Below, one piece after another: positions 1 through 64,000 of a stretch of 64,000 bases of DNA. The stretch lies in the NCBI GenBank assembly GCA_014872815.1, contig WKFK01000002.1, forward strand, positions 1-64,000, read 5' to 3'. Below the pieces are notes generated by a model. That model saw only the letters and a program-made list of their open reading frames with translations, had not been told where the DNA came from and did not search any database. The translations under genes were made by a program, and so were the position numbers. The stretch's first letter is position 1. Each line of letters opens with the position of its first letter. The DNA comes from Paracoccaceae bacterium. GTDB taxonomy: Bacteria; Pseudomonadota; Alphaproteobacteria; Rhodobacterales; Rhodobacteraceae.

Positions 1-265
1 CAAAGGCCAAAACCAAGGTTAACAAACGCACCACACATCCACTTATCCACAGACTCACACAAAAGACTCACCAAAGACTCACACCGCAGCACACAGCAGC
101 CACGCCAAAACCAACGTCGGTATCACAGCTGTATCGCAGAGGTGCGGAAACAAGGACATAGAGACTGTCGTTTCTAGAAAACGAAGAGACAGGACGATCC
201 CCTCGACCCCGGCCAACACCCAACGCAGATGTGGTACAGTCATCGACCAATTTATCCCCTCACCT
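1..265. other. Leader region upstream of the first gene
   Basis: This stretch holds no credible gene. It contains a TTATCCACA DnaA-box-like 9-mer at 43-51, three AGACTCAC direct repeats at 51-58, 64-71 and 75-82, and a partial copy of the 11-bp repeat array at 114-145. Reverse-strand open frames here have no family features and run antisense into the gene starting at 266. The region probably carries the promoter of that gene. Confidence 0.6.
114..145 (+). promoter_or_regulatory. Partial 11-bp phased repeat array (copy C)
   Basis: Three consecutive 11-bp units, ACGTCGGTATC, ACAGCTGTATC and GCAGAGGTGC(G), match the second to fourth units of the arrays at 34894 and 14893; I count 26 of 32 positions identical to the array at 34894. 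The first full unit is missing. It points toward the gene at 266 and ends about 120 nt before its start. Function is unknown; tandem sites for an OmpR/PhoB-type regulator are a guess from the 11-bp period. Confidence 0.5.
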
Positions 266-2008
266 GTGATGAGGCTTTTGTTTGGACCCAGAGCGGTTAG
301 TCTGCCCGGGACACCACACTTGAAGGGACGTGCTTTGACTTGGCTGCGCCGTTGGATTTTTCGCTTCTCGCTCCGCAGCTTTTTGCTGGGGCTTGCGTTT
401 TTTGCTGCCTCCATGACGCCCTCGCTCATTCCCAGAGGCGCTGTGGAACAGGGAATTCTGGGTGGTGTGGTCATTGCGATTGGCTATTTGCTGGGACAAA
501 CCCTGAGCCTGATCTGGCAGGCGGCGGATTTACCGCGTCTTGGCGGCCGAATTGGCGCCGTCTTTGATAGCCTGCTGACGCTTGCTGTGATCGCGCTGAC
601 CATCTGGATCTTGGCCTACAGCCTAGAATGGCAGAATGAGCTGCGCGGCAAGATGGACATGCAGGCTGTGGAAGGGCTACATCTGACCCGCCTGATCGCT
701 TTAACGTCGCTCACCTTTCTGGGACTCTATGTACTGGGCGCTTTGATCGCCGCACTGTTCCATTGGGTGCGGGGGAAGTTCTATCGCATCATGCCGCCGC
801 GCCGCGCCAATGTGCTGGGTGTGGTGACTGTCTTCGCCATTCTGTTTGTTGTCACACGGGACGGGATTTTTGACCGCGTGGTTGCCTCTTTGGACCAGAG
901 CTATGAAGCGGCGCAGGAGTTATTTGACGTGGCTCCGCCCCTGCCCCCACATGCACATCAATCCGGCTCTGCTGCGTCGCTGATCGATTGGGCGGCCATG
1001 GGGCAACCCGGACGGGATTTTGTTTTGACCGGCCCCACTGCCGAAACGATCTCTGCCTTTACCGGCCAGCCCGCCATGGAGCCACTGCGCGTCTATGTCG
1101 GGCGCGCCAATGGGGAAACACCACGCGAACGGGCCGAGTTGGCGTTGGCGGAACTCATCCGCGTAAATGCCTTTGAACGGGAAGTTCTGGTTGTCACCAG
1201 TCCAACCGGCACCGGCTGGATGGATCCGGGGTCGCATGATCCTGTGGAGTATATGCATAATGGCGACATCGCCACGGTGAGCGTGCAATATTCCTATTTG
1301 CAGTCTCCCCTGGCCTTGATCCTAGAAACCCGCACGGGATTGGATCAGGCCTCCGCGCTGCTAGAAGTGATCCATGACTATTGGTCCGGCTTGCCGGAAG
1401 ACACCCGCCCTCGGCTTTATGCCCATGGGCTTAGTCTTGGGGCCTGGTCTTCGATGTATGCCACCAATCTGTTCCGGCTTTTAGACGATCCAATTGATGG
1501 GGCCTTTTGGGCTGGCCCGCCCTTCCCTTCGCGGTTCTGGCAAAGCATCCAAGTGGCGCGCAACGCGGGCAGCCCCTGGGTTCTGCCAGAAATTGGTCGG
1601 GGGTCGCTGGTGCGATACGCCAATCACGTCCATGATGCCGCGAATGCGCCTGCAGCTTGGGGGCAGATGCGGATTGTTTTCCTGCAATACTCCAGCGATC
1701 CGATTGTGTTTTACGATCCGTTCTCGCTGTTTCGAGCACCAGAATGGATGAATGATCCGCCTGCCGAGGATGTCTCACGCCATCTGGTGTTCATTCCCAT
1801 TGTCACCCAGTTCCAACTGGCCCTGGATATGGCACTGTCCTTTGGCGCGCCACCCGGTCATGGCCATGCATACTATGCGCGGGATTACATCTCACCCTGG
1901 GCCGAAGTCACGGCGCCGGAGGGATGGACCCGTGAAGACACCGAGCGGCTACGCGCGCATTGTGACCTTGGGGTTGGGCTTGGCTGTCGCAATGAGGTGG
2001 GAGGCTGA
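266..2008 (+). CDS. Membrane-anchored alpha/beta-hydrolase (Abhydrolase_9 type)
   Basis: The 580-residue protein has a hydrophobic N-terminal third with about five membrane segments (roughly 35-55, 64-88, 91-119, 140-165 and 180-200), including the PSLIPR motif typical of the Abhydrolase_9 N-terminal domain. A soluble hydrolase domain follows from about 270. The nucleophile elbow GLSLG places the catalytic serine at S390; SSDP and GHGHAYY near the C terminus may supply the acid and the histidine. The substrate is unknown; family members are annotated only as membrane hydrolases. The start is uncertain: GTG at 266 and ATG at 269 are adjacent, with no strong ribosome site. It stands alone, converging on the next gene across a bidirectional hairpin. 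Confidence 0.8.
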   Translation: MMRLLFGPRAVSLPGTPHLKGRALTWLRRWIFRFSLRSFLLGLAFFAASMTPSLIPRGAVEQGILGGVVIAIGYLLGQTLSLIWQAADLPRLGGRIGAVFDSLLTLAVIALTIWILAYSLEWQNELRGKMDMQAVEGLHLTRLIALTSLTFLGLYVLGALIAALFHWVRGKFYRIMPPRRANVLGVVTVFAILFVVTRDGIFDRVVASLDQSYEAAQELFDVAPPLPPHAHQSGSAASLIDWAAMGQPGRDFVLTGPTAETISAFTGQPAMEPLRVYVGRANGETPRERAELALAELIRVNAFEREVLVVTSPTGTGWMDPGSHDPVEYMHNGDIATVSVQYSYLQSPLALILETRTGLDQASALLEVIHDYWSGLPEDTRPRLYAHGLSLGAWSSMYATNLFRLLDDPIDGAFWAGPPFPSRFWQSIQVARNAGSPWVLPEIGRGSLVRYANHVHDAANAPAAWGQMRIVFLQYSSDPIVFYDPFSLFRAPEWMNDPPAEDVSRHLVFIPIVTQFQLALDMALSFGAPPGHGHAYYARDYISPWAEVTAPEGWTREDTERLRAHCDLGVGLGCRNEVGG

Positions 2009-2017
2009 CGAAGCCTA

Positions 2018-2053
2018 CTCCCATCGGCCCTGAATTCTTGGGGCCGATGGGGG
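2018..2053. terminator. Bidirectional hairpin between convergent genes
   Basis: An 11-bp perfect stem (2020-2030 with 2041-2051, arm CCCATCGGCCC) and a 10-nt loop sit between the stop codons of the hydrolase (2008) and the ABC-type gene (2066). There is no strong T-tract on either side, but its position fits a shared terminator. Confidence 0.65.
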
Positions 2054-2065
2054 AGCTCCCTTTGA

Positions 2066-5000
2066 TTAGGCGTCTTCTGTTTCGCTGCTGTTCTGTTTCG
2101 GCGCGCCAACATAGCCGGAGACCGCTTGCAGGATGCGGAAGGCGGTGGAGGCGTCGTTTTCGACCACGGCCATAAACTCGCTTTCGCCCAAGCGCAGCAT
2201 CTCCAGATCGGTTTTGGCATACATGTCCAGCGCACGCTTTTCTTTGCGGATCAGGGCCAATTCTCCCACAAGGGTACCTGCCCCCGCCTCGGCCACCACA
2301 TGGGATTGGCCGTCCGGCGTACGGTAGCCCAGACCGGCCTCGCCTTCGAGGATCAGGTAGGCACCATCGGAGGGATCATCCCCCATGTGGAACACGTAGT
2401 CCCCCGCTGGGGCGCTGTGCCATTGCGCGCCGAAGGCCAAAAGACGCATTTGCCGCCGGGACAACCCGTTGAACATGTCGGCCGAGGCCAGCGCGCGCAT
2501 TTTGCGACGCAGGTCAGCGCTGGCGGCGTTATCAGTCTCATCCACCGCAGCCACACCGCTGTCTTTCAGGCGGCCATGCTCCAGCTCTAGCACCAGATCA
2601 AAACTGTCGGCATCCTCGAACTCTTCCTCCAGATAGAGGAAAGTGGTGTTGGGCAGCAGTTCGCGCAGGTTGGCGATGGTGTGAGCCGCCTGCCCTTCCT
2701 CATAGTTGGCAAGGCACCGGTTGAGGATCATCACATCGGGCTTTTTGATCGCCGCGCGGCTGATCGCCAGCGGTTCGGCAAAGGCCGCTGGCAGGCCGGC
2801 GCCGCCGATGCCGGTGGGTACGGCAAACAGCAGCTCGGCAACCTCTTGCTTCATGCCCGCTTCCGCCAAGGTCTGCGCAACGATGTCCCGGATTTGCTCG
2901 GCACGTGGACCGGCCGAGGCGGCAAGTTTGCCGAAAATCGCGTTTTCCAACACCGTTAAGCCGGGGGCGTAGCGGTCTTCGCGCAGGGGGGCAAAATAGA
3001 CGGCGGTCCACTCAGAGAGTTTTTGCGCCTCGGAATGGCGCAGTTCCAAAATGGATCGTTTCAGTTCCTCACTGAAGCCCGCGCCGATGCGTTCGGCGGA
3101 CACCAAAAGCGGCAGCGAGATCATCTGCTCCAGCTCTTCTTGTGTCATATTGGCCAGCCGCACGTCGCGGCTCTTGGCAAAAAGCGCCACGTTGCGGGTA
3201 AAGTCATCCGGGTCAAAACCAAGCTGCTGGAACAGCGGGTGGTCAGTGCCGTCCACGCCAAAGGTCTGGTTCAGCATTTCCACCACTTCACGGCTCATGC
3301 GCAGGATGCTCTCTTCGATGCCCAGCTCTTGCAGCAGTTTCAGGAACTCGCTGATGCGCTCCTCGCGGCCGTCGGTGATCATCTGCCGCGGAGTGGCAAA
3401 GAAAAGGTTGGCGGCTACAGGAAGGGCCGGGTTGTACTGCTCGCGGTCAAAGCGGAAGTAAGCTTTGGTGAGGCCCGCTTTGTCCAGCGCCGCGCGGATT
3501 TGCGGGCGCAGGTCAACAAGGGCCTGCGCCAGTTCCGGGTGGTCGTTTTCGGCAAAGGGTTGATCCAGACCTTTGCGGAACAGCGCGTTGCCTGCGCCGG
3601 TGGCATCCATGACCGCCACCCACCAGGCGTGCACATCATCTTCATTGGCAAGGTCGCCGAGCGCTGGGTTCACCCAATTAGAATAGAGACGGTCACTGCT
3701 ATTGCCTGTGCGGCTCGATTCATATGCGCGTTTTTTCTCTTCGGCCTCGCCCATCGGGTCAGGCAAGTCTGACAGAGGTTTCTGTTTGAGCGGCATCAGG
3801 ACGTTGTCACCAAACGTGCCTTCAAACACGTAGGGCGACGGGTCGGCATAGCCCACGCGGGTGGCGATCACGCGTTGGTGCAGGTCGTTGAGTTTGACGT
3901 CACCAATGGAGAGGGAGCCGCTCAATGGGGTGATCTCACGCGTGAACAGCTCGGCCACGGCGCGCCGCTCCTCAGCGTCTTGGGAGCGGATGCCAATAAC
4001 GGAGCCTTGGCGCACCGTCGTTGAGATGTTTTCCAGCACGCTGTCGCCATCGTGATCGCGCACGTAGACGTCTTTCAACGCAATGTCGCCGGTCAGGCGT
4101 GGGATGTCGTCGGGCTCATTGTCAATCAGCGCCTCATCAACCATGCCGGACGGGCCAAAGCGGTCGCCAATCAGGTGCCACCGCAGGGATAGGTCAGCGA
4201 CGCGGTTGTAGTAGTTCAACAGTTCCTTCCACGGCGACGAGAGGTCTTTATATGCCGCCAAAGCCGCCACAAGCGCGCCCAAAGTGACTTGACCGCGGAT
4301 CACCAGAAGGCCGCCCACGAGGTAGAAGAAGAACGGGGTCAACTGCGTGATGAAGTTGTTGAGGAACTTCATGAAGAACTTCTTCTTGTAGATCGACAGG
4401 CGGATCAGGAAGAGCGTTCCCAGACGGCGAGTGATTTGCGACAGGCGGAAGCGCCAACCGCCGTTGCCACGCAGTTCGGGTGTACCGGTGGCAGTTTCGC
4501 CGATTTCGGCGGCGAGATGGCGGACCTGCACGATGCGGTCTTTGTTCAGCAGGTTGATCTGACGTTGCAGCTTGGGAATGAGCCAAGCCTGCAAAGGGAT
4601 CAACGCGATCGCCGCAAGGCCAAACCAGACGTTTTGCAAAAACAGAAAGGTCAGGATGGTGAGCATTTGCCCGGCCTGCATCACCGGCAGGCTGATGGCA
4701 TCGCCCATCATGCCGCCCAGCGGCTCGGCTTCGGCCGTGACCATGCTGACCATCTCACCTTGCGAGGTGCGACGCAGGTAGGGCTGTGGAAAGCGTGTAA
4801 TGCGCGAGATCAGCGTGAAACGGTACCGGCGCAGCATACGTTCTGAGAGCACACCTTTCATGGTGTTGATGCGCATTTTCATAAGGCCGTGAAACAAGAC
4901 CGCCAGCAAAAACAGGAAGCTGAGCATGATCAGGTAGTTTTCCTGCGTCATCTCCCAATCAAGCACGTCGATGTAAGACGTGTCCGCATCAATCGCATCG

Positions 5001-5170
5001 TTGATGATCCGCTTAGGCAGTTCCAACGTCAGGAATTGCAAAGGAAAAAGACATACGGTCAGGACCAGAAGCACCATCTGGTCACGTTTTGAGTACTTCC
5101 AGATGAAGGCAAATAATGAGCGTTCGATACCGTATACTCCCGGTTTGCAGCGCGGTCCGCGCCGTCCCAT
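2066..5170 (-). CDS. ABC-type membrane protein with degenerate NBD and C-terminal cNMP-binding domain
   Basis: The 1034-residue protein starts with an exporter-type transmembrane domain (about 20-335). The following nucleotide-binding region is strongly altered: where Walker A should lie (about 388-402) the sequence is GIRSQDAEERR, without GKS/T. A Q-loop-like stretch follows, then an insertion of roughly 260 residues (about 475-735). The second NBD half resumes with GLTVLENAIFG; at the signature position it has LPAAF, and at Walker B DVMILNRCLA instead of a DE pair. Residues about 900-1034 look like a cyclic-nucleotide-binding/Crp-like domain. I infer a pseudo-ATPase or a protein relying on a partner NBD. 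It is monocistronic, with its promoter presumably in 5171-5390. No canonical start codon closer to the family-like ERSLFAFIWK stretch is available. Confidence 0.8.
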   Translation of the reverse strand: MGRRGPRCKPGVYGIERSLFAFIWKYSKRDQMVLLVLTVCLFPLQFLTLELPKRIINDAIDADTSYIDVLDWEMTQENYLIMLSFLFLLAVLFHGLMKMRINTMKGVLSERMLRRYRFTLISRITRFPQPYLRRTSQGEMVSMVTAEAEPLGGMMGDAISLPVMQAGQMLTILTFLFLQNVWFGLAAIALIPLQAWLIPKLQRQINLLNKDRIVQVRHLAAEIGETATGTPELRGNGGWRFRLSQITRRLGTLFLIRLSIYKKKFFMKFLNNFITQLTPFFFYLVGGLLVIRGQVTLGALVAALAAYKDLSSPWKELLNYYNRVADLSLRWHLIGDRFGPSGMVDEALIDNEPDDIPRLTGDIALKDVYVRDHDGDSVLENISTTVRQGSVIGIRSQDAEERRAVAELFTREITPLSGSLSIGDVKLNDLHQRVIATRVGYADPSPYVFEGTFGDNVLMPLKQKPLSDLPDPMGEAEEKKRAYESSRTGNSSDRLYSNWVNPALGDLANEDDVHAWWVAVMDATGAGNALFRKGLDQPFAENDHPELAQALVDLRPQIRAALDKAGLTKAYFRFDREQYNPALPVAANLFFATPRQMITDGREERISEFLKLLQELGIEESILRMSREVVEMLNQTFGVDGTDHPLFQQLGFDPDDFTRNVALFAKSRDVRLANMTQEELEQMISLPLLVSAERIGAGFSEELKRSILELRHSEAQKLSEWTAVYFAPLREDRYAPGLTVLENAIFGKLAASAGPRAEQIRDIVAQTLAEAGMKQEVAELLFAVPTGIGGAGLPAAFAEPLAISRAAIKKPDVMILNRCLANYEEGQAAHTIANLRELLPNTTFLYLEEEFEDADSFDLVLELEHGRLKDSGVAAVDETDNAASADLRRKMRALASADMFNGLSRRQMRLLAFGAQWHSAPAGDYVFHMGDDPSDGAYLILEGEAGLGYRTPDGQSHVVAEAGAGTLVGELALIRKEKRALDMYAKTDLEMLRLGESEFMAVVENDASTAFRILQAVSGYVGAPKQNSSETEDA

Positions 5171-5391
5171 TCGGTAAATGCTACCAACCGAAGTGGGACC
5201 TGTTCAAACGGTTTCTTACTGGAAGTAAAAGAGCAAGAAAATACAGGGACGCAGATACGTGTTCAGTGCACCAAACTTTCCGGGATGGTCGGATTCATAA
5301 GAGGGCGCTGAGTATTTCGACAAGGCCCACGTATTGCAGACCTTGCCGAAAAACCGAAGTGCCAACACCCATTCTGAGGCCGCACATGTCG

Positions 5392-5417
5392 ATAAAAACG
5401 GCGCAAATTTGGCGCCG
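5392..5417 (-). terminator. Terminator of the amidohydrolase operon
   Basis: Read on the reverse strand, a CGGCGC/GCGCCG stem (5399-5404 with 5412-5417) is followed by a run of five T, just after the stop codon at 5430. This is a standard intrinsic terminator. Confidence 0.75.
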
Positions 5418-5429
5418 CTCTCAACTTAC

Positions 5430-6596
5430 TTAGGCAGCGGGCATCCGCTTTTCAACGATCTCCGCCCACCAGGAGCAGCCCGCCGGAATGGCGTCGTCGT
5501 TAAAGTTATACTCTGGGTGATGCACCATCGCGCCATCTTCACCGTTGCCAACAAGGATATAAGCGCCCGGACGCTCTTCCAGCATGAAGGCAAAATCCTC
5601 GCCCCCCATCACCAACGGAGCTTCCGCGCACTGACCAGAAATGGACTTGGCAACCTCAGCAGCAAACTCTGTTTGCGCCTCAGAGTTCACCATGACCGGA
5701 TACCCGCGGTGGTATTTCACTTCAACGGTGCCACCAAATGTCGCCGCGATACCGTCACAGATTTCGTTGATCCGCTGCTCCGCCAACTCACGCATCTCTT
5801 TGGACATCGTGCGCACGGTACCTTTGATGTGCACTTTCTGCGGGATCACGTTAAACGCCTTTGAAGAGGTCTCAAAGCTGGTCACAGACACAACCACCTG
5901 ATCGATGGGGTCCGCGTTACGGCTGGCAATGGTCTGCAGCGCCAAAACCGCCTGTGCAGACATCACTGTGGTGTCCACAGTGTCGTGCGGTTTCGCGGCG
6001 TGACCACCACGGCCCTCAAAGTGAATATCAAACTGATCGGTTGCCGCAAAGAACGACCCAGGACGGATCGCAAAGGTGCCCAGAGGCACACCAGGCCAGT
6101 TGTGCATACCGTAGACTTCCTGAATGCCCCAGCGCTCCATCAGCCCGTCTTCGCACATTTCGCGACCACCGCCACCACCTTCTTCGGCAGGCTGGAAGAT
6201 CACCACAACCGTGCCGTCAAAGTTGCGGGTCTCCGCCAGATACTTTGCCGCGCCGAGCAACATCGCCGTGTGCCCATCGTGGCCGCAGGCGTGCATCGCA
6301 CCCGGTGTTTTGGAGGCATATTCCAGACCGGTCTGCTCGTGAATAGGCAGCGCGTCCATATCCGCGCGCAGGCCGATGACCTTACCAGAGCCGGTTTCTT
6401 TGCCCTTGATCACGCCGACCACACCGGTGCGGCCAATGCCAGTGGTCACTTCATCCAGCCCAAACTCTTTCAGCTTCTCTGCCACCAGCGCACTGGTGCG
6501 GTGTGTCTCAAACAAGATCTCCGGGTTTTCATGCAAATCACGGCGCCAGGCGGTGATTTCGTCGTGCAATTCTGCAAAACGGTTCTTAGTGGGCAT
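5430..6596 (-). CDS. M20D-family amidohydrolase (hippurate hydrolase-like), copy 1
   Basis: The 388-residue protein is full length for the HipO/ILR1-type M20D peptidases, which hydrolyse N-acyl or aminoacyl amide bonds with a binuclear metal centre. Visible motifs are RADMDALP, the metal-binding ACGHDGH (about 101-107), PAEEGGGG, GRGGHAA and the C-terminal MGGEDFAFMLE with a downstream HHPEYNFND. It has no signal peptide, so it is cytosolic. It is the last of three tandem paralogues on this strand, with a 27-nt gap from copy 2, and is followed by a terminator. The acyl or amino acid substrate cannot be read from sequence. Confidence 0.93.
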   Translation of the reverse strand: MPTKNRFAELHDEITAWRRDLHENPEILFETHRTSALVAEKLKEFGLDEVTTGIGRTGVVGVIKGKETGSGKVIGLRADMDALPIHEQTGLEYASKTPGAMHACGHDGHTAMLLGAAKYLAETRNFDGTVVVIFQPAEEGGGGGREMCEDGLMERWGIQEVYGMHNWPGVPLGTFAIRPGSFFAATDQFDIHFEGRGGHAAKPHDTVDTTVMSAQAVLALQTIASRNADPIDQVVVSVTSFETSSKAFNVIPQKVHIKGTVRTMSKEMRELAEQRINEICDGIAATFGGTVEVKYHRGYPVMVNSEAQTEFAAEVAKSISGQCAEAPLVMGGEDFAFMLEERPGAYILVGNGEDGAMVHHPEYNFNDDAIPAGCSWWAEIVEKRMPAA

Positions 6597-6623
6597 AGTC
6601 AGTCCTCGCTCAATAGTACGTAC

Positions 6624-7787
6624 TTAAGCCGCAGGCATGCGGCGTTCGATCACTTCCGACAGGTAGCTGCTCCCGTGTGGGATCGCGTCGTCGTTAAAGT
6701 TGTATTCGGGGTGATGCAACGCGGCGCTGTCGCCGTTGCCAATCATGATGAAAGCACCGGGACGTGCTTGCAGCATGTAAGAAAAATCCTCGCCACCCAT
6801 CTTCAATGGGGCTTCCTGACAGCGCCCCGCCACAGCAGTTACCACCTCTTTGGCAAACTCTGCCTGTTCGTCCCAGTTGATGGTCGCTGGTGTGATGCGC
6901 TGGTAATCCACCTTTGCGGTGCCACCAAAGCTTGCCGCCACACCGGCGACAACCTCTTTCATCCGCGCTTCAACCATGTCCTGCACATCGGGGTTAAATG
7001 TGCGCACAGTGCCTTTGAGCGTCGCCGTGTGCGGGATCACGTTGTATACATCAGAGCCGGTCTGAAATGAGGTCACAGACAGCACCGCACGTTCCACCGG
7101 GTCTGCGTTGCGACTGACAATCGATTGAAGGGCCAAATGGATCTGGCTGCCCATCATCGTCGGATCGATGGTCTTGTTCGGTGCGGCCGCATGCCCCCCT
7201 TTGCCCTCAAGTTCGATGGTGAAGAAATCCACCGCCGCCAAAAGCGGCCCTTTGCGCACGGCAAACTCACCCACCGGCAAACCAGGGTTGTTGTGCATAC
7301 CGTAGACCTCTTTGATGCCAAAGCGCTCCATCATGCCGTCTTCGACCATCGCCAGGGCGCCATTGCCGCCCTCTTCGGCTGGCTGGAAAATCAGCGCTAC
7401 AGATCCGTTGAAATTGCGGGTCTCGCTCAGGTACTTTGCCGCCCCAAGCAACATCGCCGTGTGTCCGTCATGGCCGCAGGCATGCATGGCGCCTTCGTGT
7501 TTGGACGCATAGTCCAGACCGGTCTGCTCCGCCATCGGCAGCGCGTCCATATCTGCGCGCAGACCGATAACATCGCCTGTGGTATCCGTCTTTCCTTTGA
7601 TCAGACCAACAACACCTGTGCGGCCAATGCCGGTGACCACCTCGTCACATCCAAACTCTTTGAGTTTTTCTGCCACCAAAGCAGAGGTGCGATGGGTTTC
7701 ATACAACACCTCCGGGTGCGCATGGATATCCCGCCGCCATTCCGTGATTTCTGCGTGCAGTTCTGCAAAGCGGTTTTTGACCGGCAT
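6624..7787 (-). CDS. M20D-family amidohydrolase (hippurate hydrolase-like), copy 2
   Basis: This 387-residue paralogue of both neighbours keeps all family motifs: RADMDALP, ACGHDGH, PAEEGGNGA, GKGGHAAAP and MGGEDFSYMLQ with HHPEYNFND. It is the middle gene of the tandem, separated by about 20-30 nt on each side, so one transcript is likely. The N terminus begins MPVKNRFAELH, nearly the same as copies 1 and 3 (MPTKNRFAELH and MPVRNRIAQMH), which supports the start and recent duplication. Like copy 1 it should be a cytosolic metal-dependent amide hydrolase; differences in the pocket may give each paralogue its own substrate. Confidence 0.93.
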   Translation of the reverse strand: MPVKNRFAELHAEITEWRRDIHAHPEVLYETHRTSALVAEKLKEFGCDEVVTGIGRTGVVGLIKGKTDTTGDVIGLRADMDALPMAEQTGLDYASKHEGAMHACGHDGHTAMLLGAAKYLSETRNFNGSVALIFQPAEEGGNGALAMVEDGMMERFGIKEVYGMHNNPGLPVGEFAVRKGPLLAAVDFFTIELEGKGGHAAAPNKTIDPTMMGSQIHLALQSIVSRNADPVERAVLSVTSFQTGSDVYNVIPHTATLKGTVRTFNPDVQDMVEARMKEVVAGVAASFGGTAKVDYQRITPATINWDEQAEFAKEVVTAVAGRCQEAPLKMGGEDFSYMLQARPGAFIMIGNGDSAALHHPEYNFNDDAIPHGSSYLSEVIERRMPAA

Positions 7788-7808
7788 GTCTCTCTCCCCT
7801 GCCCCTGC

Positions 7809-8984
7809 TCAGTTCGCGCTCGGCATGCGCCGCTCGATCATTTCCACAAACCAGCTGCTGCCCAGCGGGATCGCATCGTCGTTGAAGTTGTATTCCGGGT
7901 GGTGGCACTGTGCGCTATCACCATTCCCCAAATGAATGTAGGCTCCCGGGCGCTCTTCCAACATGAAAGAGAAGTCCTCTGCCGGCATGATGGGATCAAC
8001 GTCTGGGTCCACATTGGCCTCGCCCGCCACCGCTTGCGCAGCTTCAACAGCAAACTCGGTTTCACGATCATGATTGACCGTCACCGGATAGCCCTCTTCC
8101 CAGATCACGTCCGCCGTTGCACCAAAGGCCAACGCCGTGTGCGTCGCTACCTCGCGAATGCGGCGTTCGGCCAACTCCCGGTTGTTGTTGTCAAGCGTGC
8201 GCACGGTGCCTTTCATCCGCACGGTATGCGCGATCACATTGGAGGCGTTGCTGTCAGTCTCCAATGTCCCAACCGTCAACACGACCCGTTCGATTGGCTT
8301 CACATTGCGTGACACAATGCTTTGCAAAGATACCAAAATCTGCGCGGCCACCAAGGTGGTGTCCACCGCTGCCGCAGGCTCCGCGGCGTGACCGCCCTTG
8401 CCCGTAACCACGATTTCGAATTCATCTGCCGACGCCATGAGCGCCCCGGGACGAATGCCAAATTCTCCAACCGGTACGCCCGGCGCATTGTGCATGCCGT
8501 AGACTTCCTGAATGTTCCAGCGATCCATCATCCCGTCACGGCACATCTCACGGCCACCACCGCCGCCCTCTTCAGCGGGTTGGAAGATCATCACCGCCGT
8601 GCCGTCAAAGTTCCGCGTTTCCGCTAGATACTTCGCCGCGCCCAGCAACATCGCCGTATGGCCGTGATGCCCACAGGCGTGCATTTTGCCATCTATCTTG
8701 GAGGCATATTCCAGCCCGGTCGCCTCATGAATGGGCAGCGCGTCCATATCCGCGCGCAGGCCAATGACGCGACCTTTGGTGTCCGTCTTGCCTTTGATGA
8801 CCGCAACAACGCCGGTGCGCCCAATGCCCGGTGTGACCTCATCCACGCCAAATTCTTTTAGGCGCGCCTGCACAAACTCCGCTGTCTCATGCACATCAAA
8901 CATCAACTCCGGATTCTCATGCAGATGGCGCCGCCACCCGGTGATCTCTTCGTGCATTTGCGCAATACGATTGCGGACGGGCAT
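7809..8984 (-). CDS. M20D-family amidohydrolase, copy 3, altered metal motif
   Basis: This is a 391-residue protein if started at the ATG ending at 8984, which has a GGAGGAA ribosome site 6 nt upstream and aligns with the N termini of copies 1 and 2. A longer frame reaches 9080 but adds an unrelated 32 residues. It has RADMDALP, PAEEGGGGG, GKGGHAAEP and EDFSFMLEERPGAY. The usually invariant ACGHDGH motif reads ACGHHGH (Asp to His at residue 107), and MGGEDF reads MPAEDF. Metal binding or specificity may therefore differ from the other two. It is the first gene of the three-gene operon, whose promoter lies in the spacer shared with the histidine kinase gene. Confidence 0.92.
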   Translation of the reverse strand: MPVRNRIAQMHEEITGWRRHLHENPELMFDVHETAEFVQARLKEFGVDEVTPGIGRTGVVAVIKGKTDTKGRVIGLRADMDALPIHEATGLEYASKIDGKMHACGHHGHTAMLLGAAKYLAETRNFDGTAVMIFQPAEEGGGGGREMCRDGMMDRWNIQEVYGMHNAPGVPVGEFGIRPGALMASADEFEIVVTGKGGHAAEPAAAVDTTLVAAQILVSLQSIVSRNVKPIERVVLTVGTLETDSNASNVIAHTVRMKGTVRTLDNNNRELAERRIREVATHTALAFGATADVIWEEGYPVTVNHDRETEFAVEAAQAVAGEANVDPDVDPIMPAEDFSFMLEERPGAYIHLGNGDSAQCHHPEYNFNDDAIPLGSSWFVEMIERRMPSAN

Positions 8985-9032
8985 GGGCACTTCCTCCAAA
9001 ATGACATGATGTTCTGATCGCTGCGGCGAGAC

Positions 9033-9046
9033 TGAACGATTGTTCA
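9033..9046. promoter_or_regulatory. Palindrome in divergent spacer (operator candidate)
   Basis: TGAAC-GATT-GTTCA is a perfect 5-4-5 inverted repeat lying between the divergent amidohydrolase operon (start 8984) and the kinase gene (start 9179). The shape resembles TetR-family operators, but no TetR gene lies nearby. Confidence 0.45.
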
Positions 9047-9178
9047 ATGACTGACAAGAGCCCCATTCAAAATAATTCACTTATCAAGCAAAGCTTTCAT
9101 TAACCCTGCGTCAACATGATCCAAAAATCAGGCGTTCCCACGCTCGCGCCCGCAGAAACAACGCGCTAATGTCGCGAA

Positions 9179-10945
9179 ATGCGCACATGGATACGCCACC
9201 GGGCAACGATTCTTCTTCTCTTCTTCATCCTGCTCCTCGCCCTCGCCAGCGGCGTTTGGCGCTATGGCTATGTACAGGCCCTTGATCAACTGGCCCGACG
9301 GGGCGAAGCCGACCTGGCGCTGGCCGCCGACAGGCTCACCGCGCAGCTGCAACGGTATCAAGAACTTGCAGTCCTGATGGCCGAGCATCCGACGCTACTC
9401 GCCCTGAGCAAATATCAGACGAACCCTCAGCCCAGCGCCGACTTACTGTTAGAAGTGGCGGATAAAACCGCAGCGCTGGATCTGATCTACGCCAGCGCAG
9501 ATGGCACCATCTTGGCGACAGCACAAGAAAAGGCTGCGCCCTCGCAAAACCTGACTGGAGCGCCTTATTTTGCCCGCGCCCTGCACGGCGCCATCGGCAC
9601 CCATCACGCGGTTGATCCACGCTTTGATCAAAGAGCTTTTTACTTTTCCGCCCCCAGCTTTGGGCCTGACGGCAAGGTCTCTGCGGTCCTGACGGTGGTT
9701 GTCGACATGGCAGATGTGGAAAGTAACTGGCGTGGTGACGGCCCTGCTGTCTACTTTGTAGACGACGCCAAAGAGGTCTTTATCACCAACCGCTCCGAAC
9801 TCTTGTTTTGGCAGCGTCCGGAAGGCAGCACCGGCCTCGCTCCCCCTGATGCCCCTGCCCCCGCTTTTTCGAGCCAATTCACGGCAGGCTATGAGCTCTG
9901 GAAAATGGACTGGGGGCCCTACATTCCCGCTCGCGGCCTGCACATCGTAAAAGACCTGCCGATCATCGATCTGGTTGCAGAAGCCATTGTTGATGTCAGC
10001 TTCGCACGCCGCATCGCGGGCCTGCAAGCCGGAGCCATCGCAGCCGTGGTCATGGTCTTTGGCCTGATCCTTCTACAAGTTCTCGAGCGCCGCCGCGTGC
10101 TTGCGCAGGCCAACGCCGAACTCGAAGAACGCGTGACACACCGCACCAAAGCTCTGTCCGCCACCAACGAAGCCCTGCGCCGTGAGATTAGTGAACGTGA
10201 AGAGGCCGAAGCCGCCCTCAAAAAAGCCCAAGCTGATCTGGTGCAGGCAGGAAAACTCTCCGCCCTTGGTCAAATGAGCGCCGGCATCAGCCATGAACTC
10301 AACCAGCCCCTTCAGGCCATTCAAACTTTTGCCGACAACGGCACCCGCTTCTTGACGCGCAAGAATATCGAAAAAGCGGGCGAGAACCTCATCCGTATTT
10401 CGCAAATGGCCACCCGCATGGCCCGTATCATCAAAAACCTGCGCGCATTTGCCCGCAATGAAAACGAGCCCATGGGCAAGGTCGATCTTGTCGCCACGAT
10501 CAGCCAGGCCGTCGAACTCACGGAGCTCCGCCTCAATCAAGACAACATCAGCCTCAGCTGGGCGGCACATTCCTACAACCACCCGATCTATGCTTTGGGT
10601 GGCGAAGTCCGCCTTGCTCAGGTTTTCGTAAACCTGATCAACAACGCCGCCGACGCCATGTCAGACAGCGAAACCCGCCAAATCGACATCTCCATCATGA
10701 CAGCCCCGCGCCTCTGCGTGCACATTCGCGACACAGGCCCCGGCATCGACGCCCCCGATAAGATCTTCGAACCGTTTTACACCACCAAGGAAGTGGGCAG
10801 TTCCGAAGGCATGGGCCTCGGCCTCTCCATCAGCTATGGCTTGGTGCAAAGCTTCGGCGGGAACATCCGTGGCACCAACCTGCCGTCAGGCGGCGCCCTG
10901 TTCACCGTCGAGCTGGACCAATGGCAAGAGGAGAGCCAGCCATGA
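9179..10945 (+). CDS. dctB: DctB-like membrane sensor histidine kinase
   Basis: The 588-residue protein has a membrane segment at about 9-28, a large periplasmic sensor region to about 280 (PDC-type by length and position), a second membrane segment near 285-305, and a coiled linker. The HisKA box GISHELNQPLQAI carries the phospho-acceptor H372, and the HATPase domain shows DTGPGI and GMGLGLSIS. The HELNQPL box and overall layout match the DctB subgroup, which senses C4-dicarboxylates. No dicarboxylate transporter lies nearby, so the ligand here is open. The stop overlaps the next start (ATGA), so it is cotranscribed and presumably pairs with the downstream regulator. Confidence 0.9.
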   Translation: MRTWIRHRATILLLFFILLLALASGVWRYGYVQALDQLARRGEADLALAADRLTAQLQRYQELAVLMAEHPTLLALSKYQTNPQPSADLLLEVADKTAALDLIYASADGTILATAQEKAAPSQNLTGAPYFARALHGAIGTHHAVDPRFDQRAFYFSAPSFGPDGKVSAVLTVVVDMADVESNWRGDGPAVYFVDDAKEVFITNRSELLFWQRPEGSTGLAPPDAPAPAFSSQFTAGYELWKMDWGPYIPARGLHIVKDLPIIDLVAEAIVDVSFARRIAGLQAGAIAAVVMVFGLILLQVLERRRVLAQANAELEERVTHRTKALSATNEALRREISEREEAEAALKKAQADLVQAGKLSALGQMSAGISHELNQPLQAIQTFADNGTRFLTRKNIEKAGENLIRISQMATRMARIIKNLRAFARNENEPMGKVDLVATISQAVELTELRLNQDNISLSWAAHSYNHPIYALGGEVRLAQVFVNLINNAADAMSDSETRQIDISIMTAPRLCVHIRDTGPGIDAPDKIFEPFYTTKEVGSSEGMGLGLSISYGLVQSFGGNIRGTNLPSGGALFTVELDQWQEESQP

Positions 10946-12168
10946 CAGCGCCTGTTCTGGTGGTGGATGACGACCCCATCGTGCGCGAAGCCCTGACCCA
11001 GACGCTGGAGCTTGAAGAGTTCCCGGTGATCTCCGCAGGCTCTTTTGTTGAGGCCAAAGACCACATCACCGCGACGTTCGCCGGCGTGATCCTCTCGGAC
11101 ATGCGCATGCCGGGCCGCGACGGCTTTCACCTGCTGCAATTCACCCGCGACACCGACGCGGAACTGCCGGTGATCCTGCTCACCGGCGAAGGCGACATTC
11201 CCATGGCCGTGCGTGCCATGACCCAGGGCGCCTTTGGTTTCCTGGAAAAACCCTGCGCTCCGGCGGAACTCATCGCCGTGATCGAACGCGCCCAAAGGGC
11301 CCGCGCCATGGCGCTGGAAAACCGCCGCCTCAAAGCACAGCTGGAAACCGGCGACGCCGCGGCCCGTATCATCTACGGCACCTCCCCCCAAGCCGAGGCC
11401 CTGCGCCATCGCGCCCGCTCGGTCGCCCGCATCAACGCCGAAGTGCTGATCTCTGGCCCGCCCGGCGCGGGTATCTCCAAGGTGGCCGAGGTCATCCACC
11501 TCTGTGGCGCTCACCCCGAGGGCCCTTTTGCCAAACACACTGCCGCAGGCATGGACCCCGCCGACTTTGCCGCACTCATTGAGGACACCCAAGGCGGCAG
11601 TCTCTTTTTGGACGAAGTGCAATCCATGCCGATGCAGACGCAATTTGCCCTGCTGACCCTGCTGGAAACCGGCGAACACCCGCGCCTGATCTTTGGCAGC
11701 GCCACACCGCTGGATGACGCCGTGCAATCCGGTGCCCTACACGCCGACCTCTACTACCGGCTCGAAGCGCTGCAAGTCCGAATTCCGGCGCTGTCCGAGC
11801 GCCCCGAGGACATCCCTGTGCTCTTCCGTCACTACGTGGCACAGGCCGCTGAACAGGCCGGAATCGCCGCACCCGAGATCACACCCGAGGTGATCTCATC
11901 GCTGATGGCACAGGACTGGCCCGGCAACGCACGCGCCCTAATGAGCGCCGCCATGCGCTTCACCCTCGGCCTACCGGGCGAGGAAACCCAAACCGCTGGC
12001 CTGGGCTTGGCCGATCAGATGGCGCAGGTTGAGCGCTCTTTGCTGGCAGAGGCGCTGCGCAAGCACCGAGGTCGGGCCGCAGCCGCCGCCGAAGCGCTCA
12101 GGCTGCCGCGCAAAACCATGTACGACAAACTTGCCAAATACGGCCTCAAGCCCGAAAGCTTCCGATGA
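10942..12168 (+). CDS. dctD: DctD/NtrC-family response regulator lacking GAFTGA and P-loop
   Basis: The 408-residue protein has a receiver domain (about 5-115, phospho-acceptor D53 in SDMRM, LTGEGD, then K in EKP), an AAA+ domain (about 139-335) and a C-terminal Fis-type helix-turn-helix (RKTMYDKL). The AAA+ domain is reduced. The Walker A position reads GPPGAGISK with no GKE/GKS, and the stretch that should contain ELFGHE and GAFTGA is deleted between EGPFAKHTAAG and EDTQGGSLFLDE; Walker B (LFLDEV) remains. GAFTGA contacts sigma54, so this is unlikely to be a classical sigma54 activator. I chose the ATG at 10942 (GAGGAGAG ribosome site, ATGA overlap with the kinase stop) over 10921. Confidence 0.88.
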   Translation: MTAPVLVVDDDPIVREALTQTLELEEFPVISAGSFVEAKDHITATFAGVILSDMRMPGRDGFHLLQFTRDTDAELPVILLTGEGDIPMAVRAMTQGAFGFLEKPCAPAELIAVIERAQRARAMALENRRLKAQLETGDAAARIIYGTSPQAEALRHRARSVARINAEVLISGPPGAGISKVAEVIHLCGAHPEGPFAKHTAAGMDPADFAALIEDTQGGSLFLDEVQSMPMQTQFALLTLLETGEHPRLIFGSATPLDDAVQSGALHADLYYRLEALQVRIPALSERPEDIPVLFRHYVAQAAEQAGIAAPEITPEVISSLMAQDWPGNARALMSAAMRFTLGLPGEETQTAGLGLADQMAQVERSLLAEALRKHRGRAAAAAEALRLPRKTMYDKLAKYGLKPESFR

Positions 12169-13331
12169 CCCGCCCGGCCAGCCCAGCGCCAGAGACATTG
12201 ACCCGCCGCGCCGGGTGGCTGGCGATTGCCGCCATGTTTGGCCTCAACGGCGCGCTTTTTGGCCTCTGGGCCAGCCGCATCCCCGCTTTCAAGGCCACCC
12301 ATGAGCTGAGCCATGCGGGGCTCGGCGCGCTCCTGCTGCTGCTGGCCGGTGGGGCGATCTGCGCCTTCCCCCTAGCGGGCCGTCTGGCCGACCACTATGG
12401 CGCGGCACGTGTGACCAAAACCTTGGCAATTATCAAAATCACCGCACTGTTAGCGCTCGCAATCGCCCCCAACGTGCCCATGCTCGCCATCGCGCTTTTC
12501 TTCTTTGGGGCGATCCACGGCGGCATGGATGTCACCATGAACGCCTGGGGCGCAGAGGTCGAACGTTGGGCCAAACGCCCACAGATGTCCTCATATCATG
12601 CTATGTGGAGCCTTGGCGCCGGGCTGGCGGCAGGCACCGGCTTTGTGGCGATCTCTCTTGGCGCAACCCCGCTTGTGCATTTTGCTCTAATCGGCCTGCC
12701 GGTTGTGGCCCTGCTCTGCTGGCTGGGCAATATTTCTTGGACCTCCCCCACCAACCGTGACAGCAAGGCGCCGATCTTCTCCATTCCAAAAGGTCAGCTT
12801 GTGCTGGTCGGCCTGCTGGCGTTTGGGGCCTCGATGGGGGAGGGTGCAATCGCTGACTGGAGCGCCGTCTATCTGGTGGATATCGGCGGCGCGCCTGAAA
12901 ACTGGGCCGCCATGGGCTATGCAATCTTCTCGGTGACCATGGTGGCAATGCGCCTGCTTGGCGACATGATCACCCGCATGACTTCCCCGGAAATGGCCGC
13001 CCGCGTCAGCGGCCTCATCGCGGCCGGCGGCGCCGCGCTCACCGTGCTCTTCCCGACACCCCCGCTCATCCTAACGGGCTTTGTGCTGATGGGCATCGGC
13101 TACGCCCTGATCTTCCCCCTCGCCTTCAGCCGCGCCGCCAACGACCCCCACGAAAGCCCCGGCAAAGCCCTCGCGGGCACAGCCACCTTCGGCTATGGCG
13201 GCATGTTGTTGGGCCCGCCGGTGATTGGTTTCATCGCCAACGCGACCTCGCTAAGGGTGTCGTTTGGTGTGTTGGCCGTGCTGGCGCTGATGATTGCGGC
13301 GCTGAGTGGGGCGTTGAAGCGGGACGAGTGA
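12165..13331 (+). CDS. Major facilitator superfamily transporter
   Basis: The 388-residue hydrophobic protein shows about twelve membrane segments and the loop 2-3 motif GRLADHYGAARV. The opening GLNGALFGLWASRIPAFK and the HGGMDVTMNAWG stretch resemble YbjJ-type MFS proteins. Substrate and direction are unknown. Its ATG overlaps the stop of the response regulator (ATGA), so the kinase, regulator and transporter form one operon; a transporter controlled by, or sensing for, this two-component pair is plausible. The stop lies only 9 nt from the stop of the convergent sulfatase gene. Confidence 0.88.
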   Translation: MTRPASPAPETLTRRAGWLAIAAMFGLNGALFGLWASRIPAFKATHELSHAGLGALLLLLAGGAICAFPLAGRLADHYGAARVTKTLAIIKITALLALAIAPNVPMLAIALFFFGAIHGGMDVTMNAWGAEVERWAKRPQMSSYHAMWSLGAGLAAGTGFVAISLGATPLVHFALIGLPVVALLCWLGNISWTSPTNRDSKAPIFSIPKGQLVLVGLLAFGASMGEGAIADWSAVYLVDIGGAPENWAAMGYAIFSVTMVAMRLLGDMITRMTSPEMAARVSGLIAAGGAALTVLFPTPPLILTGFVLMGIGYALIFPLAFSRAANDPHESPGKALAGTATFGYGGMLLGPPVIGFIANATSLRVSFGVLAVLALMIAALSGALKRDE

Positions 13332-13340
13332 GCCTTTTCG

Positions 13341-14780
13341 CTACTGATTTGGGGGAATATACGGATCCGGAGTTCCAGGCGGAATGGGCGGATAAGTCAC
13401 AAATGTTGCCAAGTGCTCCTGCAACTGAGGCAGCGCCTTTTCGGCTGCCCAGGTATGGGGGAACAGAACGCTTTCACGTTCATGCGGATCATTTAGAAGG
13501 TTGTATACGCGAGGTGTATCGAATGTCTCAGTTGGACTGAAAGCTGTTGTGTTCTCTTTAAACAGCACCTTCCAGTCCTTCCATTTCACCCCAAAAATTT
13601 GCTCCCCCATATAAACAATCACACCTTCACGGCCAGAGTTGGGCTGATCCCCCACAAAAAACGCGGACTGGTCAATTCCATCAAACGCTCTATCTGTTGG
13701 AACCTCTCCACCGGCAAAAGCTGCCAGTGTTGGAAATAAGTCCATGGAATGCACGACGTCATTGCTGACAGATCCCGCCGGAATTCTTCCCGGCCATTTG
13801 ATAGCAAAGGGCACCCGAAGGCTCCCTTCGAGACTCGTGAAAAGCGTCCCGCGCCAAGGGCCAGCGCTGCCTTGAACAGGCGGCGTGGGCGACACATTGG
13901 CATTGCCAACTGGTACAGCTTCCGGTCCGTTGTCCGCCGTGAAGATCACTACCGTGTTTTCCGCTACACCGGCATCCTCCAAAGCCTGAACCACGCGCCC
14001 GATATACGTATCCGTTTGATGCAAAATATCTGCCCAAACCCCGTTTCCGGTCACCCCATCAAAATCCGGATGGGGGATATTTGGGTAGTGGGTATTGGTA
14101 TATGCGAGGTAGATGAAAAACGGATCATCCTCATTGCTTTTCCGACCTATGTAGTCGATCGCCATTTCGGTGAGGTCACCATCGATGAGACCACGGTAGT
14201 CGATGTCATAATCCCGCGCCACAGTCGCTGGTTCACCAGCTTTCCCCTGCATCACCACGGGGTTCTCCATCCCTGCTTCTGCAAACCCCGCCAATTGACG
14301 CCAGACTGTAACGTCTGTGGTTTCTACAGCGTAGAATTCATCAAAGCCCTGATTGCTGGGATAGCGCCCTTCAGACCACCCAAGATGCCACTTCCCATAC
14401 ATTGCGGTGCTGTACCCGGCGTCCTTGAGCATTTCCGCCATCGTGACTTCCCATTGCGTCAAGCCATAGACGCCGCCGCCTAAAGGCACTGTGTGGTTGC
14501 CACTACGCACGCCGTAGCGCCCGGTCATGGTAGCCGCACGCGAAGGGGTGCACTGGCTTTCAACGTTGAAGTTGGTGAGACGAAGGCCTTCTGCCGCCAA
14601 TGCATCCATGGCCGGTGTTGGCGCACCACGAATAATGCCGCCCCCATTAAAGCCAGGTTCGCCCCAGCCAAAATTATCGAGAAAAATGAAAACGACGTTT
14701 GGTTTTTCCTGCGCCCACACACCTGAGGCGAAAGCAAGCGAAGCACAGAATGACGCAATCCAAGACTTTAGTGAGTTCAT
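13341..14780 (-). CDS. Secreted sulfatase (arylsulfatase family)
   Basis: From the ATG ending at 14780 the protein has 479 residues and a Sec signal peptide (MNSLKSW ... SGVWA, cleavage near residue 23). That start has a GGAG ribosome site; an upstream frame to 14843 lacks a signal context. The type I sulfatase motif C77-T-P-S-R provides the cysteine that becomes formylglycine. Metal-ligand regions are visible at FLDNFGWGE and FTADNGPEA, and the KWHLG motif is present. It should hydrolyse sulfate esters in the periplasm or outside. The substrate is unknown. No formylglycine-generating enzyme lies in the window. A phased repeat array lies 112 nt upstream of the start. Confidence 0.92.
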   Translation of the reverse strand: MNSLKSWIASFCASLAFASGVWAQEKPNVVFIFLDNFGWGEPGFNGGGIIRGAPTPAMDALAAEGLRLTNFNVESQCTPSRAATMTGRYGVRSGNHTVPLGGGVYGLTQWEVTMAEMLKDAGYSTAMYGKWHLGWSEGRYPSNQGFDEFYAVETTDVTVWRQLAGFAEAGMENPVVMQGKAGEPATVARDYDIDYRGLIDGDLTEMAIDYIGRKSNEDDPFFIYLAYTNTHYPNIPHPDFDGVTGNGVWADILHQTDTYIGRVVQALEDAGVAENTVVIFTADNGPEAVPVGNANVSPTPPVQGSAGPWRGTLFTSLEGSLRVPFAIKWPGRIPAGSVSNDVVHSMDLFPTLAAFAGGEVPTDRAFDGIDQSAFFVGDQPNSGREGVIVYMGEQIFGVKWKDWKVLFKENTTAFSPTETFDTPRVYNLLNDPHERESVLFPHTWAAEKALPQLQEHLATFVTYPPIPPGTPDPYIPPNQ

Positions 14781-14892
14781 AGTCAAACTCCGATCAATAA
14801 ATGGAATGCATCTCAATAGACGCGCCAAATCACCTTTGGTCAACTCCTGCTAAGTTGGCGCAGCCCCCGTTAACCTCTCCCCTCCCCAAAAC

Positions 14893-14935
14893 GCACCTCC
14901 GTAAAACAGACGCGATACCGACGTTATACCGACGT
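14893..14935 (-). promoter_or_regulatory. 11-bp phased direct-repeat array (copy B), upstream of sulfatase
   Basis: On the reverse strand, four 11-bp units run in a row: ACGTCGGTATA, ACGTCGGTATC, GCGTCTGTTTT and ACGGAGGTGC. The array is identical to the one at 34894 at 38 of 43 positions and, like it, ends 112 nt before the start codon of the gene it faces. The 11-bp phase places units on one face of the helix, as in OmpR/PhoB-type sites. The function is inferred, not known. Confidence 0.6.
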
Positions 14936-14975
14936 GATTTTTAGCGGTTTTGCCAAAACGGCCAAACCTTAACGC

Positions 14976-15437
14976 TCAGAGCGGTAGCATGCTGGTAGAC
15001 TTGATTTCTTCCATAGATAACAAAGCGGTAACATTGTGCACCTTCACCTCTGAAATCAGAGCTTGATAAAAGGTGTCATAAGCGCGCGCATTCTGCACCT
15101 GAACTTTCAGGATATAGTCTATGTCCCCCGCCAGCCGGTGCGCTTCCAAAACTTCAGGGCGCTCGCGTAGGGCTTTGAGGAACTTCTGCTGCCAATCCGC
15201 CTCATGCTCGCTGGTGCGGATCAAAACAAAGAAACAGGCATCAAAACCAAGGGCTTCCGCATCCAGTAGCACCGTCTGCTGCCGGATCACCCCGGCCTCT
15301 TTGAGTTTGCGAATGCGATTCCACACTGGCGTCTTGGAAGAGCCCACACGTTTGGCAATTTCATCCAAAGATTGCGCGGCATCCCGTTGCAGCTCGCCGA
15401 GAATTTTCTTATCCATATCGTCAATACGCAACGCCAT
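14976..15437 (-). CDS. Lrp/AsnC-family transcriptional regulator
   Basis: A 153-residue protein from the ATG ending at 15437 (an upstream frame adds 16 unrelated residues). The N-terminal winged helix-turn-helix reads LDEIAKRVGSSKTPVWNRIRKLKEAGVI; the C-terminal half is the RAM ligand-binding domain (VLEAHRLAGDIDYILKV). Proteins of this family form octamers and sense amino acids or other small ligands. The gene is divergent from the sulfite reductase operon, and a palindrome at 15509 lies in the shared 141-nt spacer. I infer control of sulfur assimilation, perhaps responding to a sulfur compound. Confidence 0.92.
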   Translation of the reverse strand: MALRIDDMDKKILGELQRDAAQSLDEIAKRVGSSKTPVWNRIRKLKEAGVIRQQTVLLDAEALGFDACFFVLIRTSEHEADWQQKFLKALRERPEVLEAHRLAGDIDYILKVQVQNARAYDTFYQALISEVKVHNVTALLSMEEIKSTSMLPL

Positions 15438-15508
15438 CCCATTTTCCCCGTTCTTCGTGGAACACCGGCGCCTCACCCACAGCACACCGGAACATACGTT
15501 TCTATTTT

Positions 15509-15523
15509 CGCCAGTATCTGGCG
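15509..15523. promoter_or_regulatory. Palindromic operator candidate between Lrp gene and cys operon
   Basis: CGCCAG-TAT-CTGGCG is a perfect 6-3-6 inverted repeat in the spacer shared by the Lrp-type gene (start 15437) and the DUF2849 gene (start 15579). Length and symmetry suit an Lrp/AsnC dimer site. Assignment to this regulator is inference. Confidence 0.5.
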
Positions 15524-15578
15524 GTTATGCGGGACAATTTCCTATATTCACCTGGAAGTCAAACCCCGGGAGAGTCTC

Positions 15579-15902
15579 ATGCCACGCGCATTCACACCCA
15601 AAGTCATCACCGCCAACGCCCTCATCGAAGGCGACGTGATTTATTTCACCAAAGACGACACTTGGACCCGTGATCTGGCCTGTGCCGAGTATCTCACGGA
15701 TGAGGCGCACGCGCAGGTGCGTCTGTTGGAAGCAGCACAGCAAGTGGAATTGGTGGTTGGCGCCTATCTGGCGGATGCCGCCGAGGGCGAAAACGGCCCT
15801 GAACCGACACACTTCCGCGAAGAATTCCGCCGGACCGGGCCGTCAAACTACTTCCACGGCAAGCAAGCAGAAACACAGCAACAGGATGGTCAGGCCGCCT
15901 GA
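15579..15902 (+). CDS. DUF2849 protein, first gene of the sulfite-reduction operon
   Basis: The 107-residue soluble protein opens MPRAFTPKVITANALIEGDVIYF and contains an acidic middle and a PSNYFHG motif near the end. It matches the DUF2849 family, usually found just upstream of the nitrite/sulfite reductase gene in alphaproteobacteria. The start at 15579 has a GGGAGAG ribosome site; a longer frame from 15372 overlaps the divergent regulator and is unlikely. Its role is undefined; genomic context suggests a part in sulfite reduction or its regulation. The gap to cysI is 35 nt. Confidence 0.85.
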   Translation: MPRAFTPKVITANALIEGDVIYFTKDDTWTRDLACAEYLTDEAHAQVRLLEAAQQVELVVGAYLADAAEGENGPEPTHFREEFRRTGPSNYFHGKQAETQQQDGQAA

Positions 15903-15937
15903 TCGGCCTCTCCTGCAGCAAACAAAAGGGTTTCCCC

Positions 15938-17605
15938 ATGTATCAGTACAACGACTTTGACAAAGCCTTCCTGGCAGAGCGCAATCGTCAGTTCCGTGCA
16001 CAGGTAGAACGCCGCATCGCTGGCAACCTGACCGAAGATGAATTCAAGCCCCTACGCCTGATGAATGGTCTGTATCTGCAGTTGCACGCCTATATGCTGC
16101 GCGTTGCAATCCCTTACGGCACGCTCAGCTCCAAGCAAATGGACACGCTCGCTCTCCTGGCGGAGAAGTGGGACAAAGGCTACGGCCATTTCACCACCCG
16201 CCAGAACATCCAGTACAACTGGCCCAAGTTGACCGACGTGCCAGACATGCTCGACGCGTTGGGCGAGGTTGGCATGCACGCCATCCAAACCTCCGGCAAC
16301 ACCATCCGCAACGTGACCGCAGATCACTTTGCAGGTGCCGCCGCTGACGAATTGGAAGACCCCCGCCCTATCGCTGAACTGATCCGTCAGTGGTCCACCG
16401 ATCACCCAGAATTCCAGTTCATGGGCCGCAAGTTCAAGATCGCCGTGAGCGCTGGCGCACAGGACCGCGCCGTGCTGAAAGCGCACGATCTGGCCGTGCG
16501 TATTGTGCAAAACGACGCGGGCGAGATTGGCTATCAGGTGCTGGTGGGCGGTGGCCTTGGCCGCACCCCGATGATTGGCAAGGTTCTCAATGACTTCCTG
16601 CCGCGCGAAGATCTTCTGCCTTACATTGAAGCAACTGTCTCTGTGTGGAATCAAATCGGTCGCCGCGACAACAAATACAAAGCCCGCATCAAGATCACCG
16701 TGCATGAAACCGGCCTTGAAGAATTCCGCGCAATGGTAGAGGAACGCTTCGAAAGCGTGCGCCAAAGCTTCTCCGGCATCGATCAAGACCTGCTGCAAGA
16801 CATCAAAGCTCATTTTGCTCCTCCGGCATTCCGCAACGCACCCACTGTCGAGTTCGACCGCGCGTACGATACCAACCCTCTGTTTCGCAGCTGGGTCGAT
16901 ACCAATCTGACAACGCACCGCGCGCCGGGGTATGCAATTGTTACCGTTTCGATCAAAAAGCACGGTCAAACGCCGGGTGACGCCACCTCAGATCAGATGC
17001 GGGCACTGGCCGAAATCGCGCGCCAATACGGCCACGACGAACTGCGTATTAGCCACGAGCAAAACGTGATCCTGCCACATGTGCACAAGTCTGACTTGCC
17101 AGCGGTCTATGACGCGCTGCGTGAGGCGGACCTACACACCGCCAACATCGGCCTTGTAAGCGATATCATCGCCTGCCCAGGAATGGATTACTGCGCCTTG
17201 GCGACAGCCCGGTCCATTCCAGTGGCGCAACAGATCGCAACCCGTTTTGACGAGTTAAAGCTGGAACATGACATTGGCCATCTACAGATCAAGATCTCAG
17301 GCTGCATCAATGCCTGTGGGCACCATCATGTGGGTCATATCGGCATTCTCGGCCTCGATCGCGCAGGCGTAGAAAACTACCAGATCACTCTGGGTGGTGA
17401 CGCGACTTGGGATGCAGAAATTGGTCAGCGCGCTGGTCCGGGCTTTGCCTATGACGAAATCGTACCTGCCATCGAACGTCTGGTGAACGGCTATTTGGAG
17501 CTGCGCGAAGGTCCGGAAGAAACCTTCCTGCAGGCCTATCGTCGCCTCGGGCTCGCGCCATTTAAGGCGCACCTCTATCCAGAGACGCAGGCCAATGCAG
17601 CATAA
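15938..17605 (+). CDS. cysI: Assimilatory sulfite (nitrite/sulfite) reductase
   Basis: The 555-residue protein has the duplicated ferredoxin-like plus siroheme-4Fe4S layout of the nitrite/sulfite reductase family. The cluster and siroheme cysteines are visible as CPGMDYC (about 412-418) and CINAC (about 455-459), with substrate-pocket arginines and lysines in KFKIAVSAG and RRDNKYKARIK. It reduces sulfite to sulfide with six electrons, probably from ferredoxin supplied by the fpr product downstream, since no flavoprotein subunit CysJ is present. A role on nitrite is less likely with cysH adjacent. Its last codons overlap the cysH start. Confidence 0.93.
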   Translation: MYQYNDFDKAFLAERNRQFRAQVERRIAGNLTEDEFKPLRLMNGLYLQLHAYMLRVAIPYGTLSSKQMDTLALLAEKWDKGYGHFTTRQNIQYNWPKLTDVPDMLDALGEVGMHAIQTSGNTIRNVTADHFAGAAADELEDPRPIAELIRQWSTDHPEFQFMGRKFKIAVSAGAQDRAVLKAHDLAVRIVQNDAGEIGYQVLVGGGLGRTPMIGKVLNDFLPREDLLPYIEATVSVWNQIGRRDNKYKARIKITVHETGLEEFRAMVEERFESVRQSFSGIDQDLLQDIKAHFAPPAFRNAPTVEFDRAYDTNPLFRSWVDTNLTTHRAPGYAIVTVSIKKHGQTPGDATSDQMRALAEIARQYGHDELRISHEQNVILPHVHKSDLPAVYDALREADLHTANIGLVSDIIACPGMDYCALATARSIPVAQQIATRFDELKLEHDIGHLQIKISGCINACGHHHVGHIGILGLDRAGVENYQITLGGDATWDAEIGQRAGPGFAYDEIVPAIERLVNGYLELREGPEETFLQAYRRLGLAPFKAHLYPETQANAA

Positions 17606-18392
17606 TGGCATAACCCCTTTGACCTCCCCTCTGACGTCGGCGATTTCGCCCGCGTCAGAGCGCAAAGACCCGTTGCAAGCCAAGGTGGACGTGCTCAACG
17701 AACGCTACCGCCACCATTCTGCAACGTCGGTCATGGAGGCCGCACTGACAGACCCGCAGGCTGGTAAACTGGCCTTGGTGTCTTCATTTGGAGCGGAGTC
17801 TGTCGTGCTTCTACATATGGCCGCCGTGGTGGACCGCAGCATTCCTGTGATCTTTGTCGATACAGAGATGCTGTTCACTGAAACCCTTGTCTACCAACAA
17901 GACGTCGCCGAGCGCCTGCATCTGGACAATGTTCAGGTTATCCGCGCCAGCGACGCTACCTTGTCGGCAGAGGACCCAGACGGAACGCTGCACCAGTTTG
18001 ACACCGACGCCTGCTGCTCCCTGCGCAAAACGCGTCCCTTGCAAAAGGCGTTGCGCGGCTATGACGGCTGGATCACCGGCCGCAAGCGGTTCCAATCCGG
18101 CACCCGCGCCGCTTTGGATTTCTTTGAGGTCGAGGACTTCACCGGCCGCATCAAGGTCAACCCTTTGGCCCATTGGGCGCCAGAAGATGTGCGCGCCTAC
18201 ATGGAAGAAAACCGCCTACCGCGCCACCCGCTCGTCGCGCAAGGCTACCCTTCAATTGGCTGCGCGCCCTGCACCTCCCCGGTGGCAGAAGGCGAAGACC
18301 CTCGCTCCGGGCGCTGGCGCGGCCAGGACAAAGACGAATGTGGCATTCATTTTGTGGACGGCAAAATGGTGCGGACAGGAGAAAAGACATGA
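17595..18392 (+). CDS. cysH: Assimilatory adenylyl-sulfate (APS/PAPS) reductase
   Basis: The 265-residue protein reduces activated sulfate to sulfite, using thioredoxin or glutaredoxin. It carries the CC pair (ACCSLRK, about 139-140) and the CxxC pair (CAPC, about 224-227) that bind a 4Fe-4S cluster, and the C-terminal catalytic cysteine in ECGIHF. Two cysteine pairs mark the APS-reductase type rather than the cluster-free PAPS reductase of enterobacteria. The ATG at 17595 lies inside the end of cysI (11-nt overlap), giving translational coupling. The stop overlaps the next start as ATGA. Confidence 0.93.
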   Translation: MQHNGITPLTSPLTSAISPASERKDPLQAKVDVLNERYRHHSATSVMEAALTDPQAGKLALVSSFGAESVVLLHMAAVVDRSIPVIFVDTEMLFTETLVYQQDVAERLHLDNVQVIRASDATLSAEDPDGTLHQFDTDACCSLRKTRPLQKALRGYDGWITGRKRFQSGTRAALDFFEVEDFTGRIKVNPLAHWAPEDVRAYMEENRLPRHPLVAQGYPSIGCAPCTSPVAEGEDPRSGRWRGQDKDECGIHFVDGKMVRTGEKT

Positions 18393-18796
18393 CTGTGATA
18401 GTAACAGACACCGGCTTTGGCGCTGATGACTGGACACTGGGCTTTGTGCCGCTGGACGAAGCCGCCAATGACGTAGCAGCGCTCGATGTGCCATCCAGCG
18501 CCGATCCCGCGGATGTGATCGCGCAAATGGCCGGAGCAAAAATGATCCGTGTGGATTTCCCCAGCTTCGCAGATGGCCGTGGCTTCACCATTGCCCGCCA
18601 ACTGCGTCTGGCCGGTTACAAAGGGCGCTTGCGCGCCAAAGGTCACGTGATTTCCGACCAGTACGCCATGGCCCGCCGCTGTGGTTTTGACGAAGTGGAG
18701 ATCTCCGACGATCTCGCCGCGCGCCAGCCAGAAGGCGAATGGCAGTTCCGCGCCAATTGGCAGGCCAACAACTATCAGGCCCGCATGCGCGGATAA
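18389..18796 (+). CDS. DUF934 protein of the sulfur-assimilation operon
   Basis: From the ATG at 18389 (AGGAGA ribosome site, ATGA overlap with cysH) the protein has 135 residues. The conserved FADGRGFTIARQLR and RRCGFDEVEI regions identify it as DUF934, which almost always accompanies cysI/cysH in proteobacteria. Its biochemical job is not established; an accessory role in sulfite reduction is inferred from context. A longer frame from 18173 is antisense-like overlap with cysH and is not used. Confidence 0.88.
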   Translation: MTVIVTDTGFGADDWTLGFVPLDEAANDVAALDVPSSADPADVIAQMAGAKMIRVDFPSFADGRGFTIARQLRLAGYKGRLRAKGHVISDQYAMARRCGFDEVEISDDLAARQPEGEWQFRANWQANNYQARMRG

Positions 18797-18914
18797 CACA
18801 TCGCAAAAAAGCAATGCGACCTTGCGATATGTCAAAGCCGCATTGCCGATTAACCTTCAAAACCGCACCAGAGATGTTACATGAGGGGCGAGGCATTCCC
18901 GCCCAGTAGTTGAT

Positions 18915-19763
18915 ATGACCGAGCAAAAACCTGTGACCGAATCCACCGCCCAGAAAGTGCCCGCCCTGCCTGACGCTCAAACCGTCACCGAGGTGAAGCA
19001 CTACACCGACCGTCTGTTTTCTTTCAAATGCACCCGTCCCGCCTCCCTGCGGTTCCGCTCCGGTGAGTTTGTGATGATTGGCCTGATGGGCGACCCAGAC
19101 CCAAAGACTGGCAAGCAAAAGCCGCTCCTGCGCGCCTATTCCATTGCCTCCCCAAGCTGGGACGAAGAGATGGAATTCTACTCCATCAAGGTGCAAGATG
19201 GCCCGCTGACCTCCAAGCTGCAGCACATCCAGCCGGGTGACGAGGTGATCTTACGTCCAAAACCCGTCGGCACGCTGGTGCATGACGCCCTGATCCCCGG
19301 AAAACGCATCTGGTTCTTCGCCACCGGGACAGGTTTTGCCCCCTTTGCATCGCTGTTGCGCGAGCCGCAAACCTATCAGGACTACGACGAAGTCATCATC
19401 ACACACACCTGCCGCGAAGCGGGTGAACTGACCTATGGTCGCGACCTGATCGAAGCCCTCAAAGATGACGAGTTGCTCAACGAAGTGATCGGCGAAGGTT
19501 TCTGGAAGAAGATCAAGTACTATCCAACCACCACCCGCGAAGAGAGCGCCAAGATGGGCCGGATCACCGACTTGATCCGCTCTGGCGAGGCCTATGCCGA
19601 TTTGGGTGTTGAACCGTTGAACCCGGAGCATGACCGCGCGATGATTTGCGGCAATCTGGCGTTCAACTTGGAACTCAAGGAAATGCTGGAAGGCGCCGGT
19701 CTTGAAGAAGGCGCCAACTCCAAGCCAGCGCAATACGTGGTTGAGAAGGCCTTCCTCGACTAG
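18915..19763 (+). CDS. fpr: Ferredoxin--NADP+ reductase
   Basis: The 282-residue flavoprotein has the FAD-binding RAYSIASP motif (about 75-82), the NADP-binding GTGFAPFASLL motif (about 136-146), and ends AQYVVEKAFLD as bacterial FPR proteins do. It passes electrons between NADPH and ferredoxin or flavodoxin. Standing 118 nt behind the sulfite reductase operon, it can supply the ferredoxin electrons CysI needs, although it may have its own promoter in that gap and a wider role in redox stress. A strong terminator follows. Confidence 0.93.
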   Translation: MTEQKPVTESTAQKVPALPDAQTVTEVKHYTDRLFSFKCTRPASLRFRSGEFVMIGLMGDPDPKTGKQKPLLRAYSIASPSWDEEMEFYSIKVQDGPLTSKLQHIQPGDEVILRPKPVGTLVHDALIPGKRIWFFATGTGFAPFASLLREPQTYQDYDEVIITHTCREAGELTYGRDLIEALKDDELLNEVIGEGFWKKIKYYPTTTREESAKMGRITDLIRSGEAYADLGVEPLNPEHDRAMICGNLAFNLELKEMLEGAGLEEGANSKPAQYVVEKAFLD

Positions 19764-19781
19764 AGGCTTTCATCTTCATAC

Positions 19782-19816
19782 AAAAAAACGCCCCGACACT
19801 GGTCGGGGCGTTTTTC
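19782..19816. terminator. Bidirectional terminator
   Basis: A CGCCCCGAC stem (19789-19797 with 19802-19810) and a 4-nt loop are flanked by seven A on the left and five T on the right. It can terminate both fpr and the convergent Ala-rich gene. Confidence 0.9.
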
Positions 19817-19833
19817 GTTTAAAGATCAGCTTC

Positions 19834-20523
19834 TTATAGGCCCAGCGCCTGCTTTGCCGTGTCTAGCGCCTGTGTCAGCATCTCCGGGTTGTCCACTGCA
19901 CTCTGAATGGCCGTTTTCAGAGAGGCTTTCTGCAACGCCCCCAGAGACGAACCGTCAATCACCTCAGACACTTTGGCCATATCAAAGCCGTCAGCCGTAA
20001 AAAGGCTCGCCAGATCCGCAACACCGGTCGCAGCTGCTTCACCAGCCTGTGCCGCGACGTCGGTGGCAACTTCCGTTTCCTCAGTCACCGCTTCGGTTGC
20101 CGCATCAGTCGCTTCGCTAGCGACGTCTGCTGCGGCAGTAGCTGCCTCTTCAGCAACTTCTGTGGCCGCCGCAGTGGCGTCACTTGCCGCGTCTGCGGCG
20201 CCTTCAACTGCTTCGGTTACGGCCGTTTCGACTGCGTCTGCCGCTGCATTGGCCGCGTCCTGCACCTCTTCGACCTGCTCGGTCACAGCCTGCAAAGCCT
20301 CATCTGCGGCCTCTTGTGCCGCGTCAGTTGCCGCCGCAACACCAGCCGCGGCCTCATCAACAGCCTCTTCCGCGGCCTGCTGCACCTCTTCATCCGCTTC
20401 AACAACCGGTGAGGTTTCAACCACAGGCGCCTCGGTCACGACATAGTCTTGGCCCTTCCCCAAAACAAAATACGCCACCACAGCAACCGCGCCCGCAATC
20501 ACAACAAAAATAAGATTCTTCAT
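19834..20523 (-). CDS. Ala/Glu-rich membrane-anchored helical protein
   Basis: From the ATG ending at 20523 (GGAG 6 nt upstream) the protein has 229 residues: one N-terminal membrane segment (about 3-22, NLIFVVIAGAVAVVAYFVL) followed by about 135 residues almost entirely of A, E, D, T and V (repeating forms of AADAASDATAA and EEAATAAADVA). The last 50 residues have ordinary composition (LASLFTADGFDMAKVSEVIDG ...). The low-complexity part should form long acidic helices or a coiled coil, probably projecting into the periplasm. No family is recognised. Composition recalls LEA-like or histone-H1-like helical proteins, but that is resemblance only. Starts at 20535 or GTG 20550 are possible. Confidence 0.7.
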   Translation of the reverse strand: MKNLIFVVIAGAVAVVAYFVLGKGQDYVVTEAPVVETSPVVEADEEVQQAAEEAVDEAAAGVAAATDAAQEAADEALQAVTEQVEEVQDAANAAADAVETAVTEAVEGAADAASDATAAATEVAEEAATAAADVASEATDAATEAVTEETEVATDVAAQAGEAAATGVADLASLFTADGFDMAKVSEVIDGSSLGALQKASLKTAIQSAVDNPEMLTQALDTAKQALGL

Positions 20524-20706
20524 AGAAATCTCCATCACTAACTCTCCCACCCGAACGGCTCGGGCCCTTCGCCTTGTCTATTTCTGCCGCCAGAGCACCA
20601 CTCTCAAGGGGGAAACCTGCCAGATTCACATCAAGGACAAGGATTCGGCGGTTGTATCGTCCGAAAAGGCCGAATAAATTAGCCATCCAAAGGCATTCAC
20701 CATTGA

Positions 20707-20721
20707 AGGAAGAAAACCATA
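20707..20721 (+). promoter_or_regulatory. Ribosome site and AUA start codon of infC
   Basis: An AGGAAG Shine-Dalgarno motif lies 6 nt before ATA at 20719-20721. An in-frame TGA at 20704-20706 closes the frame upstream, and the first canonical start-type codon downstream is TTG at 20803, inside the conserved IRLIG core. Initiation at ATA is therefore the only reading that gives a complete IF-3. Confidence 0.85.
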
Positions 20722-21264
20722 GCCCGCAGACCTCATAACGCACCGCCTCAGCGTGACACTGGACCTCGAGTCAACGGACGCATTCGCGCTCCTGAAATCC
20801 GCTTGATTGGCGCAGACGGCGAAAACGTCGGTGTCGTGCACCCAGCCAAAGCCATGGCCATGGCTGACGAAGCTGGTTTGGATCTCGTGGAGATTTCTCC
20901 AAACGCAAACCCACCGGTTTGCAAGATCATGGACTTCGGCAAGTTCAAATATGAACAGCAGAAGCGTGAATCCGAAGCCCGGAAAAAACAGAAGACCATC
21001 GAGGTCAAAGAGGTCAAATTCCGTCCAAACACGGATACGCATGACTATGGCGTGAAAATGCGCAACGTTTTCAAATTTTTGGAAAACGGCGACAAAGTCA
21101 AAGTTACCCTGCGGTTCCGGGGCCGTGAAATGGCCCACCAGAACCTCGGTCGCGAGCTGCTGGAACGCGTCGCAGAAGACGTGAAAGAGATCGGCAAAGT
21201 TGAAAACATGCCGAAGATGGAGGGCCGCCAAATGATCATGATGATCGGCCCGCTATCCAAGTAG
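20719..21264 (+). CDS. infC: Translation initiation factor IF-3
   Basis: Read from ATA at 20719 the protein has 181 residues, the normal IF-3 length, and starts (M)[19 protein letters not shown], as alphaproteobacterial IF-3 does. The N domain contains [14 protein letters not shown] and the C domain [16 protein letters not shown] and [15 protein letters not shown]-3 prevents premature subunit joining and rejects initiation at non-canonical codons. Its own rare start codon allows autoregulation, as known for AUU in Escherichia coli infC: when IF-3 is plentiful its synthesis falls. The gene stands alone here, without rpmI or rplT downstream, and ends at a strong terminator. Confidence 0.95.
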
Positions 21265-21290
21265 TCTAAAGACCTGACGATTTTGTGATC

Positions 21291-21320
21291 AACCCCGCGC
21301 CTTGCGCGGGGTTTCTTTTT
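21291..21320 (+). terminator. Terminator of infC
   Basis: A perfect 10-bp stem (AACCCCGCGC, 21291-21300 with 21304-21313) with a 3-nt loop is followed by a T-rich tract. Confidence 0.9.
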
Positions 21321-21414
21321 GCCGAACCACACCCTTAGAGTGAACAAAATCTTCATAAATCGCGTCAATTGTGTCGCGCACAACGCTTTCAACCTCACCA
21401 AAACAGGACGTTTC

Positions 21415-21948
21415 ATGAAACTCACACCTGCCATTTTTGCAGCAAGCCTAGCTCTTGCAACCACAGCAAAAGCCGCCACTTTTGAAAGCGGTGATTGGGG
21501 CGCAGCCAAAGTAGGCCATGCCTGCCACGTCTTTTCCACCCGCGCCGCGCGCCACACCTCTGGTGCCCTGGTGCTGACGTTCTACCAAAACGGCTACAAT
21601 GCGAGTTTTGGCTACGATTACCATCCATGGCCTGGCGAAACCGGAGCACCTTGGGGCGAAGAGGACTATCCCGCGCTTGCTTTTGATGACGAAACAAGCT
21701 GGCTCGGGGACGAAATGTTCAAAGACGATGGATTGGGCGGATACGGCATGTATTTGACAGGTGGTATGGTACCCGATGTGATCAGCAGCCTTCGCAATGC
21801 CAACCGTTCGATCGATGTCATGATTGAGCGCAGCAGCCCTAATGAACTAGTTGTGCTTGGTCAGTTTTCACCAGAGGGATTTGAACCGGCCCTGCAAAGG
21901 GCTGGAGAATGGTGCGCATTTGATCCCAACAGCCTGCCTTCATCGTAA
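21415..21948 (+). CDS. Secreted protein of unknown function
   Basis: From the ATG at 21415 the product has 177 residues with a clear Sec signal peptide (MKLTPAIFAASLALATTAKA, cleavage near residue 20). The mature part has two cysteines (in VGHACHVF and GEWCAFDP), likely a disulfide, and aromatic-rich segments (NGYNASFGYDYHPWPG). The layout is loosely like small periplasmic IalB-type proteins, but I cannot confirm the family. A longer frame from 21319 overlaps the infC terminator and is unlikely. It is a single gene between two terminators. Confidence 0.75.
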   Translation: MKLTPAIFAASLALATTAKAATFESGDWGAAKVGHACHVFSTRAARHTSGALVLTFYQNGYNASFGYDYHPWPGETGAPWGEEDYPALAFDDETSWLGDEMFKDDGLGGYGMYLTGGMVPDVISSLRNANRSIDVMIERSSPNELVVLGQFSPEGFEPALQRAGEWCAFDPNSLPSS

Positions 21949-21960
21949 CTTGGCCAACAA

Positions 21961-21990
21961 AAAAACCCCGGACCATCAGCCGGGGTTTTT
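21961..21990. terminator. Bidirectional terminator
   Basis: AAAAACCCCGG (21961-21971) pairs with CCGGGGTTTTT (21980-21990) across an 8-nt loop. It ends the secreted-protein gene and, on the other strand, the Cox cluster. Confidence 0.9.
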
Positions 21991-22011
21991 CAATTTTGTT
22001 TTGCTAGGAAA

Positions 22012-22800
22012 TCAGTTCGCCGCGGCAACAGCGCGGCGCGTTAGAACGCTCACGAGATGTGCGCGATAGGCCGCAGAGCCATGCAGATCGGAAATCAAAC
22101 CATCCGCACTTGGCGCCATATCGGCAACAGCATCTGCCGAGAAATTACCTGACAGAGCCGCCTCGGCCTCCGACCAACGGAACACGCCGTCCTCAGACGC
22201 ACCTGTAACGGCAACGCGCACCCCGTCAGCGTATTTGGCAACAAACACCCCAACCAGCGCAAAACGTGAAGCCGGCTGCTCAAACTTCTGATAGTTTGAC
22301 GCCTCAGGTACAGGGAAACGCACTTCGGTGATGATCTCCCCTTCCTCCAAGGCCGTGGTGAACATGCCTTGGAAGTAGTCATCCGCCGCAATCTCACGTG
22401 CATTGGTGACAATCGTGGCACCAGAAGCCAAAGCTCCAGCCGGATAGCACGCCGCCGGATCATTGTTGGCCAAAGAGCCGCCAATGGTACCGCGGGCACG
22501 GACCGCTGGGTCGCCGATGCCGGCCGCCAGACCAGCCAGGCCAGCGTAGGCACCCGCACCTGCGGCAACGTCCGCGTGCGTTGTGGCACCGCCGATGCAC
22601 AATGCGCCATCATCCCCAGTGCAGATGCCTTGCATCTCGGCAATGCCTTTCAGGCTCACCAGTTTGGAGGGACTGGCCAAGCGCTGCTTCATCGTAGGGA
22701 GCAACGTTTGCCCCCCGCCCAATGCCTGCGCATCTTCTGTGCCCAGCGCCGATACCGCATCCGCAATTGTGGAGGGTTTTTCGAAGTCGAAATTATACAT
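22012..22800 (-). CDS. coxM: Molybdenum hydroxylase FAD-binding (medium) subunit, CoxM type
   Basis: The 262-residue FAD subunit has the N-terminal flavin motif ALGGGQTLLPTMKQR (about 27-41) and the second motif TIGGSLANNDPAACYPAG. It takes electrons from the iron-sulfur subunit and passes them to the quinone pool or another acceptor. It is the last gene of the reverse-strand cluster, 14 nt after the large-subunit gene and with a GGAGG ribosome site. Because the large subunit is of form II, the physiological substrate of the complex is unknown and the cox symbol reflects homology only. Confidence 0.9.
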   Translation of the reverse strand: MYNFDFEKPSTIADAVSALGTEDAQALGGGQTLLPTMKQRLASPSKLVSLKGIAEMQGICTGDDGALCIGGATTHADVAAGAGAYAGLAGLAAGIGDPAVRARGTIGGSLANNDPAACYPAGALASGATIVTNAREIAADDYFQGMFTTALEEGEIITEVRFPVPEASNYQKFEQPASRFALVGVFVAKYADGVRVAVTGASEDGVFRWSEAEAALSGNFSADAVADMAPSADGLISDLHGSAAYRAHLVSVLTRRAVAAAN

Positions 22801-22814
22801 GATAGATCCTCCGC

Positions 22815-25178
22815 TTATCCGTTCATCGCCTGCCAGACGCGCGATGGCGACACAGGCATATCGATATGATGAATGTCATGCCCACCAGAACGCAACGCGT
22901 CAACAACAGCATTCACTACCGCAGGCGGCGAACCAATGGCGCCGGCCTCACCGCAGCCCTTCACCCCAAGCGGGTTGTGGGTGCAGGGTGTTTGGCTGGA
23001 ATGATCAACACCATAGAAAGGCACATCGCTGGCACGAGGCATCGCGTAATCCATGTAGGACGCACTCAGCAACTGGCCATTCTCATCATAAGCCGCGTTT
23101 TCAAGCAATGCTTGACCAATCCCTTGGCCAATGCCGCCATGCACCTGACCGTCCACGATCATCGGGTTGATGATGTTGCCAAAGTCATCCGCGGCATTAA
23201 ATGCCTCAATGGTGACTTTGCCGGTGTCCGGATCGACCTCAACCTCACAAGCATAGGCGCCTGATGGATAGGTAAAGTTCGCAGGATCGTAGAAAGCGGT
23301 CTCTTCAAGGCCAGGCTCGATGTCTTCCAGCGGGTAGTTGTGCGGTACATAGGCTGCAAGGGTCACATCTCCCCAGGCCACGGACTTGTCAGTCCCGGCT
23401 ACGCTGAACGCACCATCCTTGAGTTCGATGTCGGCTTCCGCAGCTTCCATCAGGTGAGCCGCAATCTTCTTCGCTTTGGCGATGATCTTCTCGGTCGCTC
23501 TCACCATGGCAGAGCCACCAACCGCAATCGAGCGAGAGCCATAGGTGCCCATGCCCATTGGTGTATTCGCAGTATCGCCATGCTCGATTTCAACCATGCT
23601 TTCGTCGATACCGATCATCTCCGCAATCACTTGAGGAAAAGAGGTCTCGTGTCCCTGACCATGGCTGTGCGAGCCGGTCATGACCACAATGCCTCCTGTC
23701 GCGTTCACACGCACAGTCGCACTTTCATACAGGCCAGCACGGGCGCCAAGTTGCCCCACGAGGTTGGAAGGCGCAATGCCACAAGCTTCGATGTAGCAGT
23801 TCACGCCAAAGCCACGCAGCTTGCCGCGTGCTTCGCTTTCTTTGCGGCGCGTTTCAAAGCCTGACAGGTCCGCCATTTTCTCAAGCGCATCCATAGTGCC
23901 GTGATAGTCACCCGTGTCATATTCAACCGCCACTGGAGTGGCATAGGGGAACTCTGTGATGAAGTTCTGACGACGCAAGGCAATTGGGTCGACTCCCAGT
24001 TCACGCGCGGCTTTGTCGATCACGCGTTCAAGCTGATACGTGGCTTCGGGGCGGCCTGCGCCGCGATAAGCATCCACCGGCACCGTATTTGTAAAGACCG
24101 CCTTCACGTTAACGTAAATCAGAGGCGTCTTGTAGTTGCCCGCCATCAGTGTGCCGTGTAGCCAAGTTGGAACGGATGGCGCAAAGGTCGACAGATATGC
24201 GCCCATATTGGCGTACGTATCAGTACGCAGCGCGGTGAAGTTGTTGTCGGCATCCAAGGCCAACTCGATCTTAGTCACATGATCGCGACCGTGCGCATCG
24301 GAAATAAAGGCTTCCGAGCGGGTAGAGGTCCATTTGACTGCGCGGTTCAGTGCTTTGGCGGCGAAGGTGCAGAAGGCTTCTTCGGCGTAGTGGAAGATTT
24401 TGGTGCCGAAACCACCGCCAACATCCGGTGCCACCACCCGGAGCTTATGCTCAGGAATGCCTAAGACAAACGCGCCCATCAACAAGCGGATAACATGCGG
24501 GTTCTGGCTAGTGGTGTAGAGTGTGCTTTCACCGGTCGCGCGGTTAAAATCGCCAATCGCAACACGAGGCTCCATTGGGTTTGCAACCAAACGGTTGTTG
24601 CGCAGTTCTAGCGTTGTGACATGTGCCGCCGCTTCAAACGCAGCATCGACGGCAGGCTTATTTTCTTCAACAAACCCCCAGTCATAACAGAGGTTGCTCG
24701 TCAGATCGTCGTGAACCTTGGTGGCACCCTCAGCCAACGCCGCTTTCATATCCACTACGGCGGGCAGTTCCTCCAAATCCACTTCAATGGCCTCAGCTGC
24801 ATCGCGCGCTTGCTCGAGAGTTTCGGCAACAACCGCCGCAATCTGATCGCCGACGTAGCGCACTTTGCCTTGTGCCAAGACCGGATGGGCGGGCTCCTGC
24901 ATCGGTTCGCCGTGGCGATCCGTCACTTGCCAACCACAAGGGATACCACCAACACCTTCAAAATCCGCACCTGTGAAAATCTTGATCACACCAGGCATGG
25001 CCGAGGCTGCATCCAGGTTGATGCCAATGATTTTCGCATGGGCAATGTCAGAGCGCAGGAAATGCACGTAAGCCTGCCCGTTAACCTGAATGTCGTCAGT
25101 ATAATTGCCGGTTCCGCTTAGAAACCGGACGTCTTCGCGCCGCTTTGGGCTGGCGCCGATGCCACTATCCTTAGGCAT
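22815..25178 (-). CDS. coxL: Molybdenum hydroxylase large subunit, form II CoxL type
   Basis: The 787-residue subunit binds the molybdopterin cytosine dinucleotide cofactor. Family marks are the N-terminal [24 protein letters not shown], and the active-site loop AYRGAGR (about residues 368-375). AYRGAGR defines form II (putative) enzymes; proven CO dehydrogenases have AYxCSFR, whose cysteine binds the Mo-Cu site. CO oxidation is therefore uncertain and another aldehyde, purine or heteroaromatic substrate is possible. The ATG ending at 25178 has a GGGAGGAAAG ribosome site; a longer frame to 25217 lacks one. Confidence 0.93.
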
Positions 25179-25278
25179 GTCTTTCCTCCCTAAAACCGGA
25201 GCGGGCGAAAGCCTCAAGCATCCGGCTTGAAATCAAAACCAGTTGTGCCCGCGCCTCCTCCAACGCGGTCAAAACGGC

Positions 25279-25764
25279 TCACTCGGCTGCAATGCTGCTC
25301 ACATCCTGCCCACTGGCAGCCATGATCGCCTTGACGATGTTGTGGTAGCCCGTGCAGCGGCAAATGTTGCCTTCCAGATGATGACGCACTTCTGCCTCGG
25401 TAGGCTTCGGATTGTTTTTTAAAAGATCCGCAGCAGACATGATCATGCCGGGGGTACAGAACCCGCACTGCAAACCGTGATGATCCTGAAACGCCTGTTG
25501 CAGCGCATTCAAAGTTCCGTCCGGCGCGGCCTGACCTTCAATGGTGTCAACTGATGCGCCGTCCGCTTCCATCGCCAGCATCGTACAGGCTTTTACGGCA
25601 ACGCCATCTACATGCACGACGCACGCTCCACACTGGCTCGTATCACAACCGACGTGCGTGCCGGTTAGTCCAAGAGTTTCTCGAAGAAATTGACTGAGCA
25701 AAGTGCGTCCTTCGGCATCGCCGGACATTTCTTTGCCGTTCACGGTCATGGTGACCTGTGACAT
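25279..25764 (-). CDS. coxS: Molybdenum hydroxylase 2Fe-2S (small) subunit, CoxS type
   Basis: The 161-residue protein has the two expected iron-sulfur sites: a plant-ferredoxin-like N-terminal cluster ([13 protein letters not shown] ... KAC) and a C-terminal four-cysteine cluster (CGFCTPGM and NICRCTGY). It relays electrons from the molybdenum subunit to the FAD subunit. The ATG ending at 25764 has a strong GGGAGGAG ribosome site. The gap to the coxL gene is 100 nt, longer than elsewhere in the cluster. The 144-nt stretch upstream may hold a promoter for the structural genes. Confidence 0.95.
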
Positions 25765-25908
25765 TGGCTCCTCCCACATTGGCTATTGTCATTGGGAACG
25801 AGTAAAGCAGTCGCCCCATCGCTTGAGAAGTTGATATTTGCGCCTTTTCGAAGGAGCGGCGTAGACATTGGTCGTAGCTGCGCATGCAGCACGTCGCCAC
25901 GGTTTTGC

Positions 25909-26895
25909 TCAAATCCCCTTTTCGCGGGGCATTGGACGGATCGGGATTTCCTTCAACAATCCTCCAACGCCCATGGCTGCGATATCATCATGAGACACCT
26001 CAAGACCGCAGATCACGCGCTCTAAAACCCAATCCGCACCATTCAGCGCAGGCGAACGCGCACAGCCGGGCAAACCGATAACGGGCTTCTCCCCTAAGCG
26101 ACCCAAAAATAACAAGTTTCCTGGATCAACCGGCATGCCAAATCGTTCCACGCTACCACCCGCTGCCCGCAAGGCCCGCGGCGCAACATCCATAACGTCC
26201 GAGGTGGCGGAGGCTGTAAGTACGAAGATCACCTCTCCCGGCGCATCCGCTATTGCCTGCGCCAACGGCGCTTCCTGATGTGGCACCAAGACACGCTCGC
26301 TAAGCCTCATGCCCATACGTTCCACCCTGCCCGCCATGGCGCGACGGCCTTTGTCAGAGGGCGTGTCACCAATTGTTGTCTCAATCAAAGTCGCACTTGA
26401 GAAATCTGGGCGCAACAACGAAACGGCGCCGGTCGCAACTGCCGTCGCCCTTTCTAGCGCAGTTGATGGCACAGCGTATGCAATGATCTTGAGAGTCGCG
26501 ATCATGCCATCCGCGTCAACACGATGATAATCAGGCACCGTGGCCACAGTGATCATTGGGTCTATCGCGTTAATTTTGTGCACGATTTCGGCATTGATCC
26601 GCATCAAACCACAGTGATCCGCATAAAGATTGACGCGCCCTGCCCCGGCACCTGTGGCACGAACGCCTTGCACGCCCGCCAACATTGCCTGCGCCAAGCG
26701 GGCGGCAGCCGTGTCTTCGTCAATGTCTCCCTTTTCCAATCGGGCGACCGTTACGTCTCGAAAACCGGCGTTAATCAGAGCTGCGACGTGATCTGCCTCC
26801 AATACTGTGCCTTTAGGGATCCGACGCCCAGCCACCAGCGAATGTGCCAATACAGCGCCCAACGCCTCAGCAATAGGAACCGTACCAAATTTCAT
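25909..26895 (-). CDS. Molybdopterin-binding (MoCF-domain) protein of the Cox cluster
   Basis: The 328-residue protein has an N-terminal part with SAF-like or MoeA-like features (RRIPKGTVLEADHVAALINAGFRDVTVARL) and a C-terminal MoaB/Mog-type domain (about 165-310; EVIFVLTASATSDVMDVAPRAL, PVDPGNLLFLG, GLPGCARSP). Proteins of this kind next to Cox or Xdh genes are thought to help make or insert the molybdenum cofactor. Its start overlaps the XdhC-type stop by 4 nt (ATGA), so the two are translationally coupled. The exact reaction is not known. Confidence 0.8.
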   Translation of the reverse strand: MKFGTVPIAEALGAVLAHSLVAGRRIPKGTVLEADHVAALINAGFRDVTVARLEKGDIDEDTAAARLAQAMLAGVQGVRATGAGAGRVNLYADHCGLMRINAEIVHKINAIDPMITVATVPDYHRVDADGMIATLKIIAYAVPSTALERATAVATGAVSLLRPDFSSATLIETTIGDTPSDKGRRAMAGRVERMGMRLSERVLVPHQEAPLAQAIADAPGEVIFVLTASATSDVMDVAPRALRAAGGSVERFGMPVDPGNLLFLGRLGEKPVIGLPGCARSPALNGADWVLERVICGLEVSHDDIAAMGVGGLLKEIPIRPMPREKGI

Positions 26896-27860
26896 GCCCC
26901 AGCCCTCAGAACTGACACCATCTCACTAAGGATGGAAACGCCAATCTCAGCAGGGCTTGCCGCCCTAATATTAAGACCTATAGGGCCATGGATGCGTGCA
27001 ATTTCATCGTCAGAGAACCCAGCGTCTGCCAAACGTTCCACCCGTTTGGCATGTGTGCGCGTGCTGCCCAGCGCCCCAATGTAAAACGCCTCAGACTTTA
27101 ATCCAATGTGCAGTGCCGGATCATCAAGCTTTGGGTCATGGGTCAACAGAACCAAAGCCGTGCGCGCGTCCAGAGCGATCTTTTTCATGGCCTCGTCAGG
27201 CCAATCGTCCAGAATGGCTTCGCCCGGAAAACGTTCCTCAGAACCAAAAGCGGCGCGAGGATCAACGATGATGGGATCAAATCCTGCAATCCGCGCCATG
27301 GGAACCAACGCCTGCGCAATATGAACGGCGCCCACGACCACCAAACGCAGGGGGGGATTGTGAATGGCGACAAAGCGGCCGTCTTCCTCCACTCCGGATC
27401 GGTCCATACGAAACCGATCCTCAAACCCCTCTTGTGTCAGCGAGCCGCCCCCGGTTTCTGCGTGCGCCACATAAGCGATAGCTTTTCTAGCGGCTCTTGC
27501 GGCAACCAGATCGGCGAGCACATCCTCTGACAAAACCGCACCAACCGGCTCCACCAAGACCTTAATTGTGCCGCCACAAGCCAAACCGACCGCAAAAGCG
27601 TCGCCATCGCTCACTCCAAATTCCAGCAGGGTGCCTTTACCACTGTCGATGGCTTCCATGGCTTCCACCATGACCGCACCTTCTACACATCCGCCCGAAA
27701 CCGATCCTTCGATCTGTCCATCGCCGGAGACAACCATTTGCGCCCCAACACGGCGTGGCGCCGAACCCCAAGTCTGCACGACTGTTGCCAATGCTGCACC
27801 GCGCCCGGCTTGGTGCCACTCCAGCGCCAATTCCGGCGCGCCTTTTAAGGTTTGGTTCAT
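26892..27860 (-). CDS. xdhC: XdhC/CoxF-family molybdenum cofactor maturation protein
   Basis: The 322-residue protein has the XdhC N-terminal domain (GRGAALATVVQTWGSAPRRVGAQM, SGGCVEGAV, GLACGGTI) and the C-terminal Rossmann-like domain (LVVVGAVHIAQAL, ALVLLTHDPKLD, YIGALGSTRTHAKR, HGPIGLNI). XdhC binds Mo cofactor, promotes its sulfuration and delivers it to the apo-enzyme. The ATG ending at 27860 has a GGAGGATG ribosome site; the frame reaching 27917 adds 19 unrelated residues. The two conserved domains are usually encoded together, as here, in alphaproteobacteria. Confidence 0.92.
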   Translation of the reverse strand: MNQTLKGAPELALEWHQAGRGAALATVVQTWGSAPRRVGAQMVVSGDGQIEGSVSGGCVEGAVMVEAMEAIDSGKGTLLEFGVSDGDAFAVGLACGGTIKVLVEPVGAVLSEDVLADLVAARAARKAIAYVAHAETGGGSLTQEGFEDRFRMDRSGVEEDGRFVAIHNPPLRLVVVGAVHIAQALVPMARIAGFDPIIVDPRAAFGSEERFPGEAILDDWPDEAMKKIALDARTALVLLTHDPKLDDPALHIGLKSEAFYIGALGSTRTHAKRVERLADAGFSDDEIARIHGPIGLNIRAASPAEIGVSILSEMVSVLRAGA

Positions 27861-27950
27861 GTCATCCTCCCACAGCGCAGAAACATGGGTGCAGGCCTGA
27901 AAAACAACAAGAGACAATTCCCAGAAAGTGAGGTTTGGGTGTGCGGCATC

Positions 27951-29207
27951 TTATTGAACTCCCTGAAGAAGTCTTGCCTTCTCGCCAATATCATCAGGCC
28001 GAGAGAGCGCCTCTGCCAGCGCTTCGATTGAGGCAATCGAATGCCCAGCCCGGAAACTGTCTACATGGGGCAACATCGCACGAATGCCTTGTGCTTTGGC
28101 GGCAAACCCTTCCCACCGGAGCAGCGGATTCAGCCAGATCAAACGTCGTGCGGACAAGTGCAGCCGCTGCATCTCTTTGGAGAGCGCTTCAGGCGTTCCA
28201 CGGTCCAAACCATCTGTTATCAACAAGACAACAGCCCCTTGCCCCATAACCCGCCGGGACCAATCCCGATTAAATTCGTGCAAGCACTCGCCAATCCGCG
28301 TTCCACCTTCCCAATCCTGCGCTTCCGCTCCGGCTGATGCCATGGCCGCATCAACATCCCGTGTGGCTAAATGCCGGGTGATGTTGGTGAGGCGTGTGCC
28401 AAAAGTGAACCCATGCACACGCGCCCAGCCCGCGCCTTTCTGATTTGCTACAGCATGCAAGAAATGCAGCACCATGCGGCTATATTGGCTCATAGACCCG
28501 GAAATATCACAAATCACCACCAGATTTGGCCACCTGATGCGCTGACTTTTGCGTGCCAATTCAGACAGATCTCCACCTTGGCGCATGGAGTGTCGCATGG
28601 TATTTCGCCAATCCACTTTCGTGCCAAGCCGATCTGCCTTGGTGCGCCGAGACGCAATCGGTTTCACCGGCAAAGTCAGCCGAGCAAGCATGCGCTTGGC
28701 CTGCGCAATTTCGTCTGTGCTCATTTGCTCAAAGTCCAAGGTGCGCAGATTTTCCTCGGAAGACATTGTCAAAGACGCATCTATTTCGATTTCTGTACCA
28801 GCCTCTTCCTGCTCCAGTCCTTCAGGAAGGTCTTGGTTCGCGCCATCCAGCAGAGCTTCCGCCGCTCGTTTTTCGCCGGCCTGCCCCGCCCGATCTTCCT
28901 GAACGCCCTTAACGGCGGGAAGCATCATCGACATCATATGTTCCAAGTATCGCGGATCACGCCAGTAGAGCCGAAAGACTTGTGAGAAAACAGTGCGCTG
29001 CTCAGGACGTGACACAAAACAAGCGTGCAAGGTCCAGTAGAAGTCTTGCTTGCTGGTGAAGCCAGAGGCCTCGACCGCACGAATGGCATCAATCACCCGC
29101 CCCGGCCCAATGGGCAAACCGGCCTTTCGCAAAGCCCGCGCAAACCAGGTGATGTTTTGGGTCAGTTTTGGATTGTCCGGAATTTCGAGCGGGAGGTATT
29201 CAGCCAT
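27951..29207 (-). CDS. coxE: CoxE-like VWA-domain protein
   Basis: The 418-residue protein has an N-terminal CoxE region (IPDNPKLTQNITWFARALRKAGLPIGPGRV) and a C-terminal von Willebrand A domain with the MIDAS motif DISGSMS (about 235-241), GGTRIG and LITDGLDRG. In Oligotropha CoxD and CoxE act together to assemble the CO dehydrogenase active site. It follows the MoxR-type gene, the normal order for a MoxR/VWA chaperone pair. Its start lies just behind a strong GC hairpin that may limit translation; no clear ribosome site is visible. Confidence 0.9.
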   Translation of the reverse strand: MAEYLPLEIPDNPKLTQNITWFARALRKAGLPIGPGRVIDAIRAVEASGFTSKQDFYWTLHACFVSRPEQRTVFSQVFRLYWRDPRYLEHMMSMMLPAVKGVQEDRAGQAGEKRAAEALLDGANQDLPEGLEQEEAGTEIEIDASLTMSSEENLRTLDFEQMSTDEIAQAKRMLARLTLPVKPIASRRTKADRLGTKVDWRNTMRHSMRQGGDLSELARKSQRIRWPNLVVICDISGSMSQYSRMVLHFLHAVANQKGAGWARVHGFTFGTRLTNITRHLATRDVDAAMASAGAEAQDWEGGTRIGECLHEFNRDWSRRVMGQGAVVLLITDGLDRGTPEALSKEMQRLHLSARRLIWLNPLLRWEGFAAKAQGIRAMLPHVDSFRAGHSIASIEALAEALSRPDDIGEKARLLQGVQ

Positions 29208-29210
29208 CGT

Positions 29211-29255
29211 TCAAGACGGGGGGCCAGCCCCCCGTTCCCCCCGGGATATTTAATA
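29211..29255. repeat. GC-rich palindromic intergenic element
   Basis: A perfect 9-bp inverted repeat (ACGGGGGGC, 29216-29224, with GCCCCCCGT, 29227-29235) is followed by a C-run and CGGGATATTT in the 60-nt gap between coxD and coxE. From memory, elements of this look recur between genes in Roseobacter genomes, but only one copy is visible here. Confidence 0.4.
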
Positions 29256-29267
29256 CCAATTGAAGCA

Positions 29268-30176
29268 TCAGGCGGGTTCTAAAGAGGCGCGTGCCTCATC
29301 CAACAGCCGTTTTGCCTCTGAGCCTTGCAGCTTTGCTATGTCGTCCTGGTATTTGAGCACAGCGCCCAACGTGTCCGCGATCACTTCCGGACTGAGCGTC
29401 AGAACATCCAACGCCAACAAACACTTGGCCCAATCAATGGTTTCCGCCACACCGGGTTTTTTGAAGAGGTCTTCCGTGCGTAAACGCTGCACAAATGCCA
29501 CCACCTCACGGCTAAGGCTTTCTGCAGCCTCTGGCGCGCGCGCCTGCAAAATGGCCATCTCTCGGTCAAAATCAGGGTAATCGACCCAGTGATAGAGACA
29601 ACGGCGCTTGAGCGCGTCGTGCACCTCTCGGGTCCGATTTGACGTCACAATCACGATCGGCGGTTGGGGGGCTTTGATGGTCCCAATCTCAGGGATCGTC
29701 ACTTGAAAGTCACTGAGCGCTTCAAGCAGGAAGGCCTCAAACGGTTCGTCGGTGCGGTCCAATTCGTCGATCAACAAAACCGGGGCACCGGCGGGGTCCG
29801 GCTGCATGGCTTTGAGCAGTGGACGTTCAACCAGGTAATCCGGCCCAAACAACTCTTCCTGCAGGGCGCCACGGTCAGTACCGCCGCTGGCTTCGGCAGT
29901 GCGAATGGCCACCATCTGGGCAGCGAAGTTCCACTCATAAACCGCGCTGGAGGCATCGAGACCTTCGTAACACTGCAAACGTATCAAGCTTCGGCCAAGG
30001 GCAGATGACAACGCTTTGGCGATTTCTGTTTTTCCGACCCCAGCCTCCCCTTCCAGAAAAATGGGCCTACCAAGCCGTAGCGCCAAAAAAACAACGGTCG
30101 CCAATGGGCGGCCACACACGTATCCCTCGGCAGCCAAAAGCCTTTGAACGTGATCGATGCTTTGAATGTTCTGCAT
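29268..30176 (-). CDS. coxD: MoxR-family AAA+ ATPase, CoxD type
   Basis: From the ATG ending at 30176 the protein has 302 residues. It shows Walker A GEAGVGKTEIAKAL (about 41-54), Walker B LLIDELDRTDE, sensor 1 VTSNRTREVHDALKRRC and the WVDYPDFDREM segment typical of MoxR proteins. CoxD is an ATP-dependent chaperone needed for sulfuration and copper insertion in the CO dehydrogenase active site; here it should serve the form II enzyme downstream. It is the promoter-proximal gene of the reverse-strand cluster. The ribosome site is weak, and a frame up to 30236 exists, so the start is tentative. Confidence 0.9.
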   Translation of the reverse strand: MQNIQSIDHVQRLLAAEGYVCGRPLATVVFLALRLGRPIFLEGEAGVGKTEIAKALSSALGRSLIRLQCYEGLDASSAVYEWNFAAQMVAIRTAEASGGTDRGALQEELFGPDYLVERPLLKAMQPDPAGAPVLLIDELDRTDEPFEAFLLEALSDFQVTIPEIGTIKAPQPPIVIVTSNRTREVHDALKRRCLYHWVDYPDFDREMAILQARAPEAAESLSREVVAFVQRLRTEDLFKKPGVAETIDWAKCLLALDVLTLSPEVIADTLGAVLKYQDDIAKLQGSEAKRLLDEARASLEPA

Positions 30177-30383
30177 GGGTAGGCCTTTGGCTAAATCTGC
30201 TCTGCTCACGCTGCATCTCGGGCCAACGCACGTCAAGCGCCCCGCCCCGCGACAAAAGTTGTAGAAAATCGCAAGGCGCTCCCAATTTTCGCCGCAAATG
30301 GGCTATAGGGTTTCGTCAAAGGCCGCAAAACAAGGCCAGTTCATCAGGCCAACGCGGCCAGGGGCGTAAGGAAAAACATCGAT

Positions 30384-31328
30384 ATGCAGGACACCGCCAA
30401 CGGCTTTGACACGCCGATGCTTGGATTGTCACGGGATGAATGGCTGGCTCAATTGGAGCAGGTTGCCGAGGCCAACGGGCATTTTCAGCCTCTTGGGAAG
30501 CGTCATTGGGCCACTCTGGTGCAAGAAAAACCCGTGTTGCTGGTCACCTTTGAAACCATTGATAGCATTCATAAACGCGGCGACACCGGCCACCCGCTGG
30601 GCTGGGAACTGGTGCGCGAGTTGGGGTGGTCTCATCTGTGCATCCTGAGTGACGGTGACACGTGGTTTCGCGACCCGGAGGTCATGGCCTATTTTGACCG
30701 TTTGTCGAATGACGGCTTCTTTGATGAGTTCGACGAAGTGGTGTTCTATGGCGCTGGCTCGTGCGGCTATGCGGCGGCGGCGTTTTCAATTGTCGCAGAG
30801 GATGCACAAGTGGTTGCGATCCGCCCTCAAGCCACCCTGTCCCCGCGTATTGCAGGATGGGACAAACGCTTCCCGCAGACGCGCAAAATTGCTTTTGAAG
30901 GGCAATATGGGTTTGCACCAGAGATGGCGGCAGCAGCAGACAGATGTTTTATTATCTACGATCCCAATCAGAGCTTTGACGCGATCCATGCGGCGCTTTT
31001 TGCGCGTGAAAACACAGTTTTGCTGCCGACTCCCAATCTTGGCATGAAACCGGAAGAGGACTTGCTGGACATGCAAATCCTGTACCGGGTTTTGGTGAAA
31101 GCTGGGGCTGGCACGTTGAGCCGCGCGGCATTTTATAAGCTTTACCGCGCCCGTCGGGCACATATGCCCTATTTGGACCGGATTTTGCGTAAGGTGTCGC
31201 AAAAGAAACGTCCGTTTATGACCGCCCTTTTGTGTGCCAACGTGGCGCGCCGCCTCAAAGACCCACGATATCTCCGTCATTTGGATGCGTTGGCTCAGGA
31301 GGCTGATCAAGGACGGCTGGCGAGCTAA
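30384..31328 (+). CDS. Conserved protein with alpha/beta-hydrolase-like nucleophile elbow
   Basis: The 314-residue soluble protein is not assigned to a characterised family. A central segment VVFYGAGSCGYAAAAFS (about 116-132) looks like a strand-elbow-helix with G-x-S-x-G-type spacing (GAGSCG), and it is followed by VVAIRPQATLSPRIAGWDKRF, reminiscent of alpha/beta-hydrolase topology. The C-terminal third is basic and helical. I recall Roseobacter homologues carrying the label phosphoadenosine phosphosulfate reductase, but none of the CysH cysteine motifs is present, so I do not adopt it. It is divergent from coxD and followed by a hairpin. Confidence 0.6.
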   Translation: MQDTANGFDTPMLGLSRDEWLAQLEQVAEANGHFQPLGKRHWATLVQEKPVLLVTFETIDSIHKRGDTGHPLGWELVRELGWSHLCILSDGDTWFRDPEVMAYFDRLSNDGFFDEFDEVVFYGAGSCGYAAAAFSIVAEDAQVVAIRPQATLSPRIAGWDKRFPQTRKIAFEGQYGFAPEMAAAADRCFIIYDPNQSFDAIHAALFARENTVLLPTPNLGMKPEEDLLDMQILYRVLVKAGAGTLSRAAFYKLYRARRAHMPYLDRILRKVSQKKRPFMTALLCANVARRLKDPRYLRHLDALAQEADQGRLAS

Positions 31329-31332
31329 AACC

Positions 31333-31358
31333 TGCGCAAAACCACTCAGTTTTGCGCA
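31333..31358 (+). terminator. Hairpin after the orphan gene
   Basis: TGCGCAAAAC (31333-31342) pairs with GTTTTGCGCA (31349-31358) across 6 nt, directly after the stop codon. There is no T-tract, so termination strength is unclear. Confidence 0.5.
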
Positions 31359-31400
31359 CAAAGGCTAGCCACTGGTCGCGGCTTTGTGTAAGCCGCGCCT

Positions 31401-32444
31401 ATGACCCAAAATCTGACCATTGCCCGCCCCGATGATTGGCATCTGCATCTGCGCGATGGCGCGATGCTGCAAGCTGTCCTGCCTGAAACCGCGCGTCACT
31501 TTGCCCGTGCAATCATTATGCCCAATTTGGTGCCGCCGGTTGTGACCGGGGCGCAGGCTGCGGCCTACAAAGACCGCATAATGGCCGCTCTGCCAGATGG
31601 CATGAACTTTGAGCCTCTGATGACGCTGTACCTGACCGAGGACAGCGATCCAGAAGATATTGCGGCGGCCCATGCGACCGGTTTGATCAAGGCCGTCAAA
31701 CTCTACCCCGCAGGCGCAACCACCAACTCTGCCAGCGGCGTGTCAGATTTCAAAAACGTGCGCGCATCGCTGGAAAAAATGGCCGAGATTGGCCTGCCGC
31801 TCTGTGTGCATGGTGAAGTCACCCATCATGACGTCGATATTTTTGACCGCGAGGCGGTCTTTATCGACAAGGTACTTGATCCAATTCGCAAAGCGACACC
31901 GGGTCTGCGCGTGATTATGGAGCATATCACAACCAAGGACGGTGTTGCGTATGTGCAGGATCATGCGACCGATCTGGGCGCAACAATCACAACGCACCAC
32001 CTGATCATCAACCGCAACCATATCCTCGTGGGCGGGATCAAACCGCACTATTACTGCCTGCCTGTGGCGAAGCGCGAAGAACACCGTTTGGCGCTGCGTG
32101 CAGCGGCAACCTCTGGCGATGCGCGTTTCTTCCTTGGCACCGACAGCGCACCGCATCTGGATGGCGACAAAGAGAGTGCTTGTGGATGCGCCGGGTGTTT
32201 CACCGCGACCAACACCATGGCGCTTTTGGCACATGTTTTTGAAGAAGACGGCGCGCTCGACAAGCTGGAAGGCTTTGCGAGCCGCAATGGTCCTAACTTC
32301 TACGGCCTGCCGGTGAACGAGGAGACCATCACGCTGGTGAAGAACGAACAAGCCACTGACTTCCCCGACAAAATCGAGAGCGCCAATGGGCCGGTCACCG
32401 TGTTTGATCCGGGCTACGACGTGTTCTGGACTGTTGCTGACTAA
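31401..32444 (+). CDS. pyrC: Dihydroorotase
   Basis: The 347-residue protein is a class II (E. coli PyrC-type) dihydroorotase, which closes carbamoyl-aspartate to dihydroorotate in pyrimidine synthesis. It begins [15 protein letters not shown] with the HLH zinc ligands, and continues with [10 protein letters not shown], the lysine region [20 protein letters not shown], and FLGTDSAPH with the catalytic aspartate. Length and motifs are complete. The next gene, pyrE, follows after 26 nt, so the two are one transcription unit. Confidence 0.96.
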
Positions 32445-32470
32445 AAAATCCGCTGCCAAAGGATATCCAA

Positions 32471-33151
32471 ATGATCCCAACCGCCTTCCCGCCTAAAGAA
32501 GAAATCGCCCGTCTGACAGCCCGCATGTTGCTGGAAATTGGTGCCGTGAACTTCAACACCGACGAGCCATATACGCTGGCCTCTGGTCTGCCGAGCCCAA
32601 GCTATATCGACTGCCGCAAGCTGATTTCCTTCCCGCGCATCCGTGCGACTTTGATGGATTTCATGACCGTCACTGTGATGCGCGAAGCTGGGTTTGAGGC
32701 GTTTGACAACATCGCAGGTGGGGAGACCGCAGGCATTCCTTTTGCCGCGTTGGTGGCCGAGCGCATGGCGCTCCCGATGACTTATGTCAGAAAGAAACCA
32801 AAAGGTTACGGCAAAAACGCGCGTATCGAAGGCGCGATGAGCGAAAGCGAGCGCGTGCTGTTGGTGGAAGACCTGACCACCGATGGCGGCTCCAAACTGT
32901 CCTTTGTCGATGCGATCCGTGAAACTGGCGCGACCTGTGGCAACACAGCGGTGATTTTCTACTACGACATCTTCCCGGAAACGGAGAAGACGTTGGGCGA
33001 TCACGGCGTGGCGCTGCACTACCTCTGCACCTGGTGGGATGTTCTGGCGGAAGCCAAGGCGCAAGGTGTTTTCTCGGAAGAGACGCTGAACGAAGTAGAG
33101 AGCTTCCTAAAAGGCCCACGCGCCTGGCAGGAAGCCCGCAAAAACGCCTAG
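32471..33151 (+). CDS. pyrE: Orotate phosphoribosyltransferase
   Basis: The 226-residue enzyme joins orotate and PRPP to give orotidine monophosphate. The PRPP-binding signature [14 protein letters not shown] (about 132-145) and the [19 protein letters not shown] loop are clear. The protein carries the N-terminal form found in alphaproteobacteria ([37 protein letters not shown]). It forms an operon with pyrC; the 193-nt gap to dnaB suggests separate transcription of that gene. Confidence 0.96.
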
Positions 33152-33254
33152 GGTTTCGGCGGAAAACTGACCATTATTGAGGTTTAATCACGCCTCAAAA
33201 CCACAAGATGTTGACGCAACAGCGCCCGTCCTGACAATATCGGGGCGGGCGAAG

Positions 33255-33263
33255 TTATCCACA
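33255..33263 (+). promoter_or_regulatory. DnaA-box consensus upstream of dnaB
   Basis: TTATCCACA, a perfect match to the DnaA-box consensus, lies about 82 nt before the dnaB start, followed at once by the related GATCCACAA. It may let DnaA act on dnaB transcription. One 9-mer alone is weak evidence. Confidence 0.45.
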
Positions 33264-33344
33264 GGCGATCCACAAAAACATACAAGTTGCCCAGTTTGAG
33301 ACCGCTGGTTTAGAACCTGTCGGGTGGGGCAATTGGGGACAGAG

Positions 33345-34835
33345 ATGAACGAAATCGCAAGCATCAATCCAGGCGAAACCGCAGCGGCAGAAATGGAAGC
33401 ATTGCCGCACTCCATCGAGGCTGAACAACAGCTTTTGGGCGCAATCCTGACCAACAATGATATCTTCGATCGCGTTGCCTCGATTATCAACTCGTCCCAT
33501 TTTTATGAGCCTGTGCATTCACGCATTTACGAAATTGCGGCAGCCCGGATTGCGAAGAACAATCTGGCCTCTCCTGTGACGCTCAAAGCCTTCTTGGAAG
33601 ACGACCCTGGCCTGATCGAATTGGGCGGCCCTGCCTATCTTGTCCGCTTGGCCGGATCGGCAATTTCTTCTTTTGCCGCGGCGGATTACGCGCAGATGAT
33701 CTACGACATGGCGATGCGCCGTGAGTTGATTGATCTAGGCAATAACATCGTATCCAAGGCCAAGAAGGCAGACATCAAGCTGGAGCCAAAAGAGCAGATC
33801 GTGGAGGCCGAACAGGCGCTCTATAAGCTGTCTGAGCAAGGTTCGGCCGAGCGCGGGTATGTGTCCTTCCTCAAGGCGGTGACCGAGGCGGTGAACACGG
33901 CAAACGCAGCCTATCAGCGGGACGGTGGTCTGGCCGGAATTTCTACCGGTTTGATCGACCTTGATAAAAAGCTTGGCGGCCTGCACCCCTCGGACCTTTT
34001 GATCCTCGCCGGACGTCCCTCGATGGGAAAAACCTCGCTGGCGACCAACCTCGCGTTTAACGTGGCAAAGGCTTATAAAAAAGGCATAAAACCGGATGGC
34101 ACCGAAGGAGCAATCGAAGGTGGTGTTGTCGCATTCTGTAGCCTCGAAATGTCAGCCGAGCAGCTTGCGGCGCGTATTCTTTCGGAAGCGGCGGAGATCC
34201 CGTCGGAGCAAATCCGGAAAGGGGACATGACCGAGGAGGAGTTCCGGCGGTTTGTTCAAGCAGCCAAAGACCTTGAGGCCTGTCCGCTCTTCATCGATGA
34301 CACTCCTGCCCTGCCGATTGCGCAACTCGCGGCACGGGCCCGGCGGCTGAAACGGACCCATGGTCTGGACCTGTTGATCATCGACTATTTGCAGCTGTGT
34401 CGCGGTACCTCCGACAACCGTGTGCAGGAGATCGGTGAGATTTCCATGGGCATGAAGGCCATTGCCAAGGAACTCAATATTCCGGTGATTGGCCTGTCCC
34501 AGCTGTCGCGTACGGTGGAAAGCCGAGACGATAAACGCCCTCAACTCAGTGACTTGCGGGAATCTGGCTCGATCGAACAGGATGCCGACGTGGTGATGTT
34601 TGTGTTCCGCGAAGAGTACTACGTGGAACGTGAAAAGCCCTCTGATGACCGGCTGGATGAGATGGCCGCCTGGCAGGAACGTATGGAGCGGCTGCACGGC
34701 AAAGCCGAGGTGATCCTTGGCAAGCAGCGTCACGGTCCGATTGGGACAGTGGAGCTCTCGTTTGAAGGCCAATACACCCGCTTTGGCAACCTTGTGCAAC
34801 CTTGGCAACAAGGTGGTGGCGGAGACGAATTCTAA
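33345..34835 (+). CDS. dnaB: Replicative DNA helicase
   Basis: From the ATG at 33345 the protein has 496 residues, normal for DnaB. The N-terminal domain starts at LPHSIEAEQQLLGAILTNN, the RecA-like domain has Walker A GRPSMGKTSLA (about 226-236), FCSLEMSAEQL, Walker B LLIIDYLQL, and the DLRESGSIEQDAD and KQRHGPIGT motifs. DnaB is the hexameric 5'-3' helicase of the replication fork. No intein is present at the P-loop. A GTG at 33324 is in frame, but the ATG has a better spaced purine-rich site. Confidence 0.96.
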   Translation: MNEIASINPGETAAAEMEALPHSIEAEQQLLGAILTNNDIFDRVASIINSSHFYEPVHSRIYEIAAARIAKNNLASPVTLKAFLEDDPGLIELGGPAYLVRLAGSAISSFAAADYAQMIYDMAMRRELIDLGNNIVSKAKKADIKLEPKEQIVEAEQALYKLSEQGSAERGYVSFLKAVTEAVNTANAAYQRDGGLAGISTGLIDLDKKLGGLHPSDLLILAGRPSMGKTSLATNLAFNVAKAYKKGIKPDGTEGAIEGGVVAFCSLEMSAEQLAARILSEAAEIPSEQIRKGDMTEEEFRRFVQAAKDLEACPLFIDDTPALPIAQLAARARRLKRTHGLDLLIIDYLQLCRGTSDNRVQEIGEISMGMKAIAKELNIPVIGLSQLSRTVESRDDKRPQLSDLRESGSIEQDADVVMFVFREEYYVEREKPSDDRLDEMAAWQERMERLHGKAEVILGKQRHGPIGTVELSFEGQYTRFGNLVQPWQQGGGGDEF

Positions 34836-34893
34836 GCCCAAGTGTCGACCAATCGAATCGCTGCGTTAACCTTAGGTTTTCGCAGCGGTTTGA

Positions 34894-34936
34894 ACGTCGG
34901 TATTACGTCGGTATCACGACTGTTTTGCGAAGGTGC
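34894..34936 (+). promoter_or_regulatory. 11-bp phased direct-repeat array (copy A), upstream of alr
   Basis: Four 11-bp units stand in line: ACGTCGGTATT, ACGTCGGTATC, ACGACTGTTTT and GCGAAGGTGC. The first two are nearly identical and the third and fourth are degenerate. It matches the array upstream of the sulfatase at 38 of 43 positions, and its end lies 112 nt before the alr start, the same offset as there. An activator or repressor with tandem, same-face contacts is the likeliest user. Confidence 0.6.
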
Positions 34937-35048
34937 ACCTTTCTGACGCGCCGCAATCGGCAATTGTTAAGCCACAGTTCGCAGCAACGGGGAAAACGCG
35001 CGGCCTTTGGCCTTGACCTTGCGGGGTCAGACGTCAACAAACACCGTC

Positions 35049-36086
35049 ATGGCTACTGCAACTTTGACAATCGACCTCGACGCCCTGATCAGCAACTGGC
35101 GGGCGCTGGATGCACAGACGGAAGTGACCACCGCCGCGGTGGTAAAAGCGGACGGGTATGGACTTGGCGCAGACCGCGTAGCGCGGGCCTTGATGCGCGC
35201 CGGAGTGACCCGCTTTTTTGTCGCCGCCGCCGAAGAAGGCGCCAGTTTGCGTCAAGCCGTTGGACCGGACCCGGAGATCAACATCTTTGGCGGCCACATG
35301 CGCGGCGACACTGATATGATCAGTGACATGCATCTCACTCCGATGCTGAATTCAATGGATCAGATTGTGCGCCATTTCGAGGCGCTGCCAGCGCATCCCT
35401 TCGGCATTCAGCTGGACACCGGCATGAACCGCTTGGGTCTTGAGGCGCCGGAATGGGACGCGGTGAAGGAACTGGTCCTGCAACGCGGGCCAAACTTGAT
35501 CATGTCGCATCTGGCCTGTGCCGATGAGCCTGAACACCCGATGAACCCGCAGCAATTGGCGGCGTTCAAAGAGATGACCGACGGCTTGGATGTTCCGCGT
35601 TCACTCGCCGCAACGGGCGGCATTCTGTTGGGCGATGACTATCATTTTGATCTGACCCGCCCCGGTGTTGGCTTGTATGGCGGCATGCCGTTTGTGGACG
35701 CCACCCCAGTTGTCAGCCTGCGTATTCCGGTGATTCAGGTGCGCGACGTGGCCGAGGGAGAGAGCGTCGGCTATGGCAACGCTTGGATCGCAGAGCGAGA
35801 CAGCAAGGTTGCGACAATTGCAGCAGGCTATGCCGATGGCATTCTGCGTGCCATGAGCGGCAAGGTCTTCACATTTGCCGGCGAGGACCGCTGTCCCCTG
35901 ATTGGGCGGATATCCATGGACCTGATTGGCATCGACGTGACAGACCTGTCGGAAATGCCCCATGAGGTTGAGCTGCTTGGTCAACATCAGTCGGTGGACA
36001 CGCTGGCAGATGCTGCCGGCACCATTGGCTATGAAATCCTGACCTCGATGGGGCAACGCTATCACCGGCGGTACAAATCTTCATGA
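35049..36086 (+). CDS. alr: Alanine racemase
   Basis: The 345-residue PLP enzyme makes D-alanine for peptidoglycan. The cofactor lysine lies in [13 protein letters not shown], the substrate region in [12 protein letters not shown], and the second-domain catalytic tyrosine region in [10 protein letters not shown], with [13 protein letters not shown] near the end. I start at the ATG at 35049 because [17 protein letters not shown] matches the family N terminus; the frame from 35007 adds 14 unrelated residues. No strong ribosome site is visible. The stop overlaps the mlaE start (ATGA). Confidence 0.95.
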
Positions 36087-36868
36087 AGCTGATTGTGGCT
36101 CCTCTCAATGCAATTGGGCGCAGCACGCTTGGTATGCTGACCTCTTTGGGAGAGGTGGTGCTGTTTATCTGGGGCGCGCTGAGCCATATGTTTCGCCCGC
36201 CGTTCTATGGCCGCGAGTTTCTGAGTGCGTTGTTTAACATTGGCTGGCTGAGCTTGCCGGTCGTTGGCATGACCGCGATCTTTACCGGCGGGGCATTGGC
36301 CTTGCAGATCTACGACGGCTCTTCGCGATTCTCCGTGGAAAGCGTGGTGCCACAGATTGTGGCAATTGGCATGGTGCGCGAGTTGGGGCCGGTTTTGGTA
36401 GGCTTGATGGTGGCCGCGCGCGTGACCAGCTCAATTGCTGCGGAGATTGCCACCATGAAGGTGACCGAGCAAATCGACGCGCTGGTGACGCTCTCGACCC
36501 ATCCGATGAAATACTTGGTCGCCCCACGTGTTTTGGCCGCCATTCTGGTGGTGCCAGCGTTGGTGGGCATTGGCGATATCATCGGTATTTATGGCGGGTT
36601 TCTGGTGGCCACCGAGACCTTGGGGTTCAACCCGGCAACCTATATCCGGAACACGGCTGACTTCCTGCAGACCAATGACGTGGTGTCCAGCCTGGTGAAA
36701 GGGTCTGTGTTCGGCGGGATTGCCGCCGTGATGGGCTGTTACGCCGGGATGAATTCTGGGCGCGGAGCTCAAGGCGTGGGCCGTGCCACCAAAAGCTCCG
36801 TACAAGCCGCAGCGGTTCTTATCTTGGCCGCCAACTTCCTCCTGACCAGTCTGTTCTTTGCCTCATGA
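36083..36868 (+). CDS. mlaE: MlaE-type ABC lipid transport permease
   Basis: The 261-residue inner-membrane protein has the MlaE family core: [66 protein letters not shown] (the conserved coupling region) and a hydrophobic C terminus. MlaE works with the MlaF ATPase and an MCE-domain binding protein to move phospholipids between the membranes. It is coupled to alr and to mlaF by 4-nt overlaps. No MCE (MlaD) gene follows here, so that partner must be encoded elsewhere. Confidence 0.93.
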
Positions 36869-37611
36869 TCCAGTTTGACAACGTGCATAAGAGCTTTGGC
36901 CCCAAGCGGGTGCTGCAAGGGGTGAACCTCGAGATTGCCAAAGGCAGCTCGATGGTGATCATTGGCGGGTCAGGCACCGGAAAATCGGTGATGCTAAAGT
37001 CTGTTCTTGGGCTTATCTCGCCAGACAGGGGCACCATTACGGTAGATGGGCAAAACGCCACACAGGGCGACCGGGATGCGTTTTTGGCGCGCTTTGGCAT
37101 GTTGTTTCAAGGCGGTGCGTTGTTTGACAGTATGACTGTCTGGCAAAACGTCGCCTTCCGTCTTCTGCGTGGCAGTTTGAAACGCCCGAAAGACGAAGCG
37201 CGTGAGATCGCCATTGAGAAGTTGCGGCGCGTGGGTTTGACGCCAGATGTGGCGGACCTTTATACGTCTGAGCTCTCTGGAGGGATGCAGAAGCGCGTTG
37301 GTCTGGCGCGTGCCATTGCCGCGGAGCCCGAGATCATCTTTTTTGACGAACCCACCACCGGGCTCGATCCGATTATGTCCGGTGTGATCAATGACTTGAT
37401 CCGTGAGATCGTGGTGGAGATGGGCGCCACGGCGATGACCATCACCCACGATATGGGCTCGGTGCGGGCGATCGCTGACAATGTTGCTATGCTGCACGGC
37501 GGGGTGATCCAATGGACCGGTCCGGTGAGCCAGATGGACGCCAGCGGCGATCCCTATCTGACGCAGTTTATTTCCGGATCGGCAGAAGGCCCGATTGAGG
37601 CGGTGCGGTAG
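36865..37611 (+). CDS. mlaF: MlaF-type ABC lipid transport ATPase
   Basis: The 248-residue ATPase has Walker A GGSGTGKSVMLK (about 32-43), a Q-loop at MLFQGGALFDSMTVWQNV (the MlaF-type phrase), the signature LSGGMQKRVGLARA and Walker B IIFFDEPTTGLDP. It energises lipid transport together with MlaE, whose stop it overlaps. A short GC hairpin with T-run follows at 37620-37641, and the RTX gene begins 123 nt after its stop. Confidence 0.94.
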   Translation: MIQFDNVHKSFGPKRVLQGVNLEIAKGSSMVIIGGSGTGKSVMLKSVLGLISPDRGTITVDGQNATQGDRDAFLARFGMLFQGGALFDSMTVWQNVAFRLLRGSLKRPKDEAREIAIEKLRRVGLTPDVADLYTSELSGGMQKRVGLARAIAAEPEIIFFDEPTTGLDPIMSGVINDLIREIVVEMGATAMTITHDMGSVRAIADNVAMLHGGVIQWTGPVSQMDASGDPYLTQFISGSAEGPIEAVR

Positions 37612-37619
37612 GACACAAC

Positions 37620-37641
37620 TGCCGCAAACCCGGCAATTTTT
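37620..37641 (+). terminator. Weak terminator after mlaF
   Basis: A 5-bp stem (TGCCG/CGGCA) with a 6-nt loop is followed by ATTTTT, 8 nt after the mlaF stop. The stem is short. Confidence 0.4.
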
Positions 37642-37691
37642 GGAAAAGGCGCACCCCCCCAGAAAAGCAATTTACGTTTCCATAACCTTTT

Positions 37692-37706
37692 GTTCGCACA
37701 ATGTTC
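37692..37706 (+). promoter_or_regulatory. LexA-like box (GTTC-N7-GTTC) before the RTX gene
   Basis: GTTC at 37692-37695 and GTTC at 37703-37706 are spaced by exactly 7 nt, the alphaproteobacterial LexA pattern, 28 nt before the RTX start codon. About two such matches are expected by chance in a window of this size, so the evidence is modest. Confidence 0.35.
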
Positions 37707-37734
37707 GCCGTGTTTTGGTAAAAGGTTTTTGGGT

Positions 37735-40140
37735 ATGCCTGAGAATGAACCGCAAGGTCCAGTCAATCAGATTGTGGGGACAACCGGCGATGACAGCATC
37801 GCCACCGGAGACAACGTCGATCATGTAAACGGCCACGCGGGCAGTGATACGCTCACTTCCGGCGAAGGAAACGATCTTGTGGCAGGCGACATGGTTGGGC
37901 GCGAGTGGGTTTTTGTCGATGGACAGTGGGTTTTTATCCCCGATGCAATTTCCTCCAACGGTGACGCGGAAGATCGCGCCTATGACGATATCATTTCAGC
38001 GGGTGCTGGCAATGACGTGGTGCTTGGCAATGGCGGTAATGATCACCTGTCGGCGGGAGCTGGCGCGGATACGGTCAACGCGGGCACAGGACGTGATACC
38101 GTTGACGGTGGTGCTGGGCATGATCTTCTGAATTTGGAAGATGGCAACGACCTGGCACAGGGGGGATTGGGGGCGGACACCATCAATGCAGGTGACGGCA
38201 ACGATCTGGTCTATGGCGATCTACAAAATGGCAACCTGCTAACGTCATCTGGCGCCGGTGCGGCCACATTTGGACAAATGGAGGATGGCCCAGGGTGGAC
38301 CGCTACGGGTGACAACGGCATTTCCCAAACGGTCGATACCGCAAGTGGAGAGACCTATACCATCAGCTTTGATTTGGTCGCCAATCTGGCAGGCGGAGCC
38401 ACCTCCGGCAGTGTGGAGGTGCTCTGGAATGGTGAAGTAATCGGCACAGTGACCACCACCTCCGGTGTGTTTGAAACCCATAGCTTTGAGGTGAGCGGCG
38501 ACGGCGGAACCGGTGGTCTGACCTTGCGCGAAATTGCCCCGGAAGCCTCCGGCCCAGAGATCAACATGGATGGGCCCATTTTTAGCTATTCCAAGGACGT
38601 GGAAATGGGGGGCGACACTGTTGAGGTCGCGGCGTTTGCGCCGGGTCAGTCAAAGCTGTTTCAAATGATTGACGGGCAGCTGAACGTCTTTGATCCCGAA
38701 ACAGAGCAATATGAGGTTGCCGGGGACCCAACCGGCCTGCGCATCAATGCGATAGGTTTCAACACAGAGGACGATCTGATTTACGGCATTGCCAAGGCCA
38801 ATGGCGTGGACGCCTTGGGCAATCCGGTGTCCATCCGCGATCTGGTCATGGTGGATGCAGAAGGCAACGCCTATCGTGTCGGTGAAACGCCGGTGGCCGA
38901 TTATGTTGGTGATTTTGACGACGCTGGCAATCTTTGGACGTTCCAGAGCAGCCTCAATCGCGTCACCATGATTGATGTCAACACACTGGACGCAAACGGG
39001 AACCCGGTTGCGACCAACTATGACCTCCCCAACGGATTGTTTGGCGGCCGCGCCTATGACGTGGCCTATAACGCCGACGAGGGTGTGTTTTACGCAGTCG
39101 AATCTCCCGGGCGCAACGGAGAGCCTGGCGCGGTCCATCGCATAGACTTGTCTGATGTGCCCAGTGGAGGCGCGCCGACAATCAGTTCGGTCACAATCTC
39201 TGCCACCCTCTATGATGACGGCATGACCGCAGGAATGCCGAAAGGCGCCTATGGTGCGGTGTTTCTGGATGGTGAGGGAAATCTGTATTTTGGCCTGAAC
39301 CGTGGCGACCACGATCTAGACGGCGGAACCGACGCAACAGGCGGGATCTACCGTGTCGACGTGGACTGGACTGAGGGCACAGCCTATGCGGAATTCATGG
39401 CAGCAGCGCAAAGCACAGGCAGCAATGACGGCGCCGTGGACCCGCGCGCGCCAGATCCATTTGCACCGGTGGACCCAGACGGCACCGTTTTGATCCGCGA
39501 CCCCGCAATCATCAGCACAGAGGGCGGCAATGATGACTTAAGGGGGGGAGACGGAAACGACACGATGTTTGGCGGCGGAGGGGACGACACTCTCCATGGC
39601 GGCAACGATGATGATCAGCTTTCCGGCGACAGCGGCGATGATGTTTTGATGGGCGGCCTAGGCGACGACACCTTGTCTGGCGGCACTGGAGACGACAGGC
39701 TCATGCTTGGCGACGGCAATGATGTCGGATCTGGCGATGAGGGCCGCGACTATATCCATGGCGGCGCTGGCAATGACGCGTTGGATGGTGGGGCCGGCGC
39801 CGACAAGCTGGTGGGCGGCGCGGGGTCTGACACACTCTCCGGCGGCGCGGGTGATGATCACCTTTGGGGCGGCAATTGGTGGCGGGATGGAGATGCGGAC
39901 ACCTTTGTCACACAAGCAGGAGGCGGACGCGACATGATCCATGACTTTGAAGTCGATCATGACGTCATCGACCTCAGCAGCTATGGCATCGAATACGCGG
40001 ACCTCGTTACTCATATACAGGACCAAGGTTGGGCAACGGTCATCGACCTCAGCGCACTCACGGGAGGCGAAAGTGGCGATCGACTGATCCTCAAGTCAGT
40101 GGACCCAAGCGACCTGGACGAGACCAACTTCCTATTGTGA
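37735..40140 (+). CDS. RTX-type calcium-binding exoprotein, type I secretion substrate
   Basis: The 801-residue protein is acidic, cysteine-poor and has no N-terminal signal peptide. One RTX block lies at about 31-163 (AGAGNDVVLGNGGNDHL, GGAGHDLL), then a beta-rich carbohydrate-binding-like segment (about 165-285), then a roughly 280-residue region of repeated strands that looks like a propeller (NAIGFNTEDDLIYGIAK, VGDFDDAGNLWTF, AYDVAYNADEGVFYAVE, VFLDGEGNLYFGLNRG). A second, denser RTX block follows at about 598-720. It ends DETNFLL, consistent with a C-terminal T1SS signal. RTX nonapeptides fold on calcium outside the cell. The export genes follow directly. The ATG at 37735 is preferred over 37690 because it begins the ordered sequence. 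Confidence 0.88.
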   Translation: MPENEPQGPVNQIVGTTGDDSIATGDNVDHVNGHAGSDTLTSGEGNDLVAGDMVGREWVFVDGQWVFIPDAISSNGDAEDRAYDDIISAGAGNDVVLGNGGNDHLSAGAGADTVNAGTGRDTVDGGAGHDLLNLEDGNDLAQGGLGADTINAGDGNDLVYGDLQNGNLLTSSGAGAATFGQMEDGPGWTATGDNGISQTVDTASGETYTISFDLVANLAGGATSGSVEVLWNGEVIGTVTTTSGVFETHSFEVSGDGGTGGLTLREIAPEASGPEINMDGPIFSYSKDVEMGGDTVEVAAFAPGQSKLFQMIDGQLNVFDPETEQYEVAGDPTGLRINAIGFNTEDDLIYGIAKANGVDALGNPVSIRDLVMVDAEGNAYRVGETPVADYVGDFDDAGNLWTFQSSLNRVTMIDVNTLDANGNPVATNYDLPNGLFGGRAYDVAYNADEGVFYAVESPGRNGEPGAVHRIDLSDVPSGGAPTISSVTISATLYDDGMTAGMPKGAYGAVFLDGEGNLYFGLNRGDHDLDGGTDATGGIYRVDVDWTEGTAYAEFMAAAQSTGSNDGAVDPRAPDPFAPVDPDGTVLIRDPAIISTEGGNDDLRGGDGNDTMFGGGGDDTLHGGNDDDQLSGDSGDDVLMGGLGDDTLSGGTGDDRLMLGDGNDVGSGDEGRDYIHGGAGNDALDGGAGADKLVGGAGSDTLSGGAGDDHLWGGNWWRDGDADTFVTQAGGGRDMIHDFEVDHDVIDLSSYGIEYADLVTHIQDQGWATVIDLSALTGGESGDRLILKSVDPSDLDETNFLL

Positions 40141-40147
40141 GGCAGGT

Positions 40148-42271
40148 ATGTCGATGTCACCCTCCTCTCGGCTGCCTCCCACAGAAGCGGCACAAGACAG
40201 TTTGGCACCCATACACCATTTGCACAAATTGGTGGCCCCTCTGCTGGTGTTAAGCTGCATCTCCAACCTGGCCATCCTGGTAAGCCCGATTTTCATGATG
40301 CAAGTTTTGGACCGGGTTGTCCCGACCGGCAATTTGCACACATTGTTGATGCTGCTATTGGTCGCAACACTCGTTTTGTTACTTCAGGCCGTGGTTGATG
40401 GCCTTTGTGATCTCAGCCTGCAACGGGCCGCGCGGTGGTGTGAGCGGCTCAGTGCTCCAGCCGTATTGTCCCGCCCACCAGAGCAGCAAGCAGAAATTTT
40501 AACGCACCTAACAGCCCTAAAAGCCAGCTTGCTAAGCGCGCCTGCAAAAGCGGCTCTTAGCCTGCCTTGGTTGCCTTTGTTTGTTGGTATTTTATGGGCA
40601 ATCCACCCGTGGTTCGCCGCCTTGGCCGCCGGATTGCTGGCCGTCGCAGCAATCATCCGTATCCTGGAACAAACCGCAAATGCCCCTTTTGCCCAGCACC
40701 TGATCGCAGCTCGGACTGCGGAGCAACGCGCCATGGGAGATGCACAAACGGTTTCAATGCACCCGGGCATGAGCGGGCTTTCGCAAAACATACGCACCCG
40801 CTTAGGCCAAGCGCTCCGCAAACGTAGCAAGCTGGAAGATAAAGTCGCCCCTCTACAGGTCGGCACGCAGGCCGCGGAGAGCTATCTGCGATCTTTGTCC
40901 CAGTTGCTTGGCTTGAGCCTGGGCGCTGCACTGGTGGTGGATGGCGCCTTAAGCGCTGGCGGGATGATTGCGGCCAGCCTCATTCTCACCAAAACAGTCA
41001 GCAGCTTTGAAAGCGTCATTGGCAGCTACACGGCTCTAAAATCTGGCTTGGCCGGGCAGCGTTTTTTAAAGAATCTGCCGGTCCGTCCAATGCAGCCACT
41101 CACGGAGGTCACCGATTTGCAGGGCCGGTTGCGATGCGAAGGTTTGATTTTCCCGCGCGGCGGCGGCGCTCCCCCCAGGTTGGACAGAATTAGCTTTGAT
41201 CTCGCTCCGTCAGAATGCTTGATCATTGTCGGAGCATCCGGCAGCGGAAAATCAACGCTGCTAGAGGCATTGGCTGGGATACACCCCTGTCCAATTGGCA
41301 CTGTCTGGCTTGATGACACCGAAGTGAAAACGCTGCCCAGCGCCAGTCAGGCCCGTCTTATTGGCTACCTGCCACAACAAGCTCAGCTCTATCATGGCAC
41401 ATTGGCCCAGAACATTGCGGGCTTTGCCCCCGATGCGACCGATGCCGCTATCATCGCAGCAGCGCAAATCTCTGGCGTACATGGATTAATTTCCGCGCTG
41501 CCAAAGTCCTATGACACAGACATTGGCGCAACGCCCCATGTCCTGTCCGCCGGGCAAAAACAACGGATCGCACTGGCCCGAGCCATTTTCAATCGCCCCA
41601 AGTATCTTTTTCTCGATGAACCAAATGCCCTTTTGGATGCCGCTGGTGAGCGCCAACTCTGCGCAGTTTTGGCCCGCCTGAAGAAACAAGGCACAACCTT
41701 GGTCATGGTGATCCATCGCTCCGGACTGATGGGACTGGCAGACCATATATTGGCCTTAGAAAACGGGCGTGTGGCCGACTATGGCCCCCGCAGTGATGTC
41801 CTTGGGCGCATGAGTGGCGGGCGTAGGCGGCTTGAGGTGCCGCTCCAAACAGCCAGTTTGCAAGACCTGGCGGATTGGGTTTGCGCGCAGTTCAGCCGTG
41901 GCTCAGACGCAGACCTGTCAAAACGGGCGGAGCTCATTGCCACGGAACTCTTCAACCTAGCAATGGCCAGCGGCCCCCAGGACACCCCCCGAAAATGCGT
42001 TTTTCAGTTTCGTTTTCTGAATGCCCGCAGCTGTGAAATCAGTTTAACCGAAGACCGTGCCACCGGGGCCGCACAGAAAATACAGAAAGTTGCAACGCTG
42101 TTGCGGCAAGAGGATGCCAATATGGGCAGTCTGCCAAAAGATGAGGCAGCGATGGCAGTGATCACGCAATTGAGCGACGGATTCGACATCCAAAATATCG
42201 ACGGAAAAGCGATGTACCGCGCAGCCGTTTCGATGCGCAACCTGACATTGCCAAAGGCGATACAGCATTGA
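40148..42271 (+). CDS. Type I secretion ABC transporter (permease/ATPase) with C-terminal extension
   Basis: The 707-residue protein has an exporter membrane domain (about 35-300, HKLVAPLLVLSCISNLAILVSPIFMMQVLDRVVPTGN, typical of PrtD-type T1SS ATPases, without a C39 peptidase). The NBD has Walker A GASGSGKSTLLEAL, signature LSAGQKQRIALARA (LSAGQ rather than LSGGQ) and Walker B YLFLDEPNALLD. A further 140 or so residues after the NBD (about 560-707) are unusual; I recognise no domain there. It starts 7 nt after the RTX gene and overlaps the adaptor gene, so the three form an operon and the RTX protein is the likely cargo. Confidence 0.9.
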   Translation: MSMSPSSRLPPTEAAQDSLAPIHHLHKLVAPLLVLSCISNLAILVSPIFMMQVLDRVVPTGNLHTLLMLLLVATLVLLLQAVVDGLCDLSLQRAARWCERLSAPAVLSRPPEQQAEILTHLTALKASLLSAPAKAALSLPWLPLFVGILWAIHPWFAALAAGLLAVAAIIRILEQTANAPFAQHLIAARTAEQRAMGDAQTVSMHPGMSGLSQNIRTRLGQALRKRSKLEDKVAPLQVGTQAAESYLRSLSQLLGLSLGAALVVDGALSAGGMIAASLILTKTVSSFESVIGSYTALKSGLAGQRFLKNLPVRPMQPLTEVTDLQGRLRCEGLIFPRGGGAPPRLDRISFDLAPSECLIIVGASGSGKSTLLEALAGIHPCPIGTVWLDDTEVKTLPSASQARLIGYLPQQAQLYHGTLAQNIAGFAPDATDAAIIAAAQISGVHGLISALPKSYDTDIGATPHVLSAGQKQRIALARAIFNRPKYLFLDEPNALLDAAGERQLCAVLARLKKQGTTLVMVIHRSGLMGLADHILALENGRVADYGPRSDVLGRMSGGRRRLEVPLQTASLQDLADWVCAQFSRGSDADLSKRAELIATELFNLAMASGPQDTPRKCVFQFRFLNARSCEISLTEDRATGAAQKIQKVATLLRQEDANMGSLPKDEAAMAVITQLSDGFDIQNIDGKAMYRAAVSMRNLTLPKAIQH

Positions 42272-42273
42272 CC

Positions 42274-43584
42274 ATGGGATCTACAGTTACCGAGACGGGA
42301 GACACTACCGGCCTCCCGTCAAGCATCCAAAAACCGCTTTTAATGGGATTTTGGAGCGTCCTTATCGTGGTGCTGGGTTTTGTCGCTTGGGCGGTTTTCG
42401 CCCCGTTGTCGACGTCGATCCCTGCGATGGGGCACCTTAATGCCCAAAAGCCAAGCTACGACATTCAGCATCCGTTTGGTGGCAAGATTTCCCATGTTTA
42501 CGTTGCCCCCCACATGCAGGTGCAAAAAGGGCAGGTTTTATTGAGATTGGACGTCGAAGACGTGAGAGCAGAACATCAGCAGATTCAGGCTGCTCTAACC
42601 CCCATGCAAGAGGAGCGAACAGCCCTGCAATCCGCGTTGCTTGGCACCTTACCGGACGGAAACCAATCAAAGATCGGTCCGCAAGCTCGGCTCGCATTGG
42701 ATCGCATGAAAAATATGCAAGATGCGCTTATTTTGCGGGAGGAAATGAACCGGCAGCTGGAAATCACGCTACATGACCGCGCCGCAAATTTGCAGACAAG
42801 CATGTCCTTTCTGGAGGCACGACGCCAATCAATGCAAGCGCGACTGGCGCGCTACACCACATTAGCCGATCAGGGGGCGCTACGCGTGGCCGAGACGGAT
42901 GCGCTGAAGGAAAACATTCTGGAAGTGGAAGCCAGCTTATCCCGAGAACAGGCTGAACTAGCAGCGCTCGAAAGTCAGGCCACGCAGGCAAAGCTGCAAA
43001 CGGAGCAGGAAAAACTGCAATTTCGTCAAAAAATCTTGGACCGTTTGGCCCAACTGGAAGAGGCGATTCCGAAATTGCGGTTGCAGGCATTACGCCTGTC
43101 AGCCGAGATTGAACATGCCGATATTCGCGCTCCTGATGATGGCGTTGTAACGTCGCTAAAGTATGATACGGCCGCAATGGTGGTCGGCAGGGGCGACACA
43201 GTGCTAACACTTGCGCGCGCGACTGCGGCGCTTGACGTCGCCTTTGTCGCCACGCCCCAAACCATCGATCAATTGCACGTTGGGATGCAGGGGGTCCTGA
43301 CCGTGACCAGCCTGCCACAACGCCAACACCCGAAAGTCCGCGTGACCATTTCCGCACTATCGCCAGAGGCTCGACGCGATCGCGACGGTCGCATTCTCGG
43401 GTATGACGGGATCGCAATTATGAATCCAAATGATCGGCACGCTCTTCAAGAGGAACTTGGCGACAATCTTTCACTCAGCACGGACATGCCGGTGCATCTT
43501 GTTTTTACCGGGCGTCAAATGACCTTTGGGGATTACCTGATCGAGCCTTTCTGGGCTTTCCTAAGACAAGCGATGCAAGATTAA
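42274..43584 (+). CDS. HlyD-family periplasmic adaptor (membrane fusion) protein
   Basis: The roughly 436-residue protein has one N-terminal membrane segment (LLMGFWSVLIVVLGFVAWAVFAPLSTSIPAMG), a lipoyl-like half (HPFGGKISHVYVAPHMQVQKGQVLLRLD), a long alpha-helical hairpin (about 85-270) and the second half with IRAPDDGVVTSLKYDTAAMVV and a beta-barrel region. It links the ABC exporter to an outer-membrane channel. A TolC-type channel gene is not in the window. ATG 42274 and TTG 42268 are both possible starts, within or just after the transporter stop. Confidence 0.92.
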   Translation: MGSTVTETGDTTGLPSSIQKPLLMGFWSVLIVVLGFVAWAVFAPLSTSIPAMGHLNAQKPSYDIQHPFGGKISHVYVAPHMQVQKGQVLLRLDVEDVRAEHQQIQAALTPMQEERTALQSALLGTLPDGNQSKIGPQARLALDRMKNMQDALILREEMNRQLEITLHDRAANLQTSMSFLEARRQSMQARLARYTTLADQGALRVAETDALKENILEVEASLSREQAELAALESQATQAKLQTEQEKLQFRQKILDRLAQLEEAIPKLRLQALRLSAEIEHADIRAPDDGVVTSLKYDTAAMVVGRGDTVLTLARATAALDVAFVATPQTIDQLHVGMQGVLTVTSLPQRQHPKVRVTISALSPEARRDRDGRILGYDGIAIMNPNDRHALQEELGDNLSLSTDMPVHLVFTGRQMTFGDYLIEPFWAFLRQAMQD

Positions 43585-43716
43585 CATGACGCGGCAGGCA
43601 ACGGTCACTCCAGCGTGTCATTGATATGTGCGTACTCGTTTCAGCGGGAAAGGTGACTTCAAATTCCCCGAGGCAACTGACTTGCGATGCGGCTTGCCGG
43701 CGCATAGCACTTACAC

Positions 43717-44151
43717 ATGCGCTTGCTCCTTAAACTTTCGAACCTGTCCTTGCTCGTTCTCTTTCCCATCGCATGGTTTGCCCCTCTGATGCGCGCAGGC
43801 TTGTTACCGCTTTTTGGTCTCAGTGAGATCTCTATTGTGTCTGGCCTGCAATCACTGTGGGACACAGATGTGGCGCTGGCGTTGCTGGTCACGTTTCTGG
43901 CGATTTTTGCGCCCTATTTGAAAGTTATCGGCGTGTCCTTGATCCAATTCGGCTTGATGCGGCGCAAGGTACTGCCGGTTTTGGAGTGGCTCGGCAAGTT
44001 GGCGATGGCAGATGTGTTCCTGATCGCGCTTTATATTGTGCTGGTGAAGGGCGCAGGCCATGTCACGGTGGAAACCGGCTGGGGACTTTATCTTTTCACG
44101 GCCTGTGTTTTGGCCTCATTGGCGATTAGTCATTTGACCCGCAAGCGGTAG
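43717..44151 (+). CDS. PqiA-family (paraquat-inducible protein A) membrane protein
   Basis: The 144-residue protein has about four membrane segments and matches one PqiA unit: PLFGLSEISIVSGLQSLWDTDVALALLVTFLAIFAPYLKVIGV and LEWLGKLAMADVFLIALYIVLVKGAG. PqiA proteins work with MCE proteins in lipid trafficking; a functional link with the mlaEF genes about 6 kb upstream is plausible, because the RTX operon separates them here. It ends just before radA (overlapping frames at 44149-44151). Confidence 0.82.
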   Translation: MRLLLKLSNLSLLVLFPIAWFAPLMRAGLLPLFGLSEISIVSGLQSLWDTDVALALLVTFLAIFAPYLKVIGVSLIQFGLMRRKVLPVLEWLGKLAMADVFLIALYIVLVKGAGHVTVETGWGLYLFTACVLASLAISHLTRKR

Positions 44152-44168
44152 TGGGCCAAAACGAGAAC

Positions 44169-45536
44169 ATGGCAAAGAGCAAAACCCAATTCAGCTGCTC
44201 CAGTTGTGGCGCGCAGTTTTCAAAATGGTCCGGCCGGTGTGAAGGCTGTGGCGAGTGGAACACCATTGTGGAAGAGGCGCCATTTGGCGCCGGCCCGGCA
44301 GGATCATCACTCGGCACCGCCAAGGGGCGGCGCATTGAGCTGTCGGACCTTCGCACGGAAGAGGCCCCGCCCCCGCGCACGATGAGCAACGTCAAAGAGC
44401 TCGACCGGGTACTTGGCGGCGGATTGGTGCCAGCAAGCGCCATTCTGGTGGGCGGCGATCCGGGCATCGGGAAATCCACACTTTTGCTGCAAGCGGCGGC
44501 GCGGTTTGCCCGCCAAGGTGTAAAAACCATCTATGTCAGCGGCGAGGAAGCCAGCGCGCAGGTGCGCATGCGGGCGCAGCGATTGGGATTGACCGAAAGC
44601 CCGGTGTTGCTCGCGGCAGATACCAATTTGCGAGATATTCTGACCACGTTGGAAGCTGAGAAACCACAGCTGGCCATTATCGACTCGATCCAGACCATGT
44701 GGAGCGACTCTGTGGCGAGTGCGCCGGGCTCCGTCAGTCAGGTGCGGGCCGCAGCGCATGAGTTGACGGCTTTTGCCAAGCGCAAGGGCATGGCGATTGT
44801 TCTGGTGGGGCATGTGACCAAAGAAGGACAGATTGCGGGCCCCCGCGTTGTAGAACATATGGTCGATACAGTGCTCTATTTCGAAGGCGAGCGCGGACAT
44901 CAGTTCCGGATTTTGCGCGCGGTCAAAAACCGCTTTGGCCCCGCAGATGAAATCGGTGTGTTTGAAATGACCGGGCGCGGGCTGGCGGAGGTTGGCAACC
45001 CAAGCGCCTTGTTTTTGGCAGACCGTGGTGCGCCCAGCCCGGGCAGCGTGGTTTTTGCCGGGATCGAAGGCACACGACCGGTGTTGATCGAATTGCAAGC
45101 GTTGGTGGCGCCGTCGCCACACAGCCAGTCGCGCCGCACGGTGGTGGGCTGGGACAGCGGGCGGCTGGCGATGATTCTCGCCGTGTTAGAATCACGCTGC
45201 GGAATTCCCTTTGCCGGGCTCGATGTGTACCTAAATGTCGCCGGCGGCATGAAGATTTCCGAACCGGCGGCGGACCTCGCCGTGGCCTGTGCGCTGATCT
45301 CCGCGCGTGAGGACAGTGCGCTTCCTGCGGAGACCGTGGTTTTTGGCGAAATCAGCCTCTCAGGCGCGCTGCGATCGGTCAGTCAGACGGAAAATAGGTT
45401 GAAAGAAGCCCAAAAACTTGGTTTCACGTCGGCAATCGCTCCGAAAGGTGGCAAGTCCGCAACGGTTGATGGGATCAATCTCAACCGTATTGGGGATTTG
45501 GCAAGCTTTGTGGGAGAGGTATTCGGAGCGGGCTAA
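44169..45536 (+). CDS. radA: DNA repair protein RadA
   Basis: The 455-residue protein has the C4 zinc finger (CSSCGAQF ... CEGCGEW, about 10-29), the RecA-like core with Walker A GGDPGIGKSTLLLQ (about 90-103), the RadA-specific KNRFG motif (about 253-257) and the C-terminal Lon-like domain (GLDVYLNVAGGMKISEPAADLA). RadA promotes branch migration during homologous recombination. I use the ATG at 44169, since MAKSKTQFSCSSCG matches the family start; GTG 44151 lies in the pqiA stop. The next gene begins 60 nt after its stop. Confidence 0.95.
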   Translation: MAKSKTQFSCSSCGAQFSKWSGRCEGCGEWNTIVEEAPFGAGPAGSSLGTAKGRRIELSDLRTEEAPPPRTMSNVKELDRVLGGGLVPASAILVGGDPGIGKSTLLLQAAARFARQGVKTIYVSGEEASAQVRMRAQRLGLTESPVLLAADTNLRDILTTLEAEKPQLAIIDSIQTMWSDSVASAPGSVSQVRAAAHELTAFAKRKGMAIVLVGHVTKEGQIAGPRVVEHMVDTVLYFEGERGHQFRILRAVKNRFGPADEIGVFEMTGRGLAEVGNPSALFLADRGAPSPGSVVFAGIEGTRPVLIELQALVAPSPHSQSRRTVVGWDSGRLAMILAVLESRCGIPFAGLDVYLNVAGGMKISEPAADLAVACALISAREDSALPAETVVFGEISLSGALRSVSQTENRLKEAQKLGFTSAIAPKGGKSATVDGINLNRIGDLASFVGEVFGAG

Positions 45537-45596
45537 CAGGCCGACAGTTAAAAGAGTAGAATTCTGGCCGGGGGCGGTCGAAGGGGACGAGAATAC

Positions 45597-46151
45597 ATGG
45601 AAGGCTTCACAATTATTGATGCCGTGGTCGCGGGCGTGATCATCATTTCCGCGCTGCTGGCATACAGTCGCGGTGTTGTGCGCGAAGGCATGGCCATCGC
45701 AGGATGGATCGCAGCGGCCGTTTTGGCCTTTATGTTTGCAGGCACCCTGCAACCGATGGTCAAAGAGATTCCGGTTCTAGGACCATACCTGACGGACAGC
45801 TGTGAACTGTCGATCATCGCGGCCTTTGCAGGCGTCTTTGCGCTGGCCTTGATTGTGGTCTCACTGTTCACGCCTCTGTTTTCCTCGATTGTGCAGCGCT
45901 CTGCACTTGGCGGTATTGATCAAGGGCTTGGCTTCATCTTCGGGGTGCTGCGCGGCATCCTGCTCGTGGCGATTGCCTTCTTTGTTTATGAAACCGTGAT
46001 CACCAGCCAGTCTGTGGCGATGGTCGATGACAGCCGCTCTGCTGCTGTTTTCAGCCGCATTACCCGTCAAATTGATGATCGCGACCCGCAGCAGGCTCTC
46101 GGTTGGATCACCACCCAGTACGAAGAGTTGGTTGGCGTCTGCGAACAATAA
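45597..46151 (+). CDS. cvpA: CvpA-family membrane protein
   Basis: The 184-residue protein has about four membrane segments and the CvpA features IDAVVAGVIIISALLAYSRGVVREGMAIAGWIAAA and LGGIDQGLGFIFGVLRGILLV. CvpA is needed for colicin V export in E. coli and is implicated in envelope stress; its biochemical role is not clear. It is usually next to purF, but here three small transcription units lie between them. A terminator follows. Confidence 0.92.
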   Translation: MEGFTIIDAVVAGVIIISALLAYSRGVVREGMAIAGWIAAAVLAFMFAGTLQPMVKEIPVLGPYLTDSCELSIIAAFAGVFALALIVVSLFTPLFSSIVQRSALGGIDQGLGFIFGVLRGILLVAIAFFVYETVITSQSVAMVDDSRSAAVFSRITRQIDDRDPQQALGWITTQYEELVGVCEQ

Positions 46152-46174
46152 GCGCGACCAGCTCAGAAACGCTC

Positions 46175-46205
46175 AAGCCCGCGCCACATGGTTGCGGGCT
46201 TTTTG
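46175..46205 (+). terminator. Terminator after cvpA
   Basis: AAGCCCGC (46175-46182) pairs with GCGGGCTT (46194-46201) and is followed by further T residues, 24 nt after the cvpA stop. Confidence 0.85.
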
Positions 46206-46286
46206 CTGCGCGATGACCTGCACCCTTGTTTGCGGGTCACCTGAGGGCTACCGTCACAAAAAGCGGAATGTTTTGGCAGCCTTACC

Positions 46287-47549
46287 ATGCGACTTTGGAT
46301 ATTCATCACCACATTGAGCCTCGCATTTTGTGTGTCGATGGTGCTGTATTTGTTGCTTCCACCCGACCGGCTCAAACTGGCGGCTGGCACACAGGGCGGC
46401 GCCTACACTCTGATGGCGGAGCGCTATCAGAAGATACTGGCCCGAGACGGAATTGACGTGCAGATCGTGCACACCAACGGATCCGTGGATAATGCGGAAC
46501 TGATCTCCAAAGGTTTGGTGGATGCTGCATTCTTGCAGGCAGGCGTCGGTGTTGCAGATGGCACAGCCGAAGCCATCGGCGGCGTGTTCTATGAGCCGAT
46601 GATTTTCCTAGCCCACAGCGGGCACGACATCCCGACCAACCCAGCGCTGTGGCGGGGCCTGACAATTGCGGCAGGCAAACGCGGGTCAGGCACGGCTGTG
46701 GCTTTTGCGGATTTTCAGAACGCCGTTGGCATGGAGCAGAATGCAAATACCCTGGTTGATCTCGGCTTTTCGCAAGCGATTTTTGCCCTGCGCGCCGGGG
46801 AAATTGATATGGCCTTTTTTGTCAGCAGCATTGAAGCGCCGTATTTGCGGCAGGCGTTTGGCTATGAAGACATCGACATTCTGCGCCTGTCGTACACGGA
46901 TGCAATTGCCCGGCACCTGGACTACGCCGATCTTGTGGAGGTGCCGACTGGAGGTGTGTCCTTAAATCCGGTGCAACCAAGCGAAGCCCGGCAACTTTTG
47001 GCACTTAAAGCCCAATTGGTTATTGAGCCCAAGTTGCACCCTGCCCTTGTAAACCGGCTGACAATGGCAGCCAAAGAACTTCATCGCGGACATGACGTGC
47101 TGACACCCCGCGGGACATTTCCAGAGCCACGGGGCATTGGTATTCCTGAAAACAATGTGGCGCGTCAACTGATCGAGGATGGGCCAAGCACATGGCACAA
47201 CCTGTTGCCGTATTGGATGGCGGCCCAGGTCAATCGTGTCTTTCTGCTGACCTTACCAATTCTGTTTCTGCTGCTCCCGCTGTTGCGGGTCTTACCGATG
47301 GTCTATGCCTATTTCCGAGGCTGGCAGGTGTGGAAACACTATGGCCGCATTCGCGAAATTGAGGCCCAGATGGGCCCCATGTGTACCGCGGCGGAACTGG
47401 CAGGCATGTCCGAAGAGCTGGACGAGGTAGATCACCGTATTTCGCAACTAAAACTGCCGCCAGCCTATCGACAGACGGCGTACCACGCGCGCATGCACAT
47501 TGATTTGGTACAGAAACGCATCAAACATCTGGAAACGCAGCTGAGTTGA
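46287..47549 (+). CDS. TAXI-family solute-binding protein with C-terminal membrane segment
   Basis: The 420-residue protein has an N-terminal membrane segment or signal (about 1-26), then a TAXI (TRAP-associated) binding domain: LKLAAGTQGGAYTLMAERYQKIL, IVHTNGSVDNAELISKGLVDAAFLQ and ALRAGEIDMAFFVSS. After about residue 305 comes another hydrophobic stretch (VNRVFLLTLPILFLLLPLLRVLPMVYAYF) and a charged, coiled tail (REIEAQMG ... KRIKHLETQLS). The binding domain would be periplasmic and the tail cytoplasmic. No TRAP membrane subunits are near, so it may be a sensor or adaptor rather than a transport component. Confidence 0.85.
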   Translation: MRLWIFITTLSLAFCVSMVLYLLLPPDRLKLAAGTQGGAYTLMAERYQKILARDGIDVQIVHTNGSVDNAELISKGLVDAAFLQAGVGVADGTAEAIGGVFYEPMIFLAHSGHDIPTNPALWRGLTIAAGKRGSGTAVAFADFQNAVGMEQNANTLVDLGFSQAIFALRAGEIDMAFFVSSIEAPYLRQAFGYEDIDILRLSYTDAIARHLDYADLVEVPTGGVSLNPVQPSEARQLLALKAQLVIEPKLHPALVNRLTMAAKELHRGHDVLTPRGTFPEPRGIGIPENNVARQLIEDGPSTWHNLLPYWMAAQVNRVFLLTLPILFLLLPLLRVLPMVYAYFRGWQVWKHYGRIREIEAQMGPMCTAAELAGMSEELDEVDHRISQLKLPPAYRQTAYHARMHIDLVQKRIKHLETQLS

Positions 47550-47570
47550 GCTGCACGCAAGGAGTAAATC

Positions 47571-47846
47571 ATGGACGGCACAACGGAAGCGCAATTGTTC
47601 TCGGGAATTTTCAGCGCGGTGATTATTGGAGGCTTGGCCGGATGGCTCGCTGGTAAAATTGTACAAGGCGGCGGATTTGGCCTTGTGGGCAACGTCATCC
47701 TTGGGATTGGCGGGGCGATCTTGGCGAATTTTGTTATGCCTGTTTTGGGGTTTTCCTTTGGCGGTGGTTTCTTCAGCTCAGTGTTTCAATCGATGCTGGG
47801 CGCGGCGGTGGTGCTTGTTTTGATCCGTATCGTGAAGAAGGTTTGA
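47571..47846 (+). CDS. GlsB/YeaQ/YmgE-family small membrane protein
   Basis: The 91-residue protein is glycine-rich with three membrane segments and the family opening IIGGLAGWLAGKIVQGGGFGLVGNVILGIGGA. Such proteins are labelled transglycosylase-associated, but no enzymatic role is known; they are often stress-induced. An AAGGAG ribosome site precedes the ATG. It follows the TAXI gene by 21 nt, so the two may be cotranscribed. Confidence 0.9.
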   Translation: MDGTTEAQLFSGIFSAVIIGGLAGWLAGKIVQGGGFGLVGNVILGIGGAILANFVMPVLGFSFGGGFFSSVFQSMLGAAVVLVLIRIVKKV

Positions 47847-47852
47847 TGGTCT

Positions 47853-48392
47853 GTGAATGGTAATAAAGTGCGGTCGCGGTTAGGCATGTGGCTAAGAACA
47901 GTATTTGGGAGCGTTCTGCTACTTTTGCAGACTTCGATTTCCCAAGCAGACACTGGAAACTTTCTGCATCCGGATTATGGCAGCCTCGGCGCGGGTGTGG
48001 TCGTTGCAACCGGGGACGTGGAAATTGTGACCGATCAGGACACCATCGACGGGGAAGTGCTGTCTGGTGTGGCAACCACATTGGATGTTGTCGATGACAG
48101 TGGCTTTGTTCCGGCGAAAATCGGCACGTCGTTTGGTGTGGTACTGTATGTCAAAAAGCCTATGGAACAGGTCCCGCTTATGGCGACCGTGACACATCCG
48201 CCGATGGGATCAGAAGGCCGCGTCCTTCAAACCTGGCCCGTGCGCACCCCTCAGTGGGGCGCGGCGCTCTATGTAGGCTATACTCTGGAAGACCCTTTTG
48301 AGCTTGTTCCCGGGGATTGGACGTTCCGGCTTTATGATGGCGCCACCCAGATTATGGAGCATAGGTTCGAAGTATTATCACCCCAAAGCTAG
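47853..48392 (+). CDS. Secreted DUF3859-like protein
   Basis: The 179-residue product has a basic N terminus and hydrophobic core (MWLRTVFGSVLLLLQTSISQA) that reads as a signal peptide, then a beta-rich domain (IGTSFGVVLYVKKP ... VTHPPMG ... YTLEDPFELVPGDWTFRLYDGATQIMEHRFEV) resembling DUF3859. The function is unknown. GTG 47853 and ATG 47886 are both possible starts; the latter gives a tidier signal peptide. It follows the small membrane protein by only 6 nt. A short hairpin (AGGCGG/CCGCCT, 48394-48412) lies just after the stop. Confidence 0.7.
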   Translation: MNGNKVRSRLGMWLRTVFGSVLLLLQTSISQADTGNFLHPDYGSLGAGVVVATGDVEIVTDQDTIDGEVLSGVATTLDVVDDSGFVPAKIGTSFGVVLYVKKPMEQVPLMATVTHPPMGSEGRVLQTWPVRTPQWGAALYVGYTLEDPFELVPGDWTFRLYDGATQIMEHRFEVLSPQS

Positions 48393-48664
48393 AAGGCGGG
48401 AAATGGCCGCCTAAATTGTTTCGCGCAGCTTTTGTGATCCTTTCGTGACATGCGGTGCACAAGCCCTTATGAGAGGCCGTAGCACGAGAACAGGATTCGG
48501 AGCCTCCCTGTGGACAGTGGTTTTTCCCACCCTTTCAGCTGGCGCAGACTGCGCACCGAGAAGGCTTGTCTACCTGCGAAGCGCCCGTCCACGACCAACA
48601 CCTATGGTGCCTCGCCGTGCAACCTCACTCACATTAGCCTAACCTGACGAAGGGAGCCCTGACC
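48393..48664. other. Spacer before purF
   Basis: This 272-nt spacer holds a short hairpin at 48394-48412 and presumably the purF promoter. A 65-codon open frame at 48445 has no ribosome site or family features, and I do not call it a gene. I looked for a PurR-like or purine riboswitch pattern by eye and saw none. Confidence 0.5.
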
Positions 48665-50194
48665 GTGTGCGGAATTTTGGGGATCGCCAACCGAAACCAT
48701 GACGTCTTTGGAGAGATCTATGATGGTCTTTTGATGTTGCAGCACCGGGGGCAGGATGCCTCTGGCGTGGTGACTTACACTGGCGGCTTCTTTCGTGAAC
48801 GCAAAGCCAACGGCTTGGTCAAAGACGTGTTTCAGCCGTCTGATGCTGAGACCCTGACGGGCCGCATTGGCATGGGCCATGTGCGCTACCCAACGGCGGG
48901 CAGCCTGTCTGCCTCTGAAGCGCAACCGTTTTTTGTGAACGCGCCTTATGGCATTTACTTGGTGCACAACGGCAATATCACCAACACCGAGGCGCAGCGT
49001 GAAAAGGTGACTGGCAAGTACTCCCGTCATCTGCGGACCACTTCTGACAGTGAAATCCTGCTCAACGTTTTGGCCGACAAAGTGGCCGATGCGATCAAAG
49101 TGAACGGCAGCGCCGATGCAATCCGCAACATCTTTGCCGGTGTGAAGATGACCATGGAGCGCGTGCAAGGCGCCTATTCCGTGGTTTGCTTGATTGCCGG
49201 TGTCGGTATGCTGGCCTTCCGCGATCCGCACGGCATCCGCCCTTTGTCGGTGGCAAAGCGTGAGGCAGAGGGGGATGGTGACGATTATGCCTTTGCCTCT
49301 GAGGATGTGGCTTTTGGCATCAATGGCTTTGAAAAGCTGCGCGACGTGAAACCGGGCGAAGCCTTGTTGGTGGATCTGGACGGCAAGCTGCATGAGTTTC
49401 AAGCGGTCGAGGGTAAGCTGACGCCGTGTATTTTTGAATACGTCTATCTCGCCCGCCCAGACAGTGTTTTGGACGGGGTCTCGGTGTATCAGTCGCAAAT
49501 CCGCATGGGCAAAACGCTTGCCAAACAGGTGCAAGAGAGCGGGTTGGACATCGATGCGATTATTCCGGTGCCAGACAGCGCGCGCCCAGTGGCGCTGGAG
49601 GTGAGCAACATCACCGGTATCCGCTATCGGGAGGCACTGGTGAAAAACCGCTACGTGGGCCGGACGTTTATTATGCCGGGTCAGGAAGAGCGTCAGAAGT
49701 CCGTACGCCGGAAGCTGAACGCCATCCCACGTGAGATGGAAGGCCGCAACATCCTGTTGATTGACGACAGCATTGTGCGCGGCAACACCATCAAAAAGAT
49801 CGTGCAGATGTGCCGTGAGGCCGGTGCCAAGAAGGTCTACATTGCGTCGGCTTCCCCACCCGTGTCGCACCCCAACGTCTATGGCATCGACATGCCGACC
49901 ACGCATGAGCTGATTGCCAATGGCATGAGCGTTGAGGAAATCCGCCAAGAGTTGGGGGCAGATGCGCTGTTCTATCAAAAGCTTGAAGACCTGATCTGGG
50001 CGGCCAAGGAAGGCAACCCGGAGATTGAACGGTTCGATTGCTCCTGCTTTGACGGCAACTACATCACCGGTGGCGTGACGCCGGAGTATCTGGCCGCGCT
50101 CGAAGGCAGCAGCCGGGTGAGCAAGAAGATCGAAGAGGCTCCAACGCCCGGCGCAAGCTGGAACGGTGCCACTTTGGCAACCTCTCAGGGGTGA
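48665..50194 (+). CDS. purF: Amidophosphoribosyltransferase
   Basis: The 509-residue enzyme makes phosphoribosylamine, the first committed step of purine synthesis. It starts at GTG, and the next codon is the catalytic cysteine (CGILGIAN) exposed when the initiator is removed. The glutaminase domain has LQHRGQDASGV, GMGHVRYPT and HNGNITN; the transferase domain has the PRPP motif NILLIDDSIVRGNT (about 359-372) and ASASPPV. The ribosome site AAGGGAG precedes the GTG. The next gene follows by 4 nt. Confidence 0.96.
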   Translation: MCGILGIANRNHDVFGEIYDGLLMLQHRGQDASGVVTYTGGFFRERKANGLVKDVFQPSDAETLTGRIGMGHVRYPTAGSLSASEAQPFFVNAPYGIYLVHNGNITNTEAQREKVTGKYSRHLRTTSDSEILLNVLADKVADAIKVNGSADAIRNIFAGVKMTMERVQGAYSVVCLIAGVGMLAFRDPHGIRPLSVAKREAEGDGDDYAFASEDVAFGINGFEKLRDVKPGEALLVDLDGKLHEFQAVEGKLTPCIFEYVYLARPDSVLDGVSVYQSQIRMGKTLAKQVQESGLDIDAIIPVPDSARPVALEVSNITGIRYREALVKNRYVGRTFIMPGQEERQKSVRRKLNAIPREMEGRNILLIDDSIVRGNTIKKIVQMCREAGAKKVYIASASPPVSHPNVYGIDMPTTHELIANGMSVEEIRQELGADALFYQKLEDLIWAAKEGNPEIERFDCSCFDGNYITGGVTPEYLAALEGSSRVSKKIEEAPTPGASWNGATLATSQG

Positions 50195-50198
50195 GCGC

Positions 50199-50762
50199 GT
50201 GAACCTGCTGGCGCTTGATAGCCGCTGGCAGCGGTTGAACGATCCCACCTACGCCTGCAAATGTTGTGGGCGCAGTTTTGGCGGCCTCGTCGATATGGGC
50301 TTTGGGCAACCGGACTGCTGGCCGCATGGCGCCTTAACAGACGGCGACACCCTGACGGTGGGCGACGATGTATTGACCGCCGACCTGTGTGTGTTTGACG
50401 ATCTGCGCTTTGTCCATTGTGTCGTCCCCCTGCCCATTCGCGGCAGCGACGAGGTTTTTCTGTTCGGCGTATGGGCCAGCCTATCATTGGAAGACTTCAA
50501 AGCCTACGTGCTGGATGCAACAGGCGAGAAAACCGGCTTTGCAGGTGCTGCGGCCTGGTTGATGAATGACCTGCCGTTGTTTGAAAACGACGAGCCTTTG
50601 GAGTGTAGCTTAAAACCCGCAGAATCAGACGCGGAAAGGCCTCGGCTTATGGCCACTTCCGGGCCTTTGGCACAAGCACAGGCGGAAGGTATTTCCTTCG
50701 ATCAACTTCTTGAAATTTACGCGGCATGCGGCGAGGACCTGCGTCCGCACCTGATGGGCTGA
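50199..50762 (+). CDS. DUF2199-like protein
   Basis: From the GTG at 50199 the protein has 187 residues. It opens with a zinc-ribbon-like CKCCGRSFGGL and continues GFGQPDCWP, LCVFDDLRFVHCVVPLPIRGS and FGVWASLSLEDF, the pattern of DUF2199. The function is unknown. It overlaps no other gene but lies 4 nt behind purF and may be translated from the same message. A frame from 50166 extends into purF and is less likely. Confidence 0.75.
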   Translation: MNLLALDSRWQRLNDPTYACKCCGRSFGGLVDMGFGQPDCWPHGALTDGDTLTVGDDVLTADLCVFDDLRFVHCVVPLPIRGSDEVFLFGVWASLSLEDFKAYVLDATGEKTGFAGAAAWLMNDLPLFENDEPLECSLKPAESDAERPRLMATSGPLAQAQAEGISFDQLLEIYAACGEDLRPHLMG

Positions 50763-50901
50763 AATCCGCCGCATTTGCCTTTTTTGTTTGGCAATCGACC
50801 GCCTGTTTAGCGGTCCTTAACTATAAATGCGCTACGCCTGTCTGGCGGCTCATGTCCCTCCGACTATATAGCCGCCACTGCTCACAAACACAGGCAATCT
50901 C

Positions 50902-51159
50902 ATGTCCTCTAAGACCCCCGCTCACGTGGCCGCGCAGGCCACGCAATCCGGTGTGCTGAAAAACCGCTCCCGCCTGACCCTCATCGGTGTGATGGGCAGC
51001 CCCAAGAATCCGCGCGCGCTTTTGATGACCGCGGGCGGCAAGACGCTGCGCGTTGAACTGGGGGATCGTACGCCTTCAGGCAAAGTGGTGGCCATCGGCG
51101 AAGACAACATCGTGCTCAACGCCGGTCATGGCACCACGCGCCTGTCCATGCCAAACTAG
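50902..51159 (+). CDS. Small protein resembling a GspC/PilP-type domain
   Basis: The 85-residue protein is basic, with a disordered start and one beta-rich module: LTLIGVMGSPKNPRALLMTAGGKTLRVELGDRTPSGKVVAIGEDNIVLNAGHGTTRLSMP. The pattern of a property-value stretch, a Gly-Asp turn and I-x-x-D/N-x-V-x-L is like the homology region of GspC or PilP in secretion and pilus systems, but no such system lies here and there is no membrane segment. It is conserved-looking but unassigned. It has its own promoter region in 50763-50901. Confidence 0.6.
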   Translation: MSSKTPAHVAAQATQSGVLKNRSRLTLIGVMGSPKNPRALLMTAGGKTLRVELGDRTPSGKVVAIGEDNIVLNAGHGTTRLSMPN

Positions 51160-51256
51160 GACGGTACGTAGCATCGGGCGAAACTTGTGTTCGCCCAGCA
51201 CCTGCGACGCGCTTGCCCCTTGACGTTAAGCCGCTTTGGCCGCATTGCATCGGCCT

Positions 51257-51931
51257 ATGAGCGATACGTCCAACACCCCCGACGCCTCCGGCGAAAAAAT
51301 CGCGCTGATCACTGGCGCTTCCCGCGGCCTTGGCGCCGCATTTGCAGAGGCGCTTGTGCCGAACTTCCACGTGGTGGCGGTGGCCCGCACCACCGGCGCA
51401 TTGGAAGAGCTGGACGATCGCATTCAGGCCAAAGGTGGCAAGTCCACGTTGGCCCCCATGGACATCACCAATGCGGACGCCATGGCTCAGCTATGCCGGT
51501 CTATCCATGACCGCTGGGGCAAGGTGGATTTGTGGATCCACACCGCGGCGCATGGCGCGCCTTTAACGCCTACTGATCACATTGACGCCAAGGACTGGCA
51601 GAAATCGCTGTCAATCAACGTGGACGCAGTGGCCCGCTTGATCCCGTTTATGAGCCCCCTTCTGGGCGACACAGGCCAGGCGGTGTTCTTTGAGGACAAC
51701 CACGCCGGTGAAAAGTTCTTTGGTTCTTATGGCGCCACCAAAGCCGCGCAAATCGCATTGGCAAAAAGCTGGCAGGCGGAAACCACAATTATCGGCCCGA
51801 CCGTGTCCATCCTGAGCCCTCGCGGCATGCCCACCGGCACCCGCGCGCGGTTCTTCCCAGGCGAGGACAAGGGCAGCCTCGTGCGTCCACGCGACGAAGC
51901 GGCGCGTTTGATGGCCGAGATCGGCCTATAA
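51257..51931 (+). CDS. SDR-family oxidoreductase without the usual active-site serine
   Basis: From the ATG at 51257 the protein has 224 residues. The cofactor motif TGASRGLG (about 19-26), the VARTTG loop, and the HTAAHG equivalent of NNAG place it in the short-chain dehydrogenase family. The catalytic Y-x-x-x-K is present (YGATK), but the serine normally 13 residues before the tyrosine is not: that strand reads AVFFEDNHAGEKFFGSYGATK. It may be a weak or divergent reductase. The substrate is unknown. It is a single gene upstream of surE. Confidence 0.82.
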   Translation: MSDTSNTPDASGEKIALITGASRGLGAAFAEALVPNFHVVAVARTTGALEELDDRIQAKGGKSTLAPMDITNADAMAQLCRSIHDRWGKVDLWIHTAAHGAPLTPTDHIDAKDWQKSLSINVDAVARLIPFMSPLLGDTGQAVFFEDNHAGEKFFGSYGATKAAQIALAKSWQAETTIIGPTVSILSPRGMPTGTRARFFPGEDKGSLVRPRDEAARLMAEIGL

Positions 51932-52042
51932 GGCTCAAAACACTGGCATCACCGCAACGGTTGGTGCCGGCAACACCACGTGCCTTGCCCCCTTTGCATG
52001 GCTCCACTAGACAGGATGTCAGCAGATAAATGGGGCAGGTAC

Positions 52043-52825
52043 ATGCGTATTCTCATCACCAATGACGACGGCATCAACGCACCGGGACTGGCCATTCTGG
52101 AACGGATCGCAGCGGAGCTGGCCGGACCGGATGGCGAAGTCTGGTGTGTGGCCCCTGCGTTTGAGCAATCTGGTGTGGGCCACTGCATCAGCTACACCCA
52201 CCCGACGATGATTGCCCAGATGGGAGACCGCCGCTTTGCCGCCGAGGGCAGCCCAGCGGATTGTGTCCTGGCCGGTGTGCATGACGTTATGAAAGACACG
52301 CCGCCGGAATTGATCCTTTCTGGTGTGAACCGTGGCAACAACTCAGCAGAGAATGCGCTTTATTCGGGCACGCTGGGTGCGGCCATAGAGGGCGCTTTGC
52401 AGGGGATCCCGTCGTTTGCATTGTCGCAATTTTTGGGGCCGAAGAATTTTCATGCAGAGGATCCGTTTGAGGCGGCGGGTGCTTATGGCGCGGATGTGGT
52501 GCGCAAAGTGCTGGACGCAAATCCAAGCAACGATCACGCTTACGGGCTGTTTTACAACGTGAACTTCCCGCCGGTCCTCGCGGCGGACGTCAAAGGTACG
52601 CGCGTTGTGGCGCAAGGCCTGCGGCAAGGCACGCGGTTCTCTGTAGAGCCGCACAACGCACCGTCGGGCCGTCGGTTCCTTTGGGCCAAAGGCGGCGATC
52701 AGACAGTGATGACTGGCGAAGGCACCGATGCCGCGGCCAATCTCGACGGCTTTATCTCGGTCACACCCATGCGGGCCGATCTGACAGCGCATGACACGCT
52801 TGCCGCACTGAAAGGCATTGAATGA
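52043..52825 (+). CDS. surE: 5'/3'-nucleotidase SurE
   Basis: The 260-residue phosphatase has the N-terminal metal motif [10 protein letters not shown] with DD for metal binding, followed by [11 protein letters not shown] and [22 protein letters not shown]. SurE dephosphorylates nucleoside monophosphates and is linked to stationary-phase survival. The ATG at 52043 aligns with family starts; the frame from 51980 adds 21 unrelated residues. Its stop overlaps the pcm start (ATGA), the usual surE-pcm order. Confidence 0.95.
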
Positions 52826-53478
52826 CCGACCCTGACGCGCTTGCTGAACGCAAAATGCAGTTCCTGTTTGCTCTGCGCTCGCGCGGAGTGACGGATCCGG
52901 CTGTGCTGACCGCAATGGAACAGGTGGACCGCGGGCTGTTTGTCCGTGGGCTGTTTGCCGAGCGCGCGTATGAAGACACGCCGCTGCCAATTGCATGTGG
53001 GCAGACCATTTCCCAACCGTCTGTGGTGGGTTTGATGACGCAGGCGTTGGAACTGACCCCACGGGATAAAGTGCTCGAGGTGGGCACCGGATCCGGCTAT
53101 CAAGCCGCGATCCTGAGCCACCTGGCGCGGCGCATCTATACGGTGGATCGGCATAAGCGGCTGGTTCAGGAAGCGCGCGGTGTATTTGATCAGTTGGGCA
53201 TTGTTAATATCACCTCCCTCATCAGCGATGGCAGCTTTGGCCTGCCCGATCAGGCGCCGTTTGATAAGATCATCGTGACAGCGGCCGCCGAGGACCCGCC
53301 CGGCCCCCTCTTGGCGCAACTCAAGATCGGCGGTATCATGGTGGTGCCTGTTGGGCAGTCGGATGCGGTTCAAAGCCTCATTCGGGTGCGTAAGACGGAA
53401 AGCGGGCTGGACTATGACGAATTGCGCTCGGTGCGTTTTGTGCCATTGCTTGAGGGCGTCGCGCGCGAGAATGATTGA
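52822..53478 (+). CDS. pcm: Protein-L-isoaspartate O-methyltransferase
   Basis: The 218-residue enzyme methylates isoaspartyl residues in damaged proteins, using S-adenosylmethionine. Motif I is [15 protein letters not shown] (about 79-93), and the family stretch [25 protein letters not shown] is clear, as is [30 protein letters not shown]. It overlaps surE by 4 nt and is followed after 127 nt by the LysM/M23 lipoprotein gene. Confidence 0.95.
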
Positions 53479-53605
53479 TTTTAAAGTGCTTTCCCCTTGG
53501 CAATTGGGGGCGGCTTGCCCATTTGGGACACTAACGTAGCGAACAACAGACGCGGCTTTGGCAACAGACCCCCGGTAACAGGGCGCCGCATGTGAGGACA
53601 TCGAG

Positions 53606-54811
53606 ATGGCAGTTTTCTCATTCCAGAACACCCGATGGATTGGCGCAGGAGTGGCGTTGACCATGATGAGCGGCTGTTTGGATACGCTTGACTACGACCT
53701 CCGGGGAGACTTTGGTGGCGGGTTGGACACGACTGCAGCCGCGCAAACTGCCACCGCAGAACGCCCCAAACCGGATGATCGCGGTGTAATCTCTTATCCA
53801 AGCTATCAGGTCGTGGTGGCCAAGCGTGGCGATACACTTGCAGATGTGTCCCAAAGGGTTGGCATCCCGGCGGAAGAGTTGGGCAAGTCCAACGGCATCG
53901 CGGTGGACGCGCAATTGCGAGAGGGGGAAGTGATCACCCTACCCCGCCGTGTTGCAGAGCCTTCGGCGGCAACAGGTGGCAGCGGCATGGTAACGGCACC
54001 CGGGGGCGTCGACATCGCAACTCTGGCTGGAGGCGCGATTAACAACGCCGACACTTCAGTTGAGACCGAAACACTGCAACCTGTGGCAACACCGCAATCC
54101 GGTGGTCAGACTGGCGTGGAGCCGGTCCGTCACAAAGTGAAGCGTGGCGAGACTGCCTTTACCATTGCGCGGCTTTACAACGTGTCTGTGCGCTCCCTTG
54201 CGGAATGGAACGGATTGGGGAGCGATTTCACCATCCGGGAGAACCAGATTTTGTTGATCCCTCCGGTGGATCCTACTGCGGAAGCAAAGCGCCAAGCCGC
54301 TGCGGCCACTGCGGCGGCCACCACAACCAAACCAGGGGAAGGATCGCCAACCCCCACACCGCCAAGTGCGTCTAAGCCATTGCCAGAAGACAATACCGTG
54401 GCGGCCACGACACCGGTCGAAAAGCCGGAAAGCCCGAATCTGGCGGAGCAGCAAAGCGCCAGCAAGGCGGCGATGAGTTATCCCGTATCCGGCAAAGTCA
54501 TCCGGCCTTATTCCAAAGGCAAAAACAACGGTATCGACATTGCAGGAGAGGCCGGAGCGCCGGTGTCTGCGGCGGCTGATGGTACCGTAGCGGCGATCAC
54601 CAAAGACGCGGATGACGTGACCATTTTGGTAGTGCGCCACCCCAACAATCTGATGACGGTCTACTACAACGTGGACGGTGTGAAGGTTAAAAAGGGCGCC
54701 AGTGTGAAGCGCGGGCAAAGCATGGCGGTGTTGCCTGCAGAGAACAGCTTTGTGCACTTTGAGGTGCGCGAGGGCTTCGACAGCGTCGATCCAGCCCCCT
54801 ACCTGAAATAA
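53606..54811 (+). CDS. NlpD-like lipoprotein with LysM and degenerate M23 domain
   Basis: The 401-residue protein has a lipoprotein signal (lipobox MMSGC, cysteine about residue 24), two LysM repeats (about 70-115, VVVAKRGDTLADVSQRVGI; about 172-217, HKVKRGETAFTIARLYNV) for peptidoglycan binding, a Pro/Ala-rich linker, and a C-terminal M23/LytM domain (about 292-401). Zinc-ligand positions are altered: NNGIDIAG where HxGxD is usual, and SFVHFEV where HxH is usual. Like NlpD or EnvC it probably activates an amidase instead of cutting itself. The surE-pcm-nlpD order matches E. coli. Confidence 0.88.
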   Translation: MAVFSFQNTRWIGAGVALTMMSGCLDTLDYDLRGDFGGGLDTTAAAQTATAERPKPDDRGVISYPSYQVVVAKRGDTLADVSQRVGIPAEELGKSNGIAVDAQLREGEVITLPRRVAEPSAATGGSGMVTAPGGVDIATLAGGAINNADTSVETETLQPVATPQSGGQTGVEPVRHKVKRGETAFTIARLYNVSVRSLAEWNGLGSDFTIRENQILLIPPVDPTAEAKRQAAAATAAATTTKPGEGSPTPTPPSASKPLPEDNTVAATTPVEKPESPNLAEQQSASKAAMSYPVSGKVIRPYSKGKNNGIDIAGEAGAPVSAAADGTVAAITKDADDVTILVVRHPNNLMTVYYNVDGVKVKKGASVKRGQSMAVLPAENSFVHFEVREGFDSVDPAPYLK

Positions 54812-54818
54812 CGCAGAG

Positions 54819-54848
54819 AGGCGTCGACGTTAGTCTAACGCGACGCCT
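54819..54848. terminator. Bidirectional hairpin at convergent gene ends
   Basis: AGGCGTCG (54819-54826) and CGTTAG (54828-54833) pair with CTAACG (54835-54840) and CGACGCCT (54841-54848), leaving one bulged A and almost no loop. It lies between the lipoprotein gene (stop 54811) and the DUF815 gene, whose stop codon is inside it. Confidence 0.6.
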
Positions 54849-55672
54849 TCGCGCCCAGCCAAGTCCACAAAGAACTGCCATGCGACACGGCCGGAGCGGG
54901 CCCCGCGTGTGGCTTGCCATTCGATGGCCTCCGCGCGCAGCCGATCTGCGTCCACAGTGACACCATGGGCGGCGCAATAACCGTCGATCATCGCCAGGTA
55001 CTGGTCCTGAGAGCATGGGTGAAAACCCAGCCAGAGGCCAAAGCGATCTGACAGCGAGACTTTTTCCTCGACCGCTTCAGACGGGTTGATCGCAGAGCTG
55101 CGCTCGTTTTCGATCATGTCCCGCGGCATCAGGTGACGGCGATTGGAGGTGGCATAGAACACCACGTTGTCAGGGCGGCCTTCAATGCCGCCGTCCAGCA
55201 CGGCCTTGAGCGATTTGTAGTGCTGATCATCGTGGCTGAAGCTGAGGTCGTCACAGAACAGCAGGAAGCGCTCCTCGCTGGCGCGCAGAAGGTTCAGGAG
55301 CCGCGCCACGGACGGCAGGTCCTCGCGTTGCAGTTCTACGATTTTAAGCGGCAGGCCTTCAGCGATGACTTGGGCGTGCACGGCCTTCACGATAGAGGAT
55401 TTGCCCATGCCTCGCGCGCCCCACAGCAAGGCGTTGTTTGCCGGAAGACCGCGCGCAAATTGGCGGGTGTTGTCCAGAAGCGTGTCACGGGAGCGGTCGA
55501 TGCCCACCAGCAAATCTAGTGATACGCGGTTGATCTTGGTCACAGGCTCCAGCCGGTCCGGCTCCACATGCCAGACAAAGCCATCGGCAGCAGCGAAGTC
55601 TGGAGCGGCCATGGGGGCCGGTGCCATGCGTTCCAGCGCTTCGGCGATGCGGGTCAAAGTGGTGTCATCCAT
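54830..55672 (-). CDS. DUF815 AAA+-type ATPase
   Basis: From the ATG ending at 55672 (CAGGAGACC ribosome site) the protein has 280 residues. Walker A is ARGMGKSSIVKAVH (about 84-97) and Walker B LLFCDDLSFS; FYATSNRRHLMPRDM is the sensor 1 region, and EKVSLSDRFGLWLGFHPCSQDQYLAMI is diagnostic of DUF815. The function is unknown; similarity to AAA+ loader-type ATPases suggests a chaperone or DNA-related task. A frame reaching 55735 overlaps the tat terminator and is not used. Confidence 0.9.
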   Translation of the reverse strand: MDDTTLTRIAEALERMAPAPMAAPDFAAADGFVWHVEPDRLEPVTKINRVSLDLLVGIDRSRDTLLDNTRQFARGLPANNALLWGARGMGKSSIVKAVHAQVIAEGLPLKIVELQREDLPSVARLLNLLRASEERFLLFCDDLSFSHDDQHYKSLKAVLDGGIEGRPDNVVFYATSNRRHLMPRDMIENERSSAINPSEAVEEKVSLSDRFGLWLGFHPCSQDQYLAMIDGYCAAHGVTVDADRLRAEAIEWQATRGARSGRVAWQFFVDLAGREGVALD

Positions 55673-55736
55673 GGCGGGTCTCCTGCTGTCTTGCGCGATA
55701 CAGACCATGTTCACGGCGGGACAACAAGAGGCCAAA

Positions 55737-55765
55737 GAAAAAGGCGCATCCCAAAGGGGATGCGC
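55737..55765 (-). terminator. Terminator of the tatABC operon
   Basis: GGCGCATCCC (55742-55751) pairs with GGGATGCGCC (55756-55765) across a 4-nt loop; reading on the reverse strand it is followed by TTTTT. It lies 25 nt past the tatC stop. Confidence 0.88.
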
Positions 55766-55789
55766 CGGATTTCTTAGCTATAGATCGCA

Positions 55790-56716
55790 TTACTTGTGGC
55801 TTTCCGCGTCGGCTATGTCTGCCTCGTCTTCGCCTTCTTCGTCGTCCTCAAAGTAGACGCCTTCGGCTTTCAACTTGGCGACCCGTTGACGGTCCACGCG
55901 ACGCACCAAGAAGATCGAGACTTCGTAGAGGCCATAGACCACCGTGAAGAGGATCAGCTGTGTAGTGACATCCGGCGGTGTAACCAATGCTGCCAGAACC
56001 AGAATGCCCACCATGGCATATTTGCGCACGCGTCCAAGGCCTTCGGCGTTCACCAGACCAGCCTTGCCCATCAGGGTCAGAAGCACTGGCAACTGGAAGC
56101 AGAGGCCAAAAGCCATGATGAACTTCAGCGAAATATCCAGACTTTCGTTCACCTTACCAAAGAAGGTGATTTTGATGCCGCTGTCGGTTTCCGGGACCAC
56201 AACAGAGCCTGCAGGCATGTCGCTTGTGGTGTTGGCAAGCAAATTCGCAAAGATCGAGCTCACATCGGTGAAGCCAAGGAAAAAGGCCATCGCCAAAGGG
56301 GTTACCACAAAGTGCGCAAAAGCGGCGCCAAGCAGGAACATAAACGGCGACGCGATCATGAAAGGCAGAAACGCACCACGCTCGTTTTTGTAAAGCCCTG
56401 GCGCCACGAACCGCCACAATTGAAACGCGATCACCGGGAAGGCAAGGATAAACCCACCGACCATGGAGATGCGGAACAGTGTGAAGAGGTATTCCTGCGG
56501 CGAGGTATACTGCATTGTTGGTGATGGGTCGCCCAGCGCCCGCAGGGTTTCCTCAATTGGCCCCAACAGGAATTGCAGCGTTGGTTCGGCAACCACAAAA
56601 GCCAGCACCATGCCCACCAGAAACGCGAGCACGGAGCGGATGAGCCGCGTGCGCAACTCCGCCAGATGCTCGATCAGCGGGGCAGAGCTGTCTTCGATTT
56701 CGTCGTTTGCGCTCAT
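55790..56716 (-). CDS. tatC: Twin-arginine translocase subunit TatC
   Basis: The 308-residue protein has six membrane segments and the TatC marks APLIEHLAELRTRLIRS (N terminus), SPQEYLFTLFRIS, FRFVAPGLYKNERGAFLPF-like WRFVAPGLYKNERGAF, and GLCFQLPVLLTLMGKAGLV. It recognises the twin-arginine signal. A highly acidic tail (YFEDDEEGEDEADIADAESHK) and a periplasmic loop of about 40 residues (NLLANTTSDMPAGSVVVPETDS) make it longer than the E. coli protein. It overlaps tatB by 4 nt. Confidence 0.95.
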   Translation of the reverse strand: MSANDEIEDSSAPLIEHLAELRTRLIRSVLAFLVGMVLAFVVAEPTLQFLLGPIEETLRALGDPSPTMQYTSPQEYLFTLFRISMVGGFILAFPVIAFQLWRFVAPGLYKNERGAFLPFMIASPFMFLLGAAFAHFVVTPLAMAFFLGFTDVSSIFANLLANTTSDMPAGSVVVPETDSGIKITFFGKVNESLDISLKFIMAFGLCFQLPVLLTLMGKAGLVNAEGLGRVRKYAMVGILVLAALVTPPDVTTQLILFTVVYGLYEVSIFLVRRVDRQRVAKLKAEGVYFEDDEEGEDEADIADAESHK

Positions 56717-57168
56717 GCCTCATCCTTCTTCTCGGCCGTCTCGGCGGCGGCTTTCTCAGCGGCTTCCCGGTCAAGACGTTCTTGCGCCATCTCGGCGGAT
56801 TTTTGACGAATCTTCTCCGCCGCTTCCGCGCGCTCCTTGGACAAGCGTGTGGTTTCGGCACCCGGTTCATAGGACATGGAGCGCTTCACCTCACCCACAG
56901 AATCGTTGAGTGCATTGGTGGCGGATTTCAAAGGGTTGGTGACCTTGTCCAATCCGTCTGTTGCACCCTTGATAGTGTCCGTCACATCCTTGACGCCCGC
57001 CTGATCCGCCGCCTGATTCATGGCAGAAGAAAATTCCCGCGCCATGCCCTTGGCTTTGCCGACAAAACGCCCGACCGTCCGGAACATCACCGGCAGGTCT
57101 TTGGGCCCCACAACAATGAGCGCCACGATGCCAATGAGCAGAAGCTCGGTCCATCCCAGATCAAACAT
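56713..57168 (-). CDS. tatB: Sec-independent translocase subunit TatB
   Basis: The 151-residue protein has the TatB N terminus MFDLGWTELLLIGIVALIVVGPKDLPVMFRTVGRFVGKAKGMAREF, one membrane helix followed by an amphipathic helix, then a charged, helical C-terminal half (about 90-151, rich in E, A, K). With TatC it forms the receptor complex for twin-arginine substrates. It follows tatA by 15 nt. Confidence 0.95.
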   Translation of the reverse strand: MFDLGWTELLLIGIVALIVVGPKDLPVMFRTVGRFVGKAKGMAREFSSAMNQAADQAGVKDVTDTIKGATDGLDKVTNPLKSATNALNDSVGEVKRSMSYEPGAETTRLSKERAEAAEKIRQKSAEMAQERLDREAAEKAAAETAEKKDEA

Positions 57169-57183
57169 CTTGGATCGCCCGGC

Positions 57184-57399
57184 TTAGGCTTTGTCTTTTT
57201 CGTCAGCCGGCGTCACGTCCTTGGCCGCGTCTGCCGCTTCTTCCTCAAGTTCTTTGGCGCCTTCGTTCACGCCTTTTTTGAACGAGGTGATGCCTTTGCC
57301 AACTTCGCCCATGATGCCGCTGATTTTACCGCGTCCAAACAGGACAAGAACCACAACTGCGATCAGAAGGATGCCGGGCAGGCCGATATTGTTCAACAT
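57184..57399 (-). CDS. tatA: Twin-arginine translocase subunit TatA
   Basis: From the ATG ending at 57399 (GGGAGAC ribosome site) the protein has 71 residues: a short membrane helix ([20 protein letters not shown]), the [24 protein letters not shown] amphipathic helix and an acidic tail. TatA oligomers form the translocation pore. It is the first gene of tatABC, divergent from the WYL regulator gene. The open frame up to 57426 adds 9 residues that the family does not have. Confidence 0.95.
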
Positions 57400-57531
57400 G
57401 ACTTTGTCTCCCTTGGTCGGTGGCACAAAGGCCGCCTAAGTCTCATAGCAAAGTCCTAGCGCGCCGGGCGCAGGGGCAAAAGGCGGATTTGCGGAGGTGC
57501 GGCGAGATATTTGGGGTTTTTACGGCCCAAT

Positions 57532-57560
57532 TTGACACTATTGTGTCAGTTGTCATTATT
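57532..57560 (+). promoter_or_regulatory. Promoter with overlapping operator candidate for the WYL gene
   Basis: TTGACA (57532-57537) and CATTAT (57554-57559) with a 16-nt spacer form a good sigma70-type promoter facing the WYL gene. A perfect inverted repeat, TGACAC-TATT-GTGTCA (57533-57548), overlaps the -35 box and spacer, and a further TGTCA follows at 57551. This fits autorepression by the product of the gene starting at 57589. Confidence 0.55.
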
Positions 57561-57588
57561 TTGGTAGGAAGTTGGAGAATCACCCGCT

Positions 57589-58260
57589 ATGGCCAGCTCT
57601 CAAAACCGCTCGGACCGGCTCTATGCATTGATGGAAATTCTGAAGGACGGCGGCTTGCACCGCGCAGAGGATTTGGCGGCGGCGATGCAGGTGTCATTGC
57701 GTACGATCTATCGCGACATGCAAACCCTGGCGAACAGCGGTGTGGCCATCGAAGGCGAGCGTGGCACAGGGTATCGCGCGAAAGCAGTTTTAACGTTGCC
57801 GCCGTTGAACCTGACCGAGGAGGAGTTGGAAGCACTGCATATTGGATTGGAAGTGGTCGGCGCTGGCATGGAGGGGCCATTGCGGGAGGCGGCTGAAAGC
57901 CTGAGTGCGAAGATCGATGCGGTTTTGCCCGAGGAGATTGGCGGCGTGAGCCGAGGGTTTGGTTTTGCGGCCTACCCGTTTGCGGAAACAACTCAGGCGC
58001 TTCAATACTTGGAACCGCTGCGCGAAGCCATTCGGGCACGACAGAAGCTGCGGATCACCAATACGGATGAAGTGGCGCGGGACGTGCGGCCGCTAAAACT
58101 TGATTATTGGGGGCGCGTGTGGACATTGGCTGTCTGGGACGAAACTCTTGGTGGGTTTGCGAAAATCCGGGTGGATCAGATTGCAGAGCTGACTGTGTTG
58201 CCAAGCTTGTTTGTCGAGGAACCGGGCAAGAGCCTAAAGGATTTCCTCGCGCAGACCTAA
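57589..58260 (+). CDS. YafY-type HTH/WYL-domain transcriptional regulator
   Basis: The 223-residue protein begins with a winged helix-turn-helix (RLYALMEILKDGGLHRAEDLAAAMQVSLRTIYRDMQTLANSGVAIEGERGTGYR), continues with the linker LPPLNLTEEELEALHIGLEVV and ends with a WYL-like sensor region (ITNTDEVARDVRPLKLDYWGRVWTLAVWDE). WYL domains bind nucleic-acid-like or small ligands. A promoter and palindrome lie 30-57 nt upstream, so self-regulation is likely. The neighbouring divergent tatA and the convergent ABC gene are possible but unproven targets. Confidence 0.92.
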   Translation: MASSQNRSDRLYALMEILKDGGLHRAEDLAAAMQVSLRTIYRDMQTLANSGVAIEGERGTGYRAKAVLTLPPLNLTEEELEALHIGLEVVGAGMEGPLREAAESLSAKIDAVLPEEIGGVSRGFGFAAYPFAETTQALQYLEPLREAIRARQKLRITNTDEVARDVRPLKLDYWGRVWTLAVWDETLGGFAKIRVDQIAELTVLPSLFVEEPGKSLKDFLAQT

Positions 58261-58266
58261 AGCGTT

Positions 58267-59397
58267 TCAGGTTTCGGCAGGGAAGACAAAACAGCGGTCG
58301 CGGCGGATAGTGAGCCAGAGCGGCGTGCCTTCTTTGGGCAAAAACACATTGGGCACAGTGACCTTAAGCGCGGAACCATCATGGTCCATTTTGAACTCCA
58401 CCAGGCTCTCGTTGCCCATGAAGCGCGCACGTGTCACAATACCACGCGCGGCAACGCCATCTGAAGGCGTTGGCAAAGGGCCTTTGCCTTGGCGATCAAA
58501 GTCGAGTTTCAGGTGCTGCGGACGAATGACAATTTCGACCGGCGCGCCGTCTGCAAGGCCGGGGGTCAGGAACTGGCCAAAAGGGGTTTCGGTGAGCGCG
58601 CCGTTACTGACCGAGCGGATCACGTTGATATCGCTAAAAAACGCCACCGCCTGTTTGTCTTTGGGGGCGTTGTAGATGTTGTAGGGCGCGCCCTGCTGCA
58701 CAATTTTGCCGTTGCGCATAAGGGCAATCTCATCCGCCATGCGCATGGCCTCTTCCGGCTCATGCGTCACCAGCAACACCGCTGTGTCTTCTTCCTTCAG
58801 AACCGCGAGAGTTTCATCGCGAATGCCGTCGCGCAGGCGGTTATCGAGACCAGAGAACGGCTCGTCCATCAGCATGATGCGTGGGCGTGGCGCCAATGCG
58901 CGGGCCAAGGCGATGCGTTGTTGCTCGCCCCCGGACAGCAGGTGCGGATATTTGTCGATCGCCCAGCCAAGGTTCACCTTGGCCAACAGTTCCTCAACGC
59001 GGGCGCGCTTTTCGTCTTTGCTGCCTTTGAGGCCAAAGGCGACGTTGTCGCTCACCGAGAGGTGCGGAAAGAGCGCAAAGTCTTGAAACATCAAGCCAAT
59101 CTGGCGGCGTTCCGGCGGGATGCGGAACACGGTGTCACAGATCAATTTGCCGTCCACATAGATTTCGCCGCTGTCTTGCATGTCCACACCGGCAATCATG
59201 CGCAGGGTGGTGGACTTGCCACAGCCCGAGGGGCCAAGCAGGCAGGTGACCTTGCCCGATTGCAGAGTCAGAGACACATCGTCCACGACCTGCCGGTTGC
59301 CAAAGCGGCGGCGCAGGTTGCGGATTTCCAAACGTGGTGGCGTCGAAGTGGATGTCGGCTGCACGGGAGGCCTCTTGCAATCCCCGATGTTTTTCAT
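58267..59397 (-). CDS. FbpC/PotA-type ABC transporter ATPase
   Basis: The 376-residue protein has Walker A GPSGCGKSTTLRMIAG (about 54-69), Q-loop MFQDFALFPHLSV, signature LSGGEQQRIALARALA, Walker B IMLMDEPFSGLD and the switch TH in LVTHEPEEA. The last 120 residues form the TOBE-like regulatory domain (VIRPQHLKL). The type is that of importers for iron, thiamine, spermidine or similar. No permease or binding protein is adjacent; it sits 19 nt behind an SSS symporter gene, so it either serves a distant permease or an unusual pair. Confidence 0.88.
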   Translation of the reverse strand: MKNIGDCKRPPVQPTSTSTPPRLEIRNLRRRFGNRQVVDDVSLTLQSGKVTCLLGPSGCGKSTTLRMIAGVDMQDSGEIYVDGKLICDTVFRIPPERRQIGLMFQDFALFPHLSVSDNVAFGLKGSKDEKRARVEELLAKVNLGWAIDKYPHLLSGGEQQRIALARALAPRPRIMLMDEPFSGLDNRLRDGIRDETLAVLKEEDTAVLLVTHEPEEAMRMADEIALMRNGKIVQQGAPYNIYNAPKDKQAVAFFSDINVIRSVSNGALTETPFGQFLTPGLADGAPVEIVIRPQHLKLDFDRQGKGPLPTPSDGVAARGIVTRARFMGNESLVEFKMDHDGSALKVTVPNVFLPKEGTPLWLTIRRDRCFVFPAET

Positions 59398-59416
59398 CGG
59401 GTTTCGCAGTGGTGTA

Positions 59417-60802
59417 TCAGCCCCCTACCCGCGCTTCAACCCTGCGGCTCCCGATCAGAACTGCGGCAAACCCGACGGCCAGAACGATGACGCAGATCTG
59501 CAGGAGCTGCTCGTATTTGTGCCCGTCATACAGAAATTGTGCCACAAATTCGGTGTCGCGGAACATGTATGCGACAGCACCGTAAAGCGCGGTGAAGAAG
59601 CAGGCCATGTAAGACCAGAGCGGCACATCGCGCCCGCCAATCAGGCTGGCAACCAATACAGGGGTGAGGAACATTGAGGCGGTGCCGGATACGGCGACGG
59701 CGTCAAACAGAGTTTGATTGCCCCAAAGTGTCAGGGCGCCACCTGCAAGAGCAAAAACCAACATGGAAACGCGGCCGCCAGCCAGAGTGCGCGGAGCGAG
59801 TTTGAGTTCCTCGACCACCAGACGGGCGGCGGAGCTCAGCGCAGAGTCCAATGTAGACAGCGCGGACACCAGGAGCGAGAGGATCAGCAGGGTGAAAACC
59901 CATGTGGGGAACATGGCACTCCAAGTGCCGATCAACTGGCCTTCATAGGCGGCACCCTCAAGCGAGGCCTGGATGCCAAAGAAACCAAAGGCGATGATGC
60001 AGAGTGTGGACAGCCAGAAAGCGTACAGGAAGCTTTTGCGAGTGGTGTCGCGGTCCGCAAGGAAGCCGCGGTCCATCATCACCGGGTCATGTACCGGATA
60101 GGAAAACACCTGAAGCGCGGCGACGACCAGAAGCACCCAGCCATTGTGCGGTCCAGAGGCGCCGGGCGCTGTTAGGACGGCGCTGAAGTTGAATTCGGGG
60201 CGCAGCACCATTGCAACAAAGGCGATGCCGAACACAACAAGAAACAGCAGCATCTGTACCACGTCTGTGCGCAAAGCTGCGGAGAGGCCGCCCCAAGCGG
60301 AGTAAGCCAGCGCGACCACACCAACGATCAGGATGGAGATTGTGCCCGCATTAGCAACCTCCGGAAGCGCGGCGCTGAAGATCAAGCCAACCACCAGCAA
60401 ATTGGCGAACACTTCGGACAAAAGCCGCAAGGCGATCACCACATTATAGGCAGTGGTGCCAGCGGTGCCAAAGCGCGAGGTGAGCCAGTCCTGTACCGAG
60501 CCAGCGCCCTGCCCGCGCATACGATTTACAATGTAGCCGCCCGTCAGGAACGACGCGTAGTAAGCCGCATAGGCCAAGGTGCCTGCAATTCCGTAGTAGA
60601 AACCTAGAATGGCAGCATTCATGAGCGAGCGGGCGAAGATCCAGGTGGTGACCTGCGACAGCACCAAGGTCCACAGCGAGGGCGCCTGTCCTTCTGCGGA
60701 CTGCCCGCCAAAGAAGCCCACAACTGTGGCTCGCTTGGGGGCGACAACGAGGCTGAGCAAAAGAATGGCGGCAAAGATGGTGATAAGTGTGGCAGCGTGC
60801 AT
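59417..60802 (-). CDS. Sodium/solute symporter (SSS) family protein
   Basis: The 461-residue protein is strongly hydrophobic with about twelve to thirteen membrane segments. SSS-type features are SVQDWLTSRFGTAGT, AYSAWGGLSAALRTDVVQMLLFLVVFG (family signature region), PVHDPVMMDRGFLA and SALSTLDSALSSAARLVVEE. The fold uses a sodium gradient to drive uptake; the solute is unknown. It is transcribed on the reverse strand upstream of the ABC ATPase gene, probably as one unit. Confidence 0.9.
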   Translation of the reverse strand: MHAATLITIFAAILLLSLVVAPKRATVVGFFGGQSAEGQAPSLWTLVLSQVTTWIFARSLMNAAILGFYYGIAGTLAYAAYYASFLTGGYIVNRMRGQGAGSVQDWLTSRFGTAGTTAYNVVIALRLLSEVFANLLVVGLIFSAALPEVANAGTISILIVGVVALAYSAWGGLSAALRTDVVQMLLFLVVFGIAFVAMVLRPEFNFSAVLTAPGASGPHNGWVLLVVAALQVFSYPVHDPVMMDRGFLADRDTTRKSFLYAFWLSTLCIIAFGFFGIQASLEGAAYEGQLIGTWSAMFPTWVFTLLILSLLVSALSTLDSALSSAARLVVEELKLAPRTLAGGRVSMLVFALAGGALTLWGNQTLFDAVAVSGTASMFLTPVLVASLIGGRDVPLWSYMACFFTALYGAVAYMFRDTEFVAQFLYDGHKYEQLLQICVIVLAVGFAAVLIGSRRVEARVGG

Positions 60803-60893
60803 GGTCGTGTCCCGTTCAGATTTGGGGACGGCCTAGCAGGCGGCCCACCGTCAAGCTAGCCGCCCCACAGAAACGTGATGAAACGTCAGAGGG

Positions 60894-62048
60894 TTACGTG
60901 GGTTCCGTCAGATCAAACGCCACATCACCCAGCACGCGCCCGTTGACCTGAATGGCCAGTTTGTGTGGACCGGGATGCAATTGAAACGTGCTCGCGTTGG
61001 CTTTGAGCGGGTGCTTTTTGGCCAGTGTAAGGGGCTTTCCAGCAGGGATTTTGCCTTGCTTGAGTTTAAAGACCTTGTCACTGCCACGCCCGTTGGGGCG
61101 ATGGAAACTCAACACATAGTCGACCATCACCGGCACGGGGGATGGACCGTCCGTCGACAGTGTTGTTTCGACCTGTAGCGCATCGCCGATTTGGATGCTG
61201 TCGCCACCCACCGAAAGACTGTCCAATGTGATGGGCGCGTCTGCGTGGAACCCAAGCATCGACAGCGCGCCAGAATGGCCGGCCTTGACGGCTGTACGCA
61301 AAGAATGACGCGTCATCCAGTCCAGTTCTTTTGGGGCCTGCTTACCCTGCTCTTTCCAGTCGGCCAATTGGCTGACCACTGTGTCGGTGGAGAGTTTGGA
61401 AATATCGTTGAGGTGATTGGACACCGACCGGGTCACGTAGCGCGTTGGATCGGCGTGCAGTTTTGCCAGTAAGGGCAACGTCGACAAAGGATCGATGTCG
61501 ATTTTCTTGGCCCAGGGCAGCTTTGGACGTGTGCCTTCACTCACCAGACGGCGGACGTGGTAATTGTCATTCTCGGCCCAGTCATGCAGACGGGCAAAGG
61601 TCTCGTCGGGCCAGCGGTTGATGAAGGCGCGGATGTAGAACTCCATGGAGAAGCGCTTTGTCGCCTCTTCCAGCAAGTCAAGCGCCCGATCCCGATGCTC
61701 TTCAACGCCATGGCGGGTGGCCAGAATACCAGGCACCGCATGGATAAAGCGGCCAAAGTCATCATCCTTCAGAGACGGATCAAGCGCGGGCGGCATGGCC
61801 GCCTCAAGCTGGTCCGCCATTTCAGGGAAGTCTGGCGCGAGGCGTTTTTCGATGCAGTCGGCAATCCATTCCATGCGCTCCATGAGCTCACGCCCCTGAA
61901 GCCCAGCCACAACTTCTTGATGAAAACCCTCGCGATCAAACCCCGGCACGCCAGCGGCAAATTCCGCCGCCAGATCGCCAAGGCTATCTGCGTTAAACAA
62001 TTCATCTTTCAGTGAAAAACCCTGGGACACACCCACACCTCGCGCCAT
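60894..62048 (-). CDS. AlkC-like DNA alkylation repair protein with C-terminal beta domain
   Basis: The 384-residue protein has an N-terminal HEAT-like glycosylase fold of the AlkC type: FSLKDELFNADSLGDLAAEF, SMEFYIRAFINRWPDETFARLHDWAENDNYHVRRLVSEGTRPKLPW, and YVTRSVSNHLNDISKLSTD. AlkC/AlkD proteins excise alkylated bases such as 3-methyladenine. After about residue 275 an immunoglobulin-like beta domain follows (LSVGGDSIQIGDALQVETTL ... PHKLAIQVNGRVLGDVAFDLTE), known in some AlkC proteins. It starts 18 nt behind the SDR gene, with which it is likely cotranscribed. Confidence 0.88.
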   Translation of the reverse strand: MARGVGVSQGFSLKDELFNADSLGDLAAEFAAGVPGFDREGFHQEVVAGLQGRELMERMEWIADCIEKRLAPDFPEMADQLEAAMPPALDPSLKDDDFGRFIHAVPGILATRHGVEEHRDRALDLLEEATKRFSMEFYIRAFINRWPDETFARLHDWAENDNYHVRRLVSEGTRPKLPWAKKIDIDPLSTLPLLAKLHADPTRYVTRSVSNHLNDISKLSTDTVVSQLADWKEQGKQAPKELDWMTRHSLRTAVKAGHSGALSMLGFHADAPITLDSLSVGGDSIQIGDALQVETTLSTDGPSPVPVMVDYVLSFHRPNGRGSDKVFKLKQGKIPAGKPLTLAKKHPLKANASTFQLHPGPHKLAIQVNGRVLGDVAFDLTEPT

Positions 62049-62066
62049 TTAGTCTACTACTCGCGC

Positions 62067-62846
62067 TTACATAGCAGATGCAAAGGCACCGCCGTCCAGC
62101 AGAACATTCTGCCCGACGATAAAGCCTGCGTGATGCGAGCAAAGGAACGCACAGGTTGCGCCAAATTCATCCGGCGTGCCATAGCGCCCTGCAGGGATTG
62201 TGGCGGCCCGTTGCGCTTTGGCTTCGTCCATAGAAATGCCCTGCTGCTCGGTCACGGCCTTGTCCAATGACACGGCGCGGTCGGTGGCATGAATGCCTGG
62301 CAAAAGGTTATTGATGGTCACGCCTTTGCCTGCGACCTGACGGGCGGTGCCAGCCACGTAGCCGGTGAGGCCTGCGCGTGCGGCGTTGGACAGACCCAGC
62401 ACCGGAATCGGCGATTTCACCGACACCGAGGTGATGTTCACCACACGGCCCCAGCCGCGTTCCATCATGCCCGGCACCAGCGCTTTAATCAGCGCGATGG
62501 GTGCCAGCATGTTGGCGTCCAAGGCGGAAATGAAATCGTCGCGATCCCAATCCGTCCACATGCCAGGAGGCGGGCCGCCAGCATTGTTGACCAGAATATC
62601 GACGCCTTGCGCGGCCTCGATAAGTTTGGCCTGGCCTTCGGCGGTGGTCACATCACAAGCAATCGCCTGCACGTCCACGCCAAATTCAGATCGGATGTCA
62701 GCGGCAGCGGTCTCGAGCGCCTCAACGCCGCGTGCGTTCATGATCAGATCAACACCTTCCGCAGCCAAAGCGCGAGCACAGCCCAAACCGAGACCCTTTG
62801 AGGACGCGCAAACCAGTGCACGTTTACCCTTTATTCCCAATTCCAT
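62067..62846 (-). CDS. Atypical SDR oxidoreductase (beta-ketoacyl reductase-like)
   Basis: From the ATG ending at 62846 (GGGGAGA ribosome site) the protein has 259 residues. It has an SDR fold with a modified cofactor motif (CASSKGLGLG instead of TGxxxGxG), CDVTTAEG, NNAGGPPPG and NITSVSVKSPIPVLGLSNAARAGLTGYVAGTARQVAGKG. Where Y-x-x-x-K should stand the sequence is LSNAARA, so both catalytic residues are missing. This is the pattern of the BKR_like_SDR subgroup. Its activity, if any, is unknown. It is the first gene of a two-gene unit with the AlkC-like repair gene. The frame reaching 62948 is not used. Confidence 0.85.
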   Translation of the reverse strand: MELGIKGKRALVCASSKGLGLGCARALAAEGVDLIMNARGVEALETAAADIRSEFGVDVQAIACDVTTAEGQAKLIEAAQGVDILVNNAGGPPPGMWTDWDRDDFISALDANMLAPIALIKALVPGMMERGWGRVVNITSVSVKSPIPVLGLSNAARAGLTGYVAGTARQVAGKGVTINNLLPGIHATDRAVSLDKAVTEQQGISMDEAKAQRAATIPAGRYGTPDEFGATCAFLCSHHAGFIVGQNVLLDGGAFASAM

Positions 62847-62994
62847 GCGATTCTCCCCTTTGTTGTGGGGGTAAGAAATACCCAAATTTGACAGGATGCC
62901 AGCATAATGCCGGGGCCGTGGCCTTGTGTTGCCACATTTACGTGTCACTTCACGGTTTCAAAGACCCTTTGCAGTGGACTAAAGTAGGCAAGTA

Positions 62995-64000
62995 ATGACC
63001 AGCCAAGTACAAGACAGCTCCCAACCTTCTCAGCGCCTGCCTGTTTATCCGGCAGACGCGCTTATTGTGACGGATGGGGCCAACCTTGGGGATTCTTTGT
63101 CCTTCGCTGAAGAGCTGGTTCCGGACGACATCTACACGCTGAGTTTTGATGCCGAAGAAAAGAGCCTTGCCCTGCGGACCGACAGCGAGGGGCAGCACTT
63201 CATTGCGAGCGAATACAGCCTGGGCACTTTAGGTGCACGGGTTTACTTGGATTGCGTTGCGACTTTCATGCCGCCCAGCGGCGACACGATTGAAATTCTG
63301 GTGTTGGTCGAAGTTGACGAGCACGGCGGTGTCGTTGAGGTCTACGGCGCGCCGTTGGCCCCCCTGACCCCCAAAGGCGAGTATGTTTTGGTGGGTGTGG
63401 ATCGTGGGGCGGCTTCCACCAAATTGGCCCAGTTGGCATGTGTCAGTTTCACCGGCGGCACGCGCATCACAATGGCGACGGGCGAGCAACGTCGCGTGGA
63501 AGATTTGTCTGTGGGCGATCGTGTCCTAACGCGGGATGACGGACCACAGGAAGTACGCTGGATCGGCCATGCCGTACAGCGGGCAAGCGGCGAGTTTGCT
63601 CCGATTGTGATCACCGCGGGCACGCTCAACAACACACAAGACCTTCGTGTGAGCCCGGATCACCGGCTCTTTGTCTATCAACGTCACGATCATATCGGTG
63701 TGGGGCGTAGCGAGTTGCTAATCAAGGCGCGGCATCTGGTGAATGGGGACACGGTCTACGCCGACGAAGGCGGGTTTGTGGACTACTACCAGATCATGTT
63801 TGACACCCATCAAATCATCTTTGCAGAAGGTATTTCTGCCGAGACCATGCAGATGGACACCCGCACCCGCCCTGCGGTGCCGGAAGAAGTGAAAAAGCGC
63901 CTCCGTCCGGTCTCCAACGCGGCACGCGGTATGCCGCAGGCGCATTTGGAAGTACACGAAAGCCTGTTGGATCGTCCTGATGCGGTCGAGCTTTTGAAAC
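62995..64000 (+). CDS. Hint_2-domain protein, truncated by the window end
   Basis: An open frame runs from the ATG at 62995 to the end of the window, so at least 335 residues are present and the C terminus is missing. The N-terminal 145 residues are beta-rich and unassigned (LPVYPADALIVTDGANLGDSLSF ...). A Hint_2 domain follows (about 150-290): SFTGGTRITMATGEQRRVEDLSVGDRVLTRDDGPQEVRWIGH, APIVITAGTL, LRVSPDHRLFVYQ. The usual catalytic cysteine before FTxGT is serine here, with a cysteine two residues earlier. Hint_2 proteins in Rhodobacteraceae are common and mostly uncharacterised; auto-processing or T1SS-type secretion has been suggested. The ribosome site is weak. Confidence 0.85.
   Translation, partial: MTSQVQDSSQPSQRLPVYPADALIVTDGANLGDSLSFAEELVPDDIYTLSFDAEEKSLALRTDSEGQHFIASEYSLGTLGARVYLDCVATFMPPSGDTIEILVLVEVDEHGGVVEVYGAPLAPLTPKGEYVLVGVDRGAASTKLAQLACVSFTGGTRITMATGEQRRVEDLSVGDRVLTRDDGPQEVRWIGHAVQRASGEFAPIVITAGTLNNTQDLRVSPDHRLFVYQRHDHIGVGRSELLIKARHLVNGDTVYADEGGFVDYYQIMFDTHQIIFAEGISAETMQMDTRTRPAVPEEVKKRLRPVSNAARGMPQAHLEVHESLLDRPDAVELLK

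Follow-up and report, generated by a model that had tools for sequence, protein, structure and literature searches.

Arrays of 11-bp repeats in the window

The DNA analysed here, which we call the window, is a stretch of 64,000 nucleotides that carries two near-identical arrays of 11-bp units and a weaker third copy near its first letter. E values were obtained in the window's own genome with R1, a sequence-only model built from 27 sites. The features concerned are as follows.

114..148, plus strand: array C, a weaker three-unit copy (R1 E 1.7e-6)
13341..14780, minus strand: sulfatase gene (Pfam name), start 112 nt downstream of array B
14869..14874, unstranded: GTTAAC, a flank word enriched near arrays, downstream of array B
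14893..14935, minus strand: array B, four 11-bp units between the Lrp/AsnC-type gene and the sulfatase gene (R1 E 1.1e-16)
14976..15437, minus strand: Lrp/AsnC-type regulator gene, stop codon 40 nt upstream of array B
33345..34835, plus strand: dnaB, replicative helicase gene, stop codon 58 nt upstream of array A
34865..34870, unstranded: GTTAAC, the same flank word, upstream of array A
34894..34936, plus strand: array A, four 11-bp units between dnaB and alr (R1 E 7.2e-16)
35049..36086, plus strand: alanine racemase gene (alr; Pfam name), start 112 nt downstream of array A

Arrays A and B, of 43 bp each, differ at five positions (38/43 identical), and both are real and placed as the preliminary description had them. 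Its statement that each ends 112 nt before a start codon is likewise correct for the pair, the first ATG standing at 35049 for the alanine racemase and at 14780 on the minus strand for the sulfatase. Taken as a rule, this distance proved to be a coincidence. Over 50 sites between co-directional genes the next start lies anywhere from 6 to 900 nt away, and 6/50 fall at 105-120 nt, a count that carries the rough starts of our home-made gene caller, which for example placed the sulfatase start 171 nt from array B. Paired ACGTCGGTAT units at 11-bp spacing, allowing up to three mismatches, were matched five times in the window, whereas 100 shuffles gave 0.00 matches on average. Both arrays match the direction of the local GC skew. 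Array C is an R1 match, yet it falls under the cut-off of the genome-wide site list described below.

Several further observations were made along the way. The GC skew turns from negative to positive near window position 30000, between the minus-strand and the plus-strand array, perhaps at an inversion border. Three related tandem copies occupy window positions 5526-8984 at spacings of 1191 and 1197 bases, and are 68-76% alike over the stretches compared. Arrays also lie at or near four contig ends (window 114-148; C2 43233, C3 3 and C7 3) with about 40 bp of similar sequence downstream, and these may represent DNA behind collapsed rRNA operons. Neither contig C5, compared over all its 6.6 kb, nor C10, over its first 20 kb, showed similarity to the array-bearing contig ends, and C5 gave no Rfam match.

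Anatomy, placement and orientation of the genome-wide family

The window's genome (G000; 3.96 Mb in 16 contigs) holds 136 matches to the two-unit pattern at up to three mismatches, and none to a reversed control pattern. R1, with which 150 of 1757 first-look candidates were scored, gave 94 matches at E<=1, and rescoring of the ~8 kb regions around them with a 44-bp matrix yielded a list of at least 89 distinct sites. Because scoring with R1 covered only those 150 of 1757 candidates here, and 22 candidates from each genome in the family scan, the 89 sites and the family counts given later are lower bounds. The preliminary description had proposed a genome-wide pattern search in which tens of copies at a fixed distance from transcription starts would count in its favour and copies mainly within genes against it; 88/89 sites proved to be intergenic and one genic.

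The core measures 44 bp and usually comprises four (three to five) 11-bp units, the last of them distinct. Among the 76 sites whose score exceeds 45, unit 1 reads ACGTCGGTAT with each position at >=93%, and unit 2 is the same but for its first base, which is A in 63%. The consensus of unit 3 is about RCG-W-CTGT-W-T, and that of unit 4 is GCGGAGGTG, then mostly C and G. The third and fourth units noted at the outset are thus indeed there; the view that they are degraded copies does not stand, as each has its own consensus across these stronger sites. Constraint is weakest at the junction bases, at the first bases of units 2 and 3 and at positions 4 and 9 of unit 3. Counted by eye, units number three to five in the window's genome and two to four in G075. 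Most sampled sites in other genera have units that are alike, RCGTCGGTAT, with a last unit CGTCGGTG. In genomes G487 and G388, by contrast, individual units have taken forms peculiar to the genome. As dozens of sites share such changes in single units, the slots may be read separately.

Alignment of 27 sites over 100 bp revealed little that is shared beyond the core. A/T tracts border the arrays at both edges, and the word GTTAAC recurs near the 89 arrays, with 23 copies 16-45 bp before and 17 copies 15-45 bp after them; within 100 bp of the arrays its density is ~2.5 per kb, and in the intergenic DNA of 464 kb it is 0.22-0.46 per kb. CGCAACG/CGTTGCG words, some of them in inverted repeats, are also enriched beside arrays (e.g., G000:C9:195196 and C6:47688), with 31 observed for CGCAACG against 3.9 expected. 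Within the 44 bp the longest perfect stem is 7 bp at one site, 6 bp at another and at most 5 bp at the remaining 87.

The relation of the sites to genes was examined with the home-made gene caller, which assigned 86% of the fetched regions as coding. A facing stop codon lies within 100 bp of 79/89 sites. For the 85 sites that remain after leaving out three at contig ends and the genic one, convergent, tandem and divergent contexts number 32/50/3 against 12/53/20 expected from 464 kb of the same genome (p 6e-11), and the expectation for divergent gaps can be put at about 20-25. Among the tandem sites 41/50 are nearer to the 3' end of the preceding gene than to the next start, with median distances of 40 nt versus 94.5 nt. 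Array strand is uncorrelated with gene strand (21 vs 29, p 0.32). Pfam matches were found in 19/20 site-adjacent genes, whose functions are unrelated, so there is no visible regulon. Together, the stop-codon placement, the few divergent sites and the unrelated neighbours speak against promoter operators and a common regulon. Control of the downstream gene, which the preliminary description had derived from the fixed start distance, is not borne out, as the sites trail stop codons and avoid divergent promoter regions; its wider proposal, of a helically phased array beside unrelated genes that is very likely protein-bound, gains support.

Orientation tends to follow the local GC skew: the array strand is the local G-rich strand at 79/89 sites. 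A null based on composition alone already places 73/89 on the leading strand, which leaves an excess at p 0.05-0.06, and orientation is for this reason weaker evidence of a polar function than the raw count suggests. Where the skew is clear (|skew|>=0.08) all 62/62 sites follow it against 56 expected from composition (p 0.0017). G388 shows 29/30 against 23.3 expected from composition (p 0.004) among the matches listed, G006 and G001 together show 19/20 (p 0.23 against composition), and in six other genera 23/30 sites follow the short-locus skew as a raw count, G196 contributing 2/5. On the largest contig of G388 one arm carries 41 plus-strand and 1 minus-strand array and the other 11 plus and 35 minus, among the matches listed; in G487 orientation is mixed, 28 of the arrays listed up to 2.3 Mb being on the plus strand and 12 on the minus strand. 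The single contig of G075, on which replication direction was set by parS near 0.13 Mb with the terminus assumed opposite, has 15/16 arrays running with replication at E<=1e-3, and 18 vs 7 (one unassigned) at E<=0.1. Along 400 kb of one contig the arrays run mostly with the skew, and three plus-strand arrays lie in zones near or slightly below zero. We regard the leading-strand orientation, a modest excess over composition, as real and likely to be selected, short of proof. As an observation apart, G000:C16 292001-692000 (L118-L137) is divided into blocks where the skew is near +0.12 or near -0.12 and into neutral zones tens of kb long, which suggests past inversions.

Spacing in the window's genome is more regular than chance. 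The 75 gaps between neighbours average 42 kb with a CV of 0.53 versus 0.94 for uniform placement, and 0/20,000 trials were as even; a second test, independent of contig sizes, agrees. Applied elsewhere, this second test gave p 0.014 for G236, 0.057 for G196, 0.18 for G261 and 0.15 for G075, and G145 and G171 offered too few gaps. Among the matches listed, evenness reached p 0.023 in G487 (first 2.3 Mb) and was not shown in G388 (p 0.27), where pairs stand 96 and 126 bp apart. Even spacing is therefore strong in the window's genome and weaker or absent elsewhere.

Conservation, turnover and distribution

Two relatives at about 90% protein identity to the window's genome, G011 and G007, allowed 17 syntenic site pairs to be compared, representing 14 distinct G000 sites. 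Divergence was 5% in the core of units 1-2 and 9% in that of units 3-4, and reached 34% at the junction and first-base positions of the same pairs; both partners of a pair must be recognisable, which biases these figures towards the core. This is the pattern of selected binding sites, and on such comparisons we take the 11-bp-phased core to be under purifying selection. Position was followed for 40 sites of four species, picked from the best R1 matches. It was kept for 8/10 sites in G011 and 9/10 in G007, and for 3/10 in G001 and 2/10 in G006, so that few positions are shared at about 71-77% protein identity. Together with one site common to at least six genera, the first two counts dispose of the objection, raised in advance by the preliminary description, that the repeats might have no conserved position. 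Two further G006 sites lie between the same genes as their G000 counterparts but are flipped, each on the local G-rich strand (the assignment of one, L177, rests on one gene per side), and sites therefore seem to be lost and regained.

The widely shared site lies between a GNAT gene and chorismate mutase, before rpsP-rimM, and has the same orientation in G139, G171, G236, G196 and three MAGs (two Silicimonas MAGs and one other). Searching via the chorismate mutase gene recovered it in 3/12 array carriers (G487, G342 and, in degenerate form, G145) and in 0/8 genomes with no array or one, which makes the genera at least six, or seven counting G145. Such sharing suggests an ancient system with repeated losses, or a preferred location. 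The region also surfaced in a search for the binding protein, in which 957 predicted proteins, encoded no more than about 1.6 kb from a site, were compared across genera: the ffh-GNAT-chorismate mutase-rpsP-rimM region came out on top, and as this reflects the shared site position it does not supply a candidate. Chorismate mutase was rejected as a partner of the arrays, being found in 20/20 genomes searched, with or without arrays.

Matches were found in 11/12 relatives of the window's genus, with a single one in G005 and none in G009, and eight genomes of other families gave no match. In the family scan at least 14/248 genomes, the window's own included, had a match at E<=1e-5 under strict filters. 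A longer pattern was matched in 27 of 292 genomes sampled at order level, at 10 or more places in 18 of the 27, and control matches came to 3 in total. Presence is on or off within genera, many sites being found in 2/14 species of g64 and 3/10 species of g266. The function of the arrays would thus be dispensable, because most genomes of the family sample and some congeners are without sites. In a collection of named genomes one variant retrieved 51 stretches, with titles of Rhodobacteraceae genera, Rhodobacteraceae or Rhodobacterales bacteria and two alphaproteobacterial MAGs.

The array-free G009 was checked for a different 11-bp-phased array in place of this one. A strict periodicity test returned nothing in 400 kb of about 4.4 Mb; the test is insensitive, since it found only one array in 400 kb of the window's genome. 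Among 7-mers repeated at a distance of 11, GTCGGTA occurs 8 times in that stretch of the window's genome, and in G009 none occurs more than once. G009 does have four single CGTCGGTAT words, and the one gap matched to a G000 site is 40 bp long and array-free. Two arrays used as queries found no match at E 0.01 in a plasmid collection. The sole match in a viral collection, L265 (IMGVR_UViG_3300037791_000022), is filed as viral and on ORF reading has one array among bacterial genes (carB-like, LuxR- and autoinducer-synthase-like, and acyl-CoA dehydrogenase-like); it looks like host DNA, and a viral origin was set aside.

Proposed role, rival explanations and known systems

The best-supported interpretation of these data is a functional binding array that would act at the level of DNA, at many unrelated gene ends and with no link to promoters. 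Going one step further, we tentatively propose, at a little short of even chances, that the arrays are dispersed docking sites for a putative DNA-binding protein with a chromosome-wide, non-promoter role. One module of the protein would sit on each helical turn, and the array would load a directional complex, head-to-tail or multi-domain, on one face of the DNA. Placement at 3' ends would keep the array clear of promoters and in the regions where positive supercoils gather. Rather than nearby promoters, the bound array might then affect the whole chromosome, serving as an anchor or boundary or telling a translocase or loop extruder which way to move; if a species lost the protein, the sites would be expected to disappear as well. 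Counting against this proposal are the share of the orientation that composition accounts for, the mixed strands of G487 and the 2/5 of G196, the lack of even spacing in G388, the missing sites in most of the family sample and in congeners, and the few positions shared at about 71-77% protein identity. It is because of orientation, spacing and placement together that we infer a directional role in chromosome organisation. In E. coli, positive supercoils are reported to build up downstream of highly transcribed regions, chiefly between convergent genes (PMC8360656), and as they gather behind transcribed regions a topological role for the arrays is thinkable. A more specific form, a counterpart of CTCF-type boundaries, we consider unlikely as it stands: a long polar four-slot site, each slot read by its own module of the putative protein, would stand behind genes on both arms, where it would halt or guide a machine travelling along the DNA (SMC, FtsK or the replication fork), and would be kept in some species and lost in close relatives.

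Much of the same evidence could be produced by a REP-like, short non-autonomous mobile repeat, whose putative transposase would prefer gene 3' ends and single-stranded lagging-strand DNA. Such an element would fit the on/off distribution within genera, the unit variants proper to each lineage, the leading-strand orientation, the close pairs in G388 and the location at 3' ends, as reported for REPs (PMC3733652). It fits poorly with the very unequal divergence of core and junctions after speciation, which is expected of selected sites, with the small amount of common sequence beyond the core (27 sites, 100 bp), with the position common to at least six genera and with a spacing that in the window's genome is more regular than random placement. 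Inverted repeats within the core, moreover, show no excess over shuffles at the 89 sites, and none of 10 predicted pairs has changed on both sides among 27 aligned sites. On balance we regard mobility as a rather improbable explanation with a real claim to attention. The same 0/10 count bears on RNA elements in 3' untranslated regions, which the location directly behind stop codons might suggest; the window has no Rfam match at gathering score and both strands relative to the gene are used, and we give this possibility hardly any credence.

Two further alternatives concern transcription. If the arrays were protein roadblocks halting RNA polymerase where genes end, and chiefly where two genes converge, it would be clear why 79/89 sites have a facing stop codon no more than 100 bp away and why 32/85 stand between convergent genes. 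Array strand is nevertheless independent of gene strand (21 vs 29), only about 90 gene ends have an array, and hairpin-plus-T stretches are seen by eye in many array-free convergent gaps and also beside some arrays; spacing and leading-strand orientation would be left without explanation. Roadblocks therefore seem to us a poor prospect. Direct repeats of 11 bp are known for OmpR/PhoB-type proteins, and the preliminary description accordingly read the arrays as operators for a regulator of this type, or another global one, acting on the downstream promoter. The repeat length agrees with that reading, and response regulators are named among direct-repeat binders in the BldC paper (PMC5859096). 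Operators would be expected at regulated promoters; the arrays have only 3/85 sites in divergent regions, 41/50 tandem sites nearer the 3' end, 32/85 sites in convergent gaps, which no gene start faces, variable distances to starts and unrelated flanking genes. Operator function is accordingly very improbable.

Whatever their role, the arrays are a chromosome-wide set of selected sites in a large bacterial family, and they could bear on the question of directional boundaries on bacterial chromosomes other than parS, matS and KOPS. Species of one genus with and without sites amount to a natural experiment, and the genes that differ between them should help in tracing the binding protein. The element is undescribed in the titles and abstract openings surveyed by sequence and topic words, a survey with subscription literature largely outside its scope.

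Among known systems, centromeres of the ParR/parC type consist of direct 11-bp repeats bound by a segregation protein and form single clusters on plasmids. The arrays share the direct 11-bp repeats, and differ in being about 90 small arrays spread over a genome. Archaeal SegB is described as a protein with many scattered sites. KOPS, the FtsK-orienting sequences, are described as polar sites able to steer a translocase, and they tend to follow the direction of replication, as the arrays may do as well; they are 8 bp long (PMC2680272), whereas the arrays are 44 bp, number about 90 per genome, are intergenic and are patchy between species. Head-to-tail protein filaments on direct repeats do exist: BldC (PMC5859096) and RdfS (PMC11963761) are reported to bind direct repeats in this directional way, and the number of repeats varies. 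The arrays too are direct repeats of variable number, as judged by eye. BldC repeats, however, are given as 9 bp long, with AATT at their core and a role in promoter regulation (PMC5859096), and those studied here are 11 bp with CGTCGGTAT and stand at gene ends. REP and CGTC-tagged REP repeats are described as short, multicopy, intergenic, located downstream of genes between convergent or co-directional ones, and patchy between species (PMC3733652), and in all of this the arrays resemble them, having many intergenic copies behind genes. REPs are palindromes, with stems of 8-9 bp in the CGTC families (PMC3733652); the arrays, in contrast, have no such stem and are direct repeats in 11-bp phase with what appears to be a selected core. 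We put the chance that they are something categorically new at somewhat under a quarter, and place them among the dispersed intergenic elements, a known kind.
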